DNA from: a bacterium
Lineage (GTDB): Bacteria > BMS3Abin14
DNA length: 39,450 bases
Assembly (NCBI GenBank): GCA_029210545.1
Contig: JARGFV010000012.1
Location: 1 to 39,450, forward strand
Direction: 5' to 3'
Part shown: in pieces, positions 1-39,450 of the stretch
Layout of the letters: each line of letters begins with the position of its first letter
How positions within the stretch are numbered: the first letter of the stretch is position 1
Made by a program: the position numbers and the translations under genes
The notes under the pieces: model-generated
Told to the model about the DNA's origin: nothing
Seen by the model: only the letters and a program-made list of their open reading frames with translations
The model's database searches: none

Positions 1-53
1 TTTTCGGTTCCCGTTGAGCCAAAGTCTCGCACAGACTTTGGTGATCTATCAGC

Positions 54-133
54 AGTCATTGTAAGGAAAGGGAAAACCACGCTTTTCCCTTTCCGTGGAG
101 CGAAAAGTCCCGGATTGGACTTTTTGCGACCCT
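54..133. repeat. Dispersed multi-hairpin repeat, copy 1
   Basis: Positions 61-133 are almost identical to 16987-17059, with one difference seen, and weaker similarity starts at about 54. The unit holds two consecutive hairpins, one with arms GGAAAGGGAAAA and its complement and one with arms GCGAAAAGTCC and GGACTTTTTGC. A separate hairpin, CAAAGTCT / AGACTTTG, lies just upstream at 20-40. The repeat ends about 10 bases before the Shine-Dalgarno sequence of the FG-GAP gene, so it would be in that gene's 5' leader. Confidence 0.85.
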
Positions 134-157
134 GTCAACATTGAAAGGAGAAGAATC

Positions 158-1618
158 ATGAGCATGAGGGGAGTTTCCATGTGGCCGATTGCCTTGGCGG
201 CGGCAGTACTCCTTGTCCTTCCCACGGCGTCTTTCGCCCTTCAGTTCACGGATATCACCGACGTGGCCGGAGTGGGTGACAGGGGCCACGGGAAAGGGGT
301 CGCCTTTGCGGATGTTGATGGCGATGGAGATCTGGATCTTTACGTCTCCAACAAGGGCGGCGAGAACGCCCTGTTCATCAACGACGGCACCGGTATCTTC
401 GCAGCGGCAGGCCGGGAAGCGGGGGACAGGCTCGACGATCCAGGTTTTTCCATGGGCTCATGCTTCGGGGATATAGACAACGACGGTGATCAGGACCTTT
501 ACATCGTCAAGGGAGGCCGATACGAGATAGAGGCCAATCGCCTTCTCCTCAATGATGGCGGACGCTTTGTCGACGTGACCTCGAGGGCTGGCGTGGGTTC
601 CAAGGAGTTTACCTATTCAGCCGCTTTTGCTGATGTGGACAACGACGGCTACCTGGACCTCTACCTGGCCAATTACGGTGTCGGGGCCGCCAATACCCTG
701 TACCGGAACAACGGCGACGGGACTTTCACCGATGTGACGGTCGATGCAGGAGTCGGGGACAGGGGCTGGAGCTGGAGCGCTGTCTTTTCCGATGTGAACG
801 GGGACGGGTTCCCGGATCTTTACGTCGTCAACGGACGGTATCCTGCCGGTGAACCGAACCGGCTTTACATCAACAACGGCGATGGTACGTTCAGGGACGC
901 CTCACGGGATGCAGGCGTTGCCGATGGAAACTGGGGCCTGGGCGCCGCCTTCGCGGATGTCGATACCGATGGCGATTTCGACCTTTTCGTGTCCAACTAT
1001 GTGGGTCCCAACAAGCTTTATCTCAACGACGGCTCGGGGGTCTTTACCGATGTTTCCGAAGCCTCCGGCCTGGCTGACGAGGGATGGGGCAAAGGTCCCT
1101 CCTTCGGCGACGTGGACCATGACGGTGACCTGGACCTTTACGAGGGTGACTGCAAGCTTGCCAACAAGCTCTACCTTAACGACGGCCGCGGCGTTTTCAC
1201 AGATGTGGCTAACGAGTACCCTGTCCTGAAGAACGAAACGGTGAGAACCAAAGGGACTGCTTTTGCCGACATCGACAACGACGGTGACCTGGACCTGTAC
1301 GTTGTCAACTGGGGCGTCAGCAACAAGCTGTATCGGAACGAACTCAACGATAACCGTTACCTGAAGGTCCGCCTGAAGGGGACGGTGAGTAACGCCGATG
1401 CCGTGGGCGCCAGGGTCAGTGTTTCCAGCGGCGGCAGGCTCGTCGGTGTCCAGGAGGTCAAAACCCTCACCGGGTTCTGCTCCCAGGCTCCGTTGGAACT
1501 GCATTTCGGGCTGCCCGCTTCCGGTGATTACCAGGTGGATGTGGTTTTCCCGAGCGGGCTCAAGGCTTCGGGGATCTACGAAAACGGCCAAACTGTCACT
1601 ATCGTCGAGGGCAGCTGA
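158..1618 (+). CDS. Exported FG-GAP/VCBS repeat protein with ASPIC/UnbV domain (CRTAC1-like)
   Basis: This is a 486-residue secreted protein. ATG 158 is chosen because AAAGGAG at 144-150 sits seven bases upstream; the open frame extends further up, but only through the dispersed repeat. A signal peptide covers about residues 1-27 (cleavage near SFA). Seven FG-GAP/VCBS repeats follow from about residue 49 to 385, each with a calcium-binding D-x-D/N-x-DG-x-x-DL core such as DVDGDGDLDL. Residues about 398-486 match the ASPIC/UnbV domain (SNADAVGARV, GFCSQ, LHFGLP). Such proteins form beta-propellers in the periplasm or on the surface; ligand and partner are unknown. A strong terminator follows, so this gene is probably transcribed separately from the downstream cluster. 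Confidence 0.92.
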   Translation: MSMRGVSMWPIALAAAVLLVLPTASFALQFTDITDVAGVGDRGHGKGVAFADVDGDGDLDLYVSNKGGENALFINDGTGIFAAAGREAGDRLDDPGFSMGSCFGDIDNDGDQDLYIVKGGRYEIEANRLLLNDGGRFVDVTSRAGVGSKEFTYSAAFADVDNDGYLDLYLANYGVGAANTLYRNNGDGTFTDVTVDAGVGDRGWSWSAVFSDVNGDGFPDLYVVNGRYPAGEPNRLYINNGDGTFRDASRDAGVADGNWGLGAAFADVDTDGDFDLFVSNYVGPNKLYLNDGSGVFTDVSEASGLADEGWGKGPSFGDVDHDGDLDLYEGDCKLANKLYLNDGRGVFTDVANEYPVLKNETVRTKGTAFADIDNDGDLDLYVVNWGVSNKLYRNELNDNRYLKVRLKGTVSNADAVGARVSVSSGGRLVGVQEVKTLTGFCSQAPLELHFGLPASGDYQVDVVFPSGLKASGIYENGQTVTIVEGS

Positions 1619-1718
1619 CTCTCGATCAAGGTCTGGGCGTATTGCCTGGAATTTCTGGTTAAATCAGATCCGGAAATCCTGTAGCATATGAATTTCTGGA
1701 TTTAGACACGGTTCTTGC

Positions 1719-1755
1719 AAGGGCTGTTATTGGAAACAATGGCAGCCCTTTTTTT
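1719..1755 (+). terminator. Rho-independent terminator after the FG-GAP gene
   Basis: The arms AAGGGCTGTTATTG (1719-1732) and CAATGGCAGCCCTT (1737-1750) pair over 14 positions, with two G-T wobbles, around a GAAA tetraloop. An uninterrupted T run follows to 1755. This is the clearest intrinsic terminator in the window. Confidence 0.9.
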
Positions 1756-1837
1756 AAATCAGGTTGATACCTTCCTTCCAGCGATGACCCTGAGATATGA
1801 GATTTGAGATCAGGATAAGCAAACGAGACCTGCAACC

Positions 1838-2893
1838 ATGAGAGCGCCTAAATTCTTTACAGTCGTGATCCCTTTGCTGGCTATTGTTACCGGCTGCGCT
1901 TCCACCAGGCAGCTTGCCGACAGTACGTATAATCTTATTGGAACGGCCCGATACGAGGGTAGTAGCCTGCCGTCCGGCGAGGTGATGGTTATGAGAGGCG
2001 AGCCGGGGGGAGCTGTACACAAGACTGCTGTCCTGGAAAATGGCAGTTTTGAGATAAATCTGCCTTCCGGACCCTACTTCCTGATGGGATCGAGCCAGGA
2101 TACCGTTTCCGGGAAAAAACTGTTTGCCTTCTGGGCCAATAACCCCCTCCGCCTTTTTGGGGACATGACCGATGCCGTCGTCCTTCCCTTTGTTGAATCT
2201 ACTCCGCCACCGGTGATCGTCGAAGGGGGAAAAGGGATCACGGGTAAGGTCCTCTTTGAAGGGAGGCCCGTTCAGGGGGCTTTGGTGGGCGTTTTCCTGG
2301 ACGCGTCGGGGGAGTTCCGCGGTCTTCCGTACGCCGAAAGCGCCGCGACGGACAGTTCGGGGCGGTTCATTCTGAACGTGACGCCGGGGAGGTATTTCGT
2401 GCTGGCCCGGTTCAGGGTCCCGGGTGGATCGTTCCAGGGGCCCCTACTCAGGGGAGACCTTGCGGGGTTTTACCCCCATAACCCGGTCACTCTCAGGGAA
2501 GGGGAGGGTCTTATCGCCGACCTTCCCATGGTCAAAATAAACAGGCCGAGGGGAGAGGGATCTCTCGCCCACGGTGAGGCGATCATCATCGAGGGGTCAA
2601 TTCAGACGATCACCGGCGAGCCGGCAGCAGGGATGAGGATGGTGCTTTACGACATCCCCGAGATGGTGGGCCGTCCGGCTTTCATCTCCTCACCTTCAGA
2701 CGATAATGGCCGCTACCGCCTGGAGGTGTCCCGGGGCGGTCTTTTTTACGCCGCTGCCAGGTCGGTTATCGGCAGGCCCTCCGAGACAGGGGAACTCATG
2801 GGGTTTTACGACGGGACCGAGGACCATTCCCTTACCCTCGAAGTTGGGGACAGGGTTCAGGGAGTGGATATCGTTGTGAGGGAAGTATGGTGA
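1838..2893 (+). CDS. Lipoprotein with three carboxypeptidase-regulatory-like (CPD-reg) domains
   Basis: The 351-residue protein starts with a lipoprotein signal; the lipobox is VTGC with Cys20, so it should be lipid-anchored. Three beta-sandwich repeats follow at roughly residues 33-110, 132-225 and 245-351. They resemble the carboxypeptidase regulatory-like / Cna-B-type fold, with the recurring pattern G-x-V/A-x-x-x-G-x-P-x-x-G and PGRYFVLAR. It is one of five paralogues in the window, and ends in the family signature VREVW. No enzymatic motif is visible. The domains probably act as binding or structural modules on the cell surface, which is inference. The downstream beta-helix gene starts at an ATG overlapping this stop codon (TGATG), so the two are probably translationally coupled. 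The Shine-Dalgarno sequence is weak. Confidence 0.85.
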   Translation: MRAPKFFTVVIPLLAIVTGCASTRQLADSTYNLIGTARYEGSSLPSGEVMVMRGEPGGAVHKTAVLENGSFEINLPSGPYFLMGSSQDTVSGKKLFAFWANNPLRLFGDMTDAVVLPFVESTPPPVIVEGGKGITGKVLFEGRPVQGALVGVFLDASGEFRGLPYAESAATDSSGRFILNVTPGRYFVLARFRVPGGSFQGPLLRGDLAGFYPHNPVTLREGEGLIADLPMVKINRPRGEGSLAHGEAIIIEGSIQTITGEPAAGMRMVLYDIPEMVGRPAFISSPSDDNGRYRLEVSRGGLFYAAARSVIGRPSETGELMGFYDGTEDHSLTLEVGDRVQGVDIVVREVW

Positions 2894-2973
2894 TGGACTA
2901 TACGTGTGTGAGTGTGTGCGTGAGGCGTGCAGGCGTAAGGACTTTCGCACGTACGCATAAACGCTTAACGCAC
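2893..2973 (+). repeat. Gene-junction repeat, copy A
   Basis: About 80 bases rich in GTGTG/GCGTG, followed by TTCGCACGTACGCA and CAACGC-like words. It resembles the segments at 8428-8513 and 23686-23770. All three copies lie directly after a CPD-reg gene ending in V(R/H)(E/K)VW-stop, and all three begin with a start codon overlapping that stop. Here the repeat is read as the N-terminal extension of the next gene, giving the fragment RTFARTHKR. Confidence 0.8.
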
Positions 2974-4860
2974 CTGCGATTTCATCCTGGATCCTGGATC
3001 CTGGATTCTGGATTCCTCATGGCAGCTATATTCTTGCTGCTGCTATCCAGCTGCACCGGCCCCCAGCACCGTCCTGATATCCAGGTAAACTCGATCCCGG
3101 CTGAAATTCGCCAGGACCTCACTGTTTCCGGAGATATCCGGATTCGGGGTGAGGTGAAGGTCTTTCAAGGGGCGGTTCTGACTGTCGAACCGGGGACACG
3201 GTTCCTCTTCGAGCCTTACGACCCGGACGGAGACGGCGTCAACGACTCGCGACTGGTTATCGAGGGCAGGCTCGTGGCCCGCGGAGAGCCGGACGCGCCT
3301 ATCTTTTTTTCCAGCGCGGCCGAGAACCCCGAACCGGGCGATTGGCTGGAGCTTCGCATCGACCGCAGCGAGGGGACGGTTCTGGAGTACTGCGTTCTGG
3401 AGCACTCCCGCTACGGCCTGCACGTGCATTTCAGTTCAGGTGTGGTTGCCAACAGTATTTTCCGGGACAACATCGACGGGACCCGGTTCGGTACGAGCCG
3501 CTTCCTGTTTGTTAACAACGCTGTAGCGGCAAACGTGGGTAAGGGTATCAACCTGCGCGACTCCAGGATAATCATTGCCGGCAACAGCATCATAGGTAAC
3601 CGCCACGGGATCTTCATCTTCGAACAAGGTTCGGAATCGTGGATTACCGGGAACGTTTTCTCAGACAACACCTCCGCGGACATCCGGTTCGGCGATTTTT
3701 ACGAGGGGGACACCCCCCACATGGCGTCCAATGAGGGTCAGGAGAGGGGTGTCGTGGTCATACCTGACCGTGATGACCTTGCCGCCCTGGCCTCCGGAAG
3801 TCCGAGGCTCATGGCCGGGCCTACTGTAACCGTCTGGGAAGCGCACAGCCTCTGGGAGCGGGAGATCGGATCCTTTGTGGACGGCGGCCCTGTCCTGTTG
3901 CCCGGGAAACGTGTGGCTGTGGCCAGCTGGAAGGAGGGGATCACCGTACTGGGTGCGCAGGAAGGGAATATCCTGTCGAGGACGCCCGTGGGAGATGTGG
4001 TGGATGCCACGCCGCTTTCACACGGCTCCGCACTTCTGTTCCCTGCCTGGGACCGTACCTTCGTGAGACTGGACGTGGAAAGAGAAACCGTTTTGAAAAC
4101 CGGGAAGTGGCCGGCCTCTCTTGCCGATGACCACCGGCAGGCTTCACCCGTTCTGCTGGAAGGAAAGGTCGTCCAGGGGCTCTGGAACGGTGAACTCCGG
4201 GCCATGGACCCCTGGACCCTTGAACCGGAGTGGAGTGTTCTCCTCGATGGGCCCATCCGGGCAACACCCATCGTTGAGGCTGGAAATATCCAGGTCATCA
4301 CGGAGTCCGGGACCTACTACCTTGTCACCAACAAGGGAGTCATACTGGTCAAAATGCCGTTGGGCGAACCTGTCTGGTCATCCCCCGCGAGTCTCATGGA
4401 TGGCCAACTTGCTGTGGTGACCAAGACAGGTATCCTGAAACTGTTCCGCGGGAGGGAAAAGAGCTGGTCCAGGAAACTCGGAGGGCCCGGTACGTACGCT
4501 TCCCCCATCGCTCTGGGCCAGCCGCCTCTGGTTTCCGCGGCTGCCGCGGACGGTAACGGTTCGCTCTACCTCTTTGACTCAGATGGAGCCCTGTTGTGGC
4601 GGACCGAGCTCGGCTCGGCCGTCCATACCTTGAGCCGTACAGAACAGACCTTGTGGGCCGGGACCGAGGACGGGATCCTTGCCGCCCTCGACCCCATGAC
4701 CGGACGAGTGAGGCTACGGGTCGAGGCAGCCGGAGCCGTGCACGGCCGTCCCGCCTGGTCGGGAGGTTGGGATCCTGTTATATGGGCCGCCCGGGACGGG
4801 ATCGTACGCGCGTTTGAACTGACGAGGCGCCGGGAGCCCTGGGAAGGCCCGGCCCAATGA
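2893..4860 (+). CDS. Lipoprotein: right-handed beta-helix domain fused to a PQQ-like beta-propeller
   Basis: About 655 residues. A lipobox (LSSC, Cys54) follows a hydrophobic stretch. ATG 2893 overlaps the upstream stop; the alternative ATG 3019 would give an 11-residue signal with no basic residue, so the repeat-derived N-terminus may be genuine. Residues about 75-283 form a NosD-like parallel beta-helix (repeats such as NSIIGNRHGIFIFEQGS). Residues about 308-646 contain repeats typical of PQQ-like/BamB propellers, with many VLLPGK-like and LYLFDSDGALLWR-like blades. The beta-helix half is similar to the protein at 12096-12950. It is likely periplasm-facing and may bind polysaccharide or protein. 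No catalytic residues could be assigned. The stop overlaps the next start (ATGA). Confidence 0.8.
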   Translation: MDYTCVSVCVRRAGVRTFARTHKRLTHLRFHPGSWILDSGFLMAAIFLLLLSSCTGPQHRPDIQVNSIPAEIRQDLTVSGDIRIRGEVKVFQGAVLTVEPGTRFLFEPYDPDGDGVNDSRLVIEGRLVARGEPDAPIFFSSAAENPEPGDWLELRIDRSEGTVLEYCVLEHSRYGLHVHFSSGVVANSIFRDNIDGTRFGTSRFLFVNNAVAANVGKGINLRDSRIIIAGNSIIGNRHGIFIFEQGSESWITGNVFSDNTSADIRFGDFYEGDTPHMASNEGQERGVVVIPDRDDLAALASGSPRLMAGPTVTVWEAHSLWEREIGSFVDGGPVLLPGKRVAVASWKEGITVLGAQEGNILSRTPVGDVVDATPLSHGSALLFPAWDRTFVRLDVERETVLKTGKWPASLADDHRQASPVLLEGKVVQGLWNGELRAMDPWTLEPEWSVLLDGPIRATPIVEAGNIQVITESGTYYLVTNKGVILVKMPLGEPVWSSPASLMDGQLAVVTKTGILKLFRGREKSWSRKLGGPGTYASPIALGQPPLVSAAAADGNGSLYLFDSDGALLWRTELGSAVHTLSRTEQTLWAGTEDGILAALDPMTGRVRLRVEAAGAVHGRPAWSGGWDPVIWAARDGIVRAFELTRRREPWEGPAQ

Positions 4861-7274
4861 ACCAAAGGGACAATCTGGGGATCGCCATCTTTCTGGTCAG
4901 CCTCTCGGTGCTCCTTTACGAACTGACCCTGACCCGTCTGTTCTCGGTGCTCATGTGGTACCACTTCGCCTCCCTTTCCATCGCCGCGGCTCTCCTCGGT
5001 TTTGCTATCGGCGGAGTGGTCGTGCACGTAAGGCCGTCCACGGTGTCGGAAAAGCGGTTCCCGGGGAGCCTGGCTCCCTGGACCGTGGCCGCCGGCCTTT
5101 CCACCATGGCGCCTTTTCTTCTGCTGTGGGCCGCGCGGTTAAAACCAGGCATCCTGTTCCCGCTTCTGAGCTTTTTCCACCAGCCCTATTACCAGCCGTT
5201 CCGGCAGGCCCCCCCGGGACCGGACAGTGCGGTTATCCTGTCCATGGCGGTTCTTTACGCGGTCATTACCGTGCCGTTCACCGCGGCCGGTATCGCGCTT
5301 GCCGGGCTGTTCATGCGCGTGGCGAAGCGCCGCGTTGCGAAACTGTACGCGGCAGATCTTGCGGGTGCTGCCGCCGGTTGCCTGCTGTTCGTTCCGGGAC
5401 TTAAGCTCCTTGGGGCTCCGTCCCTCTTGCCCCTGGCCTCCGCTTCCGCCCTCGCCGCCTCATTTTTCCTCGTAAAAAGGACCAGGCGACTGGTTATCCT
5501 GGGGGTAGCGGTTCTCCTGGTGGGAACGGCCATTTACAACGGGCCTGCCGACCGTATCGTACGAATGCCCTACGCGAGGGGACAGCTGGAACCGGATATC
5601 CGCTTCTCGGCGTGGAACGCCTTGTCCAGGGTCGTGGTCTACCCCTTGAGCCAATGGGAAGCCGAGCAGGCGTGGGGTATCGGCCGCAGGTACACCGGCC
5701 GGCACCCTGAACATATGGGGCTGCTGGTGGATGACGCCGGGTACACCCCTATCATGGAAAACACCGGGGGTGATCCCCGGCCCCAATGGGCGACCTGGCA
5801 CATCATTTCCCCGGCTTTCCAGCTGCGCCCCGGAGCGAGTTCCCTTATCATCGGTCCCGGCGGCGGGCGGGATATCCTGACAGCCCTGGGCAGCGGGGCC
5901 TCCCGGGTCACAGCGGTGGAGTTAAACCCCCTCATCGTGGAGGCGGTGAACGAGCGGTTCAGGGACTTTTCGGGAGGACCGTACTCACTGCCGGGTGTCA
6001 GAACGATCATCGGAGAGGGGAGATCGAGGCTCGCGCGGGAGACGGACCTTTTTGACGTGATCCAGGCAACTTCCGTATTCGGTGAGAACAGCCCCTCAGC
6101 CGGTGCGTTTACCCTCAGCGCCAACTTTCTTTACACGAAGGAGGCGTTCCGGGAGTATTGGGATCACCTGGAAAAAGACGGAATCCTGTCACTTACCCGG
6201 TCGGTTTTCGGTCTCAGGGCGCTGCGTCTCGTGTCCCTTGCCAGAGACCTTCTCGTGGACAAGGGAGACCCCTCACCCGAAAATTCCATTGCCGTTCTGC
6301 GTGAGCGGGGTCTGGCCACGGTCCTTTTGAGAAAGGGCGGCTTCACCGAAAAGGAGATCCAGGCGCTCGGGAGCATTGCTCTTGAAAAAGGGTTTACCAT
6401 CGAATACCTGCCCCGGATCGCCACAGAGGGACGGTTTGCGGATGCCGTGCGGGGTCAGGATATAACCGGCGGCCGCTTTGATATCTCGCCTCCCACCGAC
6501 GACCGTCCCTTTTTCTACAACAACGTCCCCAAGTCACGGTTTTTCAATGTTTTTTTCAAACCGACGGAGCGTGGTGAAAGGCACATCATCGTATTACGGA
6601 CCATGGCCGTCGGCCTTCTGTTCCCCATCGCACTCCTGTTACTCCTCCCTCTCCTCGGCAAAAAGCCAGCCGCCAGCCGACAGCGGTTCCCCCTTGCGCG
6701 GACCTCGGCCTATTTCGCCGGAATAGGGTTCGGATACATGACCATCGAGCTCACGATGATGCACCGACTTGCCCTTTTCCTGGGAAACCCGACCTATTCT
6801 CTCACCGTCGTCCTGGTTGTCCTCCTTCTTTCCTCGGCCGCCGGAAGCCTCTGGTCGGGACGCGGAGTCCGTCGCCTCGGCCGCTATCTGCCTTTGCTGT
6901 CGCTGGCATCGATCTTGCTCTCTATCGTTACGTGGGCGGTCTGCGGGGCTCTTTCACCGTCCCTGGATCTCGGGACCGGTTGGAGGATCCTCGTGACCAC
7001 CGTGCTGCTGTCCCCCCAGGGGTTCGTTATGGGGATCTTTTTTCCAACGGGCCTGGTCTGGGTTTCGGAAAGGGCCGGGAACCTGGTGCCCTGGGCATGG
7101 GCGGTCAACGGCGCCACTTCGGTGGCAGGCTCTCTTGGAACGGTGATCCTGGCAATGAACTTCGGTTACTCACGGGTACTGGTGGCCGGTGCCCTCTGTT
7201 ATGCCCTTACCTTTCCTCTTCTCCGGGCCATGGCCGGGAAGGGGGAAGCTGCACGAAAGGAGGTCGACCTGTGA
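4857..7274 (+). CDS. Membrane-embedded spermidine-synthase-like protein
   Basis: 805 residues. The N-terminal ~220 residues hold about six transmembrane segments. A cytoplasmic SAM-type Rossmann domain follows (GPGGGRD at 333-339, then VTAVELNP, then FDVIQATSVFG). The C-terminal ~210 residues hold further transmembrane segments. The layout matches the fused membrane/spermidine synthase-like family. Classical spermidine synthases carry an Asp-rich D-x-x-DP stretch after strand 4; here it reads QATSVFGENSP, so ordinary aminopropyl transfer is doubtful. It could be a methyltransferase-like or non-catalytic membrane protein. The start overlaps the preceding stop by four bases, and the 20-residue peptide gene overlaps this gene's stop in the same way. 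Confidence 0.85.
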   Translation: MNQRDNLGIAIFLVSLSVLLYELTLTRLFSVLMWYHFASLSIAAALLGFAIGGVVVHVRPSTVSEKRFPGSLAPWTVAAGLSTMAPFLLLWAARLKPGILFPLLSFFHQPYYQPFRQAPPGPDSAVILSMAVLYAVITVPFTAAGIALAGLFMRVAKRRVAKLYAADLAGAAAGCLLFVPGLKLLGAPSLLPLASASALAASFFLVKRTRRLVILGVAVLLVGTAIYNGPADRIVRMPYARGQLEPDIRFSAWNALSRVVVYPLSQWEAEQAWGIGRRYTGRHPEHMGLLVDDAGYTPIMENTGGDPRPQWATWHIISPAFQLRPGASSLIIGPGGGRDILTALGSGASRVTAVELNPLIVEAVNERFRDFSGGPYSLPGVRTIIGEGRSRLARETDLFDVIQATSVFGENSPSAGAFTLSANFLYTKEAFREYWDHLEKDGILSLTRSVFGLRALRLVSLARDLLVDKGDPSPENSIAVLRERGLATVLLRKGGFTEKEIQALGSIALEKGFTIEYLPRIATEGRFADAVRGQDITGGRFDISPPTDDRPFFYNNVPKSRFFNVFFKPTERGERHIIVLRTMAVGLLFPIALLLLLPLLGKKPAASRQRFPLARTSAYFAGIGFGYMTIELTMMHRLALFLGNPTYSLTVVLVVLLLSSAAGSLWSGRGVRRLGRYLPLLSLASILLSIVTWAVCGALSPSLDLGTGWRILVTTVLLSPQGFVMGIFFPTGLVWVSERAGNLVPWAWAVNGATSVAGSLGTVILAMNFGYSRVLVAGALCYALTFPLLRAMAGKGEAARKEVDL

Positions 7275-7333
7275 AAAAGGTGAGATACGTCAGGCCCAGA
7301 GTAGTGGGCAGCAGCAGCGTACATCCGTGCTGA
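7271..7333 (+). CDS. 20-residue Cys-terminated peptide; candidate RiPP precursor or leader peptide
   Basis: The GTG start overlaps the upstream TGA (GTGA). A near-consensus Shine-Dalgarno, AAAGGAGG at 7256-7263, is seven bases away, among the best in the window. The peptide reads VKKVRYVRPRVVGSSSVHPC, with Met expected at position 1. It has a strongly basic first half (KK, R, R, R) and a small-residue core ending in His-Pro-Cys. A GC-rich hairpin starts five bases after the stop. No family was recognised. Options are a substrate for a radical SAM/PqqD system, a regulatory leader peptide for the gene at 7373, or a small membrane-associated peptide. Translation is well supported by the sequence; function is inference. 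Confidence 0.65.
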   Translation: MKKVRYVRPRVVGSSSVHPC

Positions 7334-7337
7334 GGGG

Positions 7338-7359
7338 GGCGGGAGGGAAACCTCCCGCC
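7338..7359 (+). terminator. GC hairpin with GAAA loop after the peptide gene (possible terminator or attenuator)
   Basis: GGCGGGAGG (7338-7346) pairs perfectly with CCTCCCGCC (7351-7359) around a GAAA tetraloop. The following bases, TTGATTT, are only partly T-rich, so intrinsic termination is possible but weak. The next start codon (7373) lies 14 bases beyond and has no visible Shine-Dalgarno sequence. The hairpin may therefore act in attenuation, mRNA stability or translation control. Confidence 0.6.
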
Positions 7360-7372
7360 TTGATTTCCTGCC

Positions 7373-8428
7373 ATGAATGCAACGACCCGGAACTTCCTCT
7401 TCGCATTCCTGTTTTTCAGCACCCTTTTCGTCACCCCGCTTAAAGGGGACGGAACAGGTGTGAGCGGTCAGACACTCTTCAGGGGTAAAGGGCTGTCCGG
7501 TGTTTACGTCCAGGCTTTTGCCTTCCAGGGCGAAAGCAGCGAAGCGGCAGGGGCAGCCAACACCGGGTCGGATGGTGTGTACCATATCCCCCTGGCACCC
7601 GGTTCCTACCGGATCACGGCCCGCAAGCGGCCGGAGGGGCCGGGATCGGGCGGGATGCTCTTTGCCTCCACCGGGGACATCCCTGTTGTCGTGAACTCCG
7701 GATCCATGGAGCTGCCACCCCTTATCCTTACCGATTCGGGGGGGGCTGGAAGCGCCGGGACGGGAGAGACCAGGGTTACCGGAGCCGTCTTCAGTGACGG
7801 GGCTCCCCTTGCCGGGGCGTACGTGTACTTCTATCCGGGGAGCGTTCGCCGTGGCCCCGGGTACGTGGCGAGAGCGAGGACGGGGGAAGGAGGAAACTAC
7901 GAGGCTTCCCTGTCCCCCGGTTCGTACACCGTGACCGTCAGGTTCGGTTGGTCCGGTGACGGCATGGGTACCGTCGATGTGGGCGACCTGGTGGGAGAGT
8001 ACCCGGGGAGCCCCCTGGCGGTGGGCAAGGAGGCTATCGACCTGGGGCGTCTGGACACGCGCCCCGTGGACAGGGGATCGTGGGAAAAATATCGCTGGGC
8101 GGTTTCGGCGGCCTCGATAACCGTCGAGGGTGTGGTAAGAGATGAGAACCGTTCACCGTTGGCCGGCGCCTACGTGTTCCTTTACGCGGATCACAGGATG
8201 GTGGGTAAACCGTATGCCATTTCCCCGCCGACTGCCAGGGACGGACGCTATTCCCTGTCGGTTGATACTCCGGGTACATACTACCTTGGAGCCAGGACAA
8301 GGTTTGGCGGACCGGTGGAGCCGGGTGAGTTCATGGGGGCGTGGGGTGGGGATAGCGCTGAGCCGCTGGTGTTGGAGATTGGTACTTCGTCGCCTTCGCT
8401 GGATATTACGGTAAGAGAGGTCTGGTAA
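7373..8428 (+). CDS. Exported three-domain CPD-reg protein
   Basis: 351 residues. The signal peptide has a hydrophobic core FLFAFLFFSTLFV and no lipobox Cys, so this paralogue should be secreted or periplasmic rather than lipidated. Three CPD-reg beta-sandwich domains lie at about 25-115, 135-228 and 248-351. They share YRITARKRPEG, YTVTVRFGW and YYLGARTRFGGP cores with the paralogues. The protein ends in ITVREVW, the family C-terminus. ATG 7373 is the first in-frame start and lacks a Shine-Dalgarno sequence; it sits just after the GAAA-loop hairpin. The stop overlaps the start of the next paralogue by one base (TAATG). The function is probably structural or binding, as an inference from fold type. 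Confidence 0.83.
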   Translation: MNATTRNFLFAFLFFSTLFVTPLKGDGTGVSGQTLFRGKGLSGVYVQAFAFQGESSEAAGAANTGSDGVYHIPLAPGSYRITARKRPEGPGSGGMLFASTGDIPVVVNSGSMELPPLILTDSGGAGSAGTGETRVTGAVFSDGAPLAGAYVYFYPGSVRRGPGYVARARTGEGGNYEASLSPGSYTVTVRFGWSGDGMGTVDVGDLVGEYPGSPLAVGKEAIDLGRLDTRPVDRGSWEKYRWAVSAASITVEGVVRDENRSPLAGAYVFLYADHRMVGKPYAISPPTARDGRYSLSVDTPGTYYLGARTRFGGPVEPGEFMGAWGGDSAEPLVLEIGTSSPSLDITVREVW

Positions 8429-8513
8429 TGAAGCGTTCGTGTGTGCGTGATTGCGTGACGCGTGTATCCGTAAAAGCATTCGCACGTACGCACCAACGCT
8501 CAACACCCGTACG
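8428..8513 (+). repeat. Gene-junction repeat, copy B
   Basis: This copy shares GTAAAAGCATTCGCACG and CGTGATT blocks with copy C (23686-23770) and TTCGCACGTACGCA with copy A (2893-2973). It begins exactly at the ATG that overlaps the preceding stop. It is translated as the N-terminus of the next protein, including the fragment VSVKAFARTHQR. Confidence 0.85.
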
Positions 8514-9597
8514 TCAAACACCGGAATCGGCACGGAACAGGGTTGCCGGACTTTGCCGCTATATCTGGATCGTATTTAGCCTGGCAGCCGCACTGGCCGT
8601 ATTCCCCGGGATTATCCGTGCAGATTCAGGAGTGCACGGTCGCGTCGCATGGCGGGGAGAACTGGTGGAGGGTGTCGTCATCCAGGCCTTCAAGGACGGG
8701 AGCGGCGACTACATGTCAGATCCGGCAGCCGTTTCCGATCCCACCACCACCGACGGCACGTACCGCCTGGAGCTTCCCCCCGGCCAGTACACGCTGGTGG
8801 CAAGGAGCCCCGGCGTGGAGGGCCGACGGCCCGGTCCCGGCGACTACTTCTGCTACTACAGCGGAAGCCCCGTCACCGTGAATGCGGGCGCCTGGACGCC
8901 TGTCGGTTTCAACCTGGTCAAGGTAAAGCTCGAAGACCGGCAAAAAGGGGATTCGAGCAGGATCGACGGTGTGGTCACCTACCAGGACCAGCCTCTCGAG
9001 AGGCTGTACCTCTACCTTTACGAAAAGGCTGATGACGCTTTTCGCGGACCTGGCCTTGCCACGATCCCGGTGGGCTCGGGAGGCCGGTTCCGCGCTTCGG
9101 TGAGACCCGGAAGCTATTTTCTCATTGCCCGCAAACGGCTGAAGGGAGGCATGTACGGCCCCATGGAGATCGGGGATTATTTCAACTACTACCCCGGAAA
9201 CCCCGTGGTGGTCGGCGAGTCGGAAACAGTTAATCTGAACCTGGAAACGGTGACCCGGATCAGTCAGCTGGAGGAAGGGGAACCGCCGCCCCCATCGGTT
9301 CGCGGACAAATAGTCGATCCTGCGGGGCTGCCGGTCAGTGGAGTGCGGGTCCTCGCCTACCTCCCCGATGAGACAAAGGGAAGGCCCCTGTACTTTTCCG
9401 CACCGAGCGGACCGGACGGCCGGTTCACCCTCATGATTCCGAGGCCGGGAGAGTACACCCTGGTGGCCAGGGAGCGTTTCGGGGGGCCGGCCTTGCCGGA
9501 TGAGTTTTCAGGGGGCCAGGGCGGCGGAACGGTCAAGGTCAGGCCCGGGGAGGAAACGGTGACCTCCATCGTGGTCAGGAAGGAAAAGGCGCAGTGA
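8428..9597 (+). CDS. Exported three-domain CPD-reg protein with repeat-derived N-terminus
   Basis: 389 residues. The signal-peptide hydrophobic core (YIWIVFSLAAALAVF) begins only at about residue 45. No ATG, GTG or TTG lies between the repeat and this core, so translation must start within or before the repeat; ATG 8428 overlaps the preceding stop and AGAGG is just upstream. The repeat has thus been recruited as an Arg-rich n-region. Three CPD-reg domains follow at about 68-165, 179-275 and 291-389, with YFLIARKRLKGG and YTLVARERFGGP cores. Proline and glycine runs link the domains. Its stop overlaps the next GTG start (GTGA). Probably periplasmic or surface exposed. Confidence 0.82.
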   Translation: MKRSCVRDCVTRVSVKAFARTHQRSTPVRQTPESARNRVAGLCRYIWIVFSLAAALAVFPGIIRADSGVHGRVAWRGELVEGVVIQAFKDGSGDYMSDPAAVSDPTTTDGTYRLELPPGQYTLVARSPGVEGRRPGPGDYFCYYSGSPVTVNAGAWTPVGFNLVKVKLEDRQKGDSSRIDGVVTYQDQPLERLYLYLYEKADDAFRGPGLATIPVGSGGRFRASVRPGSYFLIARKRLKGGMYGPMEIGDYFNYYPGNPVVVGESETVNLNLETVTRISQLEEGEPPPPSVRGQIVDPAGLPVSGVRVLAYLPDETKGRPLYFSAPSGPDGRFTLMIPRPGEYTLVARERFGGPALPDEFSGGQGGGTVKVRPGEETVTSIVVRKEKAQ

Positions 9598-11033
9598 AAG
9601 TGACACGGTTTCTCGCCGCGCTGGTCTCGGCAGCCCTGTTGACCGGTCTTGCGGCTGCGCAGCTACATTCCGCCCCAACGGATCCGGATACGGTTTCCGG
9701 GCCAGACACTATCCCGGCCGAGATCACCGGTGAAGTGATCCTGGAAGGGGCGCTCGTCCTCGAAGGGGATGTGATGGTCAAAGGGGGAGCCGTGCTCACG
9801 ATCCTGGCCGGGTCGGTTGTGCGGCCGCGGCCCGGTTCGGGCATGACCGTTCAGGGACAGCTCAGGATCCAGGGGGAAAAGGGCCGTCCCGTGGTGATCG
9901 TCCCGTCGGAAGGGGTTCAGTGGAAAGGGATCACCTTCCTGAGCGGGGCCGAGGGGACCGTCACCTGGGTCGAGATAGGCGGTGCCGGGACCGCCCTGAG
10001 CCTCATCGCCAGCCGGTTGTCCATCGACGATGCGTTCGTCTCGGGTTCGAAAACAGCCATCCACCTGGTTCGTGAGGCTTCGGCACAGATCACGGACTGT
10101 CAGTTGAAGGATAACCAGATCGGCATCGCCGTGGATATGAAATCGGTGGGCCGGGTTTCAGGCTGCCTGTTCGAGGGCAACGAGGTAGGATTGGGGATCG
10201 CTTCGGGCGGAGTGCCGGAGATCTCAGGCAACCGGTTCGTGGGCAACAGCCTCGGTATCCAGGTCCACCAGCGGTATCCGGGGAAGATCGAGGGGAACCT
10301 TTTCAGGGAGAACAAGGCCGGGATCAGGCTCTACCAGAACGGCCCGGACACTATTGTCGAGAAAAACCGGTTCGTGGATAATCAGGATGCCTCTGTCCTC
10401 GCCCTGTCGTACACCTCCCCGACCATCCGCAATAACTTCATGTCCGGGGGGAAATACGGGATCTTCGTCAACCAGTTCTCCTCTCCGCGCATCCTGGACA
10501 ACCGCATCGAGAAGATGGAAGAAGCGGTCCACCTCAACAAGAAGAACGCCTCTGAATTTGTGGGCAACGTAGTAGCCGATTCAAAGGTGGGGCTGTTCTG
10601 TGATTTTTCCTCCTACCCGCGCATCAGGGACAACCTGTTCGCGGGCAACGACCTGCACATCAAATTGGGGAAGTTCCAGTCCTCCAACTGGGAGGGCAGG
10701 GCCGGTTCCAAACGGCTGGTCATGCAGGCGGCTACCCGGGCCGGCAGCCGCAACCCCAGGCTGGCCGAGGGGCCCGAGGAGTTTCCCGAGGCGGTGGATG
10801 CCACCGGAAACTGGTGGGACAAAAAAACCTTGCGGGAGATGAAAAACAAGGGGGAGGCGGTGGAGATATCGACCCTTTACGATGGCCACGATCTGGACAA
10901 GGTGACCTACGAAGGGTTCGGAGATGAGAGCTACACCCTCGACAAGGTCCTGTATTGGCCGGCCCTGGAGAAAGAGCCCGTTACGGCGGGGCTCAAAGGC
11001 TGGAAAGGAAACTCCGGTGAACTGGGGTTCTGA
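9594..11033 (+). CDS. Exported right-handed parallel beta-helix protein (NosD-like repeats)
   Basis: 479 residues starting at GTG 9594, which overlaps the upstream stop. A signal peptide covers about residues 1-23 (cleavage near LAAA). Residues about 30-360 are regular beta-helix coils such as GNRFVGNSLGIQVHQR, GNLFRENKAGIRLYQ and NNFMSGGKYGIFVNQ. The helix is capped by a region containing ATGNWWD, a motif also seen near the C-terminus of the 12096-12950 protein as AGNWWG. Parallel beta-helices of this type occur in carbohydrate-active or surface proteins; no catalytic Asp cluster typical of pectate lyases was identified. It lies between CPD-reg genes, suggesting joint assembly or a shared ligand, which is inference. 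Confidence 0.86.
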   Translation: MKVTRFLAALVSAALLTGLAAAQLHSAPTDPDTVSGPDTIPAEITGEVILEGALVLEGDVMVKGGAVLTILAGSVVRPRPGSGMTVQGQLRIQGEKGRPVVIVPSEGVQWKGITFLSGAEGTVTWVEIGGAGTALSLIASRLSIDDAFVSGSKTAIHLVREASAQITDCQLKDNQIGIAVDMKSVGRVSGCLFEGNEVGLGIASGGVPEISGNRFVGNSLGIQVHQRYPGKIEGNLFRENKAGIRLYQNGPDTIVEKNRFVDNQDASVLALSYTSPTIRNNFMSGGKYGIFVNQFSSPRILDNRIEKMEEAVHLNKKNASEFVGNVVADSKVGLFCDFSSYPRIRDNLFAGNDLHIKLGKFQSSNWEGRAGSKRLVMQAATRAGSRNPRLAEGPEEFPEAVDATGNWWDKKTLREMKNKGEAVEISTLYDGHDLDKVTYEGFGDESYTLDKVLYWPALEKEPVTAGLKGWKGNSGELGF

Positions 11034-11049
11034 TCGAAAAAACGGGATC

Positions 11050-12099
11050 ATGGTCTCCCGGATCTGTACGGAAGCGGTTTTTTTCCTTGTACTTCTTTTT
11101 GTCTCCCGTGTTTTCGCCGGCGGAGTGGATGGCCGGCTGGTGACGGGGACCGGATCGGTGGAAAACGGGGTTGTCCAGGCCTACAGGTCGGTGGATTTTT
11201 CCCAAAAACCGGTGGCCGTTTCCTCTCCCACCGGTCCTGACGGGAAGTACAGCCTCGAGGTCGGTCCGGGGACCTGGTACCTGGCTTCCGAAGCCGGTCA
11301 GCTATGGTCTTATTGCGGCCAGAACCCCGTGACCGTGTCGGAAGATGACCGCCCGTGGATCGGTTTTATCCTGGAACGGTGGCCGGCGCCGGTATACACC
11401 GAAGCGGAAGGAAACTCTTACGACGGGGCTCTTTCAGGGACCGTTCTCATTGATGGCGCTCCCGGCGACAAGGTCAACGTGACCCTCTATTTTGATGATT
11501 CCGACGGTTTCAGGGGGATGGGCTTTCTGCGGGCACCGCCCACCGGCCCCGACGGCCGTTTCAGGCTGGACATGGTGCCTGAAGGACGCTATTACCTCAT
11601 CGCCAGGAAACGGGGATCCGGGCAGGGCGTGGGGCCGATGTTGAAAGGGGACCTCATCGCCTACTATCGGCATAACCCCGTCCAGGTTACCGCCGGGAAG
11701 GTGGTGGAGGTGGCCCTGCCCCTGACACCCAAGCGGCAGGACCGTGACATCAACGCGGCGCCGGGTCTGTCCGGGCAGCCCGGATTCGGCGGTACTGTGA
11801 CCGATGGGAAGGGACGTCCTGTTTCCGGTGTCCACGTCTTCGCCTACCTCGAACCGGAAATGGGACATCACAAGCCTGCGGGCCTCTCTTCACTGACGGA
11901 CATCCAGGGCAGGTACACCATTACCCTGCCCGGACCAGGTAAGTATTACGTCGGCGCCAGGGATGGCTACGGCGACAACCCGGCCCCCGGTGAGCTTTTC
12001 GGGCATTATCAGGGGACCCCCGATCACAGCCTTCTCCTCAAGGCAGGGCAGACCCTGGAAAGTGTGGATATCGTGGTTGAAGGGGTCCTGGTGCCGTGA
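11050..12099 (+). CDS. Exported three-domain CPD-reg protein
   Basis: About 349 residues from ATG 11050. The frame is open further upstream but there overlaps the beta-helix gene. The signal peptide (core AVFFLVLLFVS, cleavage near VFA) directly follows the chosen start. The Shine-Dalgarno is weak (CGGGA). Three CPD-reg domains lie at about 26-118, 128-230 and 246-349, with YYLIARKRGSGQ and YYVGARDGYGDNP cores. The C-terminus is EGVLVP instead of the VREVW ending of three paralogues. Its stop overlaps the next GTG start. Confidence 0.83.
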   Translation: MVSRICTEAVFFLVLLFVSRVFAGGVDGRLVTGTGSVENGVVQAYRSVDFSQKPVAVSSPTGPDGKYSLEVGPGTWYLASEAGQLWSYCGQNPVTVSEDDRPWIGFILERWPAPVYTEAEGNSYDGALSGTVLIDGAPGDKVNVTLYFDDSDGFRGMGFLRAPPTGPDGRFRLDMVPEGRYYLIARKRGSGQGVGPMLKGDLIAYYRHNPVQVTAGKVVEVALPLTPKRQDRDINAAPGLSGQPGFGGTVTDGKGRPVSGVHVFAYLEPEMGHHKPAGLSSLTDIQGRYTITLPGPGKYYVGARDGYGDNPAPGELFGHYQGTPDHSLLLKAGQTLESVDIVVEGVLVP

Positions 12100-12950
12100 G
12101 GTTCATAAGCGTTCAAACTGTTCTGGTCCTGGCGGCGGGATTCTGGATGCCGGTCGTTGCGGCGGCGGATATCACTCCGGTCGTCCAGGTGGTTTCCGGG
12201 GAAACAACCTGGGAAGGCGACGTGCTGATAGACGGGGTCGTCATCGTCACCCAAACGGGTATCCTGACCGTCAGGGCCGGGACCACCGTACGGTTCGTTC
12301 CCAGGGATGACGACTCGGACGGTATCGGGGACAGCGAACTCAGGGTGGAAGGGGAACTGAAGGTCCAGGGCACACCCGATGACCCGGTCCTGTTCACCTC
12401 GGCTGCCGCGGCCCCCGAACCGGCCGACTGGAAATATGTCATGGTCAACCACGCTCACGGGGTCTCGATGGCAAACAGTGTGATCGAGTACGCTTACAGC
12501 GGAGTCCAGGTCCACTACACGCGCGGTGTTTTTACCGGCCTGACGGCCAGGCACAACGTGGACGGGTTCCGGTTCTCCACGGCACAGGTGTCCCTGACAG
12601 GCAGCCTGCTCATCGAAAATGAGAACGGCATCCGGTTCGAAGAGCGCGGGGCCGGCGCCGACATCCGGAAAAACCGGATTGTCCGTAACCGTGTGGGCGT
12701 GTTCGCCGTCGTGAAATGCCGCGGCCTGACGGTCTTTGCCGAAAACGCCGTCGAGGAGAACAGCGACTACAACGTCAAGCTGGGTATCGACCAGTCCGAG
12801 GACCTCCCGATGGCCGGCAACTGGTGGGGAAAAGCGGAAGCCGCTGCCATAGAGTCTGGATTCTTCGATGGAAGAGTGGAGGAAGGGTTGGGCAAGGTGC
12901 TGTTTGAGCCTTTTCTAACGGATAGACCGGCATTGGCTCGAACTCGATGA
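12096..12950 (+). CDS. Exported right-handed beta-helix protein, short paralogue
   Basis: 284 residues from GTG 12096, overlapping the upstream stop (GTGA). A signal peptide covers about residues 1-24 (VAAA). The rest is a NosD-like beta-helix. It is clearly paralogous to the N-terminal half of the 2893-4860 protein: both contain a Ca-binding-like loop of the form D-x-DSDGIGDS followed by LRVEGEL, the segment SAAAAPEPADW, and a late NVD-GFRF motif. It lacks the PQQ propeller present in that paralogue. AGNWWG lies near its C-terminus. It closes the CPD-reg/beta-helix array. The next 248 bases contain only low-complexity repeat DNA. Confidence 0.84.
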   Translation: MRFISVQTVLVLAAGFWMPVVAAADITPVVQVVSGETTWEGDVLIDGVVIVTQTGILTVRAGTTVRFVPRDDDSDGIGDSELRVEGELKVQGTPDDPVLFTSAAAAPEPADWKYVMVNHAHGVSMANSVIEYAYSGVQVHYTRGVFTGLTARHNVDGFRFSTAQVSLTGSLLIENENGIRFEERGAGADIRKNRIVRNRVGVFAVVKCRGLTVFAENAVEENSDYNVKLGIDQSEDLPMAGNWWGKAEAAAIESGFFDGRVEEGLGKVLFEPFLTDRPALARTR

Positions 12951-13198
12951 CACGGGGACGCGGGGACGCGAGGGAAGAGCGGTATGGGAGTAAGGGGGTA
13001 TGGGGGGAAGAGCAGACGCGGGGACGCGGAGAGGGGGAGACGCGGCGACTGAGCGGCTGTGTTTGTCACTGCGAACCGATTCTGAGTGAAGCAGTCTCAG
13101 AAAAGGCTTGCCAGAGCGTTCACCAGACACGGAGCTCACGGAGAAGAACCGGAAAATGGGAAAAGAGAAGTGGGGAGAAAACCAAAGAGGCGAATGAC
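12951..13198. repeat. Low-complexity intergenic repeat tract
   Basis: The tract has several ACGCGGGGACGCGG-type words, then TTTGTCACTGCGAACCGATT and GAAGCAGTCTCAG (about 13063-13100). The latter is a degenerate form of a widespread dispersed bacterial repeat that translates like CHCERSEAI. The reading frame is open through the tract but shows no protein-like composition. AAAGAGG at its end is the Shine-Dalgarno of the next gene. Confidence 0.65.
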
Positions 13199-13831
13199 AT
13201 GGTGATGCAAAGGTTAATAAATCAACTTCTGGTAATGGTCATTATAGTTATTACCTTTACTATTACCATCCCTCACGTTTCCCACGCTTGCGTGGGAAGA
13301 AAACTGGTGCTCGGTTCCCTGGAGGATGACCGGCAGGGCATGGTTGTCCGGATCCTCTCCATCCTGATCCACGAGCGCACCGGCACCACGGTGGAGGTCA
13401 AGTTCTTCACTGATCGTGAAAAGCTCCTGGCCCAGGTCGCCAAGGGGAAGGTGGACCTTTACATCGACCACGTGGACGCTGCCCTTTCGCGCTACGGGGA
13501 GGAATGGGGGACCTTGTCCCCGGAAGATCGGTTCCGGCGCATTAAAAAGCGGTTCGAGGAGGAACTCAACCTCATCTGGCTAAAGCCCATGGGGTATTCG
13601 GGACGGGAGACAGGTGATGCCTCTCCGGGAACGGCTTCCCAAGGAGCAGCTTCGGTGGTCGTCCACAAGGAAACTCTCAAGAAGTTTCCGGCCCTGCCCC
13701 GGCTCCTCGAGAAGATAGGCACCAAGGTTGTCCTGGACGACGGGCGTCTCGACAGCCTTGTTTTAAAGGGGAAGGCCACGAAACCGGCCAGCGTCGCCAG
13801 GGAGTACCTCAAGGAGGTCAAGCTCATATGA
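13199..13831 (+). CDS. Small exported substrate-binding-like protein (half-length OpuAC-type)
   Basis: About 210 residues from ATG 13199, with AAAGAGG eight bases upstream. The signal peptide (LLVMVIIVITFTITI) ends near SHA-C; the codons there contain the palindrome CCCACGCTTGCGTGGG. The mature part resembles the first lobe of glycine-betaine/osmoprotectant binding proteins (KLVLGSL, then TGTTVEVKFF, then GKVDLYIDHVDAAL, then LIWLKPMGYSG). It ends with ASVAREYLKEVKLI, like the C-terminus of that family. The usual length is about 270-300, so the middle is missing or compact. No permease or ATPase gene is near. It may serve as a sensor or carrier for the adjacent Fe-S proteins. Moderate confidence in the family. 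Confidence 0.6.
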   Translation: MVMQRLINQLLVMVIIVITFTITIPHVSHACVGRKLVLGSLEDDRQGMVVRILSILIHERTGTTVEVKFFTDREKLLAQVAKGKVDLYIDHVDAALSRYGEEWGTLSPEDRFRRIKKRFEEELNLIWLKPMGYSGRETGDASPGTASQGAASVVVHKETLKKFPALPRLLEKIGTKVVLDDGRLDSLVLKGKATKPASVAREYLKEVKLI

Positions 13832-14754
13832 GTTTTTCCCAAGGCGGCGTGACCCGGCGTCAGTTCCTCAAGGGGGCTGTGGCCCTGTTGGCCATGCCTG
13901 GCGCGGTCATCGGTCCCGGAGGGAGCGCGGCCGCGGCGCCCGGCGGGATCTCCACCCTCTCGGTGGCCGAGGGCCCGGACCCTTACGCCATCACCGTGGA
14001 AGCTGTCGAAAAGCTGGGAGGAATGGCCGCTTTTGTCAACAAGGGGGATCGCGTTCTGGTCAAACCCAATATCGGGTGGGACCGGCGGGTGGAGCAGGCC
14101 GCCAACACCCATCCAGAGGTCGTTCGGGCCCTGGCCGAGATGTGTCTTGCGGCCGGTGCGCAGAAGGTCGTCATCCTCGACCGGAGCTGCAACGACGCCC
14201 GGCGCTGTTACCGGACCAGCGGCATGCAGGAGATGGCCGAAAAGCTTCCCGGCGGCAAGGTGAGCCTGGATCACGTATTGAACAACCGGTTCGTCAACAC
14301 CGCTATCCCCATGGGCGTTTCGGTGAAGAGCTGGCCACTTTACGAGGAGGCGCTCAAGGCCGACGCCATCATCAATGTCCCGGTGGCCAAACATCACAGC
14401 ATCAGCCGTCTGACTCTGGGGATGAAGAACCTCATGGGCCTCATGGGGGGCAACCGGGGCACCTTTCACTCGGGGATCGGGCAGAAACTGGCCGACCTGA
14501 CCTCTGTGCTCATGCCGGAACTGACGGTTTTAGACGCCACCAGGATCCTTGTGCGCAACGGCCCTACCGGGGGGCGCATGGAGGACGTCAGGGTCCTGGA
14601 CCGGGTTGCGGCCAGCGCCGATCCCGTGGCCATCGACGCTTACGGGGCGACCCTTTTCGATGTCAGGGCTGAGGATCTGTCCTTCGTGACCGCCGCCTAC
14701 AGGATGGGGCTCGGTGAGATGGACCTGGGAAAAGTTCGCATTCTGAGGTCCTGA
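13828..14754 (+). CDS. Tat-exported DUF362 family protein
   Basis: 308 residues. The N-terminus carries a twin-arginine signal (TRRQFLKGA, then a hydrophobic stretch ending SAAAA), so it is folded before export, which usually implies a cofactor. The body matches DUF362 (GDRVLVKPNIGWD; ADAIINVPVAKHHS; LGMKNLMGLMGG; ASADPVAIDAYGA). The C-terminal 4Fe-4S module found in some DUF362 proteins is absent. The start overlaps the preceding stop, with AAGGAGG about 10 bases upstream. DUF362 genes are often found near NapH-like Fe-S proteins, as here. The reaction is unknown. Confidence 0.88.
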   Translation: MSFSQGGVTRRQFLKGAVALLAMPGAVIGPGGSAAAAPGGISTLSVAEGPDPYAITVEAVEKLGGMAAFVNKGDRVLVKPNIGWDRRVEQAANTHPEVVRALAEMCLAAGAQKVVILDRSCNDARRCYRTSGMQEMAEKLPGGKVSLDHVLNNRFVNTAIPMGVSVKSWPLYEEALKADAIINVPVAKHHSISRLTLGMKNLMGLMGGNRGTFHSGIGQKLADLTSVLMPELTVLDATRILVRNGPTGGRMEDVRVLDRVAASADPVAIDAYGATLFDVRAEDLSFVTAAYRMGLGEMDLGKVRILRS

Positions 14755-15145
14755 CGCGGAGACACGGAGAAAAACAGTATCGGCGCATCGGGGTGTCGGA
14801 GTATCGGGGAAAAGGCGCGATCGTCATTCCGGAAATCACACGTTCCGCGTGATTATCCGGAATCCATATTTCGCTGGACGGCACGAAGATGAAGGGCAAC
14901 GCGTCGAAGCGCAAAGCGATGAGCTATGGCTGCATGGAGAAGAGGGCTGCTGACCTTAAATGGAAACCACGAATAGCTTGAAAAAAGGATAATGGGTAAA
15001 TCACCACAGTGATTTACCCATTGGATAGAAATAGTTAACAGTAAAAACGTTAAAAAGATCTTCCGCAAAATTCACTAGCAGCGTGTCACGGTTTCCCGAC
15101 ACGCTGCTAGTGAGTCACAGTCCAAAAGTGACGAACTGGTGGTGA
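14755..15145. other. Non-coding, hairpin-rich intergenic region
   Basis: No convincing gene. Three inverted repeats are present. One spans 14826-14863 with an ATTCCGG / CCGGAAT base. A perfect 13-bp stem lies at 14991-15003 / 15010-15022. A perfect 15-bp stem lies at 15073-15087 / 15098-15112. The first ~25 bases are low-complexity repeat DNA. The 13-bp stem is preceded by AAAAAA on the + strand, which would be a T run on the minus strand, so it could stop antisense transcription. No clear promoter could be assigned. Confidence 0.7.
15073..15112. repeat. Perfect 15-bp inverted repeat
   Basis: CACTAGCAGCGTGTC (15073-15087) is the exact reverse complement of 15098-15112, with a 10-base loop. 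Its right half, GTTTCCCGACACGCTGCT, recurs with one change at 21817-21834. It is therefore a dispersed element rather than a terminator, and no T run follows. Confidence 0.85.
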
Positions 15146-16726
15146 ATGATTTTGAAATTAATGTCCAGAAGTAGCGGTCACACTGCTGCAATGCGCAAGA
15201 TACGCATGATTTCCCAGTGGATCTTCGGGATCCTGTTCGTGGTCCTGTTTTTCAATACCCGGTACACGGGTGACGACGTCATCTCCTGGCCGGTGAACGC
15301 GTTCTTTACCATCGATCCGCTGGCCGGGATCACCGCCATGGCCGCAGGCCGGCGGCTCCTGGGTTTTTTCTGGCCTGTGCTGATCCTGGTCCCTCTCACA
15401 CTCCTGGTCGGGCGGGCGTTCTGCGGCTGGATCTGTCCCATGGGCGGGTTGCTGGACATGTTCGGCCGGGTAAGCCAGGTCAGGTCGCCCGGACCGGTGG
15501 GCAGGTTTTACCCGGTCAAGGACATCCTCCTTGTCATCCTGCTCCTGTCCTCTGTGTTCGCCGTGAACCTTTCCGGCCTGTTCGATCCCCTGTCCATCCT
15601 CATCCGGAGCCTCGCCATGGGCGTGGTCCACCCCCTGGAAAGGTCCATCCATGGCGTTTTCGATCTGGCGTGGAAGGCCGGACCCCCTGTAAGCACCCTC
15701 ACTGAACCGGTGTACCGGTTTTTAACGCAGCATCTCCTGTCTTTCCAGCTGCCCGTTTTCCGTTACACGATCCTGTTCCTGCTGATCCTTGTTCTCATCG
15801 TCCTTCTTGAACTCAGGGAACGCCGTTTCTGGTGCCGCAACCTGTGTCCACTGGGTGCCTTTTTCGGATGGTGCTCCACGGCAGGCCCCCTGGGACTTTC
15901 CATCGAAAAACCGGCCTGTACCGCCTGCGGCCAGTGCACGCCAACCTGCCGAATGGGAGCGATCACAGGTGAGGGGAAGCGGGAGATCCGGAAACGGGAC
16001 TGTATCCTGTGCTACGACTGCATCGGTTTCTGCGAGGACGGACTCATCGCTCACAGGCCGGCACCTGCTGTCAGCCAGGGCCAGGTGACCCCTCTTCTAC
16101 CCATGACAAGGAGAGGCTTTCTGGGAGCAGCCGGGGCGGGGGTTCTGCTGCCCCTCACCATGGGCAGGGCAGCCAACCCCGACGGCCTTCCGGCGGACCT
16201 CATCCGTCCGCCCGGCGCGGCCCCCGAGAACCGTTTCCTGGGACTTTGCCTCCGCTGCGGGGAATGCATGAGGGTGTGCCTGACAAACGGTCTGCAGCCC
16301 ACCCTTTTCGAGGCGGGGGCGGAAGCCATGTGGACGCCGCGGCTGGTTTCACGTCTCGGCTACTGCGAATATTCGTGCACCCTGTGCGGACAGGTCTGCC
16401 CCACCGGAGCCATCGCTCACCTGGACACCGTGAGAAAGCGAACGGTCTGTATCGGGACGGCGATCATCGACCGGGACCGCTGTATTCCCTTTGTCAAACC
16501 GGAGCAGTGCATGGTTTGCGAGGAACACTGCCCGACGCCGGAAAAGGCCATCGTTTTTGACGACGTCCCGGTCGAAGGGGCTGACGGGCCTGTCATCGTG
16601 AAAAGACCCCGTGTCATCGAGGACCTCTGCATCGGCTGCGGGATATGCGAGAACAAGTGCCCCCTGGACAGCCGGTCGGCCATCGTAATGGTGAGGGATG
16701 GGGAGGATCGAGCTGTGGATTCCTGA
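15146..16726 (+). CDS. NapH-like membrane protein fused to a NapG-like polyferredoxin
   Basis: 526 residues. The N-terminal ~235 residues are a NapH/MauN-type membrane domain with CGWICPMGG and CRNLCPLGA motifs. Two 4Fe-4S motifs follow (CTACGQCTPTC, CILCYDCIGFC). A twin-arginine-like segment, TRRGFLGAAGAG, begins near residue 321 in the middle of the protein. Then come further cluster motifs (CLRCGECMRVC, CTLCGQVCP, CMVCEEHCP, CIGCGICENKCP). This looks like NapH and NapG joined end to end. The likely role is electron transfer from the quinone pool to a periplasmic partner, perhaps DUF362. The start is uncertain: ATG 15146, 15161 and 15191 all lack a good Shine-Dalgarno. Confidence 0.85.
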   Translation: MILKLMSRSSGHTAAMRKIRMISQWIFGILFVVLFFNTRYTGDDVISWPVNAFFTIDPLAGITAMAAGRRLLGFFWPVLILVPLTLLVGRAFCGWICPMGGLLDMFGRVSQVRSPGPVGRFYPVKDILLVILLLSSVFAVNLSGLFDPLSILIRSLAMGVVHPLERSIHGVFDLAWKAGPPVSTLTEPVYRFLTQHLLSFQLPVFRYTILFLLILVLIVLLELRERRFWCRNLCPLGAFFGWCSTAGPLGLSIEKPACTACGQCTPTCRMGAITGEGKREIRKRDCILCYDCIGFCEDGLIAHRPAPAVSQGQVTPLLPMTRRGFLGAAGAGVLLPLTMGRAANPDGLPADLIRPPGAAPENRFLGLCLRCGECMRVCLTNGLQPTLFEAGAEAMWTPRLVSRLGYCEYSCTLCGQVCPTGAIAHLDTVRKRTVCIGTAIIDRDRCIPFVKPEQCMVCEEHCPTPEKAIVFDDVPVEGADGPVIVKRPRVIEDLCIGCGICENKCPLDSRSAIVMVRDGEDRAVDS

Positions 16727-16744
16727 GAAGGAATCCACAGCTCG
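16709..16744 (+). repeat. 15-bp perfect hairpin with the stop codon in its loop
   Basis: CGAGCTGTGGATTCC (16709-16723) pairs exactly with 16730-16744. The loop, TGAGAA, contains the TGA stop of the polyferredoxin gene. No T run follows. It may stabilise the mRNA end or be a weak terminator. Confidence 0.8.
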
Positions 16745-16791
16745 AAGTATACAGTCTTCAGTGAACTACTCACTGTAACCCAGACAGAAAT

Positions 16792-16819
16792 TTAACAGTA
16801 TTACGGTTGGACCTATATT
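16792..16819 (+). promoter_or_regulatory. Possible sigma-70-type promoter
   Basis: TTAACA (16792-16797) and TATATT (16814-16819) are separated by 16 bases in locally AT-rich DNA, upstream of resB and after the preceding gene's hairpin. The match is by eye only. Confidence 0.35.
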
Positions 16820-16907
16820 TTTTTGGGCTTTGATGACAGAATATTGTCAGCCTGCCGGTGGTGACGGAAAGTTAACAAAAGACAGTGAACCGTGAAGGAT
16901 GAACAGT

Positions 16908-17059
16908 GATGGACTCGCAAAAAGTCCATCAACGCGCCCCGCGCGGGGCGCCCAAATCAATGACTCACACTGTAAGTCATTGATTTGTAAGGAAAGGGAA
17001 AACGACGCTTTTCCCTTTCCGTGGAGCGAAAAGTCCCGGATTGGACTTTTTGCGACCCT
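16908..17059. repeat. Dispersed multi-hairpin repeat, copy 2 (five consecutive hairpins)
   Basis: Five adjacent inverted repeats are visible. They are GATGGACT / AGTCCATC (16908-16930); the palindrome GCGCCCCGCGCGGGGCGC (16934-16951); AAATCAATGACT / AGTCATTGATTT (16954-16986); GGAAAGGGAAAA / TTTTCCCTTTCC (16991-17020); and GCGAAAAGTCC / GGACTTTTTGC (17026-17053, one mismatch). The last two are shared with copy 1 at 61-133. The unit lies in the 5' leader of resB. Confidence 0.88.
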
Positions 17060-17083
17060 ATTAACAGTGAACCGTAGGAATAA

Positions 17084-18340
17084 ATGAAACAGTTCCTTAA
17101 CAGACTCGGCTCCCCCAAACTGACCCTGACACTGTTTCTCCTTCTGGCCGTCATGTCCGCCTTTGGGACTTTCCTCCCTCAAGGGCCGGATACCGGGAGA
17201 TGGGAGGAGATCCTGGGTTCTGCCGGCGCCCGGATCGCCGCAGCCGCCGGACTTGTCGACTTTTTTCACTCCCCGTGGTTCGGGCTCCTGCTGGTCGGTT
17301 TGTGCGTGAATATGGTCGCCTGCATGTGGGGCCGGATTCCCGGCATGGTGAGTTCCTACAGGGGAAAGGCGGCCCTCGGGAGGGCGTCCGTTCTGGACCT
17401 TCCCGACGGCGATCGATCAGAACACCGCCTCATCGCTGTTTTGCGGTCCCATGGGTTCAGGGAGAGCGGGCACGACCCGGACCGCCTTTTCCACAGGTGG
17501 GCCGTCAGCTACCTTTTTATCCTTTTCACCCACGTGAGCCTGCTCATCGTCATGATCGCTTCCGTTGCCGGCTCTGCACTCGGTTTTGTCATGACCCAGC
17601 GGATCTACGTCGGGGATACCGCGGGCACCGCCTTCAGCTGGAAGGTGATGGACGAGGTGCCTCTGCCCTTCGAGGTGCGGGTCGACGACCTGGTGGTCGT
17701 CCCCAACGTGGTGGGCGTGAGGCTGGGTGTGTTGAAAATAGATACGGGTGAGAAGGGAAAATTGATCACCACCCATGAGGGGGCTTCCTTTACCGTGCCC
17801 GGCCTTGCCGGACGGGTGACACTGGACCGCTTCCACACGGAGGAAAAGGGGTTCACGGCTCGCTGGTCCGGAGCCGGGGGGACGACCTTCGGTGCCGGCG
17901 AACAGATCGGCCAGTCCGGACTGGCCCTGGTCCCGGTAGCCTATGCGACATGGCCTGAGCGCCAGGTTCTGGCGCCGGCTGCCCTTCTCGTGGACGGGCT
18001 TGAAGTGGCGTCCGGTGAGATATCCATAAACCACCCCATGACCCGGGACGGGGTAAGGATCTATCTCACCGATTACGGGAAAGACCGGTTCGGCCTGCCC
18101 TACGTGGGTTTCCAGTTCGTCAGGGATCCGGGCGAGATGGGGGTGTGGATCGGAAGCGTCCTGTTCCTCCTGGGTGCCACCGGTGCCGTTTTTACCCGTC
18201 ACAGCTGCGCCGTTGTGATCCGGGAGGGAGGGCGCCTTCGTGTGCACCTCTCTTCACGCGGTGACAGGGACAAGATCATCGGGCAGCTCCTGAAAGCGCT
18301 GGATGAAGGTAACCGTCCGGGAACCTTGTCGGACTCCTGA
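17084..18340 (+). CDS. resB: ResB-like cytochrome c biogenesis protein
   Basis: 418 residues. ResB/Ccs1 family: residues 1-32 contain the family opening LGSPKLTLTLFLLLAVMSA followed by GTFLPQ. A second transmembrane segment follows the conserved LVDFFHSPWFGLLLVGLCVNMVAC. A third precedes the large periplasmic domain, and a fourth lies near residue 355. ResB works with ResC/CcsA in system II to deliver heme and attach it to apocytochromes. No ResC gene is in this window. The only cytochrome-like candidate nearby is the CX3CH protein at 21940. AGGA lies about seven bases upstream of the start. Confidence 0.88.
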   Translation: MKQFLNRLGSPKLTLTLFLLLAVMSAFGTFLPQGPDTGRWEEILGSAGARIAAAAGLVDFFHSPWFGLLLVGLCVNMVACMWGRIPGMVSSYRGKAALGRASVLDLPDGDRSEHRLIAVLRSHGFRESGHDPDRLFHRWAVSYLFILFTHVSLLIVMIASVAGSALGFVMTQRIYVGDTAGTAFSWKVMDEVPLPFEVRVDDLVVVPNVVGVRLGVLKIDTGEKGKLITTHEGASFTVPGLAGRVTLDRFHTEEKGFTARWSGAGGTTFGAGEQIGQSGLALVPVAYATWPERQVLAPAALLVDGLEVASGEISINHPMTRDGVRIYLTDYGKDRFGLPYVGFQFVRDPGEMGVWIGSVLFLLGATGAVFTRHSCAVVIREGGRLRVHLSSRGDRDKIIGQLLKALDEGNRPGTLSDS

Positions 18341-18378
18341 AAAAGAAACGGTTTGTCTGTGGAGGTTAACCTGCTGTC

Positions 18379-19983
18379 ATGAAGGACAGGGCGAATTTCA
18401 ACAATCATACCCGAAATCCGGCTTCGGACGAAGTCCACGGCGGATTCCGGGTGTTGAGGCTTAGCTGGCCCAGAAAGATCCTTCTTTACTCCACCCTTAT
18501 CGTGGCGGGCTCGGTGTTCCTGACCGCTATCGCCACCGTCCGTACGGCTGCTCATCTCTGGGAGGAGGAGTTCCTGGAGCGAAACTCCGCCTATGCAAGG
18601 TACACGAGCCTGGATGTCCTCAGGGCTTTCGGCGGACAGTTCGCGGGCGGGACCGATCCCAGGGTATCCGGTGCGGTGGCCAATATCACCAGGGGCAACG
18701 AGGATCTCCTGGGGATCATGATCCTCACGGAGAGCGGTCGGGCCCTTTTTTCAACACCTGGATGGAAAGAGGACCTGAAAACAGGCGCCTGGCCCCATGG
18801 CGCGGATGAGGCGGTCCAGGCGGTCGTCGGCTCCACGGAGCCTGTCGCCAGGAGTTTCCAGGCAAACGGTCAGCGGTACCTCGATGTGCTCTCACCGGTG
18901 ACCGATCTCGGCGGTGTGAGACCGGTAGCCGTCCGGTACCTGTTCGGGTACTCCTCCCTTGATCTGAAAACGGCTGACCTCGTCCAGAGGGTGGTCCTCG
19001 TATCTCTCGGTCTCATGGTGATGGTAGCCGCCCTTTCGGCCTTCCTGTCTCGGGGACTGACCCGGCCTGTCTCGATATTGACCTCCTCGGCCCGGAGGAT
19101 TGCGGAAGGGGACCGGGACCTCCGCATTCAACTTTCCACCGGCGACGAGATCGAGGAGCTGTCCCTGCAGTTCAACAACATGCTCCAGTCCCTCGCCGAA
19201 CACCGGTCGAGCCTCGAGGAGGCCAACCGGGAGCTGCGGGAAGCGAACCTTCAGCTCACGGATCTCCAGGCGCAGCTCATCCGCTCGGAGAGGCTGGCCG
19301 CCCTGGGACAGCTGTCGGCCGGTGTCAGCCACGAACTGGACAACCCCATCGGGGTGATCATGGGATACGCGGAGCTTCTAATGGAAGAGGCCCCGTCCGC
19401 CGGCCCCCTGGGGGAGTATGCGGTGGTGATCCGGGACGAGGCGAAAAGGTGCAAAAGGATCATCGCCGGGCTCCTGGATTTTTCCCGCCCCAGCCGGGGG
19501 ACTGCGGAGCTGGTGGATCTGAAGATCCTCGTCACGAAACTGGTTGATCAGCTCAGGGAGCAAAGACCGTTCAGGCGTATCGCATGGGATATGGAGTCCA
19601 CCGGAAGGCAGCCGGTGGTGCGGGCTGACCCGGATTCCCTCAGGCAGGTCCTGGTGAACCTCATCCTGAACGCTTCCCAGTCCATGGGAGGAGAGGGGAC
19701 CATCACCGTGGCAATTCTGGAGGTGGAGGTCGAGGGGATTCAAGGGTACCTGATACGGATCGGCGATACCGGCTCCGGTGTTCCTGAAGGCATGGAGGAA
19801 CGGGTGTTCGACCCGTTTTACACCACCAAGCGGCGAGGAGAGGGAACCGGACTCGGACTTTCCATCTGCCGGAAGCTGGTGGAGGAGGCCGATGGGTGGG
19901 CCCGCTGTGTGCCCGGTCCCGACGGCGCCTTCGAGATCTGGCTGCCCATTGCCGGATCAGGGGCCCAAAGCAGCTCCTGTTAA
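18379..19983 (+). CDS. Membrane sensor histidine kinase
   Basis: 534 residues. Transmembrane segment 1 is at about residues 35-55. A periplasmic sensor region of ~150 residues follows, with transmembrane segment 2 at about 206-230. A HAMP domain (TRPVSILTSSARRIAEGD) and a coiled coil (about 275-300) lead to the HisKA H-box SHELDNP with phospho-accepting His318. The HATPase_c domain has N-box NLILNAS, G1 GDTGSGVPE, F-box FDPFYTT and G2 GTGLGLS. Architecture and H-box resemble NtrB/ZraS-type kinases that pair with sigma-54 activators, and the next gene is one. What is sensed is unknown. It probably controls part of this cluster, as an inference from position. Confidence 0.93.
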   Translation: MKDRANFNNHTRNPASDEVHGGFRVLRLSWPRKILLYSTLIVAGSVFLTAIATVRTAAHLWEEEFLERNSAYARYTSLDVLRAFGGQFAGGTDPRVSGAVANITRGNEDLLGIMILTESGRALFSTPGWKEDLKTGAWPHGADEAVQAVVGSTEPVARSFQANGQRYLDVLSPVTDLGGVRPVAVRYLFGYSSLDLKTADLVQRVVLVSLGLMVMVAALSAFLSRGLTRPVSILTSSARRIAEGDRDLRIQLSTGDEIEELSLQFNNMLQSLAEHRSSLEEANRELREANLQLTDLQAQLIRSERLAALGQLSAGVSHELDNPIGVIMGYAELLMEEAPSAGPLGEYAVVIRDEAKRCKRIIAGLLDFSRPSRGTAELVDLKILVTKLVDQLREQRPFRRIAWDMESTGRQPVVRADPDSLRQVLVNLILNASQSMGGEGTITVAILEVEVEGIQGYLIRIGDTGSGVPEGMEERVFDPFYTTKRRGEGTGLGLSICRKLVEEADGWARCVPGPDGAFEIWLPIAGSGAQSSSC

Positions 19984-19997
19984 AGCGGCAAAGGCAA

Positions 19998-20049
19998 ACT
20001 AACCACAGCGCGACCGTCTTGCAGGTCGCCCCACGGGGTTTCACAGGGT
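19998..20049 (+). repeat. Dispersed hairpin element, family 2 copy 1
   Basis: The pattern AACCACAGCGCGACC, an eight-base loop, GGTCGC, then CCACGGGGTTTCACAGGG is matched by the reverse complement of 31768-31823 (CCGCAGCGCGATC, GATCGC, CCACAGGGTTTCACAGGG). The stem changes keep pairing, which suggests structure is maintained. Confidence 0.75.
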
Positions 20050-20116
20050 CAAGAAACGTCAAGGAAGGGCTTAAATGTCCTTCCCCGGATTTGAATGCCT
20101 TACCCCGTGTTACCCT

Positions 20117-20150
20117 GCCTGCCCGTCGTAGCTGAAAGCGTAGTCGGGTG
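20117..20150 (+). repeat. Dispersed 34-bp element, family 3 copy 1
   Basis: Matches the reverse complement of 39332-39365 with two differences. The shared core is GCCCGTCGTAGCTGAAAGCG. It lies in the leader of the response regulator gene. Confidence 0.85.
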
Positions 20151-20252
20151 TACCTTGTGGTTAACAGCTTTTGGGGGCTCTGGAGTGAAGTCACCGGGCA
20201 GTTATTAAACGGTTGATCCCAAGGAAAGTTGCCGAAGGAAGGTGAGATAAAG

Positions 20253-21614
<1,362 letters not shown>

Positions 21615-21939
21615 TCCGTATCTGGTTCCAGTTTCAGGAGACGGTCGGAGAACCTCGTCAGCCTTCCGGAAATGGTTTGTCGAAAACAATTGCAGGACAA
21701 CCATGAAAAAACGAGCGAAATTAAATGGTTATATCCGAAATTCATACAAACATGTTGTCTGCCGCGGATTTCGGATCTGCCGACAAACCTGCGATCACGC
21801 CGTTGGGGTGATCGAGGTTTTCCGACACGCTGCTCGCCAGACACCAGAACCAGCCATCAGAAGCCGGTTTTCCCTAGCACTCCGCACTTCGCACTTCGTA
21901 CTGGTCTTTTTGGTACAGTCATTGCTTCACACTCGATAT
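21615..21939. other. Intergenic region with dispersed repeat pieces
   Basis: The frame is open through part of it, but composition is not protein-like. It holds an inverted pair ATCCGAAAT / ATTTCGGAT, a hairpin CGATCAC / GTGATCG, a partial copy of the 15073-15112 element at 21817-21836, and the low-complexity tract CACTTCGCACTTCG. No promoter is convincing. Confidence 0.6.
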
Positions 21940-22938
21940 ATGAAAACAGCCCTAAGCGCCGGAGCGAAGCTGCTCATCCTCCTTTTTATACTGTCCGGCT
22001 GCGGCAGCCCCTTCGGCGGAGACACCCTGCCTGCCATGAGGATCGAGGGCGAACCGACGAAGGCCAATTGGGAGCGTGCGGTTCCCCTGGACCTCGAGGT
22101 GTGGATGGGGAACGTCAACCTCAGGCCCGAGATCGTGGCCCTGGATCAGGAGACGTCCCATCGCTCCACGGCCCAGTGCCATCACGGCCCGGCCAATTCG
22201 GATCCGGTGAAGGTGAGGTTGAAGGCTTTTCACAACGACCGGGAGCTGTACCTGAAGATCCGATGGCCCGACGCTACCGAGGACCGGGATCTCGGTCATT
22301 GGGAAAGGGGGACCGACAGCTGGGTTGCCCGTCCCGGGGAGGATGACGGCCTGGCCGTCCTGTGGGGATCCGCCGGAGCAGGTTCCGGTACGCGACAGGA
22401 GTTCCGCTGCCAGAGGGCCTGCCACATGATCGAGGTGGACGTTTATGACGGGGGCACACAGATGCGGATGGGGATGAAACACGAGGGCGGGATCCTGGAC
22501 CTTTGGCGCTGGCGCGCCGGTGTCACCGCTCCTTTTGACCGCGCCGACGACATGGTGGTGGACCTTGAAGGGAAACGGGGGGACGAGGGCCAGGCGATCC
22601 TGACGACGGTTCCCGATCCCATGGGCAGCGGGCCGGTGCCGTACCGGGAGATCGAAAAGCCCTCCGGTCGCCAGGGCCACGTCAGAACCGTAAGCCGCTG
22701 GGCCGACGGTTGGTGGGAGGTCCTTTTCGTGCGGGATCTCGACACTTCGGACCCTGATGACACCGTGTTTGTGCCCGGTCTTGCCGTACCGTTCAGTATC
22801 AGTGTTTTCGACAACACCTTCACGGAACATCATGTCCTCGATACAAGTGCAGACCTTGTCCTTGTCGACAGACCCTCCAGGGGCGCCGGCGGGACCACTG
22901 CAGACGGGAGAGATCCGTATGATCCGCTGGACTTTTAA
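21940..22938 (+). CDS. Heme-binding lipoprotein of the ethylbenzene-dehydrogenase-gamma-like family
   Basis: About 332 residues from ATG 21940. The frame continues upstream, but only this start directly precedes a lipoprotein signal (LSGC). The body resembles the EB_dh/DMSO-reductase-family heme-binding domain: an early KANWERAVPLDLEV strand, VKVRLKAFHNDRELYLKIRWPD, and late LFVRDLDTSD and FSISVFDN. A CQRACH motif at residues 157-162 has CX3CH spacing, unlike the usual CX2CH of c-type hemes. Relatives bind heme b through Met and Lys, and MGMKHEGG is a possible site. It is probably an electron-transfer lipoprotein, which may explain ResB nearby. It overlaps the next gene by 20 bases. Confidence 0.75.
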   Translation: MKTALSAGAKLLILLFILSGCGSPFGGDTLPAMRIEGEPTKANWERAVPLDLEVWMGNVNLRPEIVALDQETSHRSTAQCHHGPANSDPVKVRLKAFHNDRELYLKIRWPDATEDRDLGHWERGTDSWVARPGEDDGLAVLWGSAGAGSGTRQEFRCQRACHMIEVDVYDGGTQMRMGMKHEGGILDLWRWRAGVTAPFDRADDMVVDLEGKRGDEGQAILTTVPDPMGSGPVPYREIEKPSGRQGHVRTVSRWADGWWEVLFVRDLDTSDPDDTVFVPGLAVPFSISVFDNTFTEHHVLDTSADLVLVDRPSRGAGGTTADGRDPYDPLDF

Positions 22939-23689
22939 AGATCCTGGCGTGAGGGCCGGTACCCGTGTCCTCATCTTCGCGATCGCTGCCGCACTCCTGG
23001 TCCCTGGGTGCGGGTCCCATCAGCCCTCCCGGCCGGCTACCGTAACGGGCACCGTCACGGTGTCCCTCGCCGATGCGCTGGTCTACATCTACCAAGAGGG
23101 CGATGACATCTTCGGCCCGGCGAGGGTCATCTCGGAACCCACGGCCACCGACGGTTCCTTCTCCCTATCCCTGAAGCCAGGGAAGTACCTGGCCGTGGCC
23201 AGGAAACGGGTATCGGGAGAATCGGCCGGTCCGGTGCTCATCGGGGATTACCGGAGCGAACCGGTGGCCTTTGAGGTCAGCCAGGGCCAGGAGAAAGTCG
23301 TTTTATCCATGACAGCTGTCATCAAGGTGTCCAACGAGAAAGCGTTCCCGGCTTCAGCCCAGGAGAACGCCACAGGTATCGCGGGAAGGGTGTCCGACGC
23401 CGACGGGAACCCTGTCGAGGGGACACGGGTCCATGTATACGACCACATCCAGATGTCCGAGCGTCCCAAATACGTGAGTGAACGGACCGGTGCGGACGGG
23501 AAATACTTTGTCCCTGTGAAGAGAGGGGGGACATATTATCTGTCGGCCCGGGATCGTTTCGGGGGCCCCCCCCAGATCGGGGATCTTTTCGGCCGATACG
23601 ATGAAGGCACTGTAGACCCCTCCGGCGTCGTCGTCCGTAAGGGCGAGGTGACCGGGGATGTCGATATCACGGTGCACAAGGTCTGGTGA
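22919..23689 (+). CDS. Two-domain CPD-reg lipoprotein
   Basis: 256 residues from ATG 22919, with GGGAG upstream and a 20-base overlap with the heme-binding gene. The frame is open further back but only inside that gene. The lipobox is VPGC (Cys31). It has two CPD-reg domains instead of three: about 37-140 (YLAVARKRVSGES core) and 160-256 (YYLSARDRFGGPP core). It ends ITVHKVW, the paralogue signature. It is the fifth member of the family in this window, and its close coupling to a heme-binding protein suggests the family supports redox proteins on the cell surface (inference). Confidence 0.84.
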   Translation: MIRWTFKDPGVRAGTRVLIFAIAAALLVPGCGSHQPSRPATVTGTVTVSLADALVYIYQEGDDIFGPARVISEPTATDGSFSLSLKPGKYLAVARKRVSGESAGPVLIGDYRSEPVAFEVSQGQEKVVLSMTAVIKVSNEKAFPASAQENATGIAGRVSDADGNPVEGTRVHVYDHIQMSERPKYVSERTGADGKYFVPVKRGGTYYLSARDRFGGPPQIGDLFGRYDEGTVDPSGVVVRKGEVTGDVDITVHKVW

Positions 23690-23770
23690 GGGTCTTCTCG
23701 TGCGTCCGTGATTCCGTGGAGCGTGTGTCCGTAAAAGCATTCGCACGCACCAACACTCAACGCACGTACG
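23686..23770 (+). repeat. Gene-junction repeat, copy C
   Basis: Same arrangement as copies A and B: a GTG overlaps the preceding stop and is followed by CGTGATT, GTAAAAGCATTCGCACG and CAACRCTCAACRC words. Here the frame runs only 31 codons to a TGA at 23779-23781 and does not enter the next gene. The repeat is thus not always captured as coding sequence. Confidence 0.82.
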
Positions 23771-23791
23771 TTCTCTTCTGAGATTTGAGAT

Positions 23792-24724
23792 ATGAGAGTT
23801 GAGATAAGAAAGCATTCTGGATTTTGGATTTTGGATCTTGGATTAATTTCCACTGTCCTCATTCTGCTCATGCTGAGTGGCTGTAGTTCGAACGAGGACA
23901 TTTCCACTCTCATCGAGAAAGCTCACAAAGGCGATGACCGGGCTGGACGGAAACTTGTTGTGGTCCTGGGTTCCGCCGACAGGGAGGCGGCCCTTGCGGC
24001 ATACAGGGCGCTTATCGAGATCGGGGCCGGTTCCCAGCCGTGGTTGATGACCGGTTTGAAATCCGGTAACGCCGCGGTGGTCGAGGCGTGCTCCGCGGCC
24101 CTCGGGAGCATGGGTTCAAAAGCCAGTGTCCCGGCGTTGATCGAACTCCTTGACCACGCCGACAAGCGCCCCTATGCAGCGGCCCAGGCGCTGGGGGAGA
24201 TCGGGGCCATGGAAGCGGTGCCGCACCTGGTCAGGGCCCTTTCAAGCCGGGACATGGAGCTCCGCAAGGCGGCAGTCCGGGCTCTGGTGAAAATGGGTCC
24301 TGAAACAGCCGGACCGGTGCTGCCCCTCCTTTCCCGGGGGGAGGATGAGGTCAGCCAGCGGGCCGGGATCAGGGTCATCGGCGAACTGGGAACCAGGGCC
24401 GGGGTCGAGCTGCTGATCCCGGTGACCGGAGCCAACAGGGACGCGGCAGCCTGGGCTCTCGGCAGGATCGGAGACCGGCGGGGGCTGAACGCTCTCCTGG
24501 GCGCCCTTTCGGACGAAAGGTGGCCGGTCAGGCGGCAGGCGGCCCAGGCTCTGGGCAGCCTCGAGGACCCGGAGGCGGTTCCTGCCCTTACTGCGGCTCT
24601 GGATGACCCGGAGACGGTTGTCAGGGAGTGGGCGGCGCGCTCACTCGAGGTCCTGACGGGACAGCCGGTCCTGTACGTGGACGATGGGGGAAATCAGGTT
24701 TCCCCTTACAACCTTTACCGGTAA
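23792..24724 (+). CDS. HEAT-repeat lipoprotein
   Basis: 310 residues. The signal region contains the repeat-derived segment GFWILDLG and ends in the lipobox LSGC (Cys31). About seven HEAT/PBS-lyase-like repeats follow (for example YAAAQALGEIGAMEAVPHLVRAL and RRQAAQALGSLEDPEAVPALTAAL). These form an alpha-solenoid used for protein binding. The protein is probably lipid-anchored with its solenoid in the periplasm. No lyase active site is expected in this group. The next gene starts three bases after the stop if its GTG start is correct. Confidence 0.85.
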   Translation: MRVEIRKHSGFWILDLGLISTVLILLMLSGCSSNEDISTLIEKAHKGDDRAGRKLVVVLGSADREAALAAYRALIEIGAGSQPWLMTGLKSGNAAVVEACSAALGSMGSKASVPALIELLDHADKRPYAAAQALGEIGAMEAVPHLVRALSSRDMELRKAAVRALVKMGPETAGPVLPLLSRGEDEVSQRAGIRVIGELGTRAGVELLIPVTGANRDAAAWALGRIGDRRGLNALLGALSDERWPVRRQAAQALGSLEDPEAVPALTAALDDPETVVREWAARSLEVLTGQPVLYVDDGGNQVSPYNLYR

Positions 24725-24727
24725 AGC

Positions 24728-26368
24728 GTGGAGCGTGGAAAGTGGAAAGTGGAAAGTGAAACGGCAACAGTGAAGCGTGAAACTCAATCGGCATATCCTG
24801 TCCAGCTGGACACCACGAACCCGGCGCAAGGGAGGATGGCGGGGTTCGCTCCGGCGTTTTTGAAGAGCGGCTGGTGGTGGACCTCTGTGCGCCTCCTGGC
24901 CCTGGCCGCCATGGCGTTGGTTGCCGCGGCGGCCTGGGGGAGGCGGTCCATCCCGGGTGTCGAGGTGCCCGACCCGCTCATGTACACGAACCTCGGTAAC
25001 CTCCTGTTCTGGGTGTTCTGGCTCATGGGCCTCGTGCTTCTGGCTCCTCTGGCGGGACGGGCCTGGTGCGGGTTCTGCCCCCTGGGGGCCGTCAACGAAG
25101 TTGTCGCCCGTTACGGCCTGGGGAGACCTTTTCCGGCTCTTTTCAGAAACCAGCACCTCAAGGCGGGGGTGCTGGTAGCCACCGTTTTCCTCATGGGGCT
25201 GACCCGGATCCATCATTACCCGTCCCTGACCGCCTGGTACCTCGCAGGATGGGCCGGGTCGGCTGTGCTCATCGGGTCGGTCTTCGCCGGCCGGTCGCTG
25301 TGTTCCTACCTGTGTCCGATAGGGGGCATGCTCGGCTTGTACGGCCGTGTCGCTCCGGTAACGGTGGGCGTCAGGGAAGAGAGCGTCTGCCGGTCATGTG
25401 AAGGCCGTGAATGCGTCCGCGGAGCCGCCCAATGGCTGCGGGGACGGTTCGGCAGGCTCAATACCCTCCTTCGGCTCCGGCGGTATCCCTGCCCCGTGAA
25501 CCTCAAGGTCTGGGACATGGGTGGATCGGACAGATGCCTGGGCTGTTTCAACTGCATGCGGGCATGTCCCCGGGACAACGTGGCGGTTTATCCCCGCGCG
25601 CCGGTGGCTTCCCTCTGGAGGGAAACCTACCCGAGGTTTTCCGATACGGTCATGGTTTCGGTCCTCATGGGGTTCGTCATCCTGGCTTTTTCCCGTTTCT
25701 GGCCCTCATCGGAGATGGTCCTGTCTGCCCCGGTCAGGTGGCTGGCCCCTGTTCTGGGTCCTGCTGCCCGCCCTGCCTTTCTCCTCTGGCTGGTCCTGGT
25801 CCTTCCACTGCTCTCTTTCCTCCTGGCAGCTGCCGTGACAAGGTGGGGGCACAGCAGGATCCAGGTCCAGGACAGCCCGCCGGAAAGGCTCCCTCAGCAA
25901 AAAAACAGTGGAAACGGTTTCCCCTTCCGGGTGTGGCTGGCCAACGCGGACCCGGAAGAGCGGAAACATGAAGAGGAGCGGGTTCTGGAAACCGATACGG
26001 TCCGGGGCCTTTCAGCGACTTACGCCGGCGTTGTGATCCCCCTGCTCCTGGCCTCCCACGCGGTCCTGGCCCTGGTCAAGATCAACGCCAAGGCGGCCTA
26101 CCTGCCGTTGGCGGTGGCCGATCCTGCCGGTATGGCGTCGTATGCGGCGGTTTTCGAACTGGGCATCCTTCCGGCCCCTGATCTGCTGCTTCCCGTCGCC
26201 TCCCTGCGGGCTGTCGCCCTTGCCGTCATGGCGGCAGGGACGGTGACCTCCCTCGTGGTTTACCGTAAAATGGTCGCCCAACGGGGACTGGGCAGTTGGC
26301 CTTCCCTGATCCCCATGATCCTTCTTGGCATCGTCGTCTTTGGAGGCCTGGTCAAATGGCTCTTCTGA
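24728..26368 (+). CDS. NapH-like 4Fe-4S polytopic membrane protein
   Basis: Up to 546 residues. The first ~20 codons from GTG 24728 are the low-complexity repeat GTGGAAAGTGG. ATG 24836 is an alternative, though its AGGGAGG abuts the start with no spacer. About ten transmembrane segments are visible. NapH-type motifs are CGFCPLGA (~115) and CSYLCPIGG (~193), then CRSCEGREC and a ferredoxin-like CLGCFNCMRACP (~271-282). A C-terminal membrane part of ~250 residues, absent from ordinary NapH, carries more helices. Likely role: quinol-linked electron transfer across the inner membrane. The next gene overlaps its end. Confidence 0.84.
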   Translation: MERGKWKVESETATVKRETQSAYPVQLDTTNPAQGRMAGFAPAFLKSGWWWTSVRLLALAAMALVAAAAWGRRSIPGVEVPDPLMYTNLGNLLFWVFWLMGLVLLAPLAGRAWCGFCPLGAVNEVVARYGLGRPFPALFRNQHLKAGVLVATVFLMGLTRIHHYPSLTAWYLAGWAGSAVLIGSVFAGRSLCSYLCPIGGMLGLYGRVAPVTVGVREESVCRSCEGRECVRGAAQWLRGRFGRLNTLLRLRRYPCPVNLKVWDMGGSDRCLGCFNCMRACPRDNVAVYPRAPVASLWRETYPRFSDTVMVSVLMGFVILAFSRFWPSSEMVLSAPVRWLAPVLGPAARPAFLLWLVLVLPLLSFLLAAAVTRWGHSRIQVQDSPPERLPQQKNSGNGFPFRVWLANADPEERKHEEERVLETDTVRGLSATYAGVVIPLLLASHAVLALVKINAKAAYLPLAVADPAGMASYAAVFELGILPAPDLLLPVASLRAVALAVMAAGTVTSLVVYRKMVAQRGLGSWPSLIPMILLGIVVFGGLVKWLF

Positions 26369-26862
26369 GGTTTTTCCTCACTGCTGTTTTCCTCGCCGTG
26401 ACGGCGGTCCCTGCCCCTGGCCACCACATGGGGAAATCGGTCCCCATTGCCCACTCCGGGGGGCCGGTTGCCGACCTCGCGGGCAACGTCGTGGCCGCCT
26501 ATTTCGAGGAGCAGCTGGGAAGGGATACGGAGCTTTTCACCAGAAGCTCCGTGGAAGAATGCTTCCGGGACATCACGGAAAAGGAGGCCCCCATGGCGCT
26601 GGTTCCGGTGGTACCCCGTGACAGGATCCCGGACGGCATCGTGATCGTTCTCCCGGGGATCGACACCGGCCAGGGAGTGTTCACCCTTGCCATGGGCAGC
26701 GACGCCCGGGGAGAACTGCAGTTCAGCCTGGTGCCGCGCTACATGGAAAAACTGGGCTCCGGGCTGTCTTCGGAAGCCTGGGAAAAGGGCCTTGCCAGGG
26801 TCAAGGCAGGGGAAGGCGCCCGGAAGGTGGCCCTGGATATGCTCAGAGAAGGGGACCTTTGA
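26356..26862 (+). CDS. Small exported protein, possibly half-length binding protein
   Basis: 168 residues from ATG 26356, which overlaps the NapH-like gene by 13 bases; GGAGG lies 10 bases upstream. The signal peptide is about residues 1-22. The mature part (VADLAGNVVAAYFEEQLGR, then SSVEECFRDITEKEAPMALV) and the end (ARKVALDMLREGDL) look like a shortened OpuAC-type protein, similar in plan to the 13199-13831 product. The resemblance is weak and by eye. It may be a periplasmic partner of the NapH-like protein. Otherwise hypothetical. Confidence 0.55.
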   Translation: MALLRFFLTAVFLAVTAVPAPGHHMGKSVPIAHSGGPVADLAGNVVAAYFEEQLGRDTELFTRSSVEECFRDITEKEAPMALVPVVPRDRIPDGIVIVLPGIDTGQGVFTLAMGSDARGELQFSLVPRYMEKLGSGLSSEAWEKGLARVKAGEGARKVALDMLREGDL

Positions 26863-27189
26863 GCTGCCGGCTGATCGCCGCCAGGTGGAAAGTGGAAGGT
26901 GGAAAGTGGAATCAGATATCTCTATTTGAGGACACGGAGACGCGGCGCGTGGGGGCATGGGAGCGTGGGGGCTTGGGGGAAAAGAGCTGAGAAACGTACC
27001 TTCATGGTTGTCACTGCGAGCCGGAACCGAGCGCGGCAGTCCCGGGATCGCTTCACACGTTTTTTTGTTCGCGATGACATTTTTTGTAATGTTTTCTCCT
27101 GGATTTTGGACCTTGGATCTTGGATTCGATAGTTTTGAAACGTGAAACGTGGAACCTGAGCGAAGCGAGCACCTGACCGAAGCGAGCCT
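26863..27189. repeat. Repeat-filled intergenic region
   Basis: No gene. In order it holds GTGGAAAGTGGAAGG tracts (26882-26911), ACGGAGACGCGGCGCG words, a longer copy of the CHCERSEAI-type dispersed repeat (about 27008-27080), TGGATTTTGGACCTTGGATC tracts (27102-27130), and two near-identical ACCTGA(G/C)CGAAGCGAGC units just before the next gene. Confidence 0.75.
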
Positions 27190-27201
27190 ATGAGATCTGA
27201 G

Positions 27202-28122
27202 ATGAAAATATTGAGAGTTCTATCGGCAGTCAGCCTGGTTGTGGCCCTCACCTCGTGTCAGCCTGGAGCAAAAGCGCCGGCAGAGCAGGCTGTTACCGAT
27301 GCGAAGCCCATCCGCATCGGGTACATGATCTGCGACGGTCTCGGGGAGACGAAGAGCCGCTTCGAGCCCCTGACCCGCTACCTGGAGGAAAAAACCGGAC
27401 TGCCCTTCGAGCCGGTCTACCTCAACACCTTCGAGGTACCGGAGGCCTTCGAAAAGGGTGACCTGGATATCACCCACACCAACTCCCTCCTCTACGTGAT
27501 CATGCGTGAGAAGGGGCTTGAACCCCTCGCAGGGGAAAAGAGGGGCAGCCTGGGCTTCATGAGCGCCGGGGGGATCGTGGTCAAGGCCGACAGCCCCATC
27601 GTGGAAATGGCGGACCTTGCGGGGAAGCGCATGGCTTTCGGACCCCAGCTGGCCCCCACCGGGTTCCTCTCCCAGTACGAGCTTCTCCTGGATGCCGGGA
27701 TCGATCCCGAGATGGATCTCGATTACTACGCTATTCCCGGGGGAGCATACAAGCATGAGAAGGTGGTTTACGGTGTGTGGATGGGAGCTTACGACGCTGC
27801 GGCCGTTCCTCTCCTGGATCTTGAGTTCATGATCCGCGACGGCAAGATCGGTCCAGATGACCTGCGTATCATCGCCCAAAGCGACCCGATCCCCTATTGC
27901 GTTTTCGGGATAGCCCCCGGCGTGGTTCCGGAAAGGGCCGCGAGGATCCGGTCACTGCTCCTGAACCTCCTTCCGGCAGACACGGTGGCCCTTGACGGTG
28001 AAGTGAGGTCCGTCCTCAAAAGCGCCGGTGTGGAGGGGTTCGTCCCCATCGAGGACTCCGATTTCGATCGTGTGCGGGAGATGGCAAGAAAGACGAAGAT
28101 GCCCCCGTACCAGGAATTTTGA
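27202..28122 (+). CDS. PhnD-like phosphate/phosphonate-type substrate-binding lipoprotein
   Basis: 306 residues from ATG 27202. ATG 27190 is four codons upstream, within a GAGATCTGAGATG repeat; neither has a strong Shine-Dalgarno. The lipobox is LTSC. The rest is a complete periplasmic binding fold of the PhnD/phosphonate-binding type (IRIGYMICDG; FEPLTRYLEEKTGLPFEP; GDLDITHTNS; DLAGKRMAFGPQLAPTGFL; YDAAAVPLL; SDPIPYCVFGIAPGV). No ABC transporter permease or ATPase is nearby. It could be a sensor or carrier, for example for an oxyanion handled by the neighbouring YedE pathway; that is inference. Confidence 0.82.
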   Translation: MKILRVLSAVSLVVALTSCQPGAKAPAEQAVTDAKPIRIGYMICDGLGETKSRFEPLTRYLEEKTGLPFEPVYLNTFEVPEAFEKGDLDITHTNSLLYVIMREKGLEPLAGEKRGSLGFMSAGGIVVKADSPIVEMADLAGKRMAFGPQLAPTGFLSQYELLLDAGIDPEMDLDYYAIPGGAYKHEKVVYGVWMGAYDAAAVPLLDLEFMIRDGKIGPDDLRIIAQSDPIPYCVFGIAPGVVPERAARIRSLLLNLLPADTVALDGEVRSVLKSAGVEGFVPIEDSDFDRVREMARKTKMPPYQEF

Positions 28123-28146
28123 GCAAAATTCCCAAGAAAGAAATAA

Positions 28147-28674
28147 ATGACCGGACGATCCATTGACAGATTTACTGAAATCCTCGCGATCCTATGTGTC
28201 ACCGCGGCAGTGGTGATCCTCCTCGTTCCTTCCCGGGGACCGGACGCCGGCGCCGGCCTGGCGGGACTCAGGCCCCAGGAGATCCAGGGCGGCGAGGGGG
28301 TGCTTTTCCGTACCTCCATGGATGAGGTCCGCCGCCTGGTGGATGGCGACCGGGATCCCGGACGCAGGCTGGACGACCTTACGGCCCGTTTCCCCCGACG
28401 GCACGAGGTGTGGGCCCTCTCTGCCCGGTACCACGAAAATATGGATGAGGAATCGGCTGCTCTCGTGGACTATGCCCGCGCCGTCCGGCTTCAGCCCGAT
28501 TACCTGGATGAAGGGTCCTCCCTCTACCTCGGAGCCAGGATCGGGGGGGTGACGGGCCGGGAGTTGACAAGATTGAGGGTGAAAAAAGCGGCAGAGGGCC
28601 TTACCGGTGAGGAACAGGACATTCTCAGGGCGGCCTACTTCCTCGTGAGGCGCCTTGCCGGAGGGTGCGAATGA
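28147..28674 (+). CDS. Membrane-anchored TPR-like small protein
   Basis: 175 residues. One transmembrane segment lies at about residues 8-25 (EILAILCVTAAVVILLV). Residues about 80-120 look like a TPR unit (EVWALSARYHENMDEESAALVDYARAVRLQPDY). It lies 24 bases after the PhnD-like gene and overlaps YedE by four bases, so it probably shares their transcript. No specific function could be assigned. Confidence 0.68.
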   Translation: MTGRSIDRFTEILAILCVTAAVVILLVPSRGPDAGAGLAGLRPQEIQGGEGVLFRTSMDEVRRLVDGDRDPGRRLDDLTARFPRRHEVWALSARYHENMDEESAALVDYARAVRLQPDYLDEGSSLYLGARIGGVTGRELTRLRVKKAAEGLTGEEQDILRAAYFLVRRLAGGCE

Positions 28675-29729
28675 GGCGGCTTTCTTCCGACACACTCCTC
28701 ATCCTCGCCAGCGGTATCAGCCTGGGAGGGCTGGGGGCGGCTCTGGCCCTGTGGGGTAACCCGGCCAACTCGGGGATCTGTATCTCCTGTTTTGTGGAGA
28801 ACCTTTCCGGGAGCCTCGGACTCCACCACGATCTGAGGATGTCCTATTTCAGGCCCGAGCTGGCAGGGTTTGTTGCAGGCGCTTTTCTCATGGCCCTCGC
28901 CGGGAGGGAAATGCGTCCCCGTTCGGGCACGTACCCCGTGATCGGTTTCGTCCTGGGCGTCCTTCTCATCGCAGGCTCTTCCGTGTTCATGGGCTGCCCC
29001 ATCAAGATGATGCTTCGCCTGGGAGCCGGGGATCTTACGGCTGTAGCCGGAGTGGCGGGTCTTGCCTTCGGTGTCTGGATCGGGGTCCGCTGCTACAGGG
29101 CCGGTCTCGACCTCGGCGCACCCACGCCTGGCGGGGGAGCGTTCCAGGCTTCCTTGCTCCCGCTCGTGATCGTGGCCGGTTTCGGGTTGTCCGTAGCGGT
29201 GGGCGGGCTCTTCCTGGCCGGGGACACCGGTCCGGCGGCACGGAGGGCACCTCTTGTCATTTCCCTCGCAGCGGGCCTGATCATCGGTGCCCTGGCCCAG
29301 CGGTCCCGGTTCTGCGTGACGGGGAGCTTTTCCAACTACTTCCTGGCCCGGGACACCGTCCTGATGCGGGGACTCGCCGCCCTTTTTCTGGCGGCCCTTT
29401 CCGTCAGTGTCCTTTCCGGCGTCTTTAATCCCGGACTGCTGGATCAGCCCGGATCCCACCCCGACCACCTCTGGAACTTCCTCGGGATGGCACTGGTCGG
29501 GTTCGCGTCGGTCCTTGCAGGCGGATGCCCGTTCCGTCAGCTCGTCCTGAGCGGCGAAGGATCGGTGGACGCTTCGGTGGTCGTCCTGGGCATGGTGGCG
29601 GGAGGAGCGATCGTTCACCTGTGGGGCATTGCGAGCACCTCGGCCGGGCCGACACCCTTCGGAAAGGCGGCGGTACTGCTTGGTTTAGCTTTTTGTTTCG
29701 GGATCGCAAGGTTTTACCGGAAAGCTTAG
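28671..29729 (+). CDS. yedE: YedE-type putative selenium transporter (YeeE/YedE family)
   Basis: 354 residues with about nine to ten transmembrane helices. The opening GNPANSGICISCFVENLSGSLGLH matches the selenium-associated YedE subgroup. Conserved Cys residues occur in FMGCPIKMM, RSRFCVTGS and LAGGCPFRQL, as in YeeE/YedE thiosulfate and selenium channels. Family members are predicted to import a sulfur or selenium species. Its position near an EF2568-type desulfurase gene and DUF3343 fits the known co-occurrence with selenium traits. The start overlaps the preceding gene (ATGA). Confidence 0.87.
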   Translation: MRRLSSDTLLILASGISLGGLGAALALWGNPANSGICISCFVENLSGSLGLHHDLRMSYFRPELAGFVAGAFLMALAGREMRPRSGTYPVIGFVLGVLLIAGSSVFMGCPIKMMLRLGAGDLTAVAGVAGLAFGVWIGVRCYRAGLDLGAPTPGGGAFQASLLPLVIVAGFGLSVAVGGLFLAGDTGPAARRAPLVISLAAGLIIGALAQRSRFCVTGSFSNYFLARDTVLMRGLAALFLAALSVSVLSGVFNPGLLDQPGSHPDHLWNFLGMALVGFASVLAGGCPFRQLVLSGEGSVDASVVVLGMVAGGAIVHLWGIASTSAGPTPFGKAAVLLGLAFCFGIARFYRKA

Positions 29730-29898
29730 GAGCCCGGAGAAAAGCCGACGCGGGGACGCGGTGACAGGGAGATGAACAGTGCGTGGTGCGGAGTGGGGAA
29801 ATCGTGTCGTCATTGCGAGTTGTTCCCGGACGAAGCAATCTGAAGGGATTGATTTGGAATCTGGAATCTGGAATCAATAATTTTTTCCGGAGGTAAAG
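29730..29898. repeat. Low-complexity tract before the GeoRSP genes
   Basis: Contains GACGCGGGGACGCGG, a CHCERSEAI-type repeat fragment (about 29807-29842) and GGAATCTGGAATCTGGAATC. CGGAGG seven bases before ATG 29899 is the ribosome-binding site for the PqqD gene. Confidence 0.7.
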
Positions 29899-30234
29899 AT
29901 GCAGAAAAAATTATTTCGCAACCCCGACGTTAACTGGCGCGTTGAGTCCCACCGGGAGGCGCATGTACGGGAGGTTCTGGAGGATCCAGCGAGGGTTGAG
30001 GAAGACGAGCAGGCGCAGGATGTGGGGACCGTCACCATCCTTGCCGGAGGCGTCATGCACCAGCTTAACCTCCTGGGCGGTGAGATCTGGAAACTGTGTG
30101 ATGGTTCCCTCGACCGGGAAGGGCTGATGGGAGAGCTGATCGGGATGTTCGAGGTGGACGCGGAGACCCTCTCGGAGGATGTGAACCTCTTCCTGGACGA
30201 GATGGCGGGCCAGGGGCTGATCGATGAAAAGTAG
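29899..30234 (+). CDS. GeoRSP-type PqqD family peptide chaperone
   Basis: 111 residues. Residues about 13-110 match the PqqD fold, a winged-helix domain that binds leader peptides and hands them to radical SAM enzymes. The key part is VGTVTILAGGVMHQLNLLGGEIWKL, then a DVNLFLDEMAGQGLI tail. GGAGG is seven bases upstream of ATG 29899. The radical SAM gene starts inside this gene's 3' end. PqqD, radical SAM/SPASM and SPASM-only order is that of the GeoRSP system described by protein-family curation in Geobacter. I know of no established substrate for that system. Confidence 0.88.
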   Translation: MQKKLFRNPDVNWRVESHREAHVREVLEDPARVEEDEQAQDVGTVTILAGGVMHQLNLLGGEIWKLCDGSLDREGLMGELIGMFEVDAETLSEDVNLFLDEMAGQGLIDEK

Positions 30235-31264
30235 CGACCTTCTCTCGGCGCCCCTGACCGTCAACTGGTCCCTGTCCTACCGGTGCAACTTCACCTGCAG
30301 CCACTGTTACAGCCGCGCCCTTGACACCGGGACCCTCTCCCTCGACGAGCTTTTCAGGATCGTCGACCTCCTGGCGGAAAAGGGGGTGGTGTTCATCAAT
30401 TTCGGCGGTGGGGAGCCCCTTTTGCTGGATGATCTTTACCGGATCACGGGCCACGCCGTGTCCCGGGGACTCAAGGTCACCATGAACAGCAACGGATGGC
30501 TCCTGGACCAGGGGGCCGCCGGGCGCATCCGGGAGGCGGGCTTTCACAGCGTGGGGATCAGTATCGACAGCCCTGAACCTGCCGGCCACGACCGGTTCCG
30601 CGACCGGCCCGGCAGTTTCGTCCGCGCTGTCGAGGCTCTTGGACATTTGAGGGAGGCGGGCGTCAGGAGCACCGTTTCGTGCGTCATCAACCGCGGGAAC
30701 CTTCACAACTGGCGGGAGATGGTGGGTCTTTGCCGGGAACAGGGAGTGGGGACCTTGTATCTGCACAACTACAAATGTTCGGGCAAGGGGCTGGTGAACA
30801 TGGAGGAACTGGACCTGACGCCCGGTCAGTGGGGTCAGTTCTACACCGGGGCCCTGGCGGTCAGGGAGAAGCTCGATGACCTGACCATCTCCTTCGACGA
30901 TCCCATCATGGCTGCCCTGCCGGGGTACAGTCCCGACGCGGCGGTCAAGGGCAGCACCTGCGGCAAGCTGAGCCTCCACATCGGACCCGACGGCCGGATA
31001 ACCCCCTGCGGCTTCATCCCGATCTCTCTCGGTCACATCCTGAACGACGATTTCGACGAGATCTGGTTCAACTCTCCCATACTGGAAAAGATGCGGTCCA
31101 AGACGCCCCGGGGCAAGTGCGCCGGATGCTCCAGTTACGAGGATTGTCTCGGCGGCTGTTCGGCCCGGGCCTTCGCCATGACGGGGAGCTTCGAGGACCC
31201 GGACCCGCACTGCTGGGTGGAGGAAGGTCAGTCCAAAGTCCAAAGTCCAAAGTCCAAAGGATAA
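30224..31264 (+). CDS. GeoRSP-type radical SAM/SPASM maturase
   Basis: 346 residues. The radical SAM cluster motif CNFTCSHC uses Cys21, Cys25 and Cys28. GGGEP (61-65) and SIDSPEP follow. The SPASM domain begins at Cys246 (STCGKLSLHIGPDGRITPCG) and contains CAGCSSYEDCLGGCSA and a final Cys near HCW, enough to bind auxiliary 4Fe-4S clusters. Such enzymes modify peptides, typically those bound by a PqqD partner. The last 12 residues (GQSKVQSPKSKG) come from a fourfold AGTCCAA tandem repeat at 31230-31257 and are probably not ancestral. It overlaps the PqqD gene by 11 bases. Confidence 0.92.
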   Translation: MKSSDLLSAPLTVNWSLSYRCNFTCSHCYSRALDTGTLSLDELFRIVDLLAEKGVVFINFGGGEPLLLDDLYRITGHAVSRGLKVTMNSNGWLLDQGAAGRIREAGFHSVGISIDSPEPAGHDRFRDRPGSFVRAVEALGHLREAGVRSTVSCVINRGNLHNWREMVGLCREQGVGTLYLHNYKCSGKGLVNMEELDLTPGQWGQFYTGALAVREKLDDLTISFDDPIMAALPGYSPDAAVKGSTCGKLSLHIGPDGRITPCGFIPISLGHILNDDFDEIWFNSPILEKMRSKTPRGKCAGCSSYEDCLGGCSARAFAMTGSFEDPDPHCWVEEGQSKVQSPKSKG

Positions 31265-31541
31265 TCTAAAGCTGGTTCATTTACCGCAGGGAACGCAGTG
31301 CGGCCGACTGAAGGCCGCATCGCAGGGTAAAAGCGCAGCTCAATTACCGGGTTTTAAAAAACGGTTCATCGGGCAAATGAGTATCTGGTGACCAGAAATT
31401 TTGGGGGAGCCAGGGGTTTTATAAGCATTGACACAGAGGACAGGGAGGCGGCTCGCTGGTAGGCCGCCCGTCCCACGAAGTTACACAGAGAAAGGCCCGG
31501 GCCGGCATGGAGATCATCTTTCCCTTACCTGAACGGCTGGA

Positions 31542-31587
31542 CCTTCAAGGCCGGGATGAAAGCGGGCTTTGATCCCGGCCTTGAAGG
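31542..31587. repeat. Perfect 16-bp inverted repeat
   Basis: CCTTCAAGGCCGGGAT (31542-31557) is the exact reverse complement of 31572-31587, with a 14-base loop. There is no T run, so it is probably not a simple terminator. Confidence 0.85.
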
Positions 31588-31767
31588 CTCCATCTGCCGA
31601 TTTCGGAGAAATGCCTTTCCCGAATGGGAAAGGTCAGGTGAGGGGAAGGATCGTTGGTTTCCTCTGTGATCTCTGTGAGCTCTGTGGTGAGTGCCCTTCC
31701 GGGTCTTGAAGTGACACCACCCAGGTACGCATTAACCGGGTGAACCTAATAAACTTTATTTTGATCT

Positions 31768-31823
31768 CCCCTGTGAAACCCTGTGGAGCGATCTGAAAGC
31801 TGATCGCGCTGCGGTGAGTTAGC
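31768..31823 (-). repeat. Dispersed hairpin element, family 2 copy 2
   Basis: Reverse complement of the 19998-20049 element, with stem bases changed in a compensating way. It lies about 25 bases upstream of the SPASM protein start. Confidence 0.75.
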
Positions 31824-31846
31824 TTTTGGTTGTAAAGGTGTTTCAA

Positions 31847-32728
31847 ATGAGTGATCTGAAGTTCGATCTCCCATTGCGTATCCACTGGCGGCCGGGTTCC
31901 GAAGTCTCACCGGCCATCGTGGAATCCATCAGGAAAGCCAACCCCCTAGCCGTCACCGTTCACGTCGAGGACGTGGAGCAGCTGGCGGCCACCGGCCTTC
32001 CCTGGGAGGGGATCCCGGTGGTGGTCATCCACAACGGGTGGAGAAAACAGACGGCCTCCCTGCCGGCCCTTGACGTGCACAGGTGGGAGTTTCCTGTCAG
32101 GGGTCCGGACGAGGCCATGGCCCTGGCATCAGGGGGGTTCGCGGGCGCCGACCCGGCCAGGGCCGCCCTGCGTTGGTACCCCGTTCGTGGAAAACTCCGT
32201 CACCTTGCTCCCATCCTGGAACTGGCGGCAAGGTACGGGTGCTCGGTCACCTTGCCAAACCGTCCGGCCGATGTTATCACCAGCGAAGAGGGGGGGACTT
32301 TCCCCGATCCGGATGAACTGGATGATGGGCTCTTCGGGGCGGTCAGGAGCGCAGCGGCTCTCCTCCAGCCGGGGAAGATCAGGGTTCACGATTTCATCCT
32401 GACCCGGGCCCTCGGCCTGGAAAGTATGGAGCCGTCGGGGTGCGAGGCCGCCAACGCCATCGCTTTCATCGACGGGGAGGGCATTGTGTATCCTTGCGAG
32501 ACGCTCGGGGTGCCCATGGGTGACCTTGGCCGGGAGGAGCTGGAGGCAATATGGGCGTCCCCTCTTCGCGCGCGGGTGCGCACGGATGTGGGGAAGATGC
32601 CGGGAGTCTGCGTCCGGTGCCCTGAGCTGACGATGTGCCGGGGAGGATGCCGGGGAGCGGTTTACCACCTCAAGGGGCACTACCTGGCCCCTGACCCCAT
32701 GTGCCCCTTATCTTGTAACAGTGGCTGA
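31847..32728 (+). CDS. GeoRSP-type SPASM domain protein without radical SAM cluster motif
   Basis: 293 residues from ATG 31847; AAAGGTG is seven bases upstream. The N-terminal ~190 residues look like a degenerate radical SAM barrel (IVESIRKANPLAVTVHVEDVEQLAATG) but have no CX3CX2C motif, so the SAM-cleaving cluster is absent. The C-terminal SPASM domain is intact: Cys199, then YPCETLGVPMGDLG, CVRCPELTMCRGGCRG and a final CPLSC. It is expected to act as a non-catalytic partner or scaffold for the radical SAM enzyme. The next gene's possible starts lie within or just after its end. Confidence 0.87.
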   Translation: MSDLKFDLPLRIHWRPGSEVSPAIVESIRKANPLAVTVHVEDVEQLAATGLPWEGIPVVVIHNGWRKQTASLPALDVHRWEFPVRGPDEAMALASGGFAGADPARAALRWYPVRGKLRHLAPILELAARYGCSVTLPNRPADVITSEEGGTFPDPDELDDGLFGAVRSAAALLQPGKIRVHDFILTRALGLESMEPSGCEAANAIAFIDGEGIVYPCETLGVPMGDLGREELEAIWASPLRARVRTDVGKMPGVCVRCPELTMCRGGCRGAVYHLKGHYLAPDPMCPLSCNSG

Positions 32729-32759
32729 TGATATGCAGGCAGAAACAATGGAAACAACC

Positions 32760-33926
32760 ATGAGCAATAAGATCATCTACCTTAACAACGCGGCGGGAAG
32801 CTGGCCCAAACCGGACCAGGTCATCGACCGGATGGTGTGGGCCGCCACCGAATTCCCCTCCACCCCGGGACGGGGCGGGTCAGGGGTCCGCAGTGAAAAG
32901 GTCCTGTTCGACACGCGGGAGTCGCTGGCCTCCCTCATCGGCGCTGCCGACAGCTCCCGCATCATCTTCACGCCCAACACCACCGCGGCCCTGAACCTTG
33001 CCATCGCCGGCCTGGTCAGGAGCCGGGACCATGTCGTCACCACCTCCATGGACCACAACTCGGTAGCCCGTCCCCTTGCCCGTCTCGAGGACCGGGAAGG
33101 GGTCGAGGTGACGAGGGTCCAGGCTGGAACAGACGGAACCGTGACGGTCTCTGCCATCCTGGAGGCGGTGAGGCCCGAAACAGCCCTCGTCGTAATGACC
33201 CACGCCTCCAACGTCACCGGGACCATCCAGCCGGTCAGTGAGGTCGGGCCGGCTCTGCGAGCCATGGGAGAGGGGAGACCCCTGCTCCTTGCCGACGCAG
33301 CCCAGACCGTCGGTGTCCTGCCTGTCGATGTTACCCGGGACGGGATCGACCTGCTGGCCGCTCCCGGGCACAAGGCCCTTTACGGCTCCTCGGGTACGGG
33401 GTTCCTCTATGTAGGTCCTGATGTGGAGCTCGAGCCGATCGTCGAGGGGGGAACGGGCGGCCATTCCTCCCTGAGGCGTCAGCCCGAGATGCTGCCGGCG
33501 CGCCTGGAAAGCGGCACTCCCAATATCCCGGGTATCGCCGCCCTTGGAGCGGCCGTGGAATTTATCACCGGAAAAGGTCTGGACACGATCCGGCAGCACG
33601 AGGCCCGCCTGATGAGGGTCCTCATCGATGGGCTAAGCCCGATCCCGGGGGCGCATCTCTTCGGTCCCTGCGACCCCGTCCGCCAGCTGGCTGTCCTCTC
33701 CTTCAGGCTGGACGATATGGATCCCGCCGAAGTGGCCACGTTCCTCGCTGAGGTGAAAGGTATTCACGTTCGGGTCGGTCTTCACTGCTCCCCCTTTTCC
33801 CACAAGACCCTGGGCACCTGGCCCGAGGGCACGGTGAGGGTCAGCCCCGGCGTCTTCAATACGGAAGAGGATGTCCAGGCCCTCGTGGAAGGTGTCACGC
33901 AGCTGCAGGAGATGAGGGGTGCCTGA
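32760..33926 (+). CDS. Cysteine desulfurase family protein (EF2568-type class V aminotransferase)
   Basis: About 388 residues from ATG 32760. In-frame GTG 32721 and ATG 32733 and 32748 are alternatives; none has a good Shine-Dalgarno. Chosen because family members begin close to IIYLNNAAGSWPKP. The PLP lysine is Lys205 in PGHKALYG. Cys343 (GLHCSPFSHK) is the likely persulfide or selenide-handling residue, followed by GTVRVSPGVFNTEEDV. The family releases sulfur or selenium from cysteine or selenocysteine. This subgroup co-occurs with selenium traits and DUF3343, which is the next gene. Confidence 0.9.
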   Translation: MSNKIIYLNNAAGSWPKPDQVIDRMVWAATEFPSTPGRGGSGVRSEKVLFDTRESLASLIGAADSSRIIFTPNTTAALNLAIAGLVRSRDHVVTTSMDHNSVARPLARLEDREGVEVTRVQAGTDGTVTVSAILEAVRPETALVVMTHASNVTGTIQPVSEVGPALRAMGEGRPLLLADAAQTVGVLPVDVTRDGIDLLAAPGHKALYGSSGTGFLYVGPDVELEPIVEGGTGGHSSLRRQPEMLPARLESGTPNIPGIAALGAAVEFITGKGLDTIRQHEARLMRVLIDGLSPIPGAHLFGPCDPVRQLAVLSFRLDDMDPAEVATFLAEVKGIHVRVGLHCSPFSHKTLGTWPEGTVRVSPGVFNTEEDVQALVEGVTQLQEMRGA

Positions 33927-34185
33927 CCAGGACCTTGTCGTCGTTTTCCCCACCGCCCACCTGACTCTGAAAGCGGAGAGCTTGCTGGAAAAGGCCGGGG
34001 TGAGGCACAGGACTGTCATGAAACCGAGGAGGATCTCCAGCGACTGCGGATTGGCGATCCGCATTGACCCCGGCGATCTGCAGCGCATCCGCAAACTTCT
34101 CGAGGAAAGTAATACAGACCCGGTGGGCTTTTTCATGGAATCGGGCGGCAGCTGGGAACCTGTTTCCCGTCAGGAGGATGGTTGA
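33919..34185 (+). CDS. DUF3343 protein (putative Se/S carrier-like)
   Basis: 88 residues from GTG 33919, overlapping the desulfurase gene by eight bases with AGGAG upstream. The sequence matches DUF3343: LVVVFPTAHLTLKAESLLEKAG, then a single conserved Cys43 in SSDCGLAIRI. Such small proteins are proposed to carry persulfide or selenium from desulfurases. The pairing with the gene just upstream supports that, though it is not shown here. Confidence 0.88.
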   Translation: MPDQDLVVVFPTAHLTLKAESLLEKAGVRHRTVMKPRRISSDCGLAIRIDPGDLQRIRKLLEESNTDPVGFFMESGGSWEPVSRQEDG

Positions 34186-34186
34186 G

Positions 34187-35164
34187 GTGAAAGTGGTCAA
34201 CGTCCTTCCCGATTCCACGCTGTTTCCCAACGGTTGTGTGGCGGCGGTCGGCAACTTCGACGGCGTTCACCTCGGCCACCAGGAGGTTTTCGCCACTGCC
34301 GTGGCCCGTGCCGGGGCTTTCGGCCTGCCCGCAGTTCTCCTCACCTTCGCCTCCCATCCGCTGACGATTGTTAACCCCGGGGCGGCCCCCGCTCCCCTGA
34401 TGACGGTGGACGATCGGCTGGGCATCGCCCGGCAAACGGGTTTTGAAGCCGCCATCGTCCTCGATTTCGACCAGGAGCTTGCCTCCATGTCCCCCGAAGA
34501 GTTCGCCGCCCGCATGCTTGTGGAACGGATAGGCATCCGGGAACTGGTGGCGGGAAAGGGGTGGCGCTTTGGCCGGGGACGCTCCGGGGATATGGAATGG
34601 CTTTCCGGTTTCGGCCAGGGGGCCGGGTTAACCGTGAGAGGGGTCGGTCCCGTTATGATAGAGGGCCGCCCTGTGTCCAGCACCTGGGTGCGGGAATCCC
34701 TTGCCCGGGGCGATGTAGGCGAAGTGGCCCGGCTTCTTGGCCGGCCCCACTTTGTGCGGGGCACGGTCATCCGGGGGGAGGGCCGGGGTCGGGATCTGGG
34801 TTTCCCCACGGTAAACCTGGATTGCCACGGGGTGCTCGTTCCGGCCCATGGTGTCTACGCCGGCGGGTACAGGGTCGGCGAGGCGTCAGGTCCCGCGGCC
34901 CTGTCCGTTGGTCCGGCACCGACCTTCGAGGGTGGTCACGGTATTGTCGGCTCCGGTCCCCGTGCCGCCCTGGAAGGCCATCTCATCGGCCTTGACCGCG
35001 ACCTTTACGGGCAGACCCTGACCATCGCCTTTTTCCGGCGGCTCAGGGACCAGCGGCCCTTTCCCGATGTCGACACACTTTCCCGGCAGATCGCCCTGGA
35101 TGTGGAAGCGGCCCGCAAAGAATGTTTGGCGTTTGAGATTTGCACCCAAAACCCAAAACCCTGA
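34187..35164 (+). CDS. ribF: Bifunctional riboflavin kinase/FMN adenylyltransferase
   Basis: About 325 residues. GTG 34187 is preferred because AGGAGG (34172-34177) lies nine bases upstream; ATG 34178 abuts that sequence with no spacer. The FAD synthetase domain has GNFDGVHLGHQ (His28, His31) and later the GRGRSGD and SSTWVRE segments. The riboflavin kinase domain starts at GRPHFVRGTVIRGEGRGRDLGFPTVNLD. It makes FMN and then FAD. The last residues (TQNPKP) come from an ACCCAAA repeat. Linkage to the selenium genes may be incidental. Confidence 0.93.
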   Translation: MKVVNVLPDSTLFPNGCVAAVGNFDGVHLGHQEVFATAVARAGAFGLPAVLLTFASHPLTIVNPGAAPAPLMTVDDRLGIARQTGFEAAIVLDFDQELASMSPEEFAARMLVERIGIRELVAGKGWRFGRGRSGDMEWLSGFGQGAGLTVRGVGPVMIEGRPVSSTWVRESLARGDVGEVARLLGRPHFVRGTVIRGEGRGRDLGFPTVNLDCHGVLVPAHGVYAGGYRVGEASGPAALSVGPAPTFEGGHGIVGSGPRAALEGHLIGLDRDLYGQTLTIAFFRRLRDQRPFPDVDTLSRQIALDVEAARKECLAFEICTQNPKP

Positions 35165-35278
35165 ACTCAAAACCCGAGCGAAGCGCAGCGTGCACATGGA
35201 GGAGATCCGGTCATCCTAACCACTGTTGATCATCCCGGGGAAGCCCGGTCAAAGCGTTTCACCACGGTCCGGCTTGCG

Positions 35279-37231
35279 GTGGTTATCTTCCTGGCGGCTG
35301 TCCTGACTTTTGCGGTGACCCTCGGTTTCGATTACACCTGGGATGATCCACCTCTCGTGACAAGGGTCCATGAGGCCCTGTCCGGCGGCAAGGTCTCCCA
35401 GCTCTTCACGACCAGCTTCTTCGTTCAAACCGTGCAGAGCGCACGGTACTTCCGGCCGGTGATGATGGGAAGCCTCCTGGGAGATGTCGTTCTGACGGGC
35501 GGCTCCCCGTGGTTTTCCCACCTCGTTAACGTCCTGATCCACGGGATCAACGCTGTCCTCGTTTTTTTTCTCTTCAACCTGATCCTGGGGAGCAGGCCAG
35601 GAGCCCTGGCGGGAGCGCTCCTCTTCGCGGTCCACCCCGTCCACGCGGAGGCCGTATCGGCCGTGTCCAGCCGGATGGACCTCATGGCCCTCATGTTCAT
35701 CCTTCCTGCCGCGATCCTGTGGGTCTCCCCTGCAGAGGATCGGCAGGAAAGGGTTCTCCTGTCCTGGATGGCGGCTGCCCTTTCGTTCCTGCTCGCCTGT
35801 TTCACCAAGGAGACGGCGTTCATGCTCCCGGCCGCCCTCGTGGGCTGGGAGGCGCTCCGGTGGAGGCGGCCGAACAGACAACAGGTGGTCGGCGCCGTTT
35901 TCCTGGCGGCGTCGGCCGGTGGGGCGCTGCTGGCAAGAGCGGCAGTCTTCGCCCGGGAGGCGGACAACGGGGTACGAACCGTCAAAGCGGGCGCTCTGTG
36001 GCCGGACGCGAACTTCTGGACCAGCCTGAAGATCCTCCTGGTAAACATGCGGTTGGCGGTTTACCCGTTCCCTATCCGGTCCCACTGGGCGGGAAGCGAC
36101 CTTGTCCTTGGAGGAACCACCTTTCTCGGTGCGGCCCTTTTTATCGCCGCTGTCGGAGCGGCTTTCCGTAAAAGGCGCCACATAGCAGCTATGGGGATCA
36201 CGTGGTGGGCGGTTTTTACCTTCCCCGTCCTTGGATTTTTCAACCTGGGGCAGGTGGTGGCGGCTGAACGGTATGCGTACATACCCTCGGCAGGTATCTG
36301 CCTGATCGCGGGGATCCTGGCGGCAGGTCTGGCCGAGAAACAGCGAAAACGGATGGCAGTGAAAAAGTTATTGACAACCGGGGTCTTTCTCCTGGCCTCC
36401 TGGACCGTTTTCCACACCCTTCCCTGGACGGATGAAGTCCGGATCTACCGGCATGTCCTGGGGAGTAATCCCGCCTACGCCACTCCGTATCTGAACCTGG
36501 GAGTGGTCCTCGCCCGCGAGGGGCAGTACGAGGAAGCCATGGAGGCTTACAACAGTGCCCTGGAGCTTGTTCCCGAATGGGACAAGGCCCTGTTCAACCG
36601 CGGGAACCTTTCATCCAGGATGGGCCGAAGCGCGGAAGCGCTGGCCGACTTCGAAAAACTGCTGGACCTGAAACCGGACGACTGGGAGGCGGCCCTGAAC
36701 ATGGGAAACGTTCTGGCGGCCCTGGGCCGGACCGGGGAAGCCGTCAGCTCCTACGAACGGGCGGCGGTTTCCGGCCCCTCGTCGGGCATGCCCCTCGTCG
36801 CCCTGGCCCTCATATCCGCGGGAAAGGGGGATCACGGTGAGGCGGCCCGGCTTTTCGGTGAAGCGGCCGCCCGTGAACCGGACCTGTCCGTGGCGTACGA
36901 AGGTCTCGGCGAGTCCTACATGGCCCTGGGTAAACCCGACCTGGCCCAGGGGGCTCTATTGAAGGCCCTGGAGGTGGCTCCGGCAAACGCGCGGGCGGCG
37001 ATGAAACTTGGCGGGCTTCTCCTTGACACGGGCCGGCCTTCCATGGCCGTACACGCCTTTCAGACGGCCCTTGCCACCGACCCGTCCCTTGTTCCGGCGT
37101 GGACGGGGCTGATCCATGCGTACCGGGTTTCGGGAAAGGGGTTTGAAGCGGACCGCCTCATCCGGGGGCTCGATGTCTCGGATCCGGAGCTGGCCGTGAA
37201 GGTCAGAATGGCCACAGGGAGGAGCCGGTGA
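35279..37231 (+). CDS. TMTC-like GT-C membrane protein with C-terminal TPR repeats (first of tandem pair)
   Basis: 650 residues from GTG 35279, the first canonical in-frame start. This start falls inside the first hydrophobic helix. The frame is open upstream, and a perfect GGAGGAG at 35198-35204 sits eight bases before an in-frame ATC (35213), so an unusual start is possible. GT-C glycosyltransferase features include the first-loop Asp pair (YTWDDPP), AVHPVHAEAVSAVSSRMDL, and about nine to ten helices. From about residue 395 there are seven or eight TPRs. TMTC-like proteins transfer mannose-like sugars in eukaryotes. In bacteria the substrate is unknown; local surface proteins are possible acceptors (inference). 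Confidence 0.84.
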   Translation: MVIFLAAVLTFAVTLGFDYTWDDPPLVTRVHEALSGGKVSQLFTTSFFVQTVQSARYFRPVMMGSLLGDVVLTGGSPWFSHLVNVLIHGINAVLVFFLFNLILGSRPGALAGALLFAVHPVHAEAVSAVSSRMDLMALMFILPAAILWVSPAEDRQERVLLSWMAAALSFLLACFTKETAFMLPAALVGWEALRWRRPNRQQVVGAVFLAASAGGALLARAAVFAREADNGVRTVKAGALWPDANFWTSLKILLVNMRLAVYPFPIRSHWAGSDLVLGGTTFLGAALFIAAVGAAFRKRRHIAAMGITWWAVFTFPVLGFFNLGQVVAAERYAYIPSAGICLIAGILAAGLAEKQRKRMAVKKLLTTGVFLLASWTVFHTLPWTDEVRIYRHVLGSNPAYATPYLNLGVVLAREGQYEEAMEAYNSALELVPEWDKALFNRGNLSSRMGRSAEALADFEKLLDLKPDDWEAALNMGNVLAALGRTGEAVSSYERAAVSGPSSGMPLVALALISAGKGDHGEAARLFGEAAAREPDLSVAYEGLGESYMALGKPDLAQGALLKALEVAPANARAAMKLGGLLLDTGRPSMAVHAFQTALATDPSLVPAWTGLIHAYRVSGKGFEADRLIRGLDVSDPELAVKVRMATGRSR

Positions 37232-39285
37232 TGGCCAGGTCCCGGTGGACAGCGGTATCAGGGAAATACAGGGACACGGAGCTGCTGCCCCTCGTTACCG
37301 TTTTCCTGGCGGCTGTCCTCGTTTTTTCAGGCACCCTGGGGCATGATCTTGTCTGGGACGACATCCACATCATCCACTATGCCCACGAGGTGATCCGGGA
37401 GGCGGGGCCTGCCGGGCTTTTGACCACACAATTTATCGCCCGCCCCGACGACCCCACCGACAGTTCCGGCTACTACCGCCCCGTGTCGTTCCTGTCCATG
37501 TGGATCAACGATCCGGTGGGAGAGCCCTCCCCCTTCCGGTATCACCTGGTGAACGTCGGGCTTCACGGTGTGAACACCGTACTCGTGTTTATCCTGATCA
37601 AACTGCTCGTCCCCGGGGGGATGGCGGCCCTTTTCGGCAGCCTCATTTTTGCCGTCCATCCGGTCCATGCCGAATCGGTGGCCTTCGTCTCGGGGCGGAC
37701 CGATCTCCTGGCGGCCCTTTTTGTTCTTATAACAGCGATCCTCTGGCTGAGGTCGCGTAAGGATCCGTGGCGCTGGGTCCCGTACGTGGCCGGGATGGCC
37801 TCCTTCGCCCTGGCCTGCCTGGCCAAGGAGATCGCTTTCGTCCTCCCGGCGGTGGCCGTTTCATGGGTCCTGGTCTTCAGGACCTCCCCCGATGAAAGGG
37901 AGGCGTCGAGGGTTGCCAGGGACCTGCCGTGGATCGCCGGGTGGTTCGTGATCCTGGGGATCGTGATCTTTACGAGGCTCTCCCTTCTGGATATCGGATT
38001 CGGGCCGGGATGGTCCTCTACAGCCACAGGTGCGGGAGGCGGGTTTGCGGCCATGGCAGGGGAGGCGGCGGTCAACGTCGCCTCCTACCTGCGGCTGATT
38101 CTCTTCCCATGGCCCCTTGCCGTCTACTACCCACCGGTCCCCATGGAGTTCAGCGCTTTGTCCATCCTTGCCTTCGCGGGGTTTGCCGCCCTGTGCTTTT
38201 CCCTCGCCGGCAAAAAACATCACCACGCAGGGTTCCTTGCCTTTGGCTGGGTCCTGGCGTTCCTGGCACCGGTGTCGGGGGTGGTGGGCCTGGGGCTTTC
38301 CGTTATCGCCGAAAGGTTCTGCTACCTGCCGTCGGTGGGCGCGGCCCTCGCCGTCGGTCTTGCCCTGGACATCCTCCGGTCCCGGGTGACGGTCCGGGAC
38401 CTTTACAGGGCAGCCTTATCGGTTCTCCTGCTGCTGCTGGCTCTGGGTGCCGTCCTTCATTCCGGCAGGTGGCGGGACGAAGTGACACTGTTTGGCCACG
38501 CCGTTGAGTCTGGAAAGGGTTCCGTGCCCAACATGCACTTTAACCTGGGCATCGCCCTTGTGGAGGCGGGCCGGCCGCGGGAAGGCATCGAGGCCTTCCT
38601 GGAGGCCATCCGGCTCCAGCCCACCTACATCGAAGCCATGCTCAACCTGGCCTCCACCTACATGAAGCTCGACGAACACGAGCGGGCCCTCACTGTTCTG
38701 TCAGCGGCGAGGAAGCTGTCTCCCGAAGACCAGCGGCTCTGGGCCAACACGGGAGTGGCCCTTGATGTCCTGGGCCGCAGCGGGGAGGCCCTCGACGCCT
38801 ATAACAGGGCGACCGAGCTGGACCCGGCTGATCCGATGCCCGGTATCCACGCCGGTAACCTTCTTTCCCGCCTGGGCCGGTACGATGAGAGCGCCGAAGC
38901 GTATCGGAAAGTTCTGCTGGTCGATCCGGACCACCTCGATGCCCTTATGGGGCTGGGACGCTCCCTCGAGAAGCTGGTGCGATTCCCGGAGGCTGGAGAA
39001 ATGTACCTCAAGGCCATGGAAGGTCATCCGGGGCAGATCGTCCCTTACTTCGGGCTGGGCCGCGCTTTCCTGGGGCAGGGCAAGCCCAGGGAGGCGGGGG
39101 CTGTTTACCGGGCGGCTCTTGCAGTCGATCCTTCAGATCCCCTGGTCCACCGTGGGATCGTCCTCGCGGCTCACCTGGAAGGGAACAGGGACGGGGCAGC
39201 GGCACACATCGAGGGGCTGAAAGGGACAGCGCCGACGCTGGCTGCTGAACTGTCGGAGATGCTGGAAAAACTGGATAGTAAGTGA
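37231..39285 (+). CDS. TMTC-like GT-C membrane protein with C-terminal TPR repeats (second of tandem pair)
   Basis: About 684 residues from ATG 37231, whose first base is the last base of the upstream stop. GGGAGGAG is six bases upstream; GTG 37228 is an alternative. Same plan as its neighbour: WDDIHIIHYAHE in the first loop, AVHPVHAESVAFVSGRTDL, multiple helices, then TPRs from about residue 425 (NMHFNLGIALVEAGRPREGIEAFLEAI). FLAAVLVFSGTLGHDLVWDD closely mirrors FLAAVLTFAVTLGFDYTWDD of the first copy, so the pair arose by tandem duplication. Proline- and glycine-free TPR tails probably face the periplasm. Confidence 0.87.
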   Translation: MARSRWTAVSGKYRDTELLPLVTVFLAAVLVFSGTLGHDLVWDDIHIIHYAHEVIREAGPAGLLTTQFIARPDDPTDSSGYYRPVSFLSMWINDPVGEPSPFRYHLVNVGLHGVNTVLVFILIKLLVPGGMAALFGSLIFAVHPVHAESVAFVSGRTDLLAALFVLITAILWLRSRKDPWRWVPYVAGMASFALACLAKEIAFVLPAVAVSWVLVFRTSPDEREASRVARDLPWIAGWFVILGIVIFTRLSLLDIGFGPGWSSTATGAGGGFAAMAGEAAVNVASYLRLILFPWPLAVYYPPVPMEFSALSILAFAGFAALCFSLAGKKHHHAGFLAFGWVLAFLAPVSGVVGLGLSVIAERFCYLPSVGAALAVGLALDILRSRVTVRDLYRAALSVLLLLLALGAVLHSGRWRDEVTLFGHAVESGKGSVPNMHFNLGIALVEAGRPREGIEAFLEAIRLQPTYIEAMLNLASTYMKLDEHERALTVLSAARKLSPEDQRLWANTGVALDVLGRSGEALDAYNRATELDPADPMPGIHAGNLLSRLGRYDESAEAYRKVLLVDPDHLDALMGLGRSLEKLVRFPEAGEMYLKAMEGHPGQIVPYFGLGRAFLGQGKPREAGAVYRAALAVDPSDPLVHRGIVLAAHLEGNRDGAAAHIEGLKGTAPTLAAELSEMLEKLDSK

Positions 39286-39450
39286 ACCCCCGGAATCTCG
39301 ACTGACTTTATTGCTTTTTTCGCTGGGATGGCACCCGGCTTCGCTTTCAGCTACGACGGGCAGGCCAGGCTCCTGGCTAGCCCGCATTATTCATGATGCA
39401 AATGAGATGTCAGCTAACTGTGTGGCAAATAAAGTTGATGACTTCGCAAA
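39286..39450. other. Non-coding end of window
   Basis: No gene. An inverted family 3 repeat lies at 39332-39365, followed by a short hairpin GCCAGG / CCTGGC. No T-rich terminator is visible. Confidence 0.6.
39332..39365 (-). repeat. Dispersed 34-bp element, family 3 copy 2
   Basis: Reverse complement of 20117-20150 with two differences. Here it lies after the last TPR gene instead of in a leader. Confidence 0.85.

Follow-up and report, generated by a model that had tools for sequence, protein, structure and literature searches.

The product of a 20-codon gene in a bacterial genome is very likely the precursor peptide for a new kind of ribosomally synthesized and post-translationally modified peptides (RiPPs), matured by the GeoRSP cassette. 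We put the probability of this reading, which is drawn from sequence comparison, at roughly 0.87. The tie to GeoRSP follows from three results: the occurrence of the peptide, its position, and its motif. What is new is the precursor family; the GeoRSP maturase is already named. A curated radical SAM cassette, found in about a third of the sampled Desulfuromonadia and also in Nitrospirota, thereby gains a probable substrate, and metal-reducing bacteria and related anaerobes very probably make a GeoRSP-modified peptide. Among precursors of this type it is very short, and a gene of 17 to 20 codons is likely shorter than what gene callers usually accept.

A conserved 20-codon gene

The window, the whole stretch of DNA that we analyzed, is 39,450 nucleotides long. 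The features around the peptide gene are these:

4857..7274, + strand: fused membrane/spermidine-synthase-like gene, 805 residues (weak PRK00811 match only)
7256..7263, + strand: Shine-Dalgarno AAAGGAGG, with a 7-base spacer to the GTG start; invariant across the seven orthologues
7271..7333, + strand: putative precursor peptide ORF, GTG at 7271, (V/M)KKVRYVRPRVVGSSSVHPC (conservation, pN/pS of 0.30, wide family)
7337..7360, + strand: GC-rich hairpin directly 3′ of the peptide stop (fold and z-score)
7373..8428, + strand: CarboxypepD_reg protein, directly downstream of the peptide (Pfam)

By direct reading, the peptide ORF has 20 codons and ends with TGC TGA at 7333, and its start shares a GTGA with the stop of the 4857-7274 gene. 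The hairpin is a 10-bp stem in which 7337-7346 pairs with 7351-7360; the structure containing it folds at -25.1 kcal/mol, with a z of -3.05 against dinucleotide shuffles, and is possibly a terminator or 3′ stabilizer of the precursor message. The Shine-Dalgarno with its seven-base spacing, the GTGA overlap, and the hairpin after the stop were thus all as the initial annotation had described them, both on direct reading and on folding. The peptide carries YVRPRV at residues 6 to 11, an instance of a YxxPxV motif, ends with the conserved VHPC, and has no Asp or Glu.

The genome of the window (2.7 Mb) belongs to a small phylum, from which we compared 12 genomes, all of one family. The peptide, VKKVRYVRPRVVGSSSVHPC, recurs in seven orthologous operons, those of the window and six relatives. 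In the relatives it is 74 to 85% identical and stands behind the orthologous membrane/spermidine-synthase-like gene, whose own orthologues are 62 to 69% identical where measured. Pooled over the seven peptide orthologues, two of which (G004 and G009) have identical peptides, pS is 0.45 and pN is 0.14, a ratio of 0.30. Third codon positions vary at 13 of 19 sites in this set, and each of the other two positions varies at 6. The window peptide is under purifying selection. The stem behind the peptide stop is kept in the relatives despite changed sequence, and in G004 and G009 it is followed by a T run. The initial annotation had held this micro-ORF to be real and had named conservation in related genomes and bias at synonymous sites as the checks. 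Both were present, in six relatives and as a pN/pS of 0.30 over the seven orthologues, and the Shine-Dalgarno and 3′ hairpin are kept as well.

Paralogues of the form MKxRYIAPKxVGSSSVHPC occur on another contig of the window genome (G000:C121:609-665) and in G003. The second copy in the window's genome, MKRRYIAPKVVGSSSVHPC (locus L016), lies upstream of a 784-residue ORF.

The product of the 4857-7274 gene has no Pfam match. We rejected this gene as a functional partner because most peptide copies elsewhere have other neighbors and do not follow such a gene; it is incidental to the peptide family. In the window, a long run of genes on the same strand (95-26368) includes FG-GAP/ASPIC, CPD-reg, NosD, DUF362, NapGH-type ferredoxin, and ResB genes, and is partly conserved in the relatives.

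The peptide family and its association with GeoRSP

We searched one genome per species, over 84,980 species, with a degenerate 48-base DNA pattern. This first pattern matched at least 118 stretches, with at least 116 distinct DNA sequences. All but one of the 80 loci examined encode peptides of 17 to 20 residues, MK(K)xYxxPx[V/I]xGSxxVHPC, nearly all of them led by a Shine-Dalgarno; the exception, a match in Eisenbergiella, has no Shine-Dalgarno and is a chance match. The hosts are Geobacteraceae, Desulfuromonadales, Nitrospirota, Deferrisomatales, and others; Pelotalea chapellei DSM 13688 and Geobacter sp. AOG1 are among the carriers. Since the first pattern forces Y, P, G, H, P, and C, conservation at these residues is selection by the search. 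A second, motif-free pattern required only that the peptide begin with Met and a basic residue and end in [V/I/M]HPC before the stop, and its peptides, where in frame, have the Y, the P, and the hydrophobic residue two behind the P. The Gly is not invariant in the family (VVASSNVHPC, VTASGSIHPC). Most members have a single C-terminal Cys, and a selenocysteine version (VHP-TGA) was not seen in the loci examined. No model in the NCBIfam library matched the peptides, and we found no prior description of them in the searched literature, which excluded subscription papers and preprints. Tiny genes of this kind form a large family that has been overlooked, and the window peptide is one of its members.

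The initial annotation had proposed that the peptide co-occurs with GeoRSP genes, and this was borne out in two phyla. We sampled 200 Desulfuromonadia genomes at a completeness filter of 90 and scored GeoRSP as TIGR04303 at E ≤ 1e-50. TIGR04303 was present in 65 genomes and the peptide pattern in 64; 63 had both, 2 only GeoRSP (G203 and G233), 1 only the peptide (G243), and 134 neither (Fisher P = 1.7e-48, which overstates independence, as the genomes are related). A reversed control pattern matched 0 of these 200 genomes, versus 64 for the 48-base family pattern. In Nitrospirota (n = 164), GeoRSP was over the cut-off in 22 genomes and an in-frame peptide was present in 19; both were found in 18, GeoRSP only in 4, the peptide only in 1, and neither in 141 (P = 3e-19, with independence again overstated by relatedness). 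One genome scored here as GeoRSP only, G044, carries the peptide by the first pattern. Across phyla, the maturase is present at E ≤ 1e-50 in 44 of the 49 peptide genomes among the first-pattern matches listed; the remaining 5 are MAGs or drafts without a detected maturase. The genome of the chance match has no maturase. Overall, the peptide occurs without a detected maturase in G243, G390, and five MAGs. Conversely, G001, G005, G203, and G233 have GeoRSP, and no peptide was found in them by the pattern, a relaxed pattern, or a protein search; their substrate may have diverged.

The window also encodes a GeoRSP cassette with further genes:

27190..28122, + strand: PhnD-like substrate-binding lipoprotein (PF12974)
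28147..28674, + strand: membrane-anchored protein of about 175 residues, between the binding protein and YedE (no Pfam/NCBIfam match)
28665..29729, + strand: YedE-family putative sulfur/selenium transporter (TIGR04112, 365 bits)
29899..30234, + strand: GeoRSP PqqD-like peptide chaperone, or RRE (TIGR04302 best match, 91 bits versus a cut-off of 100; PF05402)
30224..31264, + strand: GeoRSP radical SAM/SPASM enzyme (TIGR04303, 421 bits versus a cut-off of 400; CX3CX2C is CNFTCSHC)
31826..32728, + strand: GeoRSP SPASM-domain protein (TIGR04304 best match, 75 bits versus a cut-off of 300; no radical SAM cysteine motif)
32721..33926, + strand: cysteine desulfurase/selenocysteine-lyase-like enzyme (TIGR01977, over the cut-off)

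The PqqD and radical SAM/SPASM genes are indeed 22.6 kb from the peptide, as first described, starting at 29899 and 30224 on the same strand. GeoRSP comprises a PqqD (TIGR04302), a radical SAM/SPASM enzyme (TIGR04303), and a SPASM protein (TIGR04304). In the window, the maturase is over the TIGR04303 cut-off; the PqqD and SPASM proteins score below their family cut-offs, yet the GeoRSP families are their best matches. A motif scan found no CX3CX2C in 5 of 5 SPASM proteins inspected, and this protein is therefore probably a non-radical partner.

The PhnD-like lipoprotein, the protein of about 180 residues, YedE, PqqD, the radical SAM enzyme, and the SPASM protein form a recurrent set in the window, Desulfuromonadia, and Nitrospirota, with a gene order that varies in Geobacter. 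PhnD-like genes also adjoin GeoRSP at L265, L268, L274, and L275. A membrane-anchored protein of 175 to 186 residues, likewise matching no Pfam or NCBIfam family, holds the same place in several phyla (L265 7137-7682; L268 14192-14734). The desulfurase-like gene follows the SPASM gene in Desulfuromonadales cassettes too; we rejected it as a universal partner, as it is absent from the inspected Geobacter and Nitrospirota cassettes. Among the 200 Desulfuromonadia genomes, YedE (TIGR04112) is present in 64 of the 65 with GeoRSP and in 9 of the 135 others (P of about 3e-41 or stronger). Each of the nine is either a fragment or of a subtype that scores higher, which leaves 0 of 135 in the GeoRSP-type score range, so the GeoRSP-type YedE looks specific to GeoRSP genomes. 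Its near-obligate presence, in 64 of 65, suggests that GeoRSP may include a sulfur/selenium transport part. No dedicated leader protease or exporter was recognized among the cassette genes inspected.

In many genomes the peptide gene is part of the cassette. Of the GeoRSP-bearing Desulfuromonadia genomes listed, 36 are non-Geobacteraceae, and in 32 of these the peptide lies about 35 to 220 bp downstream of the radical SAM gene; the first pattern located 29 of them, and relaxed searches added G099, G140, and G101. This count and the split from Geobacteraceae-like genomes were made by hand from coordinate listings. The order there is radical SAM enzyme, peptide, SPASM protein, often followed by the cysteine-desulfurase/Sec-lyase-like gene; MKKYMKPKVVGSSNVHPC is the peptide of one such Desulfuromonadales cassette. 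In the family of the window, in Geobacteraceae, and in Nitrospirota, the peptide lies outside the cassette, sometimes within 10 to 40 kb; in the window it is 22.6 kb from the maturase genes and not adjacent. The gap between the radical SAM and SPASM genes of the window (31264-31826, about 560 bases) contains no second copy of the peptide. This gap is the place where other lineages carry it.

Putative leader motif, alternative readings, and known systems

Discrete lasso-peptide RREs recognize [Y/W]xxPx[L/V/I/F/A] (PMC13381572), and W/Y/LxxP-type motifs have been assigned to RRE groups that include PqqD (PMC12710340). YVRPRV of the window peptide fits the published motif. Of 140 short Shine-Dalgarno-led ORFs at the examined loci that end with [V/I/M]HPC, a set that is partly pattern-selected, 138 carry YxxPx[V/I/L/F/A]; YxxPx[V/I/L] is also present in the in-frame peptides from the motif-free second pattern. 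The fit suggests that the N-terminal half is a leader and SSSVHPC a core.

We considered whether the gene could be something other than a precursor. The short length is all that speaks for a chance open reading frame, and with orthologue conservation, a wide family, purifying selection, and a reversed pattern without matches against it, this prospect is negligible. An attenuator would also be a short ORF with a conserved C terminus and a hairpin in mid-operon: the behavior of a ribosome at the VHPC-stop, together with the hairpin, would set the expression of the operon genes that follow, with cysteine as one possible signal. However, 24 of 82 copies are followed, by a crude gene prediction, by a convergent gene, and nothing downstream could be controlled; on this ground we rejected attenuation for the family at large. 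Selection covers the full length of the peptide with its YxxP, and a regulatory ORF would not be expected to co-occur with one maturase in several phyla, which leaves the regulatory reading very improbable.

It is improbable, too, that a real micropeptide acts unmodified, on a membrane or by binding a partner, and co-occurs with GeoRSP only through a common habitat or pathway. Many copies do adjoin genes for exported proteins and not the maturase, but the tight two-way co-occurrence, the in-cassette position, and the RRE-type motif would then be unexpected. The several further radical SAM enzymes in these genomes raise the prospect that another enzyme modifies the precursor and that GeoRSP acts on something else. 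GeoRSP alone is adjacent and was profiled here, however, and the below-cut-off radical SAM paralogues occur in many genomes without the peptide; we consider this extremely improbable.

The favored reading is still that of a RiPP precursor matured by GeoRSP. The suggestion of a leader-plus-core precursor linked to this cassette, made from the window alone, now gains conservation, selection, co-occurrence, and the YxxPxV motif; the modification itself we infer. The PqqD-like RRE would bind the N-terminal half, KKVRYVRPRVVG, through YxxPxV and would deliver SSSVHPC, at the C terminus, to the radical SAM/SPASM enzyme and its partner, the putative non-radical SPASM protein. Modification would most likely fall on the terminal Cys, for example as a thioether to an upstream residue or as another change within VHPC.

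The proposed system resembles several known ones. PQQ and mycofactocin also have a short precursor and a SPASM radical SAM enzyme, and PQQ has a PqqD-type chaperone; when the window GeoRSP enzyme is compared with NCBIfam, the mycofactocin maturase ranks among its better matches. Precursor cores of PQQ and mycofactocin have Glu/Tyr or Val/Tyr ends. The family described here differs in its VHPC core, in its several scattered precursor copies, and in a cassette where we saw no further processing enzymes. Lasso and other RRE-dependent RiPPs likewise combine a discrete RRE of the PqqD type with a YxxPx[L/V/I/F/A] motif in the leader (PMC13381572). Unlike lasso systems, the cassette has no B2 protease or asparagine-synthase-like cyclase that we could find, the window peptide has no ring-forming acidic residue, and a precursor of 17 to 20 residues is too short to accommodate a lasso core. 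The resemblance to sactipeptides and ranthipeptides lies in the SPASM radical SAM enzyme and in the conserved Cys of what would be the core, whereas most peptides here have a single, C-terminal Cys, and a Cys thioether is a candidate modification. No description of a GeoRSP substrate was found in the searched literature.

Scattered copies and their neighbors

A genome may have up to about 12 copies of the peptide gene, and the further copies stand next to multiheme cytochromes and exported CPD-reg proteins. Among 42 upstream neighbors, 12 have doubled CXXCH, 14 have cytochrome c3-type matches, and 9 have CarboxypepD_reg matches; downstream, CarboxypepD_reg is the commonest partner type (15 of 38). 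A simple RiPP cluster would not usually have copies scattered among genes for exported proteins, and so many of them there are also unusual for a soluble cofactor. The arrangement suggests that peptide supply may be tied to each operon, and copies beside cytochromes and exported proteins suggest an envelope role in metal-reducing bacteria.

Product chemistry and function we infer from this context. The product may have an extracytoplasmic role alongside multiheme, CPD-reg, and NosD-type exported proteins, a point that is less certain still than the modification. Sulfur or selenium handling is a similarly tentative setting, to which the gene neighborhood points through YedE, rhodanese, and desulfurase. 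A fuller proposal is that the GeoRSP product is a peptide-derived cofactor or a metal/sulfur ligand on the VHPC Cys, delivered to exported multiheme cytochromes and to CPD-reg/NosD surface proteins, with each operon supplying its own precursor and the binding protein and YedE supplying sulfur or selenium. We regard this as doubtful. If true, extracellular electron transfer or the redox chemistry of the cell envelope would turn out to use a cofactor not known before, the Cys-borne product.

At L155 (6089-7998), the peptide lies between an ExtH-like rhodanese and a pair formed by a 180-residue protein and YedE; the peptide at L128 (3-1032) likewise lies between a rhodanese gene and such a pair. 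This rhodanese-peptide-YedE neighborhood links the peptide family to sulfur or selenium chemistry. In Geobacter sulfurreducens, extH is the first gene of a cluster, and ExtI from that cluster has been implicated in the reduction of selenite and tellurite (PMC5877670). Two Nitrospirota genomes, G042 and G323 (L303-L306), have 11 to 12 pattern matches each, and peptide copies there alternate with paralogous genes for small exported proteins.
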